Shown piece by piece: positions 1-47,517 of a DNA stretch of 47,517 bases; positions within the stretch are counted from its first letter, which is position 1; the number at the start of each line of letters is the position of its first letter. Below the pieces are notes generated by a model. The model ran no database searches. It was not told the DNA's origin and saw only the letters and a list, made by a program, of their open reading frames with translations. This DNA comes from Elusimicrobiales bacterium (GTDB taxonomy: Bacteria > Elusimicrobiota > Elusimicrobia > Elusimicrobiales > UBA9959): assembly GCA_024681855.1 (NCBI GenBank), contig JAILAB010000031.1, forward strand, positions 1-47,517. Reading direction: 5' to 3'. The translations under genes were made by a program, and so were the position numbers.

Positions 1-2532
1 CTCGGAAATCTGCACATGGGCTGGAACAGCGGTGCTACAGCCATAATAAAATCAACTGTGGAAAAACAGGAAATAAAGGTAGGGTACAATGTATCCGGAA
101 ATCATCTTATTGTTGATCATGAGCACAGCGGTCTTATACAGAATTCAAACATAATCATTGGCAATAACAATGCTTTAACGGCAAATGCTTCGGATCTTGT
201 AAACATAGGTACGTTTTATAATAATGGAACAATTACTTTTACAGGCGGCACCAATAATAATGTCATAAGCAAATATTCTGGGAACAGTTATTTGTATATA
301 ACAGGCGATGTTTCAAATGCCGCAGCCATAGATGTTACTTTCGTTGAAATTGATGAAGGGGCTTCGCTAACGCTTGCCGAAAACGGCGCGATAACACTTG
401 ATGGCAGTATTGAGAATAATGGAACGCTGAATATAAACGAGGCGGAATTTTCCGTGGCTCTCGGAGGCGCTGCATTAAATAATCATGGCCTTGTTTCATT
501 TGGCGATACGGGTACTTTGCAGGCTTATAATATTTTCAATCACGAAGGTTCCACCATGTCGGTAAGGAATATTGAGAACCTTACTTTCAATAATCTTGCC
601 AATAACGGCCTTCTTAACGTGAAAGGCACGCTTTCCAAAAGCGTATCCGGCTCAGGCACTGTTTCAGTGCTTAACGGCTCCCTGACGGTAAATGATGATG
701 TTTCAATTGGCAGCAACTCAACATTGATTACTGATCAGACGGAATTTACAGCCCGTGCCGGGCTTTTTGCAGCCCCTGTAACAAACAATGGCAGGCTTAA
801 TCTTTCGCAGGGAACGCTATCCCAGAACATAAGCGGGCCTTCCGGGCAGACATACATAGATTCCGGCAGCGGAACGGTAAACATAGCGGATAATGTTGTT
901 TTAAGCCAGAGCCTGATTTACAATGCCGGCGGCAGCACATTGATCGCAAATGCAGGTTCTTTTTCCGGAACAGACGAGGTGCGCAACAACGGCTCAATGG
1001 AGCTGACAGGCGGCACTTTGTCCTCCCCGGTTTCAACGGATGGTGCCGGACAGCTGTCAATATCCGGGAATGTGGCTTTGGAAGGAATAAGCATAGCCAA
1101 TAACATTAATGTAGGCAGCAATGCATCTCTGGACATAAGCAGTCATGCTGTTTCAGTAACAGGCAATATTGACATGTCAGGAATGCTTAAAATGCGCGTT
1201 TCCGGCATTTCTGCTGATTCTTCAGCTTACGAGGGCGGGAGCCTTAACGTAAATGGCACACTTGATATTGCTGCGGAAGGCACAAAGCTGGGCATTGTTG
1301 TTGACGGCGCGCTGGAGCGCGGTGAGCACACAGGCAATCTGCAGCTTATATCCGCAACAGCAATGAATGGCGAATTTGAGTCCCTGCAGGACCTGTCAAA
1401 TCACCGCTATGCGGTAACTTCCGCTGGCGGCGGGCTTTACAATATCGCCATGCTTAGAACCATAAGCGAAACAGTAAGCGAGGGAGGAGGAAACTCCAAT
1501 GTCTCGGCTGCTGCGGAAGCATGGGAAAATGTTTCAGGCCTTGGCAATGATAAGGCTGCCGCATTGAAAAATAAAATAATGGAACTTTCACAGCTTGGTT
1601 CCCCGAAAGATTATGTGAATGAGCTGAAAAAAATTATGCCAGGGGAAAGCAATGCCGCCCAGTCGGCTGCTTTGGGCATAATCAGCGAGGCAGGAAGGAA
1701 TCTTGGAAACAGAACGGAAGCAAGGCAGCTGGCCATGGCTGAATCCCGCTTCAGGGGCCTGGCTTCAGGAGACGCTGGCGCAAAAAATTCCGTATGGGCT
1801 AAGGCAATGGGCAGCTTTTCGTCAAAATCCGGTGCCGGAGAATTTGACAGCCTGGCTGCCGGAACAATGGCAGGCTTTGACCGCATTCTTGACAGCGGAC
1901 TTCTGCTTGGCATAGGTTATGCTTATTCCAGCATTGACGCAGATGCAGACGCGCATGACCTGACTGCCACAGGCCATTCCGTATTCCTTTATGCTGGCAG
2001 GGAACTTAATGATTCATGGAATCTGCATGGCAATATTATGTATGGCACTGCTGATTATGAGGACAAAACTTCAGAAGTTTCTTCAGAGTACAAGGTGCAG
2101 AATTATGGCGCGGAGGCAGTTGTAAGTTACAGGAAGGCTGGGAATTTCCTGCCGGAAGCGGGAATAAGATATACTCATATAGCGGCTGATGACTATAAGG
2201 ATTCTATAGGTTCGGAGATTTCTTCCGATGCCGATGATATATTCACTGGCATAGCCGGGCTGGGTTATTCTTTCCCATGGAAGGACTGGAAAGCCATGGC
2301 CAATATAAGGTTTTCCTATGACCTTATGAGCGATGACCGCAAAACCTCCGTTAAAATAGGAGATCAGTCCTACCATATAGTTTCTGATAAAATGGATCCG
2401 TTCGGAGTGGAAGCCGGCATATCCGGCTCAAAGGTCTTCGGCGGCATAGAGCTGAACCTTGCCTATGACTTCGCATATAAGAATGAGTATATGTCGCATC
2501 ATCTTTCAGCCAAAGGAACATACCGTTTCTGA
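1..2532 (+). CDS. Autotransporter, passenger plus beta-barrel (5' end outside window)
   Basis: This is a type V secretion protein. The reading frame is open from the first base of the window, so the start and signal peptide lie upstream and only about 843 residues are visible. The first ~480 residues are a low-complexity passenger rich in Asn, Gly, Ser and Thr with recurring hydrophobic-N-N-G patterns, typical of a right-handed beta-helix. After a helical linker, the last ~250 residues (from about base 1785) form an autotransporter beta-barrel: alternating hydrophobic and polar strands, many Gly and aromatic residues, and a C-terminal TYRF ending in Phe, the usual signal for barrel assembly by BAM. 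No protease or adhesion motif is recognisable in the passenger, so the exported function is unknown. A strong terminator follows. Confidence 0.88.
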   Translation, partial: LGNLHMGWNSGATAIIKSTVEKQEIKVGYNVSGNHLIVDHEHSGLIQNSNIIIGNNNALTANASDLVNIGTFYNNGTITFTGGTNNNVISKYSGNSYLYITGDVSNAAAIDVTFVEIDEGASLTLAENGAITLDGSIENNGTLNINEAEFSVALGGAALNNHGLVSFGDTGTLQAYNIFNHEGSTMSVRNIENLTFNNLANNGLLNVKGTLSKSVSGSGTVSVLNGSLTVNDDVSIGSNSTLITDQTEFTARAGLFAAPVTNNGRLNLSQGTLSQNISGPSGQTYIDSGSGTVNIADNVVLSQSLIYNAGGSTLIANAGSFSGTDEVRNNGSMELTGGTLSSPVSTDGAGQLSISGNVALEGISIANNINVGSNASLDISSHAVSVTGNIDMSGMLKMRVSGISADSSAYEGGSLNVNGTLDIAAEGTKLGIVVDGALERGEHTGNLQLISATAMNGEFESLQDLSNHRYAVTSAGGGLYNIAMLRTISETVSEGGGNSNVSAAAEAWENVSGLGNDKAAALKNKIMELSQLGSPKDYVNELKKIMPGESNAAQSAALGIISEAGRNLGNRTEARQLAMAESRFRGLASGDAGAKNSVWAKAMGSFSSKSGAGEFDSLAAGTMAGFDRILDSGLLLGIGYAYSSIDADADAHDLTATGHSVFLYAGRELNDSWNLHGNIMYGTADYEDKTSEVSSEYKVQNYGAEAVVSYRKAGNFLPEAGIRYTHIAADDYKDSIGSEISSDADDIFTGIAGLGYSFPWKDWKAMANIRFSYDLMSDDRKTSVKIGDQSYHIVSDKMDPFGVEAGISGSKVFGGIELNLAYDFAYKNEYMSHHLSAKGTYRF

Positions 2533-2553
2533 CAGACCTGAACGGTGGTTATG

Positions 2554-2585
2554 AAAACGGCACGGGAAACCGTGCCGTTTTTATT
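2554..2585 (+). terminator. Rho-independent terminator of the autotransporter gene
   Basis: A perfect 9-bp stem (ACGGCACGG at 2557-2565 with CCGTGCCGT at 2570-2578) closes a GAAA tetraloop and runs into a T-rich stretch. It lies 25 bases after the autotransporter stop codon. Confidence 0.93.
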
Positions 2586-2596
2586 TTCAAAATGAG

Positions 2597-2602
2597 TATA
2601 AT
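2597..2602 (+). promoter_or_regulatory. -10 box TATAAT six bases before the start of the next gene
   Basis: A perfect TATAAT at 2597-2602 is followed by six bases and then the ATG at 2609. Transcription would begin at or next to the start codon. No Shine-Dalgarno sequence is present, so the mRNA is predicted to be leaderless. Confidence 0.55.
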
Positions 2603-2608
2603 TCTATT

Positions 2609-2935
2609 ATGGAAGGCTGTAAATTATCCGTAAAAATAACCGTTATGCGCAAGGCGGCTTATCATGATCTTATGGCAGAGCATGAAAATCCCATGGAAAA
2701 TCCCTGCCCAATGGCAGAGGGCATGGTGTTTATTTCAAGGCATGGCATGCGGCCTGAAGCCTTATGTGAAAATGCCTGGCCTTCCCTTGAGCCTTTTGTA
2801 AGGGAACTGTCCCGCGGCGGCGGGAATTTCTATGGCAATTGGATGAAAAACCCTAAAAGCGCAATGATTTCATGCAATGACGGCTTCAGGCCTGTGAGTT
2901 TTCTTTTGGAAGCGGAGGATGCGGAATCTTTATAA
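2609..2935 (+). CDS. TIGR04076 family protein
   Basis: This is a 108-residue protein of unknown function. It matches the small TIGR04076 family in its layout: an N-terminal strand with KITV, a CPMAEG turn, a segment like GMRPEALCENAW, and a C-terminal MISCNDGFRPVSF block containing the family-typical C-x-DG-x-RPV pattern. The conserved cysteines (residues 33, 53 and 90 approximately) suggest metal or redox chemistry, but no activity is established for the family. It is probably cytoplasmic, since there is no signal peptide or membrane segment. It stands alone between the autotransporter terminator and the Sel1 protein and appears to have its own promoter directly abutting the ATG. Confidence 0.72.
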   Translation: MEGCKLSVKITVMRKAAYHDLMAEHENPMENPCPMAEGMVFISRHGMRPEALCENAWPSLEPFVRELSRGGGNFYGNWMKNPKSAMISCNDGFRPVSFLLEAEDAESL

Positions 2936-2971
2936 ACATTATGAAAATCCGCATTCAATTCCGCTTTATTT

Positions 2972-5125
2972 ATGGCATCTGATAAACATTCACTCTTTCA
3001 AGAAGCCGCAAAGCTTGTCATAGCCGGCAAATACATTGCTGCCGCCAGGGCTTTTCGCGCGATTGGGGAATATGACGGCTTTCCTTTGAGCGATTGCTCC
3101 GTGCTTTTTGATGCCATGCTATGCCCCAATGCGGAAGAAGCAGGAAAAATGTTTAGGGCGGAGGCCTGCAAGGGAAATAAGCTTGCTGCCTGCTGTAATT
3201 TCCTTTCATGGCTGGATTATTCATCATGTTTTGTCAGCCGCGCAGCTGCTGATTTTGACATTTATGCGGCTCTTGAATGTTTGGAACAGGCTAAAAATCT
3301 ATGCGGCCCTATTGCCGCCAAGATGTCAGAAGTTTTTTTTGCCGGTGAGGTCATGTCAAAGCCTTTCAGGGCTTTTAAGGCAAAGCTTCGGAGTTTGGGC
3401 GAAGACCCTGAAGCCTTGCGCATTTTGGGAGATATTCATCTTAAAGGCATAAGCTGCCCTGTCAGTGAGAAAAGGGCAGCGGCTTATTATAAGTCTGCGG
3501 CGGAAAAGGGGAATGCCAAAGCCATGTTCAGGCTTGGCCTGCTTTATTTGTCTGGAGCTGTTCCATGCGGCAGTTCAGGAATGAAATCTCATTCCGGCGC
3601 AAGCCTTGCCATGGAACAGGCCTTAATTCTTTTCAAGTCCGCGGCAGCGCAAGGCCTGCCTGAGGCATTTCTTGAGACAGGCAAGGCCATATTGTCACGC
3701 ATGGTGCCTGGGGCGGCAATGGGAGATGCCGTGCCGCTAATAGAAAAAGCTGCGGAACTGGGCAGCGTTCAGGCATGGCGCATTTTAGGAAAAATGTATT
3801 TCTATGGCCTTGGCAAGGAGCAGAACCGCGATTTGGGTCTCAGGCTTATGGAACGTTCGTATATTGCCGGCGACCCTTTAGGCACATTTGAGACTGGCCT
3901 TGCCTATTATTATCATGGCCCTTTTCAGCAGGCGGAAAATATGAAAAGGGCATTTGAATGCTTTAGCCTTGCGGCCAGCCGGGGAATAGCCGAGGCCTGG
4001 AAAATGACAGGACGCATGTTTTTTCTTCCCGGCGCGGAAGGCAAAAGCCAGGCTGGCACCAAAAAAGACGATATTGCCGCAAGGAAATGCTTTGAAATGG
4101 CTGTTGAGCAGGGCTGCCTTTCCGCAATGCATGATTTGGCTGAACTGTATTATGACAGGGGAAAAGAGCCTGATTTCCGCAAAGCTTTTGAACTGTTTGC
4201 CGCGCTTGCGGAAACAGGTTATGCCCCGTCGCAGTACAGGGCTGCGCTTATGCTTAGGGATGGGATAGGCACGGAAGAAAACATGAAAAAAGCCTGTGAA
4301 CTGCTTTGCGGGGCTTCCGGCCAGGGCTATGCCGAAGCCTCATATCAGCTTTTTGAGTTTGCTCTGCGTGGCTTTGGCAGTTATAATTTCCGCTGCTTTA
4401 AGTCTTTTGATTTTTTACTGAAAGCTCTCCGCGAGGGCAGCAATTCCGCTTATCTTTTCATCAGAAATGGCAGAAAGAGCGATCATTTTCCCGTAATGCT
4501 TAAAGAACTCTTCTTTGAAAATTTTCTTTGCAATATGAAGAGGCTTCTTTTGTCAGGCAAGAGAAAAGACAGTTTTCCTTTTTTTCTTTTCGCGCTTGCA
4601 AATGCCGAACTTCTTGTGCCAGTTAAGAATCTGCCAGATAAGCCGGATACGGCGGCCTTAAATCAAAAACTGTGCGGAAGCAGGAAAGAAATGGATGAAG
4701 AGGCTTTGCTTGAAGGCTTAGGCCGGGCTATTCTGGGAACGGGAAGAATGCGCTGTTCCGCTGTGCTTGCAGAAGCAGAAACAGAAATATTTCCTTATGA
4801 CTTTTCTTTAGATGCCGGGCAAACAGTCAGGCCGGAAGAAGCAGCTGCCAGAAAGGCGGAAAAAATATTTCCTGTTTTTTCATGCCGTTCAGAAATACCT
4901 GCTTCCTGGCTAAAAAAATACCGTTTTCTGCCTATTCCGGCAGCCAGGTGCTTTGATTTCTTCTTAGGTTTTATGAAAAAAAACTCTTTCCCTTATGGGA
5001 TTGTTCTGGACCCGTTAGGCTCAAAGCCTCTTTTTCTTAGAAAAGGCTATGCTTTTCTGCTGGACAATCTTCCAGGCCTTGAACAGTATTACAGAAAGCC
5101 TTCGCCTGAACAATATCGCTGGTGA
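2972..5125 (+). CDS. Large Sel1-repeat (TPR-like) protein
   Basis: The 717-residue product carries a solenoid of Sel1-like repeats over roughly residues 130-470. Each unit shows the A-x-Y-Y/F-K-x-A-A-x-x-G-x-x-x-A pattern followed by L-G-x-x-Y-x-x-G, for example AAAYYKSAAEKGNAKAM near residue 165. The N-terminal 120 residues and the last ~240 residues are not repeats and match nothing I recognise. There is no signal peptide or lipobox, so it is probably cytoplasmic, unlike the second Sel1 protein in this window. Sel1 proteins usually act as scaffolds in multiprotein or stress-response complexes; no partner is evident here. The start is the ATG at 2972, with no convincing Shine-Dalgarno sequence. 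The gene converges on the MFS gene with a 43-base gap. Confidence 0.75.
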   Translation: MASDKHSLFQEAAKLVIAGKYIAAARAFRAIGEYDGFPLSDCSVLFDAMLCPNAEEAGKMFRAEACKGNKLAACCNFLSWLDYSSCFVSRAAADFDIYAALECLEQAKNLCGPIAAKMSEVFFAGEVMSKPFRAFKAKLRSLGEDPEALRILGDIHLKGISCPVSEKRAAAYYKSAAEKGNAKAMFRLGLLYLSGAVPCGSSGMKSHSGASLAMEQALILFKSAAAQGLPEAFLETGKAILSRMVPGAAMGDAVPLIEKAAELGSVQAWRILGKMYFYGLGKEQNRDLGLRLMERSYIAGDPLGTFETGLAYYYHGPFQQAENMKRAFECFSLAASRGIAEAWKMTGRMFFLPGAEGKSQAGTKKDDIAARKCFEMAVEQGCLSAMHDLAELYYDRGKEPDFRKAFELFAALAETGYAPSQYRAALMLRDGIGTEENMKKACELLCGASGQGYAEASYQLFEFALRGFGSYNFRCFKSFDFLLKALREGSNSAYLFIRNGRKSDHFPVMLKELFFENFLCNMKRLLLSGKRKDSFPFFLFALANAELLVPVKNLPDKPDTAALNQKLCGSRKEMDEEALLEGLGRAILGTGRMRCSAVLAEAETEIFPYDFSLDAGQTVRPEEAAARKAEKIFPVFSCRSEIPASWLKKYRFLPIPAARCFDFFLGFMKKNSFPYGIVLDPLGSKPLFLRKGYAFLLDNLPGLEQYYRKPSPEQYRW

Positions 5126-5168
5126 CTGGCTGCATAATATCTGGCAGTTTTGCCTGCCGAAAAGCCAT

Positions 5169-6389
5169 TTATTTCTGTATTGTTTTTTCTGACTTGTTCA
5201 GCGTTTCGCCGCTTTTAAGCACTGTTTTGTATTGGATTCTTATTAGCATTGCCGCGCTTATGAAGAAGCAGGCCAGTATTACCGTTTCCATGGCATGTAT
5301 GCCAAGAATGTCAGCGAAGCGGCTTTGGAATCCTGCAATGAGCATCATGGCTCCCCATGCCGTGAGCGTGTTAAGGCTGCCGAAAGCGGTTTTGTCTCCA
5401 GTGGAAGGGAACATTTGCGGAATGGTGATTATTAAGGCCATTGAATAAACCCGGTCTAAGAGCATAAAGGCCGCAATCATTCCTATTGTGAGGCCGGCAG
5501 CGAATTTGCCGTATATGAAAAGCGGAAGCAGAACAGCTGAAATGCCTATGCTTGCAAGCAGTGTTTTTTTCTGCCCAAAAATCTTTATTATTTTATTTGT
5601 TGAGAAATTTACAGCAGCCTCGGCCAGCCCTATTATCAGCAGCGCAAAGCTGATGTCTTTTATGTTCATGCCATAATGCTTGTAAAACCATATTCCGCAG
5701 AAGGAATAAAAGCCGAAATAGGCCATGCGGTTTATGGTTATGCCTATGTAATAGTTTAAGGCATGAGGCACTGAAAGGGCTTTTACATAAGGTTTTATTA
5801 TGCCGGAGCTTTTGTTTTCTTCCAAGTGCATATCCGCCTTTTCCGGAAAAAAGGCGTAAAGCAGAAGGCCGCTGCCTGTTGTAAGCGCGGCTATTATTTC
5901 CATTGGCAGCTGCCAGGCTATTTTCCATGCCAGCAAGCCTGCCAGCGGCACGCCTATTGCCGTGGCCAGCGGTCTTGCTGACATGAGCACGGCAATCATT
6001 GCCGGAAAATTATCCTTGGAAACTCCGTGAAATGTTATGCGCCACATAAGCGTGGCTATAAGGCCGGCTGCGAAACCGGCCGCCATGCGGAATATTATTG
6101 CTGCCGCAAAAGATGATGTGAGCGCAAAGCCTGTTTGTGCTATGCCCATTGCAAGCACTGTGCCTAAAAGCATTTTTTTTGCGCGGCCCATAGATATAAG
6201 CGCAGGCCCTAGCAGCAGCGCTAGGGCCGTTGCTCCGCTGCATACCGAAATTAGCAGCAGGGCAGATGCTTCCGCAATGCCAAAAGTTCTGCTTATCGGA
6301 TTCACCAAAGGCGAAATTGCATTGTCAATTGCATTGAATGCGAATATTAATATGAAAGAGGATATTATGGCAATTTTTTCTTTATTCAT
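5169..6389 (-). CDS. MFS transporter, last gene of the rSAM/ATP-grasp cassette
   Basis: The 406-residue protein is a major facilitator superfamily transporter with about 12 hydrophobic helices and a charged central loop around residues 185-200 (PEKADMHLEENK). The loop after helix 2 contains GPALISMGRAKK, the MFS motif-A position. The substrate cannot be read from sequence, but the set of genes upstream suggests export of a small peptide-like product or uptake of its precursor. It starts 44 bases after the ATP-grasp stop codon on the same strand and is very likely cotranscribed. The tail is Lys/Glu rich. Confidence 0.82.
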   Translation of the reverse strand: MNKEKIAIISSFILIFAFNAIDNAISPLVNPISRTFGIAEASALLLISVCSGATALALLLGPALISMGRAKKMLLGTVLAMGIAQTGFALTSSFAAAIIFRMAAGFAAGLIATLMWRITFHGVSKDNFPAMIAVLMSARPLATAIGVPLAGLLAWKIAWQLPMEIIAALTTGSGLLLYAFFPEKADMHLEENKSSGIIKPYVKALSVPHALNYYIGITINRMAYFGFYSFCGIWFYKHYGMNIKDISFALLIIGLAEAAVNFSTNKIIKIFGQKKTLLASIGISAVLLPLFIYGKFAAGLTIGMIAAFMLLDRVYSMALIITIPQMFPSTGDKTAFGSLNTLTAWGAMMLIAGFQSRFADILGIHAMETVILACFFISAAMLIRIQYKTVLKSGETLNKSEKTIQK

Positions 6390-6433
6390 TTCTTTTATTG
6401 GCTGTTCCGATATGATCTTGTTGTTATGCCTGG

Positions 6434-7687
6434 TTATGCTTTCCCTTGCAGTATTTTAAGCCCCAGTTCGGTAAATTCCGGATCATGGGAAAATACAGTG
6501 GCGGAGAATCCGCCCTCAAACGGGGGGGCGGTTATAACTGCCCCTTCGCTTGCCCCCGGCTCTGTTATGAGCAATGGCCGGCCATTTATTTTTCGGCCTT
6601 TGAACTGGCTGATGAGCGCAGCGGTGGCTGTTTCTTTTGTTTCTATGGCTTCACGGCAGGCAATGCTCATATTGCGCCATGAAGGGCCGAAGTATTTTTC
6701 CGCAAATTCCGTAACATAGCCGAAACCGTTGCTGCGGAAATTACATTCCAATGCTATCGGAGAGCAGGGATCCTCTTTTGTGAAAGCCCAGTCTAAATTT
6801 AAATATCCTCTTGCGCCTGAAAGCTGCATGGCTTCGGCAAGCCTTTTCGTGTATTCCTGAACGCGCATGCGGCCTTTTTCTTCCGGGTATGGATATTCGA
6901 ATCCTGTCCAGCCTCCGTTTTTGAATACCTGCTTGTCTGTGCCTATGAATGATGCTGAGTCGGCATCCAGATATGCCAGCGAGCCTGCCACTGAGTTTAG
7001 ATTAAGAAAAGGCTCTATCAGCACTTTGCCTCCGCTATACCAGCTGGAAATGTCTTTTAGAAGTTCTGCGGCCTTGCCATGCTTATTGCCTGCGCCTCCG
7101 GCATATTTAACTTTGCGCAGCATTATCTCATTGTATTTTGCCGCAGAAGCCTTTATGGCGTTTTTCAGCTCTGGCAGCGAAGAGGCTTCCAGCCCCGGCA
7201 CTGTCGGAATGTTTAGCGTAGCGGCAAGTTTCTTGAATGAGCCTTTGTCATTAAGCACATTTATCATGCCGTGCCATACCAGTTCCATGTGCGTGAGCTG
7301 TGTGGTAAGCCCCAGCGCTCTTGCCAGCCGCACTATTCTCGGAGTTTCTATGAAAGGCTCTATTTTCCAGATGCCATTTTCAGTTTTTTTCTTTAAGGCA
7401 TTAAGCGTTTCATCGCATTCCAGTATGGAATCCGCCATTGTGTATGGTTCGGAAAGATGATTAAAGCGGAAAAGGCATTGGCTTTTGGGCTGCAATTGAA
7501 GCAGATGGATTATATAATCGGCGAAATCATCAGGCACCTGCGTGGGCAATACGAGGCAGTCCCCGGGCCTTAGGCATAACATGAAACGGGGAAATATGCG
7601 CATGGTCTTGGTTGCAACATTATGCGCATAAAAAGGGTCATCCTCCGGGAGAGCTTCCTCAGCGTTAGCAACCCATAGCCTAGGCAT
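6434..7687 (-). CDS. ATP-grasp ligase with pre-ATP-grasp domain (PGM1-like)
   Basis: The 417-residue protein has an N-terminal region with LCLRPGDCLVLPTQ (about residues 37-50), which resembles the pre-ATP-grasp domain found with PGM1-type peptide ligases. An ATP-grasp fold follows: IMLRKVKYAGGAGNKHG (about 189-205) fits the ATP-binding Lys and glycine-rich loop, KVLIEPFLN the adenine-binding strand, and ALECNFRSNGFGYVTEF (about 309-325) the metal-binding E-x-N motif. ATP-grasp enzymes join a carboxylate to an amine through an acyl phosphate, often in peptide natural products or amino-acid dipeptides. Its start overlaps the radical SAM gene by 8 bases, so the two are translationally coupled. 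The exact substrates are unknown. Confidence 0.75.
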   Translation of the reverse strand: MPRLWVANAEEALPEDDPFYAHNVATKTMRIFPRFMLCLRPGDCLVLPTQVPDDFADYIIHLLQLQPKSQCLFRFNHLSEPYTMADSILECDETLNALKKKTENGIWKIEPFIETPRIVRLARALGLTTQLTHMELVWHGMINVLNDKGSFKKLAATLNIPTVPGLEASSLPELKNAIKASAAKYNEIMLRKVKYAGGAGNKHGKAAELLKDISSWYSGGKVLIEPFLNLNSVAGSLAYLDADSASFIGTDKQVFKNGGWTGFEYPYPEEKGRMRVQEYTKRLAEAMQLSGARGYLNLDWAFTKEDPCSPIALECNFRSNGFGYVTEFAEKYFGPSWRNMSIACREAIETKETATAALISQFKGRKINGRPLLITEPGASEGAVITAPPFEGGFSATVFSHDPEFTELGLKILQGKA

Positions 7688-8642
7688 AGAATGTTCCGTC
7701 GCAGATCATGTTTTTTTTGTATTTATTGTGATTGAATCCTTTTACGCTCTTCAAGGAGCATAATACAAATTCAAAGCCTCTGCTGTTTAGCGCATCTGCC
7801 ATTTTTTCCGCAGAAGCCTTTATTGCTTCATTTTTCAAGGCTTGAGATGCAGTGTCCTCCTGTCCTGGCAGAACGGAACGCGTTCCCGTAAAATCATAAT
7901 CTGCCATTATCTTTTTCAGCAGTTCCGCCGGCATGGCTTCTTTCATTGCCGGCATCATGCCAGAAGAAAACAGCAGATAAGAGAACATTACTCTGTTCAG
8001 CCTGCGTTCCCTTAGCATGTCAAGAAAGGCTGTGATTGCTTCCTCTGAATCATCTATTCCGGCTACCATAGGGTCAAGATGTATTGTGGTTTTTACGCCG
8101 GCTGCATTTAGCCTGGCTGCTGCGTCAAGGCGGTCAGAAAGCTTTTTCAGGCCTCTGTCCAGGCTTTCAAGAGGAGCGGGGTTTAATGCTGCGGAAGGGC
8201 GCACGGCCTCATTATAGGAAAACTTTTCTTTGTATTTTTCCATAAGCTGTAAAGACTGCTCGTCAGGGATTCCCTTTGTTGTTATTATTATCCTGCGTAT
8301 TTTTGATTCCGCAAGCGTCTTAATTACCTGATAAGAGAGTCCGTTTCCGGCAAAAGACGGCGTGAAAATATCTGTGTATCTTGAAAGCTTCAGTATGTCT
8401 ATTTCGCCTGAATCAGCTTTTTCTTTTATGCGGCGGAGCAGCTCTTCTTCAGGAAAAAGCGGCACAGGCCTGTTAAATTGCGTTTTCTTTTCTTCAAGCG
8501 TGTTAAGCACTATTTTACGGCTTCTTGCATAGCAGTATGGGCAGGAATGTTCGCAGCCTGTCCAGGGTTCCATATAATGGTATTTGCCATACCAGCATGT
8601 TCCTAATGGTCCTTTTGAAAAAAGCTCTATTGTTTCGCTCAT
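7680..8642 (-). CDS. Radical SAM protein (spore-photolyase-like, COG1533 type)
   Basis: The 320-residue protein carries the radical SAM cluster motif C-x3-C-x2-C at C30, C34 and C37, inside GCEHSCPYCYARSR. The CPYCYAR form is characteristic of the spore-photoproduct-lyase-like branch (COG1533). Later blocks such as RIIITTKG and TIHLDPMVAG fit the successive beta strands of the half TIM barrel. There is no SPASM or B12-binding domain. It would cleave S-adenosylmethionine to a 5'-deoxyadenosyl radical; the target molecule is unknown. A good Shine-Dalgarno sequence (AGGAG) precedes the start. The 3' end overlaps the ATP-grasp gene. Confidence 0.85.
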   Translation of the reverse strand: MSETIELFSKGPLGTCWYGKYHYMEPWTGCEHSCPYCYARSRKIVLNTLEEKKTQFNRPVPLFPEEELLRRIKEKADSGEIDILKLSRYTDIFTPSFAGNGLSYQVIKTLAESKIRRIIITTKGIPDEQSLQLMEKYKEKFSYNEAVRPSAALNPAPLESLDRGLKKLSDRLDAAARLNAAGVKTTIHLDPMVAGIDDSEEAITAFLDMLRERRLNRVMFSYLLFSSGMMPAMKEAMPAELLKKIMADYDFTGTRSVLPGQEDTASQALKNEAIKASAEKMADALNSRGFEFVLCSLKSVKGFNHNKYKKNMICDGTFYA

Positions 8643-8711
8643 AAGCTTCTCCTTTTTGTTCTATGCTTATATAAAATCTGATATTTAGCCCTTAAAAATT
8701 TTTAGAGTTGT

Positions 8712-9380
8712 TTATTGTTTTATGGCTATAATCGTTCCATAAAATATGCTCGCAGGCTTTTTTAAAATTACCTTCCAGCCTGCATTGGCAAAAAAACTTT
8801 CCCATTCGGAAGCTCCTGCTGCAAATTCCTCATTAAAGCTATGGAGGAGGTCTTTTTTCTTAGCTTCCCAAGAGCTGCCATAGTATTCAGCGCAGGCTTC
8901 CATAAGCCTTGGCATATTTTGCTGTATCTCGCTGCGCGGAAAGTCAAAATAAATCCCGTCTTCCATTAGGAAAATTGCGTTTTTCTCAAAAGCCGGCGAA
9001 ATATTTATGAGAAACTGCTGTTTTTCCGGATTTGTGAGATGATGCAATGCTTTGCGGGAAAAGCCTTTTGTGAATTTGCGTTGCCCTGGATTGAATTTCA
9101 TGAATTCTGTAAGCAAAAGCTCAACATTGTTGAGTCCCTGCAGGTTTTTTTTCGCTTCAGCCAGCTGAGGCTCTGAAATGTCTATGCCCAGAGCTTTATT
9201 TACTTTTGCAGCGGCTAAAGCTAGAAAACTGCCGTTGCCGCAGCCAAAATCAATAATGGAATCTTCCGGCTTAAGATCCAGCGCTTCAAGGCATGGCGCA
9301 AATTCTTTAGCCGATGTGGCGTAAAGCTCATTGTAATGAGCCGCATAATCTTTATCTTTCCAGTCTCCGTCTTTTGCCAT
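8712..9380 (-). CDS. Class I SAM-dependent methyltransferase
   Basis: The 222-residue protein has methyltransferase motif I IIDFGCGNGSFLAL (about residues 40-53), the acidic loop ALGIDIS after the second strand, and a motif II/III region ending in LMEDG. The acceptor is unknown. I chose the ATG at 9380 over one 60 bases upstream (9440): the longer form adds a lysine-rich, unconserved-looking tail, and a perfect TATAAT lies at 9395-9390, which would place transcription start just before the 9380 ATG. The gene sits 69 bases upstream of the radical SAM gene on the same strand and may form one unit with it, although the gap leaves room for a second promoter. Confidence 0.82.
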   Translation of the reverse strand: MAKDGDWKDKDYAAHYNELYATSAKEFAPCLEALDLKPEDSIIDFGCGNGSFLALAAAKVNKALGIDISEPQLAEAKKNLQGLNNVELLLTEFMKFNPGQRKFTKGFSRKALHHLTNPEKQQFLINISPAFEKNAIFLMEDGIYFDFPRSEIQQNMPRLMEACAEYYGSSWEAKKKDLLHSFNEEFAAGASEWESFFANAGWKVILKKPASIFYGTIIAIKQ

Positions 9381-9389
9381 AATGTTAAC

Positions 9390-9395
9390 ATTATA
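9390..9395 (-). promoter_or_regulatory. -10 box TATAAT of the methyltransferase gene
   Basis: On the minus strand TATAAT is followed by nine bases and the ATG at 9380. The transcript would have a leader of only two or three bases and no Shine-Dalgarno sequence. Confidence 0.5.
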
Positions 9396-9488
9396 ACTAA
9401 ATTTCTTTAAATGAAAAACAATATTGTTTGTTTTGCGCAATTGCCGGGCATGCGAAATTTTGCTTTATAAGCACATTTCAACAGCATA

Positions 9489-10751
9489 TTATATGTTGTT
9501 TACATACCATCTGCCGTGAATCTGCTCTACGCCATATCTTTTATGTTTTATTTCCTGTTTTGAAAAAATGCCTATTGCGCCTGCCGGGATTCTTGCCGGG
9601 CCTGCCGGCTCCATGAGCACATAAGTTTCGCCTTTGTATTCCAATGTCTCGTCTTTTTCTTTTGCAGGCATGGTAACGCCGATAAGATAGTGCTTGTTTA
9701 TGTCTATGCCTATTACCTTAAAATATCCTGTTTCAGCGATAAGCACAGCCAGCAGCAGGCTTTTAGCGTCGCAGTCTCCCTCGCCTCTTATAAGCGTGTC
9801 TGCCGAAAGTCGCAGCCCGCCTGTGTATTTGCCATTTTCTGATGCAGGCAATGCTTTATAATCAACTGCCGTTTGAACAAATGCCAGTAGCGCTTCAATC
9901 TTTTCCCTGTCTGTATATTTATGCCTGTTAAATGTTCCATTTAATTCTGAGGCTAATATTTTAAGAATGTGCCTGTCATTTTCCACAAGATTCGTTATGT
10001 CAGGGTAAATGCTGTCATTCATGATGAAGCCTCTTGCCCTTAGAAATCTTTTGGTTTTGTCCTCGCAGCTGACAGGTATTGACAGCGTATGTTCTTTTGC
10101 CCTTCTTCTTTTGCTTTTGATTTTTCTTTTTTTCTCAGCTTTCTGTTTTGCCCTAAGCTGTTTGTCTGTATAACATAACTTTTCAATTTCCTTATTCGTG
10201 TATCCGAATTTTGAAACATAATAGGAATAGTCATCTTCAGACATTGAAAATTCGGCATGAATCTCATTGCCTTTGTAATCGTAGAAAGTGTATTGTGCGT
10301 ATTTTTTTCCGCGCTCCGTATAAAGTTCCTTTTTTGGTTTTTGAGTTGCGCTGTTTTCTTGTTTTCTTACAACTGGAACTTCTATTGTTTCCCATTGGGA
10401 TTGAGCTTTTGCTGATAATCCTTGCCTTTTCAGCTCGCTTAAAAATTCAGCTTTTTCTTTGTTTGTAAGAAATCTTTTTTCTGTTTTTATCAGCCTGCCG
10501 TTTTTTATCGTCATGGCTGTTTCAAGTATTGAGCCGTTAGCATTGATCTTTCTTATTATCCGGCGGCAATTTTTTGGGTATTTCGCAGACGTATCTTTTT
10601 CTTTTGTCTGCATTGAAAATGAAATACTGTCAAAAGCGCAGGCTGGCTGCATTAATGCTGGCGGCATTATCAGTGCTAACAGTAAGATTATAACAGAAGC
10701 GGGAAACGCTCCGGACAACCGTAACGTTTCCCGCCAGGCATGCTGCCGCAT
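9489..10751 (-). CDS. Secreted transglutaminase-like cysteine protein
   Basis: The 420-residue product begins with a basic stretch and a hydrophobic core (SVIILLLALIMPPALM) ending in a plausible signal peptidase site after ACA, residues 37-39. A Lys/Arg-rich central region follows. The C-terminal third is a transglutaminase-like domain: EGDCDAKSLLL provides the catalytic Cys327, and NKHYLIG the His354. Such domains in bacteria act as peptidases or cross-linkers on envelope proteins. The gene starts only two bases after the stop codon of the M20 peptidase gene, so the two are cotranscribed. A perfect inverted repeat lies over the signal-peptide codons and may affect its translation. Confidence 0.8.
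   Translation of the reverse strand: MRQHAWRETLRLSGAFPASVIILLLALIMPPALMQPACAFDSISFSMQTKEKDTSAKYPKNCRRIIRKINANGSILETAMTIKNGRLIKTEKRFLTNKEKAEFLSELKRQGLSAKAQSQWETIEVPVVRKQENSATQKPKKELYTERGKKYAQYTFYDYKGNEIHAEFSMSEDDYSYYVSKFGYTNKEIEKLCYTDKQLRAKQKAEKKRKIKSKRRRAKEHTLSIPVSCEDKTKRFLRARGFIMNDSIYPDITNLVENDRHILKILASELNGTFNRHKYTDREKIEALLAFVQTAVDYKALPASENGKYTGGLRLSADTLIRGEGDCDAKSLLLAVLIAETGYFKVIGIDINKHYLIGVTMPAKEKDETLEYKGETYVLMEPAGPARIPAGAIGIFSKQEIKHKRYGVEQIHGRWYVNNI
10699..10734 (-). other. Inverted repeat over the start of the transglutaminase-like gene
   Basis: GCGGGAAACG at 10699-10708 is matched perfectly by CGTTTCCCGC at 10725-10734, with a 16-base loop. It begins 18 bases inside the coding region. 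No T-run follows, so it looks more like a translational or processing element than a terminator. Confidence 0.5.
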
Positions 10752-10753
10752 AA

Positions 10754-11998
10754 TTATTTGCTGGAAGCGGCAAGGCTAAGAGTGGTTATTGCGAACACCT
10801 TAGCGTCATTAATGATATAGTCTATTTTTGTGCTTTCATTTGGCATGTGCTCCGTGCCGTTCAGCTGTGAATATACTACGGAGGAAAGGCCCATTTGGCG
10901 GAAGAATGCGGCTACGGTGCCGCCGCCTATGCCGTATGCGCGAGGCTCCTTTACGCCTAAAACCTCGGTGATTGCGGCTTTAAGGCATTTCACTATGGGC
11001 GCTTCAGGGTCTGTGGGCGGAGCCGCCTGCACTTCCTGATGGGGCTTGAATGAAATTGTTACGCCGTATTTCTTTTCAACTTCATCGGCTATGCGGCGCA
11101 TTTCCGCTTTTACGTCTTCAAGCTTGTATTGCGGCATGACACGGCAGTCCATGTAGAAAATATCTTCGCCGGGAATTGTGTTTATGTTTGGCACATTAGC
11201 TTCTTTCTTGGTAGGCTCAAATGTGCTGTACGGCGGCTCATATAAGTCATCTTTTGCGGGGAAGGTGTCATATAGCGACTGATAGCGGGTAATAAGATCT
11301 GCCGCTGCCTTGAATGTGTTTTTGCCTGCGTTCGGGCGGCTGCCATGGCACTGTACGCCTTTTGTGGTTACCTGCAGCCATAGTATGGATTTTTCAGCAA
11401 CCTCTATAAGGCTGCCGTCTTCAACGCCGGAGTCAGGAACGAAGAAAACATCGTTTTTGCCGAAAATTTCCGGGCGGTTGGCGGCTATATAATCTGCGCC
11501 ATAGCCTGAGCCTGTTTCTTCGTCAGCGCAGAAAAGCAGTGCCATGTCATAATCGGGGCGGTAGTTCAGTTCCATCATGGCGCGGGCTACCAGAAGGCTG
11601 GAAACTATGGCCTGCTGATTATCCTCTACGCCGCGGCCATAAAGCATTCTGTCCTTTAATTCCAGTTTCCATGGATCCGTGTTCCAAAGCTTCAGGTCTC
11701 CAGGAGGAACCACATCCATGTGTCCCATGAACCAAACTGTTCTGGAGGAATCTTTTCCTTTATACCTTGCGACAAGGTTTGGGCGTATGCCGTTCTTGGC
11801 CTCTTTATGAGGGGCATTTATCCATTCTATTGAGTCAAATTTGAGTTTTTTCAGTTCACCTTCCAGGTATTTTGCCTTGTCATACTCGCCTTCTCCGCCT
11901 GATGATGGGGAAAGCGCCGGAATGGCGGTAAGGCCGCGCTGAAGCTCAACGGCATAATCTTCATAAGATTCTATCTTTTTCAGAATTTCTTCTTTCAT
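10754..11998 (-). CDS. M20 family zinc metallopeptidase (ArgE/DapE type)
   Basis: The 414-residue protein has the M20 metal-site motifs in order: GHMDVVPPG (about residues 92-100, His ligand and catalytic Asp), GRGVEDNQ (bridging Asp), DEETGSGYG (general-base Glu and ligand), and GTEHMPNE near the C terminus (His ligand). A dimerisation domain with HGSRPNAGKNT lies between. It would hydrolyse an acylated or dipeptide-type amino-acid substrate in the cytoplasm; the exact substrate cannot be assigned. The start has AGGAG six bases upstream. The stop codon is two bases before the start of the transglutaminase-like gene. Confidence 0.9.
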   Translation of the reverse strand: MKEEILKKIESYEDYAVELQRGLTAIPALSPSSGGEGEYDKAKYLEGELKKLKFDSIEWINAPHKEAKNGIRPNLVARYKGKDSSRTVWFMGHMDVVPPGDLKLWNTDPWKLELKDRMLYGRGVEDNQQAIVSSLLVARAMMELNYRPDYDMALLFCADEETGSGYGADYIAANRPEIFGKNDVFFVPDSGVEDGSLIEVAEKSILWLQVTTKGVQCHGSRPNAGKNTFKAAADLITRYQSLYDTFPAKDDLYEPPYSTFEPTKKEANVPNINTIPGEDIFYMDCRVMPQYKLEDVKAEMRRIADEVEKKYGVTISFKPHQEVQAAPPTDPEAPIVKCLKAAITEVLGVKEPRAYGIGGGTVAAFFRQMGLSSVVYSQLNGTEHMPNESTKIDYIINDAKVFAITTLSLAASSK

Positions 11999-12093
11999 AG
12001 TGGCTCCTTTATTTAAAAACTGAAGGTATAACTTAAGTATACTTTTTTTTTATTGAAATCAAATACGCTCTTTATAATATAAAGCATGACGTA

Positions 12094-12117
12094 TCAATGC
12101 TTTCCTTTAACAGAGCC
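12094..12117 (+). repeat. Dispersed 24-bp repeat, copy 1
   Basis: This stretch matches 32984-33007 with a single mismatch (23 of 24). The core is CTTTCCTTTAACAGAGCC. A similar TTTATAATATA-like stretch lies upstream in both places. It sits in the 191-base gap between the dehydrogenase and M20 genes, which otherwise shows nothing I recognise. Confidence 0.7.
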
Positions 12118-12189
12118 TATAAAATAAGAGATATTTCATGCTGCTTAATATGATGCGTTTTGAATATTTTGGGGCTGATTAAGTAAGAA

Positions 12190-13047
12190 TCAATCTTGAC
12201 TTTTTTCAGCTTCTTCAATTTCCTTTGCTGATGGCTCAAACAGCAATTTATATGTAAAATCAAGAAGAGTGTCTGGCAGAAACCTGAGCGCCATTAAACA
12301 GGCTTTTGTCTTAAAAGGCACGGCATATCTGGCGCTGGGCCTGGCAGTTGTGGCGGCTTTATAAATTACGGCAGCTATTGTTTCGGGCTTAAGGCCTTTT
12401 TCCCTGTAATTGCCCCGAAATTTGTTTACCAGCCTTCGCGTCATGGCCGCATAGGCGCTATTCCAGGAATATTTTTTTAGATTTACCAGAGCGGTATCAT
12501 CCCATTCCGTTCCGCCCACAGGTCCCGGCTCTATCATTATTACTTTTATTCCAAATTGGGCGGCCTCAATGCGTAAGCAGTCAGAGATGGCTTCTACGGC
12601 ATGCTTGCTGGCATGATACCAGGAGCCTGTTGGCATGTATGTTTTGCCGGCAATAGATGACATATTGATTATTCTGCCGCTTCCGGCTTTGCGCATATTG
12701 GGCAGCGCAAGCTGGCACATTCTGGCCAGTCCGAATACATTAACTTCAAATTGCTTGCGTGCCAGCTCTATTGGAACATCCTCAAGCATGCCATGCGCAC
12801 CAAATCCGGCATTGTTAACAAGCGCGTCAAGCTGTTTTCCTTCTCCGCATGCAATGTCTATTGCTTTTTTTATGGAGCTGTCATCCGCAAGGTCTAAATG
12901 AATAATAGAAGCTCCCTTTGCTTTTAAGTCTTGCATTTTTTCAGTGCGCCTGGCTGCTGCATACACTTTCCAGCCTTTTTTAAGGAATAATTCCGCTGTT
13001 TTTTTGCCTATGCCTGCGGAAGCACCTGTTATGAGCAGTGTTTTCAT
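12190..13047 (-). CDS. Short-chain dehydrogenase/reductase
   Basis: The 285-residue protein is a classical SDR. TGASAGIG (residues 7-14) is the nucleotide-binding loop, NNAG (78-81) the structural motif, and Ser131, Tyr144 and Lys148 (within SWYHASK) the catalytic set. AARR at 31-34 after the second strand favours NADP(H). The C-terminal part after residue 200 is longer than in minimal SDRs and hydrophobic, as in retinol- or lipid-type SDRs. The substrate is unknown. The gene is read divergently from the pilin-like gene and has a TATAAT seven bases before its ATG with no Shine-Dalgarno sequence. Confidence 0.88.
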   Translation of the reverse strand: MKTLLITGASAGIGKKTAELFLKKGWKVYAAARRTEKMQDLKAKGASIIHLDLADDSSIKKAIDIACGEGKQLDALVNNAGFGAHGMLEDVPIELARKQFEVNVFGLARMCQLALPNMRKAGSGRIINMSSIAGKTYMPTGSWYHASKHAVEAISDCLRIEAAQFGIKVIMIEPGPVGGTEWDDTALVNLKKYSWNSAYAAMTRRLVNKFRGNYREKGLKPETIAAVIYKAATTARPSARYAVPFKTKACLMALRFLPDTLLDFTYKLLFEPSAKEIEEAEKSQD

Positions 13048-13054
13048 AAATAAA

Positions 13055-13060
13055 ATTATA
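13055..13060 (-). promoter_or_regulatory. -10 box TATAAT of the dehydrogenase gene
   Basis: A perfect TATAAT on the minus strand ends seven bases before the ATG at 13047. The transcript is predicted to start at or beside the start codon. Confidence 0.55.
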
Positions 13061-13122
13061 CAATAAAGATATTATTTATTTATCTTAACCTGCAAATATT
13101 ACTCAATTTTCTTATTTCTAAT

Positions 13123-13150
13123 TTGAAATTTACTCGTTATGTGTTATAAT
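13123..13150 (+). promoter_or_regulatory. Sigma-70-type promoter of the pilin-like gene
   Basis: TTGAAA at 13123-13128 and TATAAT at 13145-13150 are separated by 16 bases. Two further TATAAT boxes follow at 13151 and 13164, so several start points are possible upstream of the ATG at 13191. Confidence 0.6.
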
Positions 13151-13190
13151 TATAATGGAGAAGGTATAATAAGAAGTATAAGGCGGTAAT

Positions 13191-13700
13191 ATGAAAAAAG
13201 GTTTTACGCTTATAGAACTTTTGGTGGTTGTGCTTATAATGGGCATATTGGCTTCCGTGGCCATGCCTCAGTATTTCAGCTCTGTTGAAAGGGCCAGGTC
13301 TGCTGAAGCTATTTCAGTAATGGGTGCGCTCTCTCATGAAATGGATGCCTGGCTTATGAATAGGAACAACAGGGCCTGGAACATGAATGACATTTCCCTG
13401 CCGGCAGGGAAAATAACTGGCACTAATTATTTGGAAACAAAATATTTTAAGTTTTATATTTGGTGCGATCATGAAAAGACTTTAACGTATGAAGTTGCTG
13501 GGCGATGCAGGATAGAAGCTACAAGGCTTACCCCTAATGCCGGCGGAAATTATGGTTTGTCTGCCTCTAGAGATCCTATAAGTGATTGGAGCCCTTGGTA
13601 TTATAACTGCTGGTATGAAAACGGCGTTTCCCGAAGAGTATGCAAGGCCCAGCAAGGCGCGCCTCACTGGAGCGTGTCCGGGTATGCTAGCGGCAGCTGA
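13191..13700 (+). CDS. Type IV pilin / type II pseudopilin-like protein
   Basis: The 169-residue protein starts with a short basic leader and the class III signal KKG|FTLIELLVVVLIMGI, cut by a prepilin peptidase after Gly4, with Glu at position 5 of the mature protein. The hydrophobic N-terminal helix continues to about residue 30. The globular part is rich in Trp, Tyr and Cys (cysteines near 92, 104, 143 and 151), suggesting disulfides in the C-terminal loop. It would be an exported filament subunit in a type IV pilus or type II secretion system. No assembly genes are nearby; stand-alone pilin genes are common in Elusimicrobiota. A terminator-like hairpin follows. Confidence 0.88.
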   Translation: MKKGFTLIELLVVVLIMGILASVAMPQYFSSVERARSAEAISVMGALSHEMDAWLMNRNNRAWNMNDISLPAGKITGTNYLETKYFKFYIWCDHEKTLTYEVAGRCRIEATRLTPNAGGNYGLSASRDPISDWSPWYYNCWYENGVSRRVCKAQQGAPHWSVSGYASGS

Positions 13701-13736
13701 TAATCTTTGGTTTTTATGCTTATGTGATGTTTTTGC

Positions 13737-13760
13737 AAGCCCCCGGATACGGGGGCTTCT
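13737..13760 (+). terminator. Terminator-like hairpin after the pilin-like gene
   Basis: A perfect 9-bp stem AAGCCCCCG / CGGGGGCTT closes a GATA tetraloop. The following bases (CTTAATTG) are a weak T-tract, so termination may be partial. Confidence 0.65.
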
Positions 13761-13772
13761 TAATTGCGGCTT

Positions 13773-13800
13773 TTGCATTAATAATTTAGTATTATATAAT
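13773..13800 (+). promoter_or_regulatory. Sigma-70-type promoter of the hpf-hprK-rapZ-PTS operon
   Basis: TTGCAT at 13773-13778 and TATAAT at 13795-13800 are 16 bases apart. The leader (about 13807-13850) contains GGGAG/CTCCC and CGGCT/AGCCG arms that overlap and cannot form together, and ends in a strong Shine-Dalgarno GGAGG before the hpf ATG. Confidence 0.65.
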
Positions 13801-13850
13801 TACGGGAGTTATGCCATTAAGCGGCTCCCTTAGCCGTACGGAGGATTAAA

Positions 13851-14375
13851 ATGAGAATACACATTGTTGCAAGAAAAATGAAAATGACCGACGCTATAAA
13901 AACTTTTATAGAAGAGCGCCTCGCTAAACTTCAGGACTATGTATCAGACATTGTTTGGGCCCAGGTAATAGTCTCTGTGGAAAAGAAACTTCACAATGCG
14001 GATATTGTGCTTCATGTGGGAAATCAGACGATGAAGGCTTCTGCCAGCACTGATGAGCTCTATTCTGCCATAGACAAAGTAATGACAAAAATGGAAGCCC
14101 AAATAAAGAAATATAATGGCCGCAGAACCGATCATCGCGCTGATGAGGTAATAGATGAGGAAGAGACTGTCGCTCTTATAGGCCCAGAAATCAATTTCAC
14201 GGTTGTTAAAGATGTTCCGCTGAAAGCGATGTCAAAAGATGAAGCAGTTATTGAAATGGAAAAACAGGGCTTTACTTTCTGGCTTTATCAGGACCGCGAC
14301 GCTAAGCAGATGCAGCTTGTGTTCAAGCGCATGGATAATACATACGGACTGCTTCAGCCGGTAAAATCCCGCTAA
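13851..14375 (+). CDS. hpf: Long-form ribosome hibernation promoting factor
   Basis: The 174-residue protein is the long HPF type. Residues 1-100 form the RaiA/YfiA domain that binds in the mRNA and tRNA channel of the 30S subunit, including the N-terminal RMKMTDAIKTFIEERL-like helix pattern and HNADIVLH strand. After an acidic linker (ADEVIDEEE), residues 115-174 form the C-terminal dimerisation domain, with VVKDVPLKAMSKDEA and GFTFWLYQDRD as in other long HPFs. It would drive 100S ribosome dimers under starvation. It heads a long operon with hprK and rapZ 36 bases downstream, which echoes the rpoN-hpf-ptsN-rapZ-ptsO order of enterobacteria. Confidence 0.93.
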   Translation: MRIHIVARKMKMTDAIKTFIEERLAKLQDYVSDIVWAQVIVSVEKKLHNADIVLHVGNQTMKASASTDELYSAIDKVMTKMEAQIKKYNGRRTDHRADEVIDEEETVALIGPEINFTVVKDVPLKAMSKDEAVIEMEKQGFTFWLYQDRDAKQMQLVFKRMDNTYGLLQPVKSR

Positions 14376-14411
14376 AGATCTGCCTGCAGAAAAGGCTATT
14401 GCGCCTGTCCC

Positions 14412-15461
14412 ATGAAAGAAGAAAATAATGATGGAGCGGAAATAAAAAAGCCGCAGCGGTTCATTACCGTAAGAGAGCTTGTGCGCCGCAAAGGGGAAGT
14501 GCTTTGCCTGCGGCGTATTTCCGGCTTGCGCAGCATGGACAGGCGCATAACCGTAAAGCATGTTAATCGCCCTGGCCTTGCCATAGCAGGGCACATGGAT
14601 CAGTTTCGCAGCGAGCGCATACAGATAATAGGCCAGGGAGAAGAGGCTTATTGCCGTAAGGAAGACAAAAGGCGCGTGCGGGGCAATCTTAACCGCATGT
14701 TTGAAAGCGGAGAGATTCCCTGCGTGATAATGAGCGGAGGAGTGAATCCTTTGCCGGTAATAAGAAAGGCCTGCCAAAAAGAGGGAGTTCCCCTTTTCGT
14801 GTCTTCGCTTGAAACTTCCCGCCTTATTCAGGAGCTTACAGGCTTTCTTGAAGAAGAACTGACCGACAAAACTTATGTTCATGGCGTTTTAGTGAATGTA
14901 TATGGCTTGGGAGTTCTTATACAGGGCGATTCCGGGGTTGGAAAGTCAGAATGCGCCTTGGAGCTTGTTAAGCGCGGGCATATTCTGGTATCGGATGATG
15001 TGGTGGAAGTGCGCCGCCGCGTAGGAGGCTGGCTGATGGGCTACCCTCCCAGCACGCTCAAGCATCACATGGAAGTCAGGGGCCTTGGCGTTATTAATGT
15101 GGAAAAGCTTTTCGGAATAGGCTCAATAATGGATGAGTCTTATATAGAAATGCAGGTTAGGCTTGAAACAGTGGATTTTTCCCGTCTTGCCGAATATGAC
15201 AGAACAGGCCTGCAAAACTCAACGGAAAGCATACTTGGCCTTGAAATTCCGGCATTGCGCCTTCCGGTTACGCCTGGCAGAAATCTGGCAGTTTTAATAG
15301 AAGTTGCTGCGCTTAGTCAGAGATTAAGGAATAATCAGGGGCTTTCCGCAGCTGAGCAGGCGGAGCGCAAGCTAATAAGGAATATGCGCCCTAAGCCTTC
15401 CCGCAAGGCTGCCCGCAATGAAGAACAGTATGTTCAGGAAGAGGAAAAAACAGCAAAATAA
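14412..15461 (+). CDS. hprK: HPr kinase/phosphorylase
   Basis: The 349-residue protein is HprK, which phosphorylates HPr on the regulatory Ser and also removes the phosphate. The N-terminal half is the DRTGG-like domain (with GEIPCVIMSGG). The catalytic half has the Walker A loop GDSGVGKS at residues 172-179, a His in TYVHGVLV just upstream, SDDVVEV, and the HPrK signature MEVRGLGVINVEKLFG. A charged C-terminal tail is longer than usual. Its target Ser is present in the HPr gene four genes downstream. The ATG lacks a clear Shine-Dalgarno sequence. The stop codon overlaps the rapZ start by one base. Confidence 0.95.
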   Translation: MKEENNDGAEIKKPQRFITVRELVRRKGEVLCLRRISGLRSMDRRITVKHVNRPGLAIAGHMDQFRSERIQIIGQGEEAYCRKEDKRRVRGNLNRMFESGEIPCVIMSGGVNPLPVIRKACQKEGVPLFVSSLETSRLIQELTGFLEEELTDKTYVHGVLVNVYGLGVLIQGDSGVGKSECALELVKRGHILVSDDVVEVRRRVGGWLMGYPPSTLKHHMEVRGLGVINVEKLFGIGSIMDESYIEMQVRLETVDFSRLAEYDRTGLQNSTESILGLEIPALRLPVTPGRNLAVLIEVAALSQRLRNNQGLSAAEQAERKLIRNMRPKPSRKAARNEEQYVQEEEKTAK

Positions 15462-16336
15462 TGGCGCAAACTATGGCTGAAACAAAAGAAACGGGAAAAA
15501 TTTTCATTGTTACCGGAATGTCTGGCGCAGGCAAAAGCCAGGCTCTTAAGTGTTTTGAGGATTTTGGATATTACTGTATAGACAACCTCCCCGTAGGTCT
15601 TTTTCCAGCTTTTGCTAAGCAGATGCAGGAAAAGAAATATCTTAGGCATGTGGCTCTTGGCGTAGACATACGCGAGGGCAGGTATGTGAAAAATTTCAAC
15701 AGCGTTCTTGACAGCCTTATACATGAAGGCTATGAGCCTAAGATAATTTTTCTTGACGCAACCGATGAAGCCATAGTTCGCCGCTTTTCAGAAACCAGGC
15801 ATCGCCATCCTCTGGGCAAGACTATACAGGAAGCCATCAAGGAAGAAAGGGCAATCCTGAGCGGAATAAAAACAAAAGCTAACCGCATAATTGACACTAC
15901 CAAGCTGAAGCTTGGAGAGCTAAAGGAAATTATTTCCGGGCTGCTTGAAGTTAAGCAGGCCAAGGAAATGCAGCTTTCCGTTGTGTCTTTCGGATATAAG
16001 CACGGCCTGCCTTTGGATGCTGATATAGTAATGGATGTGCGTTTTCTTCCTAATCCGTATTATGTGCCGGAGCTTAAGGAAAAAACTGGGCTGGATAAGG
16101 AAATACGCGATTATCTTGACTCAAAATATGGCTGTAAACAGTTTCTAAATATTTATACGCGGCAGCTTATGATGATTCTGCCTTTATATATTAAGGAAGG
16201 AAAATCCTATCTTACAATAGCCATTGGATGCACTGGCGGACATCACCGAAGCGTTTATGTTGCCAGCCAGCTGGCAAAAAAGCTTTTGGATTCAGGATAT
16301 TCTGTTTCCGAATACCATAGGGATATAAGAAGGTGA
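15461..16336 (+). CDS. rapZ: RapZ family nucleotide-binding protein
   Basis: The 291-residue protein is of the RapZ/YvcJ family. A Walker A loop GMSGAGKS lies near residues 18-25, CIDNLPVGLFP follows as in RapZ, and a Walker B-like FLDATD lies near residue 100. The C-terminal domain contains DADIVMDVRFLPNPYYV, and GCTGGHHRSV, the conserved signature of the RNA/ligand-binding half. In enterobacteria RapZ directs sRNA decay; in Firmicutes YvcJ is a P-loop NTPase, so the role here is uncertain. Two ATGs are possible, at 15461 (overlapping the hprK stop) and 15473. Confidence 0.94.
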   Translation: MAQTMAETKETGKIFIVTGMSGAGKSQALKCFEDFGYYCIDNLPVGLFPAFAKQMQEKKYLRHVALGVDIREGRYVKNFNSVLDSLIHEGYEPKIIFLDATDEAIVRRFSETRHRHPLGKTIQEAIKEERAILSGIKTKANRIIDTTKLKLGELKEIISGLLEVKQAKEMQLSVVSFGYKHGLPLDADIVMDVRFLPNPYYVPELKEKTGLDKEIRDYLDSKYGCKQFLNIYTRQLMMILPLYIKEGKSYLTIAIGCTGGHHRSVYVASQLAKKLLDSGYSVSEYHRDIRR

Positions 16337-16339
16337 AAC

Positions 16340-16756
16340 ATGGTTAATATTATCATTCTTACTCATGGGGAATTTGGCTCGCACCTGCTTGAATGCTCTG
16401 AGAACATAGCCGGACATCAGCAGGAAGGCGTAAAGAATATATCTGTGTCAGCGCAAAAAACATTGGATTCAATAAAGCAGGAGCTTGAGCAGTCTATAAG
16501 CGAATTTTATTCAGATGAAGGGCTTATAATTCTCGCAGACATGCCTGGCGGCACGCCAATGAATGTGGCTTATCCTCTAGCTAAGGATTTGCCTAAATGC
16601 GCTGTTATATGCGGCATAAATGTAAATATGCTGATATCTGCTTTTACTTCTAGAAAACAGCTTCCGTTTGAAAAGCTGACAGAAAAAATCATAGAAGATG
16701 GAAGAAAGGCTATATGCGAGGTTAAAAGCCTTCTTTCCGGAAATCGCATAGGCTGA
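16340..16756 (+). CDS. PTS mannose-family EIIA component
   Basis: The 138-residue protein is an EIIA of the mannose/fructose/sorbose PTS family. The phosphorylated His is His9 in IIILTHGEFG, and ADMPGGTPMNVA is the conserved loop around the active site. It accepts phosphate from HPr and passes it to EIIB. It is cytoplasmic and free-standing rather than fused to EIIB. It lies three bases after rapZ. Confidence 0.93.
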   Translation: MVNIIILTHGEFGSHLLECSENIAGHQQEGVKNISVSAQKTLDSIKQELEQSISEFYSDEGLIILADMPGGTPMNVAYPLAKDLPKCAVICGINVNMLISAFTSRKQLPFEKLTEKIIEDGRKAICEVKSLLSGNRIG

Positions 16757-16758
16757 AC

Positions 16759-17241
16759 ATGTTAAGTTTTTTCAGAGTAGATGACAGGCTTGTTCACGGC
16801 CAGGTGGTAGAGGGGTGGATTCCTGCTTTTGGCATTCAGGCTCTGGCTGTCATTTCTGATGAAATATCTGCGGATTTGCTGCGGCAGAAGCTTATAGAAT
16901 TTGCTGTTCCCGCAGGCATAGAAATTAAATTCATATCATTGGCAGATGCCCCTAAGGAGCTTGCGGCAATTGATTCTTCCCCGCTTAAGACTATGGTTCT
17001 CATGCCAAGCATGGCTGAGCCGGAAGCCATGGTAAGGGCTGGCATAAAAATCTCATCGCTTAATATAGGCGGCCTGCTTTATTCCGCTTGCCGCGGCCTT
17101 TCCAAAGGACAGCATCTTCCTGTGTCAGATAAAGAAAAAGAAGGCATGAAGTTTCTTTCCATGAATGGCGTTGTTTTTGACGGACGGGGAGTTCCTTCTG
17201 ATATTTCCCTTGATATGCTGGAGCTTGCCGGATTGAAATGA
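16759..17241 (+). CDS. PTS mannose-family EIIB component
   Basis: The 160-residue protein carries the EIIB active-site motif VDDRLVHGQV with the phosphorylated His13. It takes phosphate from EIIA and transfers it to the sugar carried by EIIC-EIID. Length and fold match stand-alone EIIB domains of mannose-family systems; the sugar specificity cannot be assigned. It starts two bases after the EIIA stop codon, and its end overlaps the EIIC-EIID start by four bases. Confidence 0.93.
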   Translation: MLSFFRVDDRLVHGQVVEGWIPAFGIQALAVISDEISADLLRQKLIEFAVPAGIEIKFISLADAPKELAAIDSSPLKTMVLMPSMAEPEAMVRAGIKISSLNIGGLLYSACRGLSKGQHLPVSDKEKEGMKFLSMNGVVFDGRGVPSDISLDMLELAGLK

Positions 17242-18812
17242 CGCAATTTACGCAAATATTGCTTTCAGGACTGATTTCCGGCATTCTAGTGCTGGATTCA
17301 GTGCAAGTTTGCCAGTTTCTTTTTTCCAGACCATTCTTCGCAGGCATTATTTTAGGCCTTGCAAATGGCTGTCTTATAGAAGGCGCGGTTATGGGCCTTC
17401 TTTTTGATTTGCTTTATTCTTTTGCTATACCGGTGGGAGGAAGCATCCCGCCCAATGGCCTTGCCGGCATTGCGGCTGCTTCCATTGCCTTCGGCTCTGC
17501 CGGTTTCAGCGAGCCAATGGCTTTCTTTTATGGAATGCTCTTTGCCTGGCTTTATTCTCTTGCAGACAATAAGATACGCATAATTCGATCGTCATGGAAT
17601 TTGCCTTTTGCTGAAAAGATTTCTCATGGCTTCGTATCTTTTAAAATTTTGTTTTTGCGCTCATTTGCCGCTGATTTTCTTGTAATTGCGCTTATGGCTG
17701 TTATAGCCGGGGCGCTAGCTATGCTCATATCCTTCTGCATTCCTCATATTGCATTTATTGAAAACGGGGCCCGGTTTGCTTATTCATTTGTTCCTGTTCT
17801 TGGCATTTCTTCGCTATATTTTCATTTTAAAAGAAATATTCTTGCTCTTTCCGTAAGAAAATCAAACTTTGCAGATGCTAAGGCATCTGACAGCGTATGC
17901 GGTGCCGGTTGTGGCGGACAGTCTGGGAAAAAAAATGAATCTCAGTCAGCTTTGTCTATAGATGACTCAGATAAAAAAATGCTTTCCGCAGTATTCCGCC
18001 GCCTTTTTTTTATACAAGCGGGCTGGAATTATGAGCGTTTTCAAAATTTCGGCTTTTTGTATGCCATGATGCCTTTTATTGAAAAAATATATCCTGATCC
18101 TGTAAAAAGAAAGGCCGCCATGCTGCGCAATTTTCAAATGGTTAATACTCATCCCGTGATGGCTTCGCTGCTTGCAGGTGTTGTAGCCAGGCTTGAAGAA
18201 AATTTTTCAGCAGGAAAAATCTCATTGCAGAGGCTTTCAGCATTAAAGCAGTCTGTTTCTGCTGCAGCCGCAGCCGCAGGGGACAGATTTTTTTGGGCCA
18301 GGCTTAAGCCAATAGCTCTTCAGCTTGGCATTTTTGCATGGCTTCTTGCCGGATATGCTGGCTGGCTTTTTAATTTCCAAGAGATTTATTCCAAGCCATC
18401 GGCTGCCGTGCTTATTGCGGGCCCTATTGTTTCCATAGCTGTTTATTCTTTTTTTGCAGTGAGCATGCGCTGGAATGCTCTAAAAGCAGGATATTATGGC
18501 CAGGAAAATAATCTTTTCGGTTTGTCGTCCCTTCCTCTGGAAAAGTATATGCGCAGGGCCGATTTGTCCGGTTTTTTCTTTTCAGTTGCTCTAATCATAG
18601 AAATGTTTGCTTTTTTCTTTGTAAAGAACAGTGCTATGGGCACTGGCAAAAATTTAGTGTTAATAATGTTTGTTTTAATGGTTTTAGCTTTATTTTCTGG
18701 CCGTCTTTTAGTGTCGCGCGGAATAGGAATGCATAAAGCCGCAGCAGTTTTGCTTTTAGCGGCTATTGTTTTTTCCGCTGCCGGAGTTCCGCTTGTCGCA
18801 TTTTGCTTATGA
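17238..18812 (+). CDS. Fused PTS mannose-family EIIC-EIID membrane protein
   Basis: The 524-residue protein joins two components that are normally separate. Residues 1-200 look like EIIC: many hydrophobic helices and PVGGSIPPNGLAG, the conserved EIIC loop. Residues 205-240 form a hydrophilic linker with Cys, Gly and Ser. From about residue 247 the sequence is EIID-like: FFIQAGWNYERFQNFGF and NTHPVMASLLAGVVARLEE are typical EIID motifs, followed by membrane helices. The frame is open throughout. It would form the sugar-translocating channel. The fusion fixes EIIC:EIID at 1:1. Its last four bases (ATGA) overlap the HPr start. Confidence 0.9.
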   Translation: MTQFTQILLSGLISGILVLDSVQVCQFLFSRPFFAGIILGLANGCLIEGAVMGLLFDLLYSFAIPVGGSIPPNGLAGIAAASIAFGSAGFSEPMAFFYGMLFAWLYSLADNKIRIIRSSWNLPFAEKISHGFVSFKILFLRSFAADFLVIALMAVIAGALAMLISFCIPHIAFIENGARFAYSFVPVLGISSLYFHFKRNILALSVRKSNFADAKASDSVCGAGCGGQSGKKNESQSALSIDDSDKKMLSAVFRRLFFIQAGWNYERFQNFGFLYAMMPFIEKIYPDPVKRKAAMLRNFQMVNTHPVMASLLAGVVARLEENFSAGKISLQRLSALKQSVSAAAAAAGDRFFWARLKPIALQLGIFAWLLAGYAGWLFNFQEIYSKPSAAVLIAGPIVSIAVYSFFAVSMRWNALKAGYYGQENNLFGLSSLPLEKYMRRADLSGFFFSVALIIEMFAFFFVKNSAMGTGKNLVLIMFVLMVLALFSGRLLVSRGIGMHKAAAVLLLAAIVFSAAGVPLVAFCL

Positions 18813-19078
18813 TTAAAAAAAATATTAAGGTTGTGAATGAGCTTGGCATACATGCCCGCCCAGCTGGGATGATAGTTAATACCGCATCATCTTTCCCTTG
18901 TGAAGTTTGGCTGGAGAACGAAGACGGCATGAATGTGAATGCAAAAAGCATTATGGGAGTAATGATGCTTGCCGCCGCCTGCGGCTCTAATCTTCTTTTA
19001 ACCGCTAATGGAGGAAAAGAGGAAGATGCGGTTAAAGCTATAGAGAAACTTTTTGCTGATAAATTTGATGAGGACTGA
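18809..19078 (+). CDS. ptsH: Phosphocarrier protein HPr
   Basis: The 89-residue protein is HPr. With the ATG at 18809 the phosphocarrier His falls exactly at residue 15 (GIHARPA). The HPrK target Ser is Ser47 in NAKSIMGVMML. A longer reading from a TTG at 18803 adds two residues and shifts His15, so the ATG is preferred. It passes phosphate from EI to EIIA; phosphorylation on Ser by the upstream hprK product would link it to metabolic state. It lies inside the PTS operon with ATGA overlap to EIIC-EIID and 11 bases before EI. Confidence 0.95.
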   Translation: MIKKNIKVVNELGIHARPAGMIVNTASSFPCEVWLENEDGMNVNAKSIMGVMMLAAACGSNLLLTANGGKEEDAVKAIEKLFADKFDED

Positions 19079-19089
19079 TAAGTAAATTT

Positions 19090-20829
19090 ATGCTAATCAA
19101 GAAAGGCATAGCAGCCAGTCTGGGCATAGCGATGGGCCCTGCTCTTGTGATAAATAAAGAACAGGGCCGCGCTGAGAAACGCATGCTTACGCCGGAAGAG
19201 GCTCATGCTGAGGTTCATCGCTTTAAAACTGCCGTTGAACAGACTAGAGCTGATCTTAAAGCCATGCGCGATAAAGTGCTTTCCGTGCTTGGCAAAAAGC
19301 ATGCCCGTCTTATTGATGCGCATAATCTTATATTGTCTGATGTTATCATAACGCAAACCATACCTAAAAAAATTCGGGGCAAGCTGATAAATGCAGAATA
19401 TGCCTTGCAGGAAGCTCTTGATAATATAGAAAGACAGTTTGCGAAAATTGATGATGAGTACTTCAGGGAGCGGCGCTTTGATTTTATTGATGTGTTTAAG
19501 AAAATAGCGTCTCATCTTGCATCCGCTGAAAAAGCCTCATCTGAGAATATATCCGAGCCTTCGGTTTTGGTAGCATCTAGCCTTTTCCCTTCTGACACTA
19601 TGGCTTTTAGGGAAAATAAAAGTGTGCTTGGATTCTGCACGGATTTAGGATCAAAAGCCAGCCATACTGCTATTTTTGCTCAAAGCGCCGGATTGCCGGC
19701 AGTGGTCGGTCTTGTGGATATTTCCTCTCAGCTGCGCACAGGCGATTATATTATCGCAGATGGGGAACAAGGCATTGTTATTGTTAATCCAAGTGCCGCA
19801 ATAATAAACAAATATAAAGCCCGCAAGGCTGAACTGGAAAAGGAAGAAGCTCTTTTTAGCCGCCTTAAAGATCTTCCTGCTGTTACCGTTGATGGCCATA
19901 AGGTTAATGTTTTTCTTAATCTTGATGCAGAAGGCTCTCCCTTTAAATGGAAGCGTCTTAAGGCCGGAGGCATAGGCCTTTGCCGTACGGAAGGCCTTTT
20001 TATGAACCGCTCCATTCTGCCATCTGAAGATGAACAGTATGAAAAATATCTTGAGCTGGCTAAAGCCTATTCCGGCTGCCCGGTTATTATCCGCACGGCA
20101 GACATAGGCGGGGACAGGGCAACTAAGCTTGGAATAAAAGGCCTTCATGATGAAAGAAATCCTTTTATGGGGTTCCGGGGCATAAGGCTATTTCTTAAAT
20201 ACCCGGAGCTTCTTAAAACTCAGCTGAGGGCTTTGTTCCGCGCAAACATAAAGGGAAATATTTCCATAATGATCCCTATGGTCACTTCTTATAATGAAGT
20301 GGAAGCTTTTCGCCAGATTGCTGATTCAGCGATAGCAGAGCTTGCCGCGGAAGGCAGGCCGGCAAAGCCATGCAGGCTTGGGATAATGATTGAAATCCCT
20401 TCTGCCGCTCTTATAGTGGATCAGCTTCTTTCCCTTGTTGATTTTATTTCCGTTGGCACAAATGATCTTATACAGTATTCATTGGCTGTAGACAGGGTTA
20501 ACCAGTATGTTTCTTCTCTTTACGAGCCTTTTCACCCGGCCGTGCTAAGGCTGCTGCATCTGATTACGGAAGCTGCCAAAAGATGCGGCAAGGAAGTTAG
20601 CATTTGCGGCGAAATGGCCTCAGATCCTGAAGCTGCCGCATTTTTGGTCGGAATTGGCGTTGACACGCTTTCTGTTACGCCTAAGATGTTTTTGCGAATA
20701 AAGAATGCCGTAAGAAAGCTGAATTTCAAGACTTCCGCCGCAATGGCATTGTCTGCCTTGGATTTGCCAAGCGCAAAGAAGGTTAGAGCTTTATTTGATA
20801 GGGAAAACAGTACACATTCTAAATTATGA
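19090..20829 (+). CDS. ptsI: PTS enzyme I (phosphoenolpyruvate-protein phosphotransferase)
   Basis: The 579-residue protein is EI at full family length. The phosphorylated His192 lies in GSKASHTAIFAQ. The C-terminal PEP-binding barrel shows GGIGLCRTEGLFM, IRTADIGGDR, NPFMGFRGIRLF, GTNDLIQYSLAVDR and the catalytic Cys block SICGEMASDP. It transfers phosphate from PEP to HPr. It is the last PTS gene; its TGA overlaps the lepA ATG, so energy-coupling and translation genes are translationally coupled here. Confidence 0.95.
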   Translation: MLIKKGIAASLGIAMGPALVINKEQGRAEKRMLTPEEAHAEVHRFKTAVEQTRADLKAMRDKVLSVLGKKHARLIDAHNLILSDVIITQTIPKKIRGKLINAEYALQEALDNIERQFAKIDDEYFRERRFDFIDVFKKIASHLASAEKASSENISEPSVLVASSLFPSDTMAFRENKSVLGFCTDLGSKASHTAIFAQSAGLPAVVGLVDISSQLRTGDYIIADGEQGIVIVNPSAAIINKYKARKAELEKEEALFSRLKDLPAVTVDGHKVNVFLNLDAEGSPFKWKRLKAGGIGLCRTEGLFMNRSILPSEDEQYEKYLELAKAYSGCPVIIRTADIGGDRATKLGIKGLHDERNPFMGFRGIRLFLKYPELLKTQLRALFRANIKGNISIMIPMVTSYNEVEAFRQIADSAIAELAAEGRPAKPCRLGIMIEIPSAALIVDQLLSLVDFISVGTNDLIQYSLAVDRVNQYVSSLYEPFHPAVLRLLHLITEAAKRCGKEVSICGEMASDPEAAAFLVGIGVDTLSVTPKMFLRIKNAVRKLNFKTSAAMALSALDLPSAKKVRALFDRENSTHSKL

Positions 20830-22637
20830 ACATAAGAAATTTTTGCATAATAGCTCACATAGACCATGGCAAGTCAACTCTTGCTGACCGTTTTCTGCGC
20901 CTTACGGAAACAGTTCCTGACAGGCAGATGAAAGAGCAGTTCCTGGATGGCATGGAACTGGAAAGAGAGCGTGGGATAACCATAAAGGCAAAAGCCGTAA
21001 GGATGATTTACAGGAGCGAAGCGGATGGCCAGGAATATATAATGAATCTTATAGACACTCCCGGACATGTGGACTTTTCCTATGAGGTTTCCCGTGCCAT
21101 GGCCGCCTGCGAAGGCGCAATACTGCTTGTGGATGCTTCGCAAGGAGTTGAGGCGCAAACACTTGCGCATGCGCATTTGGCCCAGTCTTTGGGCCTTACC
21201 ATAATACCAGTAATAAACAAAATTGATCTTGCTTCCGCAGATCCTGATGCCACTGAAGAACAGATATGGGAAGTTCTGAAAGATCCTGTAGAGGCAACGC
21301 GCATTTCCGCTAAAGATGGCCGTGGAGCCAAGGAAGTGCTGGAACGCATAATACGCGAAGTTCCTCCGCCTTCAGGCAGCCCGGATAAGCCTTTGCGCGC
21401 TTTGGTTTTTGATTCTTTTTATGATTCTTATAAGGGAGTAATAATATATACCCGCATAGTTGACGGGAAAATAAGCACAGGCAAGAACATAACATTTTAT
21501 TCCAATGGAAAGTCTTATAAAATAGAAGAAATAGGCACGCTAAGCCCTAAGCTGATAAAGGGCAATTCTCTCCAGGCGGGAGAAGCCGGATATATAGTTG
21601 CGGGAATAAAGGACATTCATGAAATAAAAATGGGAGATACCATTTTTGAAAAGGATAAGCCGGAAAATGAGCCCCTGCCCGGATACCAGGAAGTGCATCC
21701 TGTGGTGTATGCCGGCTTTTATCCGGTAAACACTACTGAATACACGCAGCTTAAAACGGCCATAGAAAAGCTGAACCTTACTGATTCATCTTTCACTTTT
21801 CAGGGAGAAACCTCTAAAGCGCTTGGTTTTGGTTTCCGCCTTGGCTTTATGGGGCTTCTTCATCTTGATATAATCAAGGAGCGCATTGAGAGGGAATTTG
21901 ACATTCCTCTCATAGTCACTAATCCCAATGTCATTTATAAGGTTAAGGCCAGGGGCAAGGATTTCAATCCTGGCGAGTATAAAGATGTCAATAACCCGGC
22001 AGATTTCCCTTATCATGGCGATATAGTTGAGGTAATGGAGCCTTATGTGCGCGCCCGCATAATAGCGCCGCAGACATATATGGAAGGCATAATGAATCTT
22101 CTTAAGGAAAAAAGAGGAGAGCATTTAAGCATAGAGTATATTTCTTCAACCAGGGTAATAGTGGAATATATGCTGCCGCTTTCAGAAATTATAATGGATT
22201 TTTATGACAGGCTTAAGTCTGTCTCTAAAGGCTATGCTTCTTTTGACTATAATTCAACGGAATATAAGCCTTCCGATATGGTTAAGGTTGAAATGCTGCT
22301 TCATGGCGAAACAGTGGATGCCCTTTCTTATATATCTCATCGCAGCAAGGCTTTGGCCAGTTCCCGAAGCTTATGCGAAAAACTGAAACAGCTTATACCT
22401 AAGCATATGTTTGAGATTGCCATACAGGCTCAAGTTAACGGGCGCATAATAGCGCGCGAAACTTTAGGCGCTCAGCGCAAAGATGTTCTTGCCAAATGCT
22501 ATGGCGGAGACATAACCAGAAAACGAAAGCTGCTTGAAAAACAGAAAGAAGGCAAAAGGCGCATGAAACTTATGGGTTCCGTGGAAATACCGCAGGAAGC
22601 TTTCATGTCATTGCTGAAAATAAGCCAGGGAAAATAA
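20826..22637 (+). CDS. lepA: Elongation factor 4 (LepA), back-translocating GTPase
   Basis: The 603-residue protein is full-length LepA. G1 is AHIDHGKSTLADR near the N terminus, G2/G3 are ERGITIKAK and DTPGHVDFSYEV, and G4 is NKIDL. The LepA-specific C-terminal domain includes ISHRSKALASSR and GGDITRKRKLLEKQKEGK. It acts on stalled or mistranslocated ribosomes. It overlaps the EI stop codon by four bases and precedes signal peptidase I by 25 bases, an order (lepA-lepB) known from enterobacteria. Confidence 0.96.
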   Translation: MNIRNFCIIAHIDHGKSTLADRFLRLTETVPDRQMKEQFLDGMELERERGITIKAKAVRMIYRSEADGQEYIMNLIDTPGHVDFSYEVSRAMAACEGAILLVDASQGVEAQTLAHAHLAQSLGLTIIPVINKIDLASADPDATEEQIWEVLKDPVEATRISAKDGRGAKEVLERIIREVPPPSGSPDKPLRALVFDSFYDSYKGVIIYTRIVDGKISTGKNITFYSNGKSYKIEEIGTLSPKLIKGNSLQAGEAGYIVAGIKDIHEIKMGDTIFEKDKPENEPLPGYQEVHPVVYAGFYPVNTTEYTQLKTAIEKLNLTDSSFTFQGETSKALGFGFRLGFMGLLHLDIIKERIEREFDIPLIVTNPNVIYKVKARGKDFNPGEYKDVNNPADFPYHGDIVEVMEPYVRARIIAPQTYMEGIMNLLKEKRGEHLSIEYISSTRVIVEYMLPLSEIIMDFYDRLKSVSKGYASFDYNSTEYKPSDMVKVEMLLHGETVDALSYISHRSKALASSRSLCEKLKQLIPKHMFEIAIQAQVNGRIIARETLGAQRKDVLAKCYGGDITRKRKLLEKQKEGKRRMKLMGSVEIPQEAFMSLLKISQGK

Positions 22638-22662
22638 TAAAATATCTATTTAGGAGAACATT

Positions 22663-23661
22663 ATGGAAGAAAAGCTTTTTTGGATCGGAATACTGATGGG
22701 CTTGCATCTTTTTGGCACGAATTTGCTGAAAGAAAAGAACAAGCTCAATGAGGATAATAATCTTACTAGAATATGGCATTGCGTTTTTACAGGCCTTGCA
22801 GGCTTTATATTGATGGTTCTTATCGCAGTAAGCTTGGATAACCGCAATGCGGAAGTTTCTACAACCATATTGTTTTCCGGCAGACAGCTGGGATATGGCT
22901 TTTTTGGCATGATTGCCTCTGCCGTTTATTCATGGTTCTTATGGCCTAAAAAAGAAACCGGTTCAAAAAAAGGGATGCTTTCTGTTCTTGCCGGCGACAT
23001 GGAATGGTCTGAAACAATATTCTCTGCCGTTTTGCTGGCGTCCTTCGTGATGTACTTTTTTGTTCAGGCTTTTAAGATTCCATCTTCATCTATGGAAAGA
23101 ACATTCCTTATAGGCGATCATCTTTTTGTGAACAAAATAGTGTATGGCATACGCATCCCTTACACTGATGTTAAGCTGCTAAAATTTTTCAAGGTAAAAC
23201 GCGGAGACATTCTTGTTTTCCGTTTCCCATCTGACGATCCGAAAGAGTTTCAGTGCGGAGGCTATCAGTACGGACGTGATTTCATTAAACGCGTTATTGG
23301 CATTCCCGGAGATAAAGTTGAGGTAAAGGAAGGCAGAGTTTTTGTAAATGACAAAGAGCTGAAAGATGAAAAATATGCTCAGCATGTTGATCCTAACAGA
23401 ATTCCTAAAGAAGAAACAAAGCTTTCCGCGGAAGATTATCAGCAGTATTGGGAGAAACGCAAGTCTGGACAGCTTTTCTCTGAGGCTGTTAGGGATAATT
23501 TCGGGCCTGTTGTAGTGCCTGAGAAAAGTTATATGGTAATGGGCGATAATCGCGACCGTTCCTGTGATTCACGTTATTGGGGCCCTGTTCCGGAAAGCAA
23601 AATCAAAGGCAAGGCCTGGGTTACTTATTGGCCGCCTTCACGCATAGCTTTCCCTGACTGA
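22663..23661 (+). CDS. lepB: Signal peptidase I
   Basis: The 332-residue protein removes signal peptides from secreted proteins. Four hydrophobic segments lie in the first 150 residues, more than in most signal peptidases. The catalytic dyad is Ser143 (PSSSMERT) and Lys209 (RDFIKRVIGIPGD), and the C-terminal signature GDNRDRSCDSRYWG is complete. An insertion of about 60 residues (KYAQHVDP to NFGP) precedes the last motif. A Shine-Dalgarno AGGAG lies upstream. Its proteolysis substrates in this window include the transglutaminase-like and GPQPGH-repeat proteins. Confidence 0.95.
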   Translation: MEEKLFWIGILMGLHLFGTNLLKEKNKLNEDNNLTRIWHCVFTGLAGFILMVLIAVSLDNRNAEVSTTILFSGRQLGYGFFGMIASAVYSWFLWPKKETGSKKGMLSVLAGDMEWSETIFSAVLLASFVMYFFVQAFKIPSSSMERTFLIGDHLFVNKIVYGIRIPYTDVKLLKFFKVKRGDILVFRFPSDDPKEFQCGGYQYGRDFIKRVIGIPGDKVEVKEGRVFVNDKELKDEKYAQHVDPNRIPKEETKLSAEDYQQYWEKRKSGQLFSEAVRDNFGPVVVPEKSYMVMGDNRDRSCDSRYWGPVPESKIKGKAWVTYWPPSRIAFPD

Positions 23662-23681
23662 TTGCTTTGCATTCTTTCTCT

Positions 23682-23703
23682 GCGATGGCGGGCACGCCAT
23701 CGC
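23682..23703 (+). other. Intercistronic hairpin between lepB and the zinc-ribbon gene
   Basis: A perfect 9-bp stem GCGATGGCG / CGCCATCGC closes a GGCA tetraloop. No T-run follows, so it is more likely an mRNA-stability or processing element than a terminator. Confidence 0.55.
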
Positions 23704-23725
23704 TGCTGCTTAAAAAGGAGGACTG

Positions 23726-24457
23726 ATGGATTGCATAAAAACTGCCGATGCTAAACTTCTGCTGGAAATTCAAAAAACTGATTTCCAGCGCAGTCTGTAT
23801 GAGAAAGAGCTGTCATCTGTTCCTGAAAAAATAAAAACTGAAGAAAATGCGTTTGAGAAGGAGAAAGCTGCCTGGCAGGTTTTTGCTGATAAAGTTAAAT
23901 CGCTGCAGCTGAAACAGCGTCAGGCTGAACTGAAAGCGGCGGAAACAGAGCAGACAATAGAAAAATACCAGTTTCAGCTTCATTCGCTGAAAGACAATGC
24001 TGCATATCAGACAATGCTTATGCAGATTGAGAATGCAAAAAAAACAAAGGATGAAGCTGAAACAGCTGCCCTTATGCTTCTTGATGACATAGAATCAGCT
24101 CAAGCGGAAGAAAAAGAAGCAAAGAGAAATCTGTGTGCCTGTGAGCAGAAAATGAAAGACGCTCTGCTTAAGCTTGCGGAGCGAAAAAAACAGCTGGAAG
24201 CATTTATTGCCATAGAGCAGCAGAAGAAAAATTCTCTTGCGGCTAAAATAACAGACAAGAAAATTTTTGAACAGTATGAGACTGTAAGCAGAAAACGGGG
24301 AAGAATAATTTTTGCGGTGAAAGATGACGGCAGCAAACCGTTTTGCCCGAACTGCAATATGTCCCTTACTGCAAATACGGCGGGGCTTATGAGAAAAGCT
24401 GATACTTTCGCCGTATGTCCTGAATGTTTCGCATGGCTTTGCCGTGAAATCGTTTAG
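23726..24457 (+). CDS. Coiled-coil C4-type zinc-ribbon protein (DUF164 family)
   Basis: The 243-residue protein has a long Lys/Glu/Ala-rich coiled coil over residues 10-190 and a C-terminal zinc ribbon with two CxxC pairs: FCPNCNMSL and VCPECFAWL. This is the COG1579/DUF164 arrangement, seen in most diderm genomes; a chlamydial relative (CdsZ) is described, but no common function is settled. It would be cytoplasmic. A Shine-Dalgarno AGGAGG is close to the start. The stop codon is 14-15 bases before the RNase P RNA, so the two are probably on one transcript. Confidence 0.85.
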   Translation: MDCIKTADAKLLLEIQKTDFQRSLYEKELSSVPEKIKTEENAFEKEKAAWQVFADKVKSLQLKQRQAELKAAETEQTIEKYQFQLHSLKDNAAYQTMLMQIENAKKTKDEAETAALMLLDDIESAQAEEKEAKRNLCACEQKMKDALLKLAERKKQLEAFIAIEQQKKNSLAAKITDKKIFEQYETVSRKRGRIIFAVKDDGSKPFCPNCNMSLTANTAGLMRKADTFAVCPECFAWLCREIV

Positions 24458-24471
24458 GCATATTTGGATTT

Positions 24472-24866
24472 GACAGCGGACGGGGAGCCGCTCTTCCGCT
24501 TTTGCGGTTGGGAGGAACTTCCGGACTGCACAGGGCATGAGGCCGGCAAAACCTCTCCCTCCGGGCCTTGTGGCCTGCGGAGTGGCATAAGCCGGGGTTC
24601 CGGGGCAATATCCCCGGGGCATGGAAAGCGCAGCAGAAAACATACCGCCTGCGGGTAACCGCAGGCAAGGGTGAAAAGGTGCGGTAAGAGCGCACCGCGC
24701 CGTACCGTAAGGGCGGTGGCAGTGCAAGCCCCCTCGGCAGCAAGGCCAAGCCGGCGTATGGACTGCCCGTCCGCGCGAAAGCGCAGCGCCAAGTGGGCCG
24801 CAACAGATAAATGGTTCCCAGTCTTCCGCAAGGGAGATTACAGAATCCGGGGTACAGTCCGCTGCC
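24472..24866 (+). ncRNA. rnpB: RNase P RNA (bacterial type A)
   Basis: This is the catalytic RNA that matures tRNA 5' ends. The conserved regions are present in order: GAGGAACTTCCGGACT with CACAGGGCA (CR I), CAGAAAACATACCGCC (CR II), AAGGGTGAAAAGGTGCGGTA then AGAGCGCACCG (CR III), and ACAGAATCCGGGGTA (CR V). The ends are set by P1 pairing: CAGCGGAC at 24474-24481 with GTCCGCTG at 24857-24864. The ~395-base length suits type A. Local GC is higher than the flanks, as expected for a structured RNA. A weak TTGCCG-16-TATTTG lies in the end of the upstream gene; otherwise it depends on read-through. Confidence 0.95.
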
Positions 24867-24936
24867 AATTCTTTCAGAAACCTGTTATTGTTCTGAAATA
24901 AAACGCTTTTTCTGTTTTTTCTCAGCAGGAGAAAAG

Positions 24937-25017
24937 ATGGATTCCCTGTCAGCAATATTCCCTGAAATAAAGAGTTCTGATAATCTGAAAAAAATACTAT
25001 TTTTTTTATTGCTATAA
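24937..25017 (+). CDS. Candidate 26-residue small ORF
   Basis: A Shine-Dalgarno AGGAG at 24927-24931 lies five bases before an ATG. The 26-residue frame ends in a run of Ile, Leu and Phe (KKILFFLLL) and its stop codon overlaps the -10 box of the next gene. It could be a small membrane peptide, a leader peptide for the PLP-enzyme gene, or chance. No homologue is known to me. Confidence 0.22.
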   Translation: MDSLSAIFPEIKSSDNLKKILFFLLL

Positions 25018-25018
25018 T
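25010..25018 (+). promoter_or_regulatory. Extended -10 promoter of the PLP-enzyme gene
   Basis: TGCTATAAT is an extended -10 element without a recognisable -35. Transcription would start near 25025, giving a ~33-base leader with a strong Shine-Dalgarno GGAGG at 25043-25047. Together with rnpB and the small ORF this accounts for the 600 bases between coding genes. Confidence 0.6.
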
Positions 25019-25057
25019 ATAAATAAGATTTAAATATTTTATGGAGGCCTGTTTTAA

Positions 25058-26512
25058 ATGGCAAAACTTAAACTTAACGAAGAAGTCATAAAAAGAAATG
25101 CCGCAGTCTGCAAAAAGCAGAGAATAATAATCCCTACATTCAAGCAGATGAAGCATCCTGAAACTGTTTCACAGAAGGTAAAAGATACTCTTAAACCCGT
25201 CGGACTTTGGGACATTGACCCGATCAACCTGTTCAGAATAACCTGGCATAATGACCATAAGACAGGCCTTTTCGGCGGAGTTAACTTCCTTGAAATTCCC
25301 CATGAAATAACCGGCGTAAAAGCCAGAATAATAGGCCTTGTGGGAAAATACTTCCCTACCGGCGCGCACAAAGTGGGTGCGGCATTCGGTTGCCTTGCCC
25401 CGCGCCTTGTTACCGGCGAATATGATGCCGCAAACCAGAAAGCCGTATGGCCTTCAACCGGCAATTACTGCCGCGGCGGCGCTTTCGATTCAGCCCTTCT
25501 CGGCACAACAGCTGTCGCCATTCTTCCGGAAGGAATGTCAAAGGAAAGGTTTGACTGGCTGCGCAAAATAGGAGCTGAAGTCATCGCTACCCCCGGAACA
25601 GAATCCAATGTGAAGGAAATTTATGACAAGTGCTGGGAAATACGCAAGACCCGCAAGGACTGCGTGATTTTCAACCAGTTTGATGAAATGGGCAACCCGA
25701 CATGGCATTATCATGTGACCGGCGCAGCCATTGAGGAAGTTTTCAACAAGATAAAAGGCCCGAAGAGCCGCCTCGCCGGATTCGTTTCCGCCACAGGTTC
25801 AGCAGGAACAATTGCCGCAGGCGATTACCTTAAGAAGAAATTCCCCGGCATGACAATAACCGCCAGCGAAGCCCTTCAGTGCCCGACAATTCTTGCCAAC
25901 GGATTCGGCGAGCACCGCATTGAGGGTATCGGCGACAAGCACATTCCGTGGGTGCACAATGTGCGCAACACCGATGTGGTTACCGCCATTGACGACGAAG
26001 CCTGCATGAGAGTCCTCCGCGTTTTCAATGAGCCGGAAGGCCACAAGGTTCTTGCTTCCTATGGCGTAAAGCAGGAAGTCATAGACCAGCTTAACCTGCT
26101 CGGAATTTCCGGCATTTCCAACCTTCTTTCCGCAATCAAGACTGCGAAATATTACGAGATGGGCGAGAATGATGTTGTTTTCACAATGTTCACGGACAGC
26201 ATGGAAATGTATCAGAGCCGCCGCAAGGAACTTGATGAGCAGCTTGGCAAATACACCGAAACACAGGCCGCCGTTGATTTCGAGCGCCGTCTGTTAGGCA
26301 CAACCGTGGATTACATGAAAGAACTCACTTATGCCGACAGAAAAGCCGTGCACAACCTCAAATACTTCACTTGGGTTGAGCAGCAGGGCCGCAATTCCAC
26401 CGACCTCCGCAGGCTTTGGGATCCGGAATACTGGGACGAGACATTCGCCCTCGTAGATGAATACGACAAGCTGATTGAGGCTTTCAATAAAGAAGCCGGA
26501 GTTGAGCTCTGA
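25058..26512 (+). CDS. PLP-dependent enzyme, fold type II (TrpB/cysteine synthase-like), specificity unknown
   Basis: The 484-residue protein is a fold-type II PLP enzyme. Lys105 in TGAHKVGAAF fits the Schiff-base lysine and resembles the TrpB form GxHK; PSTGNYCRGGA fits the substrate-carboxylate loop, and SATGSAGTIAAG the phosphate-binding glycine loop. It is ~80 residues longer than TrpB and ~170 longer than cysteine synthase, with an acidic, aromatic C-terminal extension. Tryptophan-synthase alpha and Cys biosynthesis genes are absent nearby, so I do not assign a reaction; beta-elimination or beta-replacement on an amino acid is likely. Codon use is strikingly C/G-ending compared with neighbours, suggesting high expression. 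Confidence 0.82.
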   Translation: MAKLKLNEEVIKRNAAVCKKQRIIIPTFKQMKHPETVSQKVKDTLKPVGLWDIDPINLFRITWHNDHKTGLFGGVNFLEIPHEITGVKARIIGLVGKYFPTGAHKVGAAFGCLAPRLVTGEYDAANQKAVWPSTGNYCRGGAFDSALLGTTAVAILPEGMSKERFDWLRKIGAEVIATPGTESNVKEIYDKCWEIRKTRKDCVIFNQFDEMGNPTWHYHVTGAAIEEVFNKIKGPKSRLAGFVSATGSAGTIAAGDYLKKKFPGMTITASEALQCPTILANGFGEHRIEGIGDKHIPWVHNVRNTDVVTAIDDEACMRVLRVFNEPEGHKVLASYGVKQEVIDQLNLLGISGISNLLSAIKTAKYYEMGENDVVFTMFTDSMEMYQSRRKELDEQLGKYTETQAAVDFERRLLGTTVDYMKELTYADRKAVHNLKYFTWVEQQGRNSTDLRRLWDPEYWDETFALVDEYDKLIEAFNKEAGVEL

Positions 26513-26530
26513 TAGAATGGAGCTGAGAAG

Positions 26531-27169
26531 ATGAGCTTGAAAGGTATTTTCCCTGTCGAGTGCCCGCATTGCGGCGAGAAATTTGAGGCGCATTGCTGGA
26601 CTATTGTGCATGGCGGACGGGATGAAGACATCAAGGAGCTCTTCTTCACAGGCGAGTTTGACCTTCTCATGTGCCCGAAGTGCGATACGGTTTTTCGTCA
26701 TGAAGAGCCTTTCGTTTACCTCGAGCCTGAGAAGGAGCTCGTAATTTTTGTTATGCCCGAGTCATATAGGGCTGAAAAAGACCGCTGGATTGCGAAGATG
26801 CAGGCTGATTTTGAACAGGTAAGGGAAATGTTCATGGAAACCGCTGGGGCATCTGAGCCCCGCTGCATATTCGGCCTTGACGGCCTTCAGGAAATTCTGG
26901 CCTCGGACAAAGACCGCAGCGAAGAAACTGAAGTTATGGAATTTATGGCAGCGGAAGCTGGCTTAAAAGTTTTAGCGGTCATGCCGGATAAGGCAAGGGA
27001 GCTGGACATACCGTTTTCTCTCCCTGTTGACGGAGGCTTAGGCGTTAAATCCGCCCTAAAAGCAACGGAAAAATTAATCGCTGTTAATTCTTTCCTTCCT
27101 CGCTTGAAAAAGCTGGCAGAAGTGCTGGAAAATCTGCCTGGCGAAGAAATCCCTTTCCTAAAAAGATAA
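26531..27169 (+). CDS. CpXC-domain protein
   Basis: The 212-residue protein starts with a CpXC domain: VECPHCGEKF (residues 10-19 approximately) and LMCPKCDTVF (about 55-64) supply four cysteines for a zinc ribbon. The C-terminal half is helical without recognisable motifs. The family has no established function. It starts 18 bases after the PLP-enzyme gene with GGAG upstream of the ATG, and its stop codon overlaps the next gene by one base. Confidence 0.75.
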   Translation: MSLKGIFPVECPHCGEKFEAHCWTIVHGGRDEDIKELFFTGEFDLLMCPKCDTVFRHEEPFVYLEPEKELVIFVMPESYRAEKDRWIAKMQADFEQVREMFMETAGASEPRCIFGLDGLQEILASDKDRSEETEVMEFMAAEAGLKVLAVMPDKARELDIPFSLPVDGGLGVKSALKATEKLIAVNSFLPRLKKLAEVLENLPGEEIPFLKR

Positions 27170-28122
27170 TGAAGCTTGAGCCGCCAGGGCAGAAAGCTGT
27201 AATACATGAGCTTGCAAATGAAGCCGAAAAGCTTGGCTTGCGGCTTTATGCCGTGGGCGGCTGCGTGCGGGACTGGGTTATTGGACGCAATTCCTCGGAT
27301 ATAGATTTTCTTACAAGCGGCTCTGCGGAAAAACTTGCTGCATCCTTATGCCGGCTTTATGGCGGAACGTGGCAGGCTTTTGAAAAATTCCATACAGTAC
27401 GCTGTTTTACTGGAATAGGCCGCATAGACTTAGCCAGATTCCGCAAGGAAATTTATCCTTCTCCTGCCTCATTGCCGCAAACGCTTCCTGCTGAAACATT
27501 GGAACAGGATTTGCGGCGCCGGGATTTTACCGTGAATGCCATGGCCGTGGAGCTTACAGGCGGTTCTTTTGAGCTTACCGATTTATATAATGGCCTTGAT
27601 GATATTAAGGCTGGCATTGTTCGTGTTTTACATAAAGACAGTTTCTTTGATGATCCTACGCGTATTTACAGGGCAGCGCGTTTCGCTGCCCGATTTGGCT
27701 GGCAGCTTGCTCCGGAAACGGCAGCTTGCGCAGCAGGCGCTATAGCTGCCGGCATTCCAGCAAGGCTTTCCCGGGAAAGGATTCGCAATGAGCTTTTTAA
27801 GATACTTTCCGATTCTAAGCCCTGCATGGCAATGGAAATATTAAATTCCATGGGCGCTTTGGATTTTATTTTCCCTAAATTAAAGCCTGTTCCTCAGATT
27901 GAAAAAATATCTTCCAGAGCTGCTCAGCTTGCGGTTATAGCCTCAAATCTTGATGACGGGGCAGCTTTCATAGCCAGTTTGCGGCTTTCAAAAAAAGAAA
28001 GCAGGGAAATATTTGAGCTTTCAGGCCTTTCTGTTTCACGAAGAAAACATAGCAGGGGCTTGCTACAAAACAAAAAAGATATCAATATTGGAAAAGAAAG
28101 CCAAAATGAAAAAGAAAAGTAA
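27169..28122 (+). CDS. tRNA nucleotidyltransferase / poly(A) polymerase family protein, short
   Basis: The 317-residue protein is a class II CCA-adding/PcnB family enzyme. Head-domain motifs are complete: VGGCVRDWVIG, the metal-binding SDIDF (two Asp), RRDFTVNAMA, and DDPTRIYRAARFAARF, followed by RLSRERIRNELFKIL of the neck. The family is usually 400 or more residues; here the body/tail region is short and ends in a Lys-rich stretch that overlaps the next gene. It may add only CC or A, repair CCA ends, or be 3'-truncated. The one tRNA gene in the window already encodes CCA, so a repair role is compatible. Confidence 0.85.
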   Translation: MKLEPPGQKAVIHELANEAEKLGLRLYAVGGCVRDWVIGRNSSDIDFLTSGSAEKLAASLCRLYGGTWQAFEKFHTVRCFTGIGRIDLARFRKEIYPSPASLPQTLPAETLEQDLRRRDFTVNAMAVELTGGSFELTDLYNGLDDIKAGIVRVLHKDSFFDDPTRIYRAARFAARFGWQLAPETAACAAGAIAAGIPARLSRERIRNELFKILSDSKPCMAMEILNSMGALDFIFPKLKPVPQIEKISSRAAQLAVIASNLDDGAAFIASLRLSKKESREIFELSGLSVSRRKHSRGLLQNKKDINIGKESQNEKEK

Positions 28123-29047
28123 GACTAAATTTTTTTCTAAAAATATTTATAATGATTATTTGTTTTGGTTAGCCATAACTGTTTCTTTGCTTATGCCTAA
28201 TGTTTTTTTTCCATCTGCCATTGAAGCTGAAGAGGCTTCAAGGCTTTCCCCTTATTCCATTCTGCGTGATAATGGCCTTTTGCCGGAGGGGAGCGCTTTT
28301 TTTAAAAGCCCTAATCTGGAAAATGTGTTCTGGGCTGTGAATGACAGCAAGAATGCTCCTGCCCTGTTTGCTTTTGATGCAAGCGGAGAAATGATATTGC
28401 CTGATAATAATGTTTCCAGCCAGCCATATAAAGGCATAACCGTATCAAATGCCTCAAACCGGGACTGGGAAGCTCTTGCGGGAGATGATAAAGGCAATAT
28501 AATAATATGTGATGCCGGCAATAATAAAAATATGAGAAAAGACCTTGCCGTATATTTATTGCCTGAGCCTGACCCAAGAGTTGACTTAGCGTCTAAGCCG
28601 GCTGAAAAGATATTTTTTTCTTATCCGGACCAGAAAAAATTTCCTCCAAAGAAGAAGAATTTTGACTCAGAGGCTTGCTTTTGGCATGACGGGCATCTTT
28701 TCCTTTTCACAAAAAATCGCGCTGATTCCAAAACTAAGCTTTACCGCTTTCCTTCTTTAAATCCTAAGAAGAAACAGGTCCTAAAACTTATTGGAAGCTT
28801 TGAAACCGGCGGTATGGTTACCGATGCCGCCGTAAATGCCAGCGGAAACAGAATTGCCGTATTAACCTATTATGGGGCTTATCTGTTAGAAAAAGGCAAA
28901 AAGAAAAAAATATTGTCCTGGCATAGAAAATTCTATCCTTTCAGCGCAGGCCAATGTGAAGGCATAACCTTTGCTGATGATGAAACTTTGCTTATTACTA
29001 ATGAGAACAGAAATATTTATAGGATTTCTGTTTCTGATTTCCGCTAG
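28106..29047 (+). CDS. Secreted beta-propeller-like protein
   Basis: The 313-residue product starts, in my reading, at the ATG at 28106. This gives a Lys-rich n-region and a hydrophobic segment (YLFWLAITVSLLMPNVFF) followed by an AEAEE-like cut site. A start at 28013 would place 31 unlikely residues before it. The mature part has repeated strands such as DWEALAGDDKGNIIICDAGN and NRIAVLTYYGAYLLEKGKK, resembling SdiA-regulated or NHL-type propellers. Function unknown. It overlaps the preceding gene by 17 bases and converges on the sensor-kinase gene with a 20-base gap. Confidence 0.65.
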   Translation: MKKKSKTKFFSKNIYNDYLFWLAITVSLLMPNVFFPSAIEAEEASRLSPYSILRDNGLLPEGSAFFKSPNLENVFWAVNDSKNAPALFAFDASGEMILPDNNVSSQPYKGITVSNASNRDWEALAGDDKGNIIICDAGNNKNMRKDLAVYLLPEPDPRVDLASKPAEKIFFSYPDQKKFPPKKKNFDSEACFWHDGHLFLFTKNRADSKTKLYRFPSLNPKKKQVLKLIGSFETGGMVTDAAVNASGNRIAVLTYYGAYLLEKGKKKKILSWHRKFYPFSAGQCEGITFADDETLLITNENRNIYRISVSDFR

Positions 29048-29067
29048 CTTATTATATTTTGCGGTTT

Positions 29068-32061
29068 TTAAGGCTTATGCTCTTCATCCTCTTTGTTTTT
29101 TTTCAGTACAGGGTTTCTGGCATAGCTTTGGAATGAAGCCGTAAGCTTAGCCGCTCTTTCCGTAGCTTTGAGTATTTGCCTTAATGCCGCTATTACGCGC
29201 GTATCGTCTTTCACCGTCTCGGATAATAATGTGGCATAGCCGGTTATCACTGTTAGAATATTGTTGAAATCGTGTCCTATTGGCCGCATTTTCATGCTGA
29301 CAATTTCTTTGGCAGCCGCTAATGCTTCATCGGTGGTTTGCTCATGCTCTTTCGTTAAATCCCTTCCGACTACTACTACGCCTGACACTTCGCCCATGGG
29401 ATTAAAAACCGGGGAACAGGAAAGGCTTTCATAAAAAGTTCCTGTAGGATATTTTTTTGTTCTTGTAAGAAACCTGGCTGTCTTGTTTTCAAAAATAGCC
29501 TTTATTTCTTTGCTTGTTTTTATATTTTTAGTAATGCCCAGCTCAAAAACTGTCTTGCCTTTCATTTCCTCCACAGTCTTTCCGTATCTTTCAGCTGCGG
29601 CATTGTTTATCATTAAGAATCTGTCTTCTTTGTCTACCACGAATATGAAATCTTTAGAGTTTTCAAATATATGATCCAAAATGAATTCCATTGCGAGTAT
29701 TTTCTCGTATTTTTCATTCATTTCGGAATAATCTCTTGTTATTATGGCTGTGGCTGACACATTTCCGGCAGGGTCGTTAACAGGTATTATCCTATGTTCA
29801 AAATTTCTTTTCTTGCCATTTTCAGCTGGCAAGTCTTCCATAAATGTCAGGGGCATTCCTTTTTGCACAGCTTCTTCCAGGTATTTTCCAAGCTGATAAG
29901 AAATGCCTTTGTGGAAAATCAGGCTTTTGCTGCTATTGCCGCTTTCCATATTGTCATAGGTTATTCTCTTCTCTTTATCTAGCAGCTGCACATGATCTGG
30001 CAGGAAAGATAGTATGGCAGATAGTTTTGCGTTTGTTTTCAGCAGTTCATTGCTAAGCGTTCTTAGTGCTTTTATTTCGCGGCCTGCTACGATGGCTATT
30101 TTGTCATCGTTGAAATAAGTTTCTGAAGAAAAAATCTCCAATTCTGTCTCATTGCCATTTTTATCCGAAAATGGAATATTAATATGCGTATTTGGATTAT
30201 TTAACGCATTATAAATTTTTGTATTGGCTTCTTCGTTTTTGCCGAATATTTCCAGAATGTTTTTTCCTATAATTTCTTTTTCTGGAATGCCGGATAATTT
30301 ACAGAATGCCTTGTTGGCAAAAAGCAGTTTTCTGGATTTTAAGTCAATAGCAAAAAGCATGTCTGGAGCATTGTTTAGAATATCTAGTCCGAAAGCTGTT
30401 TCCTTCTGATGCTGTTCTTCAGCTGAAAGATCCTCTATTATGACTAACATTATCTGCTCTTGTTCTGGCAGATTTATAAGTGTCATCGCTAACCTGACAG
30501 AGATTTCTTTATCTGCTAACTTTAATGTGCTTTTTTTTGTTATTGTAAATGACTCTTTGCTTATGCTTTTCGCCTTTATTTTTTCTAGAGTTTTTTCAAT
30601 ATTTTTTCTTTCTTCCTTTGGATGAAAGCTAAGAATATTGTATTTTGTGATTTCTTTTTTATTAAGATTCAAAAAATTTTCTGCGCTCTTATTGGCCCGC
30701 AATATTTTCCCGCTGTCCGGATCAGTTATTAATATTGGCAATGGGCTTTTTGAAAAAATAGTCTTGTAAAAAAGATTAGTCTGGTTTAGTTCCTGCTGTT
30801 TCTTTATGTCTTCCGTAATGTCTTTTAATATGGCAGAAACTGAAAGCAGTCCGTCACTTGTTTTATTAACTATTAATTTCATCTGAGTAAGCATTTCGGT
30901 GCCATCTTTTTTGAGTATGCGGCAGACGAAAGAAGGGCTCTCTTTGCCTATGCTTAGCAGATTTTCCATTTTTTCATTGAATCTGTTAATCTCCTCTTCA
31001 GGAAGAAATTCTTTTATATTATGTCCTTCTGTTTCTTTTACGGAATAGCCTGTTTTTTTTACAAGAGGGCTCATGTATGTTATGATTCCATGGGCATTGA
31101 AAGTAAATATCAAATCCCAGGAAGCATTTAACAATGAGGATTTTTCCTTGTTTTGTAGCATTTGCCTGCTCATTTCTGCTTTGTAGGAAATCACTTGAGA
31201 ATATATGTGCGACATTCTTTTGATCATGCGCAAATTTCCAGGCGTGAAATCCTTTTCATAGTTAGCAAGCATTAGCATTCCTGCCGGAGTGCCGCAATAA
31301 ACTATAGGCACAGCTATATATTTTTTTAGCATGCCTTCAGTTTCGGATGTCAGCGATTCTTCGCTCGTAGAGAGGCCTTTAAGCATTTTCTTTGCCTGCT
31401 CTTTTGCCATCTCAGCGAGAATGGGGCTTGATGCAGAGTAAACTTCACTTAATAATATGTTATCCTTCCCTATTATTACAGCATATGCTATTTCACAGAG
31501 CGTAAGCCTGCGAGTTTCGTCTAAAATTGTGCGTGAGCATATATCTGTAGGCAAATTTGGGAAAGAGAAAAAAAACTTTTCTAGTTTTTTAATTGACTCA
31601 TTTGCTTCATCTTCCGCAGCTATTATCATGTCTTTGCGGAGCATTTCTGTTTTGTTTTTTATCAGTTCCGCAAATGCGTGAAATAGATTTATTTTTTCTT
31701 CTGGGAATATGTAGTTTATGTCTTTAGGCTTAATTGCGAGCCAGGAGCTGTTTCCGCATATATGAATTATGAGAAGATTGTTTTCCTCTGATTTTTTTGT
31801 GTCTTTTTCTTCATTAACACATTTTATTATTTGAGTAATTTCGTCTTCGGAAAGGCGGCTTGAAAATTCCTTTTTAAAAGAATAGATGTTTAAGGATAAA
31901 AGTATGCCTATTTTATCGCCAATTGATGGATTGTCATGTATTATTTTTGCTGATTTTTCAAAAAAATCGTCTATGCTTAATCCTGCGTTTAACAGGGACA
32001 TAATCCCCATAAATGTACGCTGGCATTCCATAATTTCTTTTTTTTCTGCTGTTTTCTTCAT
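29068..32061 (-). CDS. GAF/multi-PAS sensor histidine kinase lacking the ATPase domain
   Basis: The 997-residue protein has a GAF-like N-terminal part (about 1-300), then about five PAS domains starting near residues 308, 428, 558, 682 and 792. A dimerisation/phosphoacceptor domain follows with PIGHDFNNILTVITGY; the H-box is His930. In relatives a HATPase domain with N, G1 and G2 boxes comes next. Here the protein ends 67 residues after the His with a charged tail. No membrane helices are seen, so sensing is cytoplasmic. The response regulator lies 41 bases upstream on the same strand. Autophosphorylation is not expected without a partner supplying the catalytic domain. Confidence 0.88.
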   Translation of the reverse strand: MKKTAEKKEIMECQRTFMGIMSLLNAGLSIDDFFEKSAKIIHDNPSIGDKIGILLSLNIYSFKKEFSSRLSEDEITQIIKCVNEEKDTKKSEENNLLIIHICGNSSWLAIKPKDINYIFPEEKINLFHAFAELIKNKTEMLRKDMIIAAEDEANESIKKLEKFFFSFPNLPTDICSRTILDETRRLTLCEIAYAVIIGKDNILLSEVYSASSPILAEMAKEQAKKMLKGLSTSEESLTSETEGMLKKYIAVPIVYCGTPAGMLMLANYEKDFTPGNLRMIKRMSHIYSQVISYKAEMSRQMLQNKEKSSLLNASWDLIFTFNAHGIITYMSPLVKKTGYSVKETEGHNIKEFLPEEEINRFNEKMENLLSIGKESPSFVCRILKKDGTEMLTQMKLIVNKTSDGLLSVSAILKDITEDIKKQQELNQTNLFYKTIFSKSPLPILITDPDSGKILRANKSAENFLNLNKKEITKYNILSFHPKEERKNIEKTLEKIKAKSISKESFTITKKSTLKLADKEISVRLAMTLINLPEQEQIMLVIIEDLSAEEQHQKETAFGLDILNNAPDMLFAIDLKSRKLLFANKAFCKLSGIPEKEIIGKNILEIFGKNEEANTKIYNALNNPNTHINIPFSDKNGNETELEIFSSETYFNDDKIAIVAGREIKALRTLSNELLKTNAKLSAILSFLPDHVQLLDKEKRITYDNMESGNSSKSLIFHKGISYQLGKYLEEAVQKGMPLTFMEDLPAENGKKRNFEHRIIPVNDPAGNVSATAIITRDYSEMNEKYEKILAMEFILDHIFENSKDFIFVVDKEDRFLMINNAAAERYGKTVEEMKGKTVFELGITKNIKTSKEIKAIFENKTARFLTRTKKYPTGTFYESLSCSPVFNPMGEVSGVVVVGRDLTKEHEQTTDEALAAAKEIVSMKMRPIGHDFNNILTVITGYATLLSETVKDDTRVIAALRQILKATERAAKLTASFQSYARNPVLKKNKEDEEHKP

Positions 32062-32102
32062 ATATTTCGGATATGTCAGAAAAATTTTTTTTGGACTGTA
32101 TG

Positions 32103-32789
32103 CTATTCAATGGTATAACCATGTCCCTGAACTGCCACTATGCTTTTTGCCATGCTGCCAAGTTTTTTGCGCAGGTTTGAGATATGCACTTCAACTGTAT
32201 GATAATTAGAGTAATCTTCCGTATTATATCCCCATATGCTTTCAAGCAGATTGGGAGCGCTCAATATTGATCCCCTGTTAGCTATCAGCGCAGCAAGAAG
32301 GTCAAATTCCTTGGCTGTGAGCTTTAGCGGGCTTTCGCCTATTTTAGCGGTTCTGTTTTTAGTGTTTATCAGTATGCCTTTATATTCTAATATTGGATTT
32401 TTGTCGGCATATATGCCTGTTATGCGCAACAGGGCTTTTATTTTTGCCAAAAGAACCGGATAGGAGAATGGCTTAGATATATAATCATCAGCGCCTAATG
32501 TATAGCCGGAAAGCATGTCTGTCTCAGAAATCTTTTTGCCAGACATTATTATCATTGGTATTGAAGACAGTATTTCAGAGTCTTTTATTTTCTTGCATAA
32601 TGTAAGGCCGTCCATGCGAGGCATGTCAACGTCAGCAAGTATTATGTCTGGCCTGTCCTTTGCCGTAATGCCAAGGGCTATGGTGCCATTTGAGGCAACT
32701 TGTGTCTGAAAGCCATGGTTTTCAAGATACTGCTTTATTATTCCTGCCAGATCTTTATCATCGTCAACTATCAGAACTTTTTCCGCCAT
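32103..32789 (-). CDS. OmpR/PhoB-family response regulator
   Basis: The 228-residue regulator has a receiver domain with acidic pocket DDD at residues 9-11, phosphoacceptor Asp53 (ADVDMPRMDG), a switch Ser in MSGKK and the conserved Lys in YISKPF. A winged-helix DNA-binding domain fills residues 130-228, with LTAKEFDLLAAL and VEVHISNLRKKLG as in OmpR/PhoB. It precedes the kinase-like sensor gene and is likely cotranscribed with it. A TATAAT lies at 32827-32822 on the minus strand, about 33 bases upstream of the start. Confidence 0.93.
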   Translation of the reverse strand: MAEKVLIVDDDKDLAGIIKQYLENHGFQTQVASNGTIALGITAKDRPDIILADVDMPRMDGLTLCKKIKDSEILSSIPMIIMSGKKISETDMLSGYTLGADDYISKPFSYPVLLAKIKALLRITGIYADKNPILEYKGILINTKNRTAKIGESPLKLTAKEFDLLAALIANRGSILSAPNLLESIWGYNTEDYSNYHTVEVHISNLRKKLGSMAKSIVAVQGHGYTIE

Positions 32790-32881
32790 AAAAGCATTCC
32801 TTAATTCCAGTTATAACTCATATTATACTTAATTATATTAAGAAATTAGCTATATAAGAAGATTATTAATTTTAGTGTTAT

Positions 32882-32948
32882 CCGTCATGCTGAATTTATT
32901 TCAGCATCTTTACGGCTTAATGAGGCTCTGGAACAAGTTCATGACGAC
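32882..32948. repeat. Degenerate palindromic intergenic repeat
   Basis: An inner hairpin ATGCTGAA / TTCAGCAT (32887-32894 and 32900-32907) lies inside outer arms CGTCAT near 32883 and ATGACG at 32941-32946. It looks like a decayed small palindromic element. The surrounding 324-base gap (32790-33113) otherwise holds repeat copy 2 and the response-regulator and recG promoters. Confidence 0.5.
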
Positions 32949-32983
32949 GAAGGAATATTTTCGGCCTTTATAAATATATTTTG

Positions 32984-33007
32984 TCAATACTTTCCTTTAA
33001 CAGAGCC
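32984..33007 (+). repeat. Dispersed 24-bp repeat, copy 2
   Basis: This copy matches 12094-12117 with one mismatch (TCAATAC against TCAATGC, then CTTTCCTTTAACAGAGCC). Its CAGAGCC end can pair with GGCTCTG at 32924-32930, inside the neighbouring palindromic element. Confidence 0.7.
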
Positions 33008-33101
33008 AAAAAATATATTCAGCGGCAGAACATTTTAGCTTTAATGACGGAATGTCTGCAGAAAAAATTGCATATCATGACTTATGCTCTGCCTAATTTG
33101 C

Positions 33102-33107
33102 TATAAG
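33102..33107 (+). promoter_or_regulatory. Extended -10 box directly before recG
   Basis: TGCTATAAG (33099-33107) ends six bases before the recG ATG at 33114, with no Shine-Dalgarno sequence. A leaderless transcript is predicted. Confidence 0.45.
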
Positions 33108-33113
33108 AGAATT

Positions 33114-35192
33114 ATGACTTCCCTTCGTTTCATAAAAGGCATAGGGCCCAAGAAAGCGGCCTTATTTAATAAGCTCGGCATTGCGGACATAGAGGATCTT
33201 GCCTTTTATTTTCCCAGAAAATGGATTGACAGGAGGCTTGATCAGGAAAAAAAAGATTTGCCATTTGTTTCAAAAGCAGCTGTTGCATGCGGGGAAGTTA
33301 TTTCAGCAAGGGAGGCTTATGCTGCCAGCGGCCTTGTCATCTTTAAAGCTATGATAAAAAGAGATGGCGGAGGCAATACGGAAGCAGTGTTTTTTAAGCG
33401 CCGCGCGCGCGGGTTTGATGTCTTCGCTTCTTTAAGAAAGGACTTTCGCCCTGGCAGCCGCGTATGGATAACCGGGGACAGTGATGATATGCTTTTCCTT
33501 TCCAGGATAAGAGCTCAGGAATATTACTGCGATAATGATGCCTTAGCAAAAAAACTTCACATTGGACGCATTATTCCGGTATATTCTCTTACTGAGGGTC
33601 TTACAGGCAAGGCTATGAGGGAAACGGTTGCGGCAGGCCTTGCTATTGCGGCAGACGGAATAGGCGATTTCCTTCCGGCAAGAATAAGGTCTAAAAGAGC
33701 CTTGTTTAGCCGTGCGGAAGCTTTGCGAAGCATACATTTCCCTGAAAATTATTTTCAGCTGGAATTTGCCCGCAAGCGGCTTATTTATGAGGAACTTCTG
33801 CTTTTTGCCTTGGCTTGTTCCATAAGAAGAAGAGAGATACGCGAAATTCCAAAACATTTCAGCTATGAGGTTAAGAGACATCTTCTAACGCCTTTCCGCC
33901 GCAATTTAGGCTTTGAGCTTACGGCTGGCCAAAAAAAGGCAATAAATGAGATTTTTGATGACATGATGGCCCCAGTGCCTATGGCCAGGCTTCTAGAGGG
34001 AGAAGTCGGTTCCGGCAAGACGGTGGTAGCATTATCTGCTATGCTTCTTGTTGCGGAGAATGGCGCTCAAAGCGCATTCATAGCCCCGACTGAAATACTG
34101 GCGCAACAGCATTTCTTTGCTTTTGAGAAGTTCCTTAAAGGGCTAAAAGTGCGTTTTGAGCTTCTTACTGGAAGTACGCCTGCGGCAAAAAGAAAAAAAA
34201 TATTAGAGGGCCTCGCTTCCGGAGAGACAGATATAATCATAGGCACTCATGCAATTTTAAGCAGCGGAGTTAAATTTAAAAATTTTAGGCTGGCAGTTGT
34301 AGATGAACAGCACCGTTTTGGAGTAAGGCAGCGCGCTGCTATGCGCAATAAGGGAGATCTTGCCGATATGCTTGTGATGACGGCAACTCCTATTCCCCGA
34401 AGCCTTTTTTTGTCAATGTATGGTGATTTGGACCTTTCCACAATAAAGGAACTCCCTGCGGGAAGGAAGCCTGTAAAAACGCTTGAAACTGATGAGCAGA
34501 CTGCTTTTGATGCTGTAGCCAGAGAAACGGCAGCGGGCAATAAAGTTTATATTGTTTATCCTGCAATTGAAGATAGCGTACAGGCAGGACTGAAAGCGGT
34601 TAAGACAGAGTTTGAGAAAATAAAAAAGTTTTTTCCTCATTTAAAAATAGATCTTCTCCATGGACGCATGAAAAGCGGGGAGAAAAAAAAGGCTATGGAA
34701 AATTTTGCTGCGGGAGACACACAGGTTTTGGTAGCCACGCAGGTTGTTGAAGTAGGCCTGGATGTCCCTGAAGCTTCGCTGATGATTATCAATAATGCTG
34801 AACGTTTTGGCTTAGCTGCCCTGCACCAGCTGCGCGGCCGCGTCGGCAGAGGAAATAAACAGTCCAAGTGCCTGCTGGTATGCGGCAGCCGCACAGCGGA
34901 ATCATCAGAGAGGCTTGCTGCGCTTGTTAATTGCCCAAGCGGTTTTGAGCTTAGCCAAAAAGACATATATTTGCGCGGAGCGGGGGATATATTTACTGAA
35001 GAACAGCATGGGGATATGGGCTTTAAGCTTGCGGATCTTTCCCGCGACGGCGAAATCCTTAGACAGGCGATTTCAGATAAAGATGAACTGCTTTCAATAG
35101 ATCCTGGCATTTCGGCTCCGGAAAATGCCGGGATTCGCGCTAAGCTCATTGAACAATATGCTGGCAAGTGGAATCTTATTGATTTATCTTAG
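33114..35192 (+). CDS. recG: ATP-dependent DNA helicase RecG
   Basis: The 692-residue protein is RecG, which remodels stalled replication forks and Holliday junctions. An N-terminal helix-hairpin-helix (FIKGIGPKKAALF) and wedge/OB domain are followed by the helicase core: Walker A GEVGSGKTVVA, the RecG-specific box VVDEQHRFGVRQR, TATPIPRSL, and motif VI HQLRGRVGRGNKQS. The TRG-like C-terminal motif region is present. The start at 33114 (MTSLRF) is preferred to an upstream ATG at 33084: it fits the family start and a -10 box lies six bases ahead of it. Confidence 0.95.
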   Translation: MTSLRFIKGIGPKKAALFNKLGIADIEDLAFYFPRKWIDRRLDQEKKDLPFVSKAAVACGEVISAREAYAASGLVIFKAMIKRDGGGNTEAVFFKRRARGFDVFASLRKDFRPGSRVWITGDSDDMLFLSRIRAQEYYCDNDALAKKLHIGRIIPVYSLTEGLTGKAMRETVAAGLAIAADGIGDFLPARIRSKRALFSRAEALRSIHFPENYFQLEFARKRLIYEELLLFALACSIRRREIREIPKHFSYEVKRHLLTPFRRNLGFELTAGQKKAINEIFDDMMAPVPMARLLEGEVGSGKTVVALSAMLLVAENGAQSAFIAPTEILAQQHFFAFEKFLKGLKVRFELLTGSTPAAKRKKILEGLASGETDIIIGTHAILSSGVKFKNFRLAVVDEQHRFGVRQRAAMRNKGDLADMLVMTATPIPRSLFLSMYGDLDLSTIKELPAGRKPVKTLETDEQTAFDAVARETAAGNKVYIVYPAIEDSVQAGLKAVKTEFEKIKKFFPHLKIDLLHGRMKSGEKKKAMENFAAGDTQVLVATQVVEVGLDVPEASLMIINNAERFGLAALHQLRGRVGRGNKQSKCLLVCGSRTAESSERLAALVNCPSGFELSQKDIYLRGAGDIFTEEQHGDMGFKLADLSRDGEILRQAISDKDELLSIDPGISAPENAGIRAKLIEQYAGKWNLIDLS

Positions 35193-35248
35193 TTTATCTA
35201 ATTATTCCCTGATTTTCATTTGCGGTAAAGCGTCAAAAAGCTTTTTCC

Positions 35249-35278
35249 TTGCAATAATGCTAAGAAAACAGTTATAAT
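35249..35278 (+). promoter_or_regulatory. Sigma-70-type promoter of tRNA-His
   Basis: TTGCAA at 35249-35254 and TATAAT at 35273-35278 are separated by 18 bases. The predicted start lies about eight bases before the tRNA. Confidence 0.7.
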
Positions 35279-35292
35279 TTAAGATAGCCGAT

Positions 35293-35369
35293 GGTAGGTG
35301 TAGCTCAGCGGTTAGAGCGTCCGGCTGTGACCCGGAAGGCCGAGGGTTCGAACCCCTTCACCTACCCCA
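35293..35369 (+). tRNA. tRNA-His (GTG anticodon)
   Basis: The cloverleaf folds fully. The acceptor stem GTAGGTG pairs with CACCTAC, and an extra G at position -1 (35293) faces C73, the identity feature of tRNA-His. The anticodon loop is CTGTGAC with anticodon GTG between TCCGG and CCGGA. The T loop is TTCGAAC. CCA is encoded at 35367-35369. Confidence 0.97.
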
Positions 35370-35477
35370 GCTTTTCAGATTAAAATCCCCTTACTGATTT
35401 TGTTCCTATTGCCATAAAACAGTAATTTTTTAACCATTTTTTTCGTAGTATATACCAAACATTTTGACCATTAATCT

Positions 35478-35509
35478 AAAAAAACAGGCGGGATATATTT
35501 CCCGCCTGT
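35478..35509 (-). terminator. Rho-independent terminator of the acyl-CoA synthetase gene
   Basis: A perfect 10-bp stem ACAGGCGGGA / TCCCGCCTGT closes a 6-base loop. On the minus strand it ends in seven T. It lies 35 bases after the stop codon of the acyl-CoA synthetase gene. Confidence 0.9.
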
Positions 35510-35543
35510 GCAATCATCGCCGATTTTGCGATATGGTCAATGA

Positions 35544-37502
35544 TTATTTTTTCTTGTACATTTCCTTAATGATGTCTTTATTCTGCTCTATTACTTTTTT
35601 GCGCTTTATTTTGCCGCTGGCGCTCATTGTGCCATTGTCTAGCGTAAACTTATCTTTAAGCACTGCGAACTGATGAATGTATTCAAAGGATTTTAAGTTG
35701 CCCTTATTTTTGATATGTGTCTGAATTTCTTTTTTTATCAGATCGCGCAGCTCTTTGTTCTGCAATGTGCGTATGCGGACTGTTAGCTTATCAGGCTCCG
35801 TGTTCGCAGCCTTAAGCGCTTCTTCTGAAGGCACTATGAGCGCTCCAAGATTGTCTTCGTCCTGGCCAACAAGCACTATCTGTGAAATCATGGGGCTTTC
35901 CAGCAATGCGTCTTCAATGGGCAAGGGTTCAATGTTCTCGCCGTTTGAAAGAACTATTGTGTCTTTTTCCCGGCCTACTATTACAAGGTGATTAGTGTCT
36001 GTGAGCCAGCCGAGATCTCCAGTGTTCAGCCAGCCATCCTTGTCCAGCATTTTCTGCGTTTCTGCTTCATCTTTGTAATAACCTTTCATTACCTGCGGCC
36101 CTCGGGCCATGATAAGGCCTTTCTTAAAGCGTGGAAGCTTTTCCCTTGTCTTCGGGTCTACTATTTTTATTTCTGTGCCCTTGATGGGTTTGCCAGTTGA
36201 ACCGAGATAGTTTTCTTCTTCTATAAAGCGCAGCGTGAGCACTGGGGCTGATTCTGTCATGCCATAGCCTTCCAAAAGAGTTACGCCCATACCTTCATAA
36301 AAAAGCTGTGTGTGCATTGGCAGGGATCCCCCGCCGCTTATTGAGCCTCTGAAATTCAAGCCGGCTGCCGTTTTTATTTTAGGATAAAGTGTTTTAAGGA
36401 AGAAGAAATGCCCTGGAGCAAGCAGGCACTGTACGGCTTTATGCGCGCATTTCTTTATTCCTTTCCATAATGCGAATCCTCCGGGAATGGTTCTATGGGA
36501 GTAAATTCTGTGATATACATACTGTTTGCTTATCGTTGTGGCAAAAATAAACAGGCCATAAGCTATGGCAGATTTCTTTTTTAGAGTGGCTATAAGCCTT
36601 TGCTCTATTGTATCCCATATTTTAGGCACGCTCATCAGTGTGGCCGGCCTTACGCTGAGCAGGTCTTTCCCTAATGAGGGTATTGTGGTGAAATGCAGAT
36701 GGCAGCATTTTAAAAGGTTATAAGTTTGCGCTGTTCTCTCATAAGAATGCCATATAGGAAGAATTTGCAAAGTCTTTTCGCCAGGTTTAGCCTGGAACTG
36801 TTCGTCTACGCTGGGGAACTGTGAGCATACATTCATGTGCGTAAGCAGAACGCCTTTTGGATTGCCAGTTGTTCCGCTGGTATAAAGCATTGTGCTTATG
36901 TCGTCCATGCAGAGGTCAGGCTCAATGAATTTATGTTTTCTTCCTATTTCGCGCAGCTCTTCCAAAGTGTATGTTGGTGTTTTAAGGCCTTTTTTTGCCC
37001 TTTCTCCCTTCTGGTGAAGCATTATTATGGCTGTAAGGGGATGTGTCTCTAAAATGTTAAAAATTTTGTCAAGTATTGCTTCATTCTGTAATATAAGGTA
37101 TTTTGCTTCGCTGTGCTCAAGTATGTATTGCAATTCAGTAGCAGGGGCTGCCGTTCCGCGAGGAGTTGTTATGCCGCCTGCCCTCATTATGCCCTGGTCT
37201 GCCATGCACCACAGCCCGCAGTTTTCGCTGAATATGGCTACAAAGTCGCCTTTTTTTACGCCTAATGCCTGAAGGCCGCTAGCTGTTTCTGCCATTCCGG
37301 CTTCCAGTTCTCCGTATGTAAGCTCTATGCCATTGTGCGGATCAGTTATGGCCGGCAGGTCTGGAAAAGTGCTCATGCACTTTTTTATATATGCGGGAAG
37401 AGATGGATATGCTTTGAAAAGGCTTTCAAGATTCCTTCGCTCGTAAAAAACACGGTTCATTGCGGTTTTGTCGTCTATCTGTTCGCTTATCTTTTTTCTC
37501 AT
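35544..37502 (-). CDS. Long-chain acyl-CoA synthetase (AMP-forming)
   Basis: The 652-residue protein is an ANL-superfamily adenylating enzyme of the FadD/FadD15 type. The P-loop is TMLYTSGTTGNPKG (about residues 203-216). LLEGYGMTESAPVLT is the adenine/substrate motif, GWLNTGDLGW contains the ribose-binding Asp, and the C-terminal SGKIKRKKV supplies the catalytic Lys. It would activate fatty acids to acyl-CoA for lipid synthesis or degradation, peripherally at the inner membrane. It stands alone, with its own terminator. There is no clear Shine-Dalgarno sequence. Confidence 0.93.
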   Translation of the reverse strand: MRKKISEQIDDKTAMNRVFYERRNLESLFKAYPSLPAYIKKCMSTFPDLPAITDPHNGIELTYGELEAGMAETASGLQALGVKKGDFVAIFSENCGLWCMADQGIMRAGGITTPRGTAAPATELQYILEHSEAKYLILQNEAILDKIFNILETHPLTAIIMLHQKGERAKKGLKTPTYTLEELREIGRKHKFIEPDLCMDDISTMLYTSGTTGNPKGVLLTHMNVCSQFPSVDEQFQAKPGEKTLQILPIWHSYERTAQTYNLLKCCHLHFTTIPSLGKDLLSVRPATLMSVPKIWDTIEQRLIATLKKKSAIAYGLFIFATTISKQYVYHRIYSHRTIPGGFALWKGIKKCAHKAVQCLLAPGHFFFLKTLYPKIKTAAGLNFRGSISGGGSLPMHTQLFYEGMGVTLLEGYGMTESAPVLTLRFIEEENYLGSTGKPIKGTEIKIVDPKTREKLPRFKKGLIMARGPQVMKGYYKDEAETQKMLDKDGWLNTGDLGWLTDTNHLVIVGREKDTIVLSNGENIEPLPIEDALLESPMISQIVLVGQDEDNLGALIVPSEEALKAANTEPDKLTVRIRTLQNKELRDLIKKEIQTHIKNKGNLKSFEYIHQFAVLKDKFTLDNGTMSASGKIKRKKVIEQNKDIIKEMYKKK

Positions 37503-37638
37503 AAATCTATTCCATAATTTAGATTTTCAGCTAAATTTTCAGGCCATGCGGCCATGTCAACTCTAAAAAAATTATAGGTAATATTGAAAAATAGGTCAAG
37601 TTGTAATAAAAAAAACTAAAGAATCCGGAACTGTTTTG

Positions 37639-37651
37639 ATATGAATCATAT
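37639..37651. promoter_or_regulatory. Palindrome upstream of the DUF1836 gene
   Basis: ATATGA-A-TCATAT is a perfect palindrome around one base, 22 bases before a TATAAT at 37673-37678. It might be an operator, possibly for the DUF1836 product, but AT-rich palindromes of this size also arise by chance. Confidence 0.3.
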
Positions 37652-37727
37652 GCTTTTTTTCGCAATATGTCATATAATTTTGTAAAATAGATGTTAACGA
37701 GCTTATAAAAGCGCTCAGGGAAAAATT

Positions 37728-38357
37728 ATGGATTTTAAGAAAATGGAATATGAACTCTCAGCTGAAGGAGCGGAAAGCAGCCGTAAAGCTGATGCTTATC
37801 TGGATTCGCTTCGCCGGCGAAATGCAAAATTTGAATTTCATCTTCCCAGATATAGCGAGCTTATTCCTTTTCCTATATATATGTCCCAGCTTCTTAATAT
37901 AGTTGATTCTGCCCTTGAGCCTTTCACTGTGCCAGGTGAAGAGAAAATAATAACCAAGGCGATGATCAACAATTATGTGCAAAAAAAGGTAATAATGCCT
38001 CCGCAGGATAAGAAATATGACAGGAGCCATATAATACACCTTATAGTGATAGGTATTTTGAAGCAGATAATAACTATTGAGGAAATAACTCAGGTAATAC
38101 AGATGCAGCTGGCAAAATATCCTAAGATAAGCATAGCCTATAATTTTTTCTGCATTGCATTAGAAGATGCTCTTAATTCTTCATTTAATGGTATAAGCCC
38201 GCAGGATAGAAACAAAAAACATCGCCCGCCTACTGTGCTTTCAGAAATTATAGAATCCTGCGTTATGGCTTTTTCAAATAGGGTTTATGTGAGAAAAGCC
38301 TTATATATGTCTAAGGCTTCTGAAGCGGCTAAAAAAATTAATGGAATAAAAAAATAA
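37728..38357 (+). CDS. DUF1836 domain protein, probable regulator
   Basis: The 209-residue protein contains DUF1836: ITKAMINNYVQKKVIMPP (about residues 75-92) followed by KKYDRSHIIHLIVIGILKQIITI. This pattern is a MerR-like helix-turn-helix with its wing and is predicted to bind DNA. Targets are unknown. It sits in a 225-base divergent gap from the acyl-CoA synthetase gene and upstream of a Sel1 lipoprotein, and could control either. A TATAAT at 37673-37678 is its likely -10 box. Confidence 0.8.
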   Translation: MDFKKMEYELSAEGAESSRKADAYLDSLRRRNAKFEFHLPRYSELIPFPIYMSQLLNIVDSALEPFTVPGEEKIITKAMINNYVQKKVIMPPQDKKYDRSHIIHLIVIGILKQIITIEEITQVIQMQLAKYPKISIAYNFFCIALEDALNSSFNGISPQDRNKKHRPPTVLSEIIESCVMAFSNRVYVRKALYMSKASEAAKKINGIKK

Positions 38358-38395
38358 TTCCTTCTCTTGCCTTCGCAGCTGGCGGAATGCAATAA

Positions 38396-38404
38396 TGCTA
38401 TAAT
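38396..38404 (+). promoter_or_regulatory. Extended -10 promoter of the Sel1 lipoprotein gene
   Basis: TGCTATAAT, without a clear -35, lies 40 bases before the ATG at 38445. AGGAG at 38436-38440 is the Shine-Dalgarno sequence. Confidence 0.55.
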
Positions 38405-38444
38405 TATTTCTAGCTGTTTCATTACGGTCTTCATAGGAGAATAT

Positions 38445-39668
38445 ATGTTTTTAAATGCTGGTTTTTTTAGGAAAATGGCATTGCCTGCCGTTTTTTTTAT
38501 GCTTGTGTCATGCGGCAAATCTGATAAGTCCGGAACTGAAAATATTGCTAAATATGATGATTCTAAAGTAATAAGCATTCTTCACGGTGAGAAGAAACAG
38601 CCTGAAAGCAGGGAATGCAAGGGATGTAGGGAAAAATATCTGCCTGCCGGAGAACTGATAAATAACGGTAAGTGCAAAGAGGCTATGTCCCTTCTTGAAA
38701 AGCTGGATGGTAAAAAGTATTATCTCGCCTCTGAAACAATAGCCAGGATGTATGAACTTGGCAGATGTGCGCCAAGAAATATGGCAAAGGCTTTTGAGTG
38801 GTATCAGAAATCGGCTGAGCAGGGCAGCCTTGCTGCCAGATATAATGTAGCGCTTATGTACATTAACGGGGATGGAGTTGAACAGAACCTTACTTATGGG
38901 GCTGAAGCTATGGCTTATGCCGCAACGGGAGGGATAATACAGGCCAAACGTACTTTAGCCCTTATGTTCGCAGAAGGCACTGGCGTGAATAAAAATTCAC
39001 AAATAGCTTTTGAGCTTTTTGAGAGTGCGGCAAAAGATGGCGATGCCGAATCTGAGGAGTATTTGGGCGAAATGTATGACAAAGGCGAAGGAGTGCAGAA
39101 AGATTCGTCAAAAGCAGTTGATATGTTTATTAAGGCAGCCGCAAAGGGCAATATACCGGCTAAACGAAACTTAGCTTTCGCCTATTATAGCGGCGAGGGT
39201 GTGAAACAGAAAAACCTTGCCAGAGCTTTTGAATGGGCTGCTCAGGCTGCATCAAAAGGAGATGTCCTTGCGCAAAATCTTATGGCTGATATGTATATGA
39301 AAGGGGAGGGTACAAAAAAGAATTCAGCTAAGGCAGCGGAATGGAAAAAGCGGGCTGCGGAGAAAGGGCTTGTTTCTGCTCAATTTGAACTTGCAGGCTG
39401 GTATTATTCCGGCAAGGATTTGGCGAAGGATTATAAAAAATCTCTTTACTGGTATGAAAAAGCGGGAAATCAGGGACACCCTCTGGCCATTTATAATGCG
39501 GGAATGCAGCATGAGAGGGGGGAAGGCGTTCCTGCCGATAAGAATAAGGCTGTTTCTTATTACCGGCTGGCGGCTAAAACAGGCCTTGTGGCTGCTGATG
39601 AAGCCTTAAAGCGTCTCGGAGCAAAACAGGAAAGTTTAAAGAAAGAAAAGGAAGATAATAAAAAATAA
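38445..39668 (+). CDS. Sel1-repeat lipoprotein
   Basis: The start is placed at 38445, after AGGAG; the resulting 407-residue protein begins with a signal peptide and a lipobox LVSC, with Cys23 as the lipid-modified residue. A start at 38367 would bury it. After a linker, about eight Sel1 repeats of 36 residues run to near the C terminus, for example AFEWYQKSAEQGSLAARYNVALMY-like units. It is probably anchored in the outer or inner membrane facing the periplasm and may serve as a scaffold, as in Sel1 proteins of other bacteria. A bidirectional terminator follows. Confidence 0.85.
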   Translation: MFLNAGFFRKMALPAVFFMLVSCGKSDKSGTENIAKYDDSKVISILHGEKKQPESRECKGCREKYLPAGELINNGKCKEAMSLLEKLDGKKYYLASETIARMYELGRCAPRNMAKAFEWYQKSAEQGSLAARYNVALMYINGDGVEQNLTYGAEAMAYAATGGIIQAKRTLALMFAEGTGVNKNSQIAFELFESAAKDGDAESEEYLGEMYDKGEGVQKDSSKAVDMFIKAAAKGNIPAKRNLAFAYYSGEGVKQKNLARAFEWAAQAASKGDVLAQNLMADMYMKGEGTKKNSAKAAEWKKRAAEKGLVSAQFELAGWYYSGKDLAKDYKKSLYWYEKAGNQGHPLAIYNAGMQHERGEGVPADKNKAVSYYRLAAKTGLVAADEALKRLGAKQESLKKEKEDNKK

Positions 39669-39730
39669 CGCGGAATCACGCATAATCTTGGCAACGGAAA
39701 AAAGCTAGATTATAAAAGTTTTTTCAGAAT

Positions 39731-39767
39731 AAATTAAAAAGGACGGTATATCCGTCCTTTTTAATTT
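39731..39767. terminator. Bidirectional terminator between two convergent genes
   Basis: A perfect 16-bp stem (39731-39746 with 39752-39767) encloses a 5-base loop; the GGACGG core is flanked by an A-run and a T-run, so it can act in both directions, for the Sel1 lipoprotein and the M49 peptidase genes. Confidence 0.9.
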
Positions 39768-39787
39768 GTCTTTTTGTTTACTTATGG

Positions 39788-41803
39788 TTAGAGATTGCCG
39801 TATTCCCTGCCATAGCGCAGCATCTGCTCCGCATATCCTTCATCATAGGATATTTTTATGTCTGTTATGTTTCCTTGGGCATCATATACAGGTTCATAAA
39901 CAGGATTTACGAAGCCTTTGTATGGAGCTATGTTAAGCTTCTTGTTCCTTTCCAGTATTTCTTTGTGTATTTCAGAATCTACTTTCACGGCATATTTTTC
40001 TATCAGATTTCTGGCCGTTTCATAGTCTCCTGTAGATTTAACCCGCTGTATTTCTTTCAGCAGCTCTCCAAATAGTTCTCGCAGTTTCTGATAATCATTG
40101 ATCTGCACGAAGGTCTTGCCGTTTTTCTTTACAAGTTCTACTGCTTTTGATGGCTGAGCCTTGTCAAGAACATATTTTGCTATCAGCTGGCGGTTAAGCA
40201 TGTGAGCTTCTTCTATATTGTTCCCCGGCTCTATTCTTACAAGCTGAGTGAGCAGCCCGTTCATCATATAAGTGTAGTATTGTGCCTTGTATGCTTCCGG
40301 CGAAGGCAATAAGCCCAGCTCAATCATTTTCGGATCAGCTATGAAATAAAGCCCGAAGAGATCTGCGCGGGCTTCCTCTATTGATGAACTGTATGCCTTT
40401 AACGCCTTTTCATGCACTCCGGGCATCAGTTTCCCGGAAGCATGCCCTAAACACTCATGAAGATCCGTATGCAGGTTTTCAGTAAGGTCTCCGTATTTAT
40501 CAATAAGATTAAGTTCTGTTTTTCCTATTACGAATTCTTCATTGAAGCCATTGCCATGCGCAGCTTTGTTATAGGCATCTGTTATATTCCCTATAGTCAC
40601 TGATTTTGAGCCATGTTCCTTTCGTATCCAGTTGGCGTTTGGCAGATTTATGCCTATAGCCGTTGAAGGATATAAATCTCCTGCCAATATTGCGGCAGTT
40701 ATGACTTTTGCGGAAACGCCTTTTGCTTTTTCTTTTTTAAAAATTTTGTCCGTAGGAGAGTTCTGCTCAAACCAGTCTGCATTAGCGCTGATTGTTTCCG
40801 TGCGTTTTGTAGCTTCTAAGTCTTTGAAATTAACAAGGCTTTCCCAGCTGGCTTTTATTCCTAGAGGATCGCCATAAACCTCTGTGAATCCGTTTACGAA
40901 GTCAATTCTGGAATCAAGGTCTTTTACCCATAGAATTGAATATTCATCAAAAACATGAAGATCTCCTGTTTTATAGAATTCTATAAGTTTCGCTATTGTT
41001 TTTTTCTGCGCTTCATTTTCAGCTGTTTTTTCTGCTTTTTCCAGCCAGCCTATTATTTTTTCTATCGCAGCTGAATATTTTCCTCCTTCCTTATAAACTT
41101 CCTCTATAAGTTTGCCGTTTCTTTTTACAAGCCTGCTGTTAAGCCCATAAGATATGGGATGCTTTTCATCTTTTTTTCGCATTTTATTATAAAAAGCTTC
41201 CGCTTCAGCCTGATTTACTCCGTCGTAATAATTCATGGATGAGGTCAGCAGCAGATCTTCCCCGTCTTTCTTGTTTACTTTCTTAGCCATTATGTTTGGG
41301 TTAAACATTGCTGGAACGATTTCTTCAAGAAGCTGTTCATGATTCTGACCTTCTTTTAACGGCAACAATTCTGCGGCTGTTTCTTTTACTGCTTCTCTGA
41401 AAAAGACTTCGCTAAATCCTGGCCTGAATTTGTCTTCCGCATAGTGATGATGTATGCCGCTTGAAAACCAGACGCGCTTGAGATATGTTTCTAATTCTTG
41501 AAAATCCTTTGAGCTTTTATCGCCCTTATAATTTACATATACGGCTTCAAGCGTTTTGCGTATTGTCAGGTTATATTTGCCATTTTGGTCAAAAAGAATG
41601 TCGCGTCCTTCTAGCGCGGCTTGCGTAAGATAGTAGACTAAGGTTTTTTGTTTTAAGGAAAGTTCCTCAAAACCTGGAACCTTGTATCTTAAAATTTGCA
41701 GGTCAGCAAATTTCTCTACATTGTAAAAGCTGTTCTGGCTTGTTTTAGCGCAGCCTAGGCATAGAATTGCAGCAAGCAATGCCGGGTATAATTTTATGTT
41801 CAT
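39788..41803 (-). CDS. M49 (dipeptidyl-peptidase III family) lipoprotein
   Basis: The 671-residue protein has the M49 zinc motif HECLGH (His449, Glu450, His454) and the second motif EEARAD with Glu477 as third ligand, so the active site is complete. Bacterial DPP III removes dipeptides from peptide N termini. Unusually, it starts with a signal peptide and a lipobox (LCLGC, Cys18), so it is predicted to be a membrane-anchored lipoprotein outside the cytoplasm. The Shine-Dalgarno is AGGAAA. No transport genes for peptides are adjacent. Confidence 0.9.
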   Translation of the reverse strand: MNIKLYPALLAAILCLGCAKTSQNSFYNVEKFADLQILRYKVPGFEELSLKQKTLVYYLTQAALEGRDILFDQNGKYNLTIRKTLEAVYVNYKGDKSSKDFQELETYLKRVWFSSGIHHHYAEDKFRPGFSEVFFREAVKETAAELLPLKEGQNHEQLLEEIVPAMFNPNIMAKKVNKKDGEDLLLTSSMNYYDGVNQAEAEAFYNKMRKKDEKHPISYGLNSRLVKRNGKLIEEVYKEGGKYSAAIEKIIGWLEKAEKTAENEAQKKTIAKLIEFYKTGDLHVFDEYSILWVKDLDSRIDFVNGFTEVYGDPLGIKASWESLVNFKDLEATKRTETISANADWFEQNSPTDKIFKKEKAKGVSAKVITAAILAGDLYPSTAIGINLPNANWIRKEHGSKSVTIGNITDAYNKAAHGNGFNEEFVIGKTELNLIDKYGDLTENLHTDLHECLGHASGKLMPGVHEKALKAYSSSIEEARADLFGLYFIADPKMIELGLLPSPEAYKAQYYTYMMNGLLTQLVRIEPGNNIEEAHMLNRQLIAKYVLDKAQPSKAVELVKKNGKTFVQINDYQKLRELFGELLKEIQRVKSTGDYETARNLIEKYAVKVDSEIHKEILERNKKLNIAPYKGFVNPVYEPVYDAQGNITDIKISYDEGYAEQMLRYGREYGNL

Positions 41804-41929
41804 TGTGTTTCCTGTTAAAATTGCTTTTTCTGCTGAATCATTGCCGCATTTTTTTATTTATTTTAATGCGATTATGTCAGGTATATGCAATATTTTGTTT
41901 TTTTAGCTCGTATATAATTATATATAAAT

Positions 41930-41957
41930 TTGACTTTTTTGGTAAATTTGCTATTCT
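41930..41957 (+). promoter_or_regulatory. Sigma-70-type promoter of the GPQPGH-repeat gene
   Basis: TTGACT at 41930-41935 and TATTCT at 41952-41957 are 16 bases apart. AGGAG precedes the ATG at 41994. Confidence 0.5.
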
Positions 41958-41993
41958 ATAGTATGTAGCGTAAGATTATAATAAGGAGATGCT

Positions 41994-43079
41994 ATGAAGA
42001 AAATTTTTTCAATTCTTGCTTTGCTGTCCCTTGTATCCCCGTCTTTTGCTGGAGATACCATAGATTTTGACCGCGGATTTAATTTTGAGCTTTATAGGGA
42101 AAACATGGAGTCTAGAATTCCTCCTCCTCCGATGCCTCACGGTTATGTGACTTCCCGTTATACTACAGGATGTCATACTTTCCGGGTGGCGCCAAGCTAT
42201 TCCTCAATCACTACGAATGCAGTAAATATAGAAAGCCGCGAGTACATAAACGAATGCCATTATGTATATGTGCCAGATCCTCAGCCTCCGCATCCAGGCC
42301 ACGGACATCATCCTGGCACAGGCCCTCAGCCGGGACATGGCAATCAGCCCGGTCACGGTCCTCAGCCCGGTCACGGACCTCATCCAGGACATGGCCCACA
42401 GCCTGGTCACGGTCCCAAACCAGGACATCACAAATCTGCTGCTGTGGAAATGCAGGACACAAAAGGCCAGCAGCTAGTATGCCGCGAACGTCCGGGAAGG
42501 ATATTTAATCATAGGGTTCGCCTCAATATCGGACAGCGCAATCTATATCCTTGGGAAACTGAGGAATTTACTGTTTGCGCGGAACAGGAAAGGGTATGGA
42601 TGTCTTCAAAGCGCACTCCTTATGTATATAATGTGCTGAACCCTTCATTTTATCAGATTAATTCCATAGAAACTTTTGACTTGAAGCCTTTATACCGCAA
42701 TCCTTCAGACCCGGATGAAAACGGCATTAATGTGATGTCATTCCGGCATGACAGCGGTTATTTTACCTTGCGTCTTGGAGACAGATGGCCGTTCGAATAT
42801 CAGGGCGAAAGAGTTCGCATAAGGGTGGAACTTTACAAAGACAAATTCCTTGTTGACAAAAAACTTGGTGAGAGAACCTATGAGTTTGATACAGCCAATG
42901 ATTATGAGATCCGTTTCAGCCGTGATGAGTTTGGCGGTGAGAAATCTATTGATTCCGATGAGCCGGAGACAAGAGCTAATAAGAAGTTTTTTGTAAAGTG
43001 GGGATTCCAGCGCATAGGCAATGTCTCAACTGACAGATATGTGAACAAAGGGAAAACCGAAAAGATTAACGCTGACTGA
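41994..43079 (+). CDS. Secreted protein with Gly-Pro-Gln-Pro-Gly-His repeats
   Basis: The 361-residue product has a signal peptide (FSILALLSLVSPSFA, cut near residue 19). Residues 100-146 are a tract of about seven hexapeptides of the form G-P-(Q/H/K)-P-G-H plus flanking HPGHGHHP, His-rich and proline-rich. The C-terminal 200 residues look like a beta-rich domain with aromatic and charged strands that I do not recognise. The His tract could bind metal ions or act as a spacer; this is inference. The gene has its own promoter and is followed by a strong terminator. Confidence 0.75.
   Translation: MKKIFSILALLSLVSPSFAGDTIDFDRGFNFELYRENMESRIPPPPMPHGYVTSRYTTGCHTFRVAPSYSSITTNAVNIESREYINECHYVYVPDPQPPHPGHGHHPGTGPQPGHGNQPGHGPQPGHGPHPGHGPQPGHGPKPGHHKSAAVEMQDTKGQQLVCRERPGRIFNHRVRLNIGQRNLYPWETEEFTVCAEQERVWMSSKRTPYVYNVLNPSFYQINSIETFDLKPLYRNPSDPDENGINVMSFRHDSGYFTLRLGDRWPFEYQGERVRIRVELYKDKFLVDKKLGERTYEFDTANDYEIRFSRDEFGGEKSIDSDEPETRANKKFFVKWGFQRIGNVSTDRYVNKGKTEKINAD
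42291..42432 (+). repeat. 18-bp tandem repeat tract coding for GPQPGH units
   Basis: About seven 18-base units encode the hexapeptide. Units use different synonymous codons (for example CAGCCCGGTCAC, CAGCCGGGACAT and CATCCAGGACAT), so the amino acids are conserved more than the bases. Confidence 0.85.
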
Positions 43080-43103
43080 GTTGTTTAAGAAAACAAAAAA
43101 ATC

Positions 43104-43137
43104 AAAAGACGCTCTTGAAGAAAGAGCGTCTTTTTTT
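43104..43137 (+). terminator. Rho-independent terminator of the GPQPGH-repeat gene
   Basis: A 12-bp stem AAAGACGCTCTT / AAGAGCGTCTTT encloses a GAAGA loop and runs into seven T. Confidence 0.93.
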
Positions 43138-43216
43138 GTGTCCTCTTCTATGATTTTATTTTTTCAATGCTTCTATATGCCATTTAATTAAACTATATTT
43201 TATTATTATAAAAAAG

Positions 43217-43222
43217 TATAAT
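43217..43222 (+). promoter_or_regulatory. -10 box of the envelope operon
   Basis: TATAAT lies 18 bases before the ATG at 43241, leaving a leader of about 11 bases that carries AGGAG at 43230-43234. Confidence 0.5.
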
Positions 43223-43240
43223 TTATATTAGGAGCATTAT

Positions 43241-44689
43241 ATGTTGAAAAGAATTTTATCTTTTTTCTTCGCAGGTTTTCTATCATTATTTTGTTTTTTT
43301 CCTGCCTTGGCACAGTCTGCTGGCATGCCTGCAGCTAAAACGAAGAAAGTTGATGTGCTTTTATTTACTTCTCCTTACTGTGGCCATTGTCAGCGGCTAA
43401 AAAAGGAATTTCTGCAGAGATTTATTGATAAGAACAAAGATAATATTGTCTTACATGATTTTGATACAACTACGCCTGACGGCAGCATAGCTTATGCTGA
43501 AACAGCAAAGCTTTACGGCAAAAAAGATGAAGGCGTTCCAGCGATGTTTGTGGGAGACTCTTTTCTTATAGGTTATCCTGATGACATTGGCGGCAATGCT
43601 GATAAAGCTGTGGCGAAAGCTATTTCAAATGGCGAAGAAACAAAGATGGGGGCAATAAAAAAGGTTTCTGCTTATAAGAATCTGCCCGATTTTATGAAAT
43701 TCTCTCAACAGCCGGAAGATGTGCCTAACATAAATCCTGACACAACAGTTCCGGCTTCTATAGAGCCGCCTGCTGAAACAGTTAAATCTTCCTCGGGTAA
43801 GCCTGAAGCCGAAGTTCAGGAATCCCCGGATGGCATTAATGGTTCAAAATTTAATCTGAGTGATTCTGAAGCGGATTCATCTTTAGCCGGGGGAACAGCT
43901 GCAGCTTCTTTAAGCAATGATTCAAAAAAGGAATTTTACCGCTCAAAATTCAGCGAGATAACATTATGGGCAATAATAAGCGCCGGACTCGCGGATGGCA
44001 TAAATCCATGTGCTTTTGCCGTAATAATTTTCTTTGTGTCATTCCTCGCTGTTTATAAATATGACCGCCGCGAGATAATAGCCGTAGGCGGTGCTTACTG
44101 CTTTGCAGTATTTCTTACTTATCTGCTTTTAGGCCTTGGACTGTTCCGTTTCCTTTACGCTTTTCAAGGCTTTCAGGCTGTAATGCTGGCCTTTAAGTAT
44201 CTTACTATTGCCCTTTGTGCGGTTTTCTTCCTTCTTACGCTGTATGATTTCATAATATATCAGAAGACTAAGAATGCTGACAGGGTTCTTCTTCAGCTTT
44301 CCAAGAAAAACAAGGAAAGAATACACAAGGTAACGCGTTTTTTCATGCGGGACAAGGAAAAGAGCCTGTTCAGGCTTACCTGCGCAGCATTTGTTTCCGG
44401 CATAATAATCTCTCTTGTGGAAGCAGTGTGCACCGGGCAGGTATATCTTCCCACGATAGCCCTTATACTTAAAGATACCGGCAGCGGCTATTTCTGGCGG
44501 GCAATGGAATATCTGCTTATTTACAATCTGATGTTCATTGTGCCTCTTGTAGCGGTACTGGCTCTGACTATTGCGGGATATGAGGCCAAAGGCTTCAATG
44601 CTTTCCTTAAGAAATACCTGGGGCTTACAAAGGCTGCCCTTTGCCTGGTTTTTCTTGCCCTGCTGATTATGCTCATTATTGAGATGTAA
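43241..44689 (+). CDS. Thioredoxin-DsbD fusion (thiol reductant transporter)
   Basis: The 482-residue protein has a signal peptide (cut near LAQ, residue 25), a thioredoxin-like domain with active site SPYCGHC (Cys47 and Cys50), a disordered Pro/Ser-rich linker (about 160-230), and a DsbD/CcdA membrane domain with Cys257 in GINPCAF and Cys397 in CTGQVYLPT plus about eight helices. It would carry reducing electrons from cytoplasmic thioredoxin across the membrane to its own periplasmic thioredoxin domain. In DsbD the thioredoxin domain is C-terminal; here it is N-terminal. It overlaps the next gene by one base. Confidence 0.9.
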   Translation: MLKRILSFFFAGFLSLFCFFPALAQSAGMPAAKTKKVDVLLFTSPYCGHCQRLKKEFLQRFIDKNKDNIVLHDFDTTTPDGSIAYAETAKLYGKKDEGVPAMFVGDSFLIGYPDDIGGNADKAVAKAISNGEETKMGAIKKVSAYKNLPDFMKFSQQPEDVPNINPDTTVPASIEPPAETVKSSSGKPEAEVQESPDGINGSKFNLSDSEADSSLAGGTAAASLSNDSKKEFYRSKFSEITLWAIISAGLADGINPCAFAVIIFFVSFLAVYKYDRREIIAVGGAYCFAVFLTYLLLGLGLFRFLYAFQGFQAVMLAFKYLTIALCAVFFLLTLYDFIIYQKTKNADRVLLQLSKKNKERIHKVTRFFMRDKEKSLFRLTCAAFVSGIIISLVEAVCTGQVYLPTIALILKDTGSGYFWRAMEYLLIYNLMFIVPLVAVLALTIAGYEAKGFNAFLKKYLGLTKAALCLVFLALLIMLIIEM

Positions 44690-46266
44690 TGAGCAGCTTT
44701 ACTGAAGCAAAGTGTTTGCATAATATGCTGCAAAGCGGAAAGAGACTGTGTCTTTTTATAATAATGTCTTTCTGCATTTTGCTTTATTCGCAAACATTAA
44801 GCTATGACTTGAGCTGGCTGGATGATTATTTTTTGCTCATAGAGGCAAAGCCTTTTCTGTCTGAGCTTAAGAATCTTCCGGCTTGTTTCCTTACTGATGC
44901 TTTCATAACGAACCCGATAGGCTTGTATAGACCCCTTCTTAATATTTCTTTCATGGCAGATGTGGCCCTTAACGGAGACAGCTTTTTTTTTAGCCATCTG
45001 TTCAATGTTTTGCTGCATGCCTGCTCAAGCTGTCTTTTCTTTTTATTTCTTTGCCGTTTTTCAATTTGCAAAAGCAGCGCGCTTATGCTTTCACTGCTTT
45101 TTGCCGCGCATCCGGCATCATCAGCCGCAGTTTCATGGATTCCAGGACGCAATGATCTTCTGCTGGCATTATTCGTATTCCCCGCATTTATATTTTTGGA
45201 TGAGTTCCGTATGCATGGAAGATTAAATCATGCGGTATTGTATGGAATTATGCTGTCTGCGGCATTATTTGTTAAAGAATCTGCTATTGCATTGCCTCCG
45301 CTCTGTTTTTTATGGCTGTTTCTTAATAGAAAAGATTCCAAAGCTGATAAGAGTTTTTTTCTTTTTGTATCTATATTGCCTATTCTAGCATGGGCAGGAT
45401 TGCGCTCCTTGGCTTATTTAGGCGAAACATCATTAAATTTTGCCGCCACATTAAAGAATATGGCATTTTTGCCAGCATTAGCCGGCAGAGCTGTTCTGCC
45501 TATTTTCCCTGTTCTTTTTTCTCCTTATAAGCTTTTAGGCCATTATTTGCTTTATAGTTCTGCAGCCATAGTTTTTTTTGTTTTACTGCTGTTGCCAATA
45601 ATTGTTAAAAAAACTGGTTTATGGAATAATTTTCCTTGCGTCAGCAAATGCGTATTAGCTATTGGAGGCAATGAGTCTGCTGAGTTAAACGGTATTGCGG
45701 AAAATACAGTTTACTTTGGCTTGGCATGGTTCTTTCTTTTTTTCATTCCTACTCTTGCTGCCGGAAACGGCATAGTGTCAGGCCAGCTTTTCTTTGAACA
45801 CCGTCTTTATGTGCCAATGGCTGGCCTAATGCTCTCGTTCTTGCCTTTTTTTGAATCCTTTTCTAAAAGAAGAAAATCATTATTTGTTCTTATGTCAGCC
45901 GCAGTTCTGTTTTTAGCTGCAATTTCTTTTTGCCATAGCAGTTTTTATAAGGACCGCTGCTCTTTTTGGGCGAGGGCTGTTCAGGATTCTCCAATGGAAT
46001 TTTCCAATTTTGTGCGTGCCGGAATGTTTGAGCATAAAAGACTTATTTATGGCGCAGCGGATTATTATTATAGAAAAGCGCTTGAGCTTAAGCCTGACCA
46101 GCCTCAGATTCATGCCAGCTTAGCCTCTATAGCATATAAGAGAGGGGACTATATCAGGGCGGAAGAAGAAATGCTGGCTGAGCTTGCCCTGAATCCTGAT
46201 TATATGCAGGGCCGGATATGGCTTGAAAAACTGCGTAAAGAAAAAAAACAGCTGATAAAAAAATGA
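44689..46266 (+). CDS. TMTC-like membrane glycosyltransferase with TPRs
   Basis: The 525-residue protein has about ten hydrophobic helices and then a TPR region (about residues 450-515, with AADYYYRKALELKPDQPQ). The first loop holds WLDDYF (Asp45/46), the metal-binding position in GT-C enzymes; AVSWIPGRNDLL and EHRLYVPMAG resemble the corresponding TMTC motifs. TMTC and PMT proteins transfer sugar from a lipid carrier to Ser/Thr of secreted proteins. A bacterial member would glycosylate periplasmic or surface proteins; the acceptor is unknown. ATGA overlap links it to surE. Confidence 0.78.
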   Translation: MSSFTEAKCLHNMLQSGKRLCLFIIMSFCILLYSQTLSYDLSWLDDYFLLIEAKPFLSELKNLPACFLTDAFITNPIGLYRPLLNISFMADVALNGDSFFFSHLFNVLLHACSSCLFFLFLCRFSICKSSALMLSLLFAAHPASSAAVSWIPGRNDLLLALFVFPAFIFLDEFRMHGRLNHAVLYGIMLSAALFVKESAIALPPLCFLWLFLNRKDSKADKSFFLFVSILPILAWAGLRSLAYLGETSLNFAATLKNMAFLPALAGRAVLPIFPVLFSPYKLLGHYLLYSSAAIVFFVLLLLPIIVKKTGLWNNFPCVSKCVLAIGGNESAELNGIAENTVYFGLAWFFLFFIPTLAAGNGIVSGQLFFEHRLYVPMAGLMLSFLPFFESFSKRRKSLFVLMSAAVLFLAAISFCHSSFYKDRCSFWARAVQDSPMEFSNFVRAGMFEHKRLIYGAADYYYRKALELKPDQPQIHASLASIAYKRGDYIRAEEEMLAELALNPDYMQGRIWLEKLRKEKKQLIKK

Positions 46267-47033
46267 AAGATAAAATAAGGATACTTGTTGTAAATGATGA
46301 CGGATACTTCGCAAAAGGCATTCACGCCCTTGCAGAGGCTTTAAGCGGCATAGGGAAAGTAACTGTGGTTGCGCCTGATTCGCAGAAGAGCGCAGTAAGT
46401 CATCTGCTTACAATAACTGATTCCATTCGCGTAAGGGAAGTTCCTTTTTCTGATGGAATCAAGGCTTATGCTGTTTCCGGAAGCCCGGCTGATTGCGGAA
46501 AGATTGCGGTAGCTTCTTTAATGAAAGCTAATCCGCCGGATTTGGTTGCTTCGGGCATAAATTTAGGCAATAATGCTGGCCTTAATGCTATTTATTCCGG
46601 CACGGTTGCTGCAGCAGCAGAAGCGGCAATGGCCGGTTTGCAGGCCTTTGCCATTTCTTTAGATGCTTTTTCCAATCCTGATTTTGGCCCTGCTGCCGAT
46701 TTTTCCGTAAAATTTGCGAAATATCTTCTCAGAAATCCATTGCCAAAAGGCATTGTGGCAAATATAAATGTTCCGGCTTTGCCGGCTGAAAAGATAAAAG
46801 GCTTTAAAATATCGGAACAGAGCATGTTGCGCTATAATGAGTGGTATGCCAGCCGCAATGATATTTATGGCCGCAGCCATTATTGGCTTGAGGGACAATA
46901 TGCTGCTGTAAATGACGGAAATGCGGATAGCGACATTTTCGCATTGGCAGCTGGATATATTTCCATTACTCCTTTGCATTTTGACCTTACTTCCCGCAAA
47001 GGAATTGAAATTCTTAAAAGAATAACTTTATGA
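46263..47033 (+). CDS. surE: 5'-/3'-nucleotidase SurE
   Basis: The 256-residue protein is SurE at full length. NDDG (Asp12/Asp13) starts the metal site, SGSPADC and SGINLGNN add further ligands, and YSGTVAAAAEA is the family signature. It removes phosphate from nucleoside monophosphates in the cytoplasm. Its pairing with envelope genes here is not explained by known SurE biology. Confidence 0.95.
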   Translation: MKDKIRILVVNDDGYFAKGIHALAEALSGIGKVTVVAPDSQKSAVSHLLTITDSIRVREVPFSDGIKAYAVSGSPADCGKIAVASLMKANPPDLVASGINLGNNAGLNAIYSGTVAAAAEAAMAGLQAFAISLDAFSNPDFGPAADFSVKFAKYLLRNPLPKGIVANINVPALPAEKIKGFKISEQSMLRYNEWYASRNDIYGRSHYWLEGQYAAVNDGNADSDIFALAAGYISITPLHFDLTSRKGIEILKRITL

Positions 47034-47038
47034 TTTTG

Positions 47039-47044
47039 TATAAT
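47039..47044 (+). promoter_or_regulatory. -10 box upstream of the TraF/PorV-like gene
   Basis: TATAAT begins six bases after the surE stop and lies 37 bases before the next ATG, which also has GAGGAG as a Shine-Dalgarno. The gene may be expressed separately as well as from the operon. Confidence 0.4.
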
Positions 47045-47080
47045 AAGGAAAAATTGAACTGCTGAAGAGGAGAGAACCAT

Positions 47081-47517
47081 ATGCTTAAAAAATTTATTCT
47101 CATGTTTGCGACAGTAATTGTTTTTGCATCGTCTGCTCATGCTGCACAGTGGCAAATTATGGGCACTCGTCCCATGGGCATGGGCGGCGCTTTCGTGGCT
47201 GTGGCAGAAGGCCCTATAGCCCAGTATTGGAATCCCGGCGGCCTTGTTAAGCATGATGATGACAATTATTCGGGTTTTCAGCTTCCAATAGGAATTACTG
47301 CTGAAGCTACCGGCTCAATAGCAGAAAATGCCAGCAAAATAGCTGATATGTCCAAAAAATTTGAAAGAATAAGTGACCTGCAGAAAGACGGCGGCAAAGT
47401 GAATGCTGATGATATGGCTGCTTTTGTTAAAACCATTGCGCTGCTTAAAGATCTGGCCAATGATGGAGATAAAGGCTTGGTAGTGGATGTGAATGCCGGG
47501 CTTGATTTTAAGTTTTC
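47081..47517 (+). CDS. TraF/PorV-like outer-membrane protein (3' end outside window)
   Basis: Only the first ~145 residues are visible; the frame is open to the window end. A signal peptide (FILMFATVIVFASSAHA) is cut near residue 21. The mature start, RPMGMGGAFVAVAEGPIAQYWNPGGL, has the G-M-GGAFVAVA...YWNP-GL motif of the FadL-like TraF/PorV outer-membrane barrels (PF13729 type). Its function may be transport or surface-protein handling. It follows surE by 47 bases with its own Shine-Dalgarno. Confidence 0.8.
   Translation, partial: MLKKFILMFATVIVFASSAHAAQWQIMGTRPMGMGGAFVAVAEGPIAQYWNPGGLVKHDDDNYSGFQLPIGITAEATGSIAENASKIADMSKKFERISDLQKDGGKVNADDMAAFVKTIALLKDLANDGDKGLVVDVNAGLDFKF

What the first reader, a model, noticed from the sequence alone, without database searches (positions are those of the whole stretch)
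5169..9380. Methyltransferase / radical SAM / ATP-grasp / MFS cassette that may build and move a peptide-like product
Four minus-strand genes in tandem encode a class I methyltransferase, a COG1533-type radical SAM protein, an ATP-grasp ligase with a PGM1-like N-terminal domain, and an MFS transporter; two overlap by 8 bases and the others are within 69. Radical SAM plus ATP-grasp plus exporter is a pattern seen in natural-product pathways (established knowledge of the families). No precursor peptide gene is visible, so the substrate may be free amino acids. This is the best candidate in the window for an undescribed system.
Basis: partly seen in the sequence, partly recalled or inferred. Interest (0 to 1): 0.6.

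Follow-up and report, generated by a model that had tools for sequence, protein, structure and literature searches.

The report
Four-gene pathway for an exported metabolite
Four neighbouring genes that travel and are lost together across several bacterial phyla look like a very compact, undescribed pathway that radically modifies an amino-acid-like molecule, joins it to another by an amide bond, methylates it and pumps it out of the cell; the product itself is unknown.

Summary
Minus-strand genes for a class I methyltransferase (MT, 8712-9380), a COG1533-type radical SAM enzyme (RS, 7680-8642), a PGM1-like ATP-grasp ligase (AG, 6434-7687) and an MFS transporter (5169-6389) lie in tandem; RS and AG overlap by 8 bp. 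The four form a real system. Of 341 genomes of the phylum, 24 carry RS: all 24 have AG, 23 have this MT and 23 this MFS. RS and AG are adjacent in all 32 loci found in public genomes. MT-RS-AG-MFS order recurs in about 21 loci with unrelated neighbours, including records labelled UBP9, Riflebacteria and Cyanobacteria. Where MT and MFS have left RS-AG, they move as a pair. RS and AG gene trees share 20 of 26 splits. AG's predicted fold matches the peptide ligases 8YND, PGM1 and BesA. RS matches spore photoproduct lyase but has three extra invariant cysteines. No precursor peptide, plasmid or viral copy was found. Most likely it is a minimal non-ribosomal pathway: radical modification, amide ligation, methylation, export. 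Product, substrates and reaction order are inferred, not shown. The families are known kinds; this combination and the RS subfamily appear undescribed.

The parts
8712..9380 (-). MT: class I SAM-dependent methyltransferase, 222 aa; small-molecule type; nearest solved relatives by profile are phosphoethanolamine N-methyltransferases
   Evidence: family invariants D40 G46 G48 D67 R109 H113 H114 in 27/27
7680..8642 (-). RS: radical SAM enzyme, COG1533 / spore-photoproduct-lyase fold, 320 aa, ends in an invariant C-D/N-G-x-F-Y-A tail
8532..8555 (-). RS CX3CX2C motif (C30, C34, C37), radical SAM [4Fe-4S] ligands
   Evidence: 30/30 conserved
8595..8597 (-). RS extra invariant Cys16 (LGTCW motif); with C295 and C314 a candidate site for an auxiliary Fe-S cluster
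   Evidence: 30/30 conserved; the cluster is inferred
7758..7760 (-). RS extra invariant Cys295
   Evidence: 30/30 conserved
7701..7703 (-). RS extra invariant Cys314, 7 residues from the C-terminus
   Evidence: 30/30 conserved
7680..7687 (-). 8-bp RS/AG overlap: TTC TAT GCC TAG (F-Y-A-stop) also reads ATG CCT AG (M-P-R) in the AG frame; likely translational coupling
   Evidence: sequence; the same spacing in 28 of 32 loci
6434..7687 (-). AG: PreAtp-grasp / ATP-grasp peptide ligase, 417 aa, PGM1-BesA-8YND type
7307..7591 (-). AG PreAtp-grasp domain (residues 33-127)
   Evidence: PF18604, 52.2 bits against cutoff 27.5; 25 of 30 family members
6734..6748 (-). AG E314-x-N316-x-R318, the E-x-N-x-R metal/ATP motif shared with PGM1, BesA and 8YND
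   Evidence: 30/30 conserved; aligned with the three solved ligases
5169..6389 (-). MFS transporter, 406 aa; nearest solved relatives include the exporters SotB and MdfA, but also SLC16/SLC37 carriers

Best explanation
This is a minimal, probably horizontally mobile, four-gene biosynthetic pathway for a small exported metabolite built from free amino acids or similar building blocks, not from a ribosomal precursor. RS uses a 5'-deoxyadenosyl radical to modify an amino-acid-like substrate. AG activates a carboxylate with ATP (as an acyl phosphate) and couples it to an amine, giving a dipeptide or amide. MT methylates the product or an intermediate. The MFS protein exports it. RS and AG form the inseparable core (translationally coupled, probably acting in sequence); MT and MFS form a second module that finishes and exports. 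Shown: gene content, co-occurrence, module structure, intact catalytic motifs, fold families. Inferred: substrates, reaction order, export direction and biological role.
For: Linkage: RS-AG adjacent in 32/32 loci; MT-RS-AG-MFS in about 21 loci with differing neighbours. In g14 and related genomes MFS-MT lies on the opposite strand beside RS-AG (L049, L050, L054, L073, L076); in two g15 genomes MT-MFS sit together at a distant locus. Co-occurrence in 341 genomes: RS 24, AG 26, MFS 25, MT 29, with RS overlaps 24/23/23 (Fisher p about 3e-29 or lower, not corrected for phylogeny). Tree congruence RS-AG 20/26 splits, RS-MT 15/23. AG: PreAtp-grasp plus ATP-grasp; model pLDDT 93; best folds 8YND (TM about 0.8), PGM1 (0.8), BesA (0.76), ahead of PurK-type enzymes (about 0.6) and BacD (0.54); ExNxR motif intact in 30/30. 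RS: CX3CX2C intact in 30/30, model pLDDT 90, best fold spore photoproduct lyase. No conserved precursor ORF. Patchy presence, 24/341.
Against: No substrate or product is known. There is no self-resistance or regulator gene, which many antibiotic clusters have. MT persists without RS, AG or MFS in G012, G020, G030 and G003, so MT may have a further role or be a relic. AG and MT persist unlinked without RS or MFS in G067. The nearest solved MFS relatives include facilitators as well as exporters.
Confidence: 0.62

Rival explanations
1. RiPP pathway with a precursor peptide encoded elsewhere in the genome or too short to be recognised; AG joins a residue to it as PGM1 does, RS cross-links or epimerises it.
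For: PGM1 itself joins a non-proteinogenic acid to a ribosomal peptide (PMC8939145). Radical SAM enzymes occur in RiPP pathways; the RiPP maturase SkfB is a lower-ranked fold match. Tiny precursors exist (five-residue biarylitide precursor, PMC13417212, abstract seen).
Against: No conserved small ORF of 15-80 codons in 1.5-kb flanks and no conserved micro-ORF of 4-26 codons in 250-bp flanks beyond fragments of flanking genes. Genes inside the operon mostly overlap or lie within 50 bp. Neighbours change completely between loci, so a linked precursor would have been left behind.
Confidence: 0.12
2. Intracellular modification system (cofactor, tRNA, lipid or cell-wall building block) in which the MFS protein moves a precursor or is incidental.
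For: COG1533 contains spore photoproduct lyase, which acts on DNA; ATP-grasp enzymes also serve purine and cofactor pathways. There is no resistance gene.
Against: Presence is patchy (24/341 genomes) and varies within genera. The MFS family co-occurs as tightly as MT (23/24) and stays with MT when unlinked from RS-AG. AG's fold is nearest to free-standing peptide ligases, not PurK or biotin carboxylase.
Confidence: 0.12
3. Uptake and salvage: the MFS protein imports a compound that RS, AG and MT then convert.
For: Profile matches of the MFS family include SLC16 and SLC37 carriers as well as SotB and MdfA.
Against: The enzyme set builds (ligation at ATP cost, methylation) rather than degrades; weak NCBIfam matches are mostly efflux families. 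The MT-MFS pair behaves as one module.
Confidence: 0.08
4. Accidental neighbours or a defence island.
For: The only PADLOC hit is MT to the generic methyltransferase stretch of mad2.
Against: Conserved order and an 8-bp overlap across divergent loci, tree congruence and co-occurrence; no other defence model matches; no viral or plasmid copies of RS.
Confidence: 0.02

Closest known systems
BesA, L-propargylglycine--L-glutamate ligase (8YI6)
   Same: Stand-alone ATP-grasp ligase with the same fold and ExNxR motif; joins a non-proteinogenic amino acid to another amino acid.
   Different: 17% identity in the fold match; NCBIfam BesA model 23.5 bits against a cutoff of 750; from general knowledge the bes pathway does not use a radical SAM enzyme.
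PGM1 (pheganomycin peptide ligase, 3WVQ/3WVR) and the Streptomyces ATP-grasp peptide ligase 8YND
   Same: PreAtp-grasp plus ATP-grasp architecture, TM about 0.8 over nearly full length.
   Different: About 17-21% identity; PGM1 uses a ribosomal peptide as partner, and none is found here. The pheganomycin cluster also holds radical SAM and C-methyltransferase genes, but with an NRPS gene as well (PMC8939145).
Spore photoproduct lyase (COG1533 radical SAM)
   Same: Best fold match, E 2.5e-8, TM about 0.6; CX3CX2C.
   Different: 14% identity; three extra invariant Cys (16, 295, 314) and an invariant FYA terminus; no invariant Cys in the barrel region, position 87 being S or C (17/13), so the catalytic Cys of spore photoproduct lyase (recalled knowledge) has no invariant counterpart.
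Graspetides (ATP-grasp RiPPs)
   Same: ATP-grasp ligase with methyltransferase, sometimes radical SAM, and exporter.
   Different: No precursor peptide; AG is PGM1-like, and PMC8939145 calls PGM1 only distantly related to the graspetide ligases.

Membership tests
PGM1/BesA-type ATP-grasp peptide ligase | PreAtp-grasp domain followed by ATP-grasp fold | tested here: met
   PF18604 above cutoff, 25/30 members; AlphaFold model best matches 8YND, PGM1, BesA
PGM1/BesA-type ATP-grasp peptide ligase | Intact E-x-N-x-R metal/ATP motif | tested here: met
   E314, N316, R318 in 30/30, aligned to the solved ligases
PGM1/BesA-type ATP-grasp peptide ligase | ATP-dependent amide bond formation between amino acid or peptide substrates | not testable with these tools
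   needs purified enzyme
BesA equivalog (NF042917) | score above the curated cutoff of 750 bits | tested here: not met
   23.5 bits
Radical SAM superfamily | Radical_SAM profile and CX3CX2C | tested here: met
   PF04055 35.9 bits against 29.5; motif 30/30
COG1533 subfamilies PA0069 / Rv2578c | score above curated cutoffs (360 / 430 bits) | tested here: not met
   43 and 41 bits; so related but a separate subfamily
Spore photoproduct lyase | TIGR03886 family match | tested here: not met
   only 3 of 30 members match at all, best E 7e-5
Spore photoproduct lyase | conserved H-donor Cys in the barrel | tested here: inconclusive
   no invariant Cys between residues 38 and 294; position 87 is S/C 17:13; exact structural equivalence was not checked
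Graspetide / RiPP pathway | linked precursor peptide | tested here: not met
   no conserved small ORF or micro-ORF in flanks; an unlinked precursor is not excluded
Coherent biosynthetic gene cluster | genes co-occur and co-move independently of neighbours | tested here: met
MFS exporter | efflux activity | not testable with these tools
   MFS_1 family met; direction unknown

The most novel reading that the evidence does not exclude
The cassette defines an unrecognised natural-product class: a spore-photoproduct-lyase-fold radical SAM enzyme with an additional three-cysteine Fe-S site remodels a free amino acid (or forms a C-C or C-S bond) and hands it to a PGM1-like ligase, so that three enzymes and one transporter make a secreted modified dipeptide found across uncultivated anaerobic phyla.
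Probability: 0.4. Interest if true: 0.78.

Novelty: new variant of a known kind. Interest (0 to 1): 0.58.

Why it matters
It is a four-gene (about 4.2 kb) pathway that could be moved whole into a laboratory host and tested, from phyla with almost no characterised metabolites. It gives the COG1533 radical SAM group, whose members other than spore photoproduct lyase are mostly of unknown function (general knowledge), a probable biosynthetic role and a partner enzyme. It would probably be missed by genome-mining rules that look for NRPS, PKS or RiPP precursors (opinion, not tested).

Tried and rejected
A genome-contig scan with the single AG sequence found nothing; the RS alignment found 32 loci. 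PDB sequence search with the RS profile gave only spurious haemoglobin hits; a fold search was needed. Plasmids: RS none, AG one weak partial match in Kocuria. Viral contigs: none. Rfam: no RNA element in 2500-14000. Literature: no paper describing this cassette in the searched open-access library; two likely relevant papers (amidoligase survey, groundwater Elusimicrobia survey) are not held. The M20 hydrolase next to MT was considered as a fifth member and rejected: it is a PRK13983 equivalog, flanks only part of the Elusimicrobiota cassettes, and is absent beside the cassettes in the other carriers. The gene 9489-10751 was rejected: it lies between M20 and MT in the window only, and relatives occur in genomes without the cassette. 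A defence role was rejected.
Full report
WHAT IS THERE. Pfam gives generic methyltransferase domains for MT, Radical_SAM for RS, PreAtp-grasp for AG and MFS_1 for the transporter, each above its curated cutoff. NCBIfam gives no assignment above cutoff for any of the four among the families shown. The window lies in a 2.0-Mb draft genome. Its same-genus relative G001 carries the cassette on an 8,488-bp contig; the public record of the same length and match position is an uncultured Elusimicrobium sp. (L056), so the window is almost certainly from Elusimicrobiota.

IT IS ONE SYSTEM. Among 101 relatives, AG occurs in 18 and RS (strong matches) in 17, always next to each other; the exception, G067, has AG without RS. 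Across 341 genomes of the phylum, RS is in 24, AG in 26, MFS in 25 and MT in 29; of the 24 RS genomes 24 have AG, 23 MFS and 23 MT. Fisher tests give p of about 3e-29 or lower, but genomes are related and the numbers are not corrected for that. Some exceptions are explained: G232 has a contig that cuts RS (L116), and G094 is a 92% complete draft with neither MT nor MFS detected.

THE ORDER IS CONSERVED WHILE NEIGHBOURS CHANGE. A scan of 84,980 species genomes with the RS alignment found 32 loci. RS is followed directly by AG in all 32. MT-RS-AG-MFS in that order on one strand is present in about 21 loci counting the window, G095 and G230. Variants show the modules: in g14 and related genomes MFS-MT is on the opposite strand beside RS-AG (L049, L050, L054, L073, L076); in two g15 genomes (G078, G081) RS-AG stand alone and MT-MFS lie side by side at a distant locus (L106, L107); in the Oligoflexia record L087 the order is RS-AG-MFS-MT. 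So RS-AG is a core and MT-MFS a second unit, and both are kept even when unlinked.

RS-AG OVERLAP. The last codons of RS and the first of AG share 8 bases: TTC TAT GCC TAG reads F-Y-A-stop for RS and ATG CCT AG reads M-P for AG. The same 8-bp overlap occurs in 28 of 32 loci (L059 counted from its ORF start), including L087. In L064, L066, L074 and L076 that overlap is lost but the F-Y-A ending is kept, in L064 and L076 with other codons. The tail is therefore under selection in the protein itself, not only as a start site.

TREES. RS and AG trees of 29 loci share 20 of 26 splits (shuffled mean 0.3, maximum 3); RS-MT share 15 of 23 and AG-MT 14 of 23. The window's clade unites Elusimicrobiota with UBP9-labelled and rumen records in all three trees, which fits transfer of the whole cassette. 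One caution: the phylum labels of single MAG contigs were not checked against their flanks. Mean AG distances are about 1.7 times those of RS, which would fit a fixed radical reaction with a more variable coupling partner (inference).

THE ENZYMES. AG: AlphaFold model pLDDT 93.4. The best PDB matches are the ATP-grasp peptide ligase 8YND (E 5e-30, TM 0.80), PGM1 (TM 0.8) and BesA (TM 0.76), then a drop to PurK-type enzymes (TM about 0.6) and BacD (0.54). Profile search agrees (8YND 2e-29, BesA 9e-15, PGM1 1.5e-14). E314-x-N316-x-R318, D299, K148 and the GGxGN loop are invariant in 30 of 30. RS: model pLDDT 90.3; the six best matches are spore photoproduct lyase structures (TM about 0.6), well ahead of all others. 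Besides C30, C34 and C37, three cysteines are invariant in 30 of 30: C16, C295 and C314. Three such cysteines would suit an auxiliary [4Fe-4S] cluster with one open site, as in some other radical SAM enzymes; this is inference, and the model's confidence is low around residues 11-20 (block mean 59). MT: nearest solved relatives by profile are phosphoethanolamine N-methyltransferases, so a small-molecule methyl acceptor is likely, the atom methylated unknown. MFS: weak profile matches include the exporters SotB and MdfA but also SLC16 and SLC37 carriers, so export is the likely direction but not shown.

NO PRECURSOR PEPTIDE. All small ORFs (15-80 codons) in 1.5-kb flanks and gaps of 33 loci were compared; the families shared by most loci are fragments of the M20 neighbour and of the shared neighbourhood of the closely related g15 genomes. 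A search for micro-ORFs of 4 to 26 codons within 250 bp found no shared peptide beyond what look like ends of M20, MT and RS themselves. An unlinked precursor cannot be excluded.

MECHANISM PROPOSED. RS modifies an amino-acid-like substrate by radical chemistry; AG couples it through an amide bond with ATP; MT methylates; MFS exports. RS-AG pairing suggests that RS supplies AG's substrate, or works on AG's product. The MT-MFS pairing suggests finishing and export, possibly with methylation as self-protection. Confidence that this is a non-ribosomal small-molecule pathway is about 0.6; the step order is a guess.

LOSS. In G012, G020, G030 and G003 MT remains next to the M20 hydrolase that flanks the whole cassette in L040, L042, L043 and L066 (and, one gene further away, in the window), without RS, AG or MFS. 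This looks like loss of three genes with MT left, or a second role for MT. G067, whose single 1,643,562-bp contig matches the size I recall for Elusimicrobium minutum Pei191, keeps AG and MT at separate loci without RS or MFS.

COMPARISON AND NOVELTY. The parts belong to known families; RS falls outside the curated COG1533 subfamilies and AG outside the BesA equivalog. No paper in the searched library describes the combination, though that library lacks most subscription journals. I rate it a new variant of a known kind: a compact ATP-grasp-ligase natural-product pathway with an unusual radical SAM partner.

Noticed in passing
window 9489-10751 (-): A 420-aa protein without Pfam or NCBIfam match sits between the M20 hydrolase and MT; relatives lie elsewhere in the genome (two on contig C60) and in other members of the family, matching mainly its C-terminal two thirds, which looks transglutaminase-like by eye.
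   Followed up: partly
window 10754-11998 (-) and L040, L042, L043, L066, L110-L113: A PRK13983-type M20 metallo-hydrolase is a conserved neighbour of MT in part of the phylum, with or without the rest of the cassette.
   Followed up: partly
G067:C1:99705-100910 and 294544-295137 (L055, L115): The single-contig genome that matches Elusimicrobium minutum in size keeps AG and MT at two loci but lacks RS and this MFS: decay or reuse.
   Followed up: partly
G012, G020, G030, G003 (L110-L113): MT persists next to M20 without RS, AG or MFS; these genomes would be natural controls for comparing metabolites.
   Followed up: partly
L048 (G095:C57:8659-9816): The MFS match in G095 runs through a TGA in the search translation although a shifted reading frame start gives an open ORF; it may be a frameshift or alignment overrun and was not resolved.
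   Followed up: no
G155:C44:6608-7777: An MFS gene of this family stands in a draft genome (88% complete) in which RS, AG and MT were not found.
   Followed up: no
window 16-2532 (+) and 2609-5125 (+); L039: An autotransporter-like protein, a small protein and a Sel1-repeat protein lie beyond the MFS gene; the same trio follows the cassette in the same-genus relative.
   Followed up: no

Follow-up and report, generated by a model that had tools for sequence, protein, structure and literature searches.

On the reverse strand of the window (the whole stretch of Elusimicrobiales DNA that was analysed, 47,517 nucleotides of contig JAILAB010000031.1), positions 29068-32061 hold a complete open reading frame that starts with ATG and encodes a protein of 997 amino acids. 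Pfam recognizes PAS in four stretches of this protein, a weak GAF match and HisKA at residues 929-982, and it finds no HATPase_c; the NCBIfam sensory_box model (TIGR00229) also matches in four stretches, the best of them at residues 309-425. In order along the chain, and all encoded on the reverse strand, lie a weak GAF-like region (residues 216-291, positions 31189-31416; GAF_2 E 1.9e-4, below the curated cut-off), a PAS domain at residues 309-425 (30787-31137; TIGR00229, with PAS_3 at 328-398), another at residues 561-657 (30091-30381; Pfam PAS and PAS_9) and a last one at residues 799-906 (29344-29667; PAS_4 and the predicted structure). The DHp (HisKA) hairpin follows at residues 914-985 (29107-29322), a HisKA match in which two long helices are predicted. 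Its H-D-F-N-N motif begins at residue 930, the codon of the putative phospho-acceptor His930 occupying 29272-29274. The protein ends 67 residues after His930; where an ATPase domain would be, there are a 12-residue tail and the stop codon (29068-29106). No membrane helix is indicated in the 997 residues (no 19-residue window above 1.55 on the Kyte-Doolittle scale), and Hpt (PF01627) does not match them at E<=1.

The HisKA score of the whole protein, 24.4 bits, lies below the cut-off of 26.9 and becomes 27.2 bits when the C-terminal piece is scored alone. Because all 37 relatives in the alignment match HisKA (PF00512) at E<=0.01, the match is not due to chance. An AlphaFold model of the last 213 residues, made with the 37 aligned sequences (mean pLDDT 87), consists of a PAS domain, a long linking helix (119-165 of the model) and a two-helix hairpin; pLDDT in ten-residue blocks is 77-86 in the hairpin and low in the tail (last two block values 59 and 40). 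The best PDB matches of this model in Foldseek are chimeric LOV-histidine kinases, whose TM-scores, normalized by query length, are no better than 0.45-0.53. The best PDB profile match, spanning PAS and DHp at E 4.4e-18, is 3a0r (`Sensor protein', chain of 349 residues), which we take to be the PAS-DHp-HATPase kinase ThkA. The resemblance covers PAS and DHp; ThkA has an ATPase domain, and the protein under study does not. Sensor domains and a HisKA domain with its conserved His, but without HATPase, define the P2CS class of `incomplete histidine kinase', to which this protein belongs; the HATPase_c domain with N, G1 and G2 boxes that defines a complete histidine kinase is absent.

These results agree with what the earlier note had read from the letters: the phospho-acceptor His is kept and the ATPase domain is missing. 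The note had also argued that no lost ATPase fragment could be hidden nearby, and this stands as well. A convergent open reading frame ends at 29047, 20 bases past the gene, and the HATPase_c search that the note proposed, of the protein and its downstream frames, returned no match in the protein or on the contig. An ATPase domain in another frame or further downstream is ruled out by a six-frame search with PF02518 (E<=0.001): its matches in the host genome all lie off this contig, so that no recognizable fragment is left there in any frame. On its upstream side the gene adjoins that of an OmpR-type response regulator of 228 amino acids (32103-32789, reverse strand; Response_reg and Trans_reg_C in Pfam).

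Distribution of the ATPase-less form

A profile of 37 C-termini, run at E<=1e-50 over 59 genomes of the host's bacterial family (Elusimicrobiota), matches at 62 places in 54 of them, comprising 37 of the 38 good-quality genomes and 12 of the 13 genera. The five family genomes with no profile match (G007, G024, G029, G298 and G305) are 60-90% complete. The count of 62 copies omits the duplicates L073 (the same as G251) and L072 (the same as G301); the ATPase-less rows of the tree and the sets of 54 hairpins and 45 regulators discussed below include one row for each of G251 and G301. All copies but one, 61 of 62, end without an ATPase domain just after the hairpin; the remaining copy (L240, in G303) is cut by a contig end inside it. 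The full-length relative in the sister species G001, 45% identical, likewise ends there. In 55 rows, of which two are duplicates, the tails run 0-25 residues beyond the profile match; judged by these tails, no remnant of an ATPase fold lies C-terminal of the hairpin. Absence of the ATPase domain was determined with a purpose-built ATPase profile (E<=1e-4) and, for the C-terminal pieces of the 37 aligned members, with Pfam too, the 13 Pfam families listed for these pieces including no HATPase family. The earlier note had given as its refuting condition that orthologues in sister genomes possess the HATPase domain and that the present copy shows frameshifts or relaxed selection; the 61 copies with a sequenced end all lack the domain.

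In a draw of 294 genomes from the phylum, all of the listed matches above 200 bits fall in the host's family and the next reach at most 169 bits. This gap is partly a matter of construction, the profile having been made from 37 ATPase-less members; that the other copies are ATPase-less was read afterwards. The 20 lower-scoring relatives that were examined (L202-L221) all carry an ATPase domain. At the best 78 of the loci listed outside the family (L074-L151), a sample rather than a census, four of the 86 open reading frames scoring above 60 have no ATPase match; as candidate ATPase-less relatives they were rejected, two being cut by the edge of the locus and two matching in the PAS part only. 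In a tree of 54 ATPase-less and 43 ATPase-bearing rows, computed by a `quick' method, a branch with an SH-aLRT value of 96 separates the ATPase-less rows from the others; on the ATPase-less side the host protein and its sister's form a long branch. The tree is compatible with a single origin of the ATPase-less copies.

The locus and its regulator

An OmpR-type regulator gene lies directly upstream of 51 of the 62 copies. Two more copies (L047 and L239) stand at contig ends, their upstream neighbours beyond view; nine off-site paralogues (L033, L063, L069, L070, L193-L196 and L233) have no OmpR-type regulator upstream, one of them (L195) being preceded at 159 bases by a receiver-only open reading frame. 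Around the 51 regulator-paired copies, recG is divergent on the upstream side in 37, lies downstream in four (L040, L044, L052 and L058) and is not seen in ten; the gene of the CCA-adding enzyme is convergent downstream in 30. Both placements occur together in 23. One or the other gene, or both, is near 48 of the paired copies and neither is seen in three (L041, L049 and L237), counts that are limited by the many loci that stop at contig or fetched-region borders. Uniform synteny is not found at these loci, the placement of recG and the CCA gene being varied. Genes for a CpXC protein and a PLP-dependent enzyme are also often present downstream. The neighbours are named from their Pfam matches (RecG_wedge, PolyA_pol, CpXC and PALP), PolyA_pol presumably marking the CCA-adding enzyme. 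At the host locus recG is found on the upstream side and the CCA gene, with one intervening gene, on the downstream side.

Numbered as in the host regulator, the acidic pair D9/D10 is invariant in all 45 aligned regulators, as are D53 and K106, and the adjacent regulator should therefore be phosphorylatable. The host and G001 regulators are identical at 157 of 234 positions. Co-variation between hairpin and regulator yields scattered top pairs, from 44 sequence pairs with an effective number of only ~20.

Constraint on the hairpin and its signature changes

No part of the ATPase-less protein is under stronger constraint than the hairpin. Between the host and G001 it is identical at 57 of 72 positions (79%), as against 442 of 993 (45%) for the whole protein and 88 of 296 (30%) for the N-terminal 300 residues; the corresponding dN values are 0.17, 0.51 and 0.76, with dS saturated or nearly so. 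The reaction centre is intact: all 62 copies have the His (invariant in the 37 aligned members) and the phosphatase-type Asn at +4, and 61 have the motif H-D-x-x-N, the exception being H-N-x-x-N in the paralogue L070.

The hairpins of 54 ATPase-less proteins were compared with those of 40 ATPase-bearing relatives, a comparison that sets orthologues against mixed paralogues. Ten positions agree between the groups, each group holding one and the same residue there at >=85%; H, D+1, N+3, N+4, L+6, I+9 and G+11 belong to these. At eight others each group holds a different residue at >=60%. From ATPase-bearing to ATPase-less, these switches are K to A at -13, G to S at -8, G to R at -4 and G to P at -3 on the N-terminal side of the His, and D to E at +29, L to Q at +48, S to A at +51 and Q to P at +54 on the other. 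The host protein has the ATPase-less residue at seven of the eight positions, +29 being the exception. The switches would be understandable as a loss of coupling to a catalytic domain.

Sources of phosphate and the function of the protein

The host genome (2.02 Mb) contains six places that match PF02518 at E<=0.001. Four belong to kinases that carry a HisKA of their own; the remaining two are presumably GyrB and MutL. To DHp and HATPase each of the four kinases adds a receiver, a Cache/PAS domain or an N-terminal hydrophobic segment, and no sensorless DHp-HATPase kinase is seen among them. There are ten receiver matches, five of them stand-alone receivers in frames of 126-160 amino acids, and Hpt has no match at E<=1 in this ~90% complete genome. 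A relay is possible in a genome so equipped, with four kinases, ten receivers (half of them stand-alone) and no Hpt match.

Elsewhere in the family HATPase_c matches are more numerous: there are six per genome in the host's genus and from 11 to at least 64 outside it. Ten of the 54 genomes have, within 1 kb of the ATPase-less gene, an open reading frame for a sensorless DHp-HATPase protein. The frames of these neighbouring mini-kinases encode 223-275 amino acids (467 in L064, whose frame stays open on the upstream side), and in the nine that were aligned the DHp is of the same H-D-x-N-N class. Small DHp-HATPase frames of ~230-290 amino acids also occur elsewhere in many family genomes, among the matches listed. 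As a universal partner the mini-kinase is rejected, being this close in 10 of 54 genomes only and not seen in the host genome; a distant small-kinase partner may serve in other genomes of the family.

Most likely, the protein is a PAS-gated phosphotransfer or phosphatase partner of the adjacent regulator that has no ATPase of its own and functions like Spo0B or PhyT. The composite model is as follows. In an ancestor of the bacterial family, a histidine kinase would have lost its ATPase domain and become a soluble, PAS-gated histidine phosphotransfer protein. Its DHp hairpin would dimerize and dock the adjacent OmpR-type regulator; His930 would receive phosphate in trans, the donor being either the catalytic domain of another kinase or a stand-alone receiver that is itself phosphorylated, and would hand it on to the regulator's Asp53. 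In the absence of incoming phosphate, His930 and Asn934 would drain the regulator, and the PAS domains would set the balance between charging and draining. To this relay as a whole, PAS-gated phosphotransfer between phosphate supplied in trans and the adjacent regulator, we assign an even chance of being right. The missing ATPase and the conservation of its absence, the pairing with a regulator, the intact reaction centre and the constraint on the hairpin are observed; dimerization, docking, phosphotransfer, the direction in which phosphate flows and its source are inferences. A DHp hairpin with a phosphorylatable His is what characterizes dimeric phosphotransferases of the Spo0B/ChpT/PhyT type, and a predicted hairpin with an invariant His is what is found here.

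Some observations count against the relay. PhyT, at least in the portion of PMC5898713 consulted, showed no phosphatase activity in vitro, and such activity is therefore not to be assumed. The motif is present, in one case as H-N-x-x-N, in the nine off-site paralogues with no OmpR-type regulator upstream, and D+1, present in 61 of 62 copies, fits direct phosphorylation by a catalytic domain equally well. As proof of such direct phosphorylation D+1 was nonetheless dropped: Spo0B (1ixm, chain of 192 residues) has it too, its sequence showing H-D-x-x-N as the ATPase-less family does. Since Spo0B is a relay protein (PMC11210211, in excerpt), the shared motif cannot tell a relay from a split kinase or a phosphatase. 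An intact H-D-x-x-N allows phosphatase and phosphorelay roles, which the earlier note did not consider, just as well as the two roles that it offered beside decay, namely receipt of phosphate from the catalytic domain of another kinase and action as a dominant dimer partner, either of which may apply.

The protein could also be a dedicated sensory phosphatase under PAS control, with acetyl phosphate or other kinases as the source of the regulator's phosphate. This seems to us rather unlikely, though it is supported by the Asn+4 that all 62 copies share and sits well with the lack of a kinase gene that is universal at the locus. According to the excerpted text of PMC3510030, NtrB and EnvZ act as phosphatases with their DHp alone, an activity that the ATPase domain raises greatly, and the HK853 DHp has been assayed for the same activity (PMC5727384, in part). 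The latter source implicates the His in phosphatase activity as well, so that its invariance does not discriminate. What speaks against a dedicated phosphatase is D+1: in the tested HisKA kinases covered by the excerpt of PMC3510030, E/D+1 is needed for autophosphorylation only and T/N+4 for dephosphorylation only, yet only one of the 62 copies is without the Asp.

In a split kinase or heterodimer, the hairpin would pair with a DHp-HATPase protein that phosphorylates His930, in some genomes the nearby mini-kinase. The mini-kinases in 10 of 54 genomes, with their H-D-x-N-N DHp, and the small DHp-HATPase frames listed elsewhere in many family genomes would provide candidates. Precedent is at hand in PMC3591291, as excerpted: EnvZ functions when its DHp and ATPase are carried by different chains, and HATPase is lacking in 1,556 of 42,417 HisKA proteins in SMART, 711 of these carrying the phosphatase motif, with split kinases suggested. 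We nevertheless regard this arrangement as distinctly improbable, for in 44 of 54 genomes (some of the genes being at contig ends) no mini-kinase is seen within 1 kb, the host genome shows no sensorless kinase, and the two Gly residues that precede the His in 93% and 90% of the HATPase-bearing relatives are mostly Arg and Pro in the ATPase-less proteins. That the hairpin is a non-enzymatic scaffold or titrator that merely binds the regulator or a kinase is very improbable: PhyT does also sequester its own regulator (PMC5898713, in part), but such a role leaves the invariant His and Asn+4 and the near-invariant Asp+1 of 62 copies unexplained. Least of all is this a decayed gene, one of the options in the earlier note, or an assembly artefact, which has next to no probability even for a contig from a draft genome (81 contigs, ~90% complete), as every one of the 61 copies whose end is sequenced, in 54 genomes, stops alike and the hairpin, with the dN of 0.17 against 0.51 overall and saturated dS, is the most conserved part. 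With the short form common to nearly all relatives in the family, most of which adjoin one and the same partner gene, the ATPase-less protein is a working part and not a broken gene.

Relation to known proteins, and significance

The proposed PAS-gated relay has its closest functional counterparts among known phosphotransfer proteins. Spo0B of B. subtilis is likewise a hairpin phosphotransfer protein, a four-helix bundle formed by two subunits. It lacks a PAS sensor and carries a C-terminal domain, whereas no recognizable domain follows the hairpin here. PhyT of Sphingomonas and ChpT of Caulobacter resemble the ATPase-less protein in being dimeric, kinase-like phosphotransferases that feed one regulator, as far as the excerpted sources describe them. 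In PhyT phosphate passes from a stand-alone receiver to a conserved His and on to the regulator (PMC5898713, in part). ChpT retains an atypical ATPase fold, and here the domain is gone; PhyT is membrane-anchored, its authors suspecting that the catalytic domain has degenerated, whereas no membrane helix is indicated in the present sensor. The split kinase CheA3/CheA4 of Rhodobacter also has a phospho-acceptor without a catalytic domain of its own, but it is of the CheA type, with a P1 domain and a known partner, and the protein described here is of the HisKA type (PMC3591291, in excerpt).

The kind of protein, a HisKA without HATPase, is already known from archaea and from censuses, as represented in the excerpts seen, which report no experiment on such proteins. 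The archaeal proteins are alike in their N-terminal PAS/GAF domains, a C-terminal HisKA with its His and the absence of HATPase; they are considered possible phospho-acceptors, phosphotransfer proteins or phosphatases, and most are misannotated as kinases (PMC5847659, in part). They are listed there by architecture; the present proteins constitute one orthologous bacterial family with a mostly shared locus and one partner regulator. What is new is this whole orthologous, regulator-paired, ATPase-less bacterial family with signature changes of its own. Among the matches listed from open-licence PMC texts, none deals with it by title or abstract.

A conserved family with a paired regulator and a nearly invariant reaction centre, one of whose member genomes has only four recognizable kinases, makes the function of ATPase-less kinase-like proteins directly testable, the possible donors being few. 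The host genome is a good place to find the donor because the cassette is kept there alongside four recognizable kinases, in an assembly that is 90% complete. A wider proposition, tentative and in our estimation rather unlikely, is that the ATPase-less protein and its OmpR-type regulator form the core of a family-wide hub on which kinases that vary from lineage to lineage converge in trans, with the PAS domains as the gate. If that were true, sensing, the use of ATP and output would be divided over at least three proteins.

Neighbours of the CA-less gene

The gene convergent with the CA-less gene (window 28013-29047, + strand) gives only a weak NHL match in Pfam; its relatives adjoin the CA-less gene at loci L032, L190 and L191 and lie at a greater distance from it at L188 and L197. 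Proteins with two receiver domains are encoded 3' of the CA-less gene at L046, L062, L068, L188 and L232, at distances that range from touching to ~2.6 kb; the Pfam search was run on the one at L046 (9448-10275). Ten loci (L035, L052, L058, L064, L067, L068, L182, L183, L197 and L236) encode small sensorless DHp-HATPase proteins no more than 1 kb away from the CA-less gene, and six of these loci (L035, L064, L067, L182, L183 and L236) also have a second OmpR-type response regulator 3' of the CA-less gene.

Kinases and a receiver protein elsewhere

The dCache-HAMP-HisKA-HATPase kinase of locus L003 in the window's own genome (G000:C64:16440-18272, - strand) is unusually strongly conserved across the family: among the matches listed, those of 60-100% identity come, by row count, from 56 of the 59 genomes, three of these matches being partial. 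After it come a REC-HisKA-HATPase protein and a regulator whose C-terminal domain we take to be LuxR-like. The DHp-HATPase part of L003 is also 39-46% identical to another class of small kinases, frames of ~230 amino acids that recur in many family genomes among the matches listed (for example, G030:C127:2819-3508 and G020:C67:17801-18475). At L226, likewise in the window's genome, a receiver domain (G000:C32:8905-9237) starts a 462-amino acid frame, the later part of which, judged by eye, resembles a metallo-beta-lactamase fold.

Kinase number in the window's genus

HATPase_c matches number 6 per genome in the window's genus (G000 and its sister species, G001), in contrast to 11 to at least 64 in the rest of the family. 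This low number is a reduction of kinases in the genus, or the absence of an expansion.
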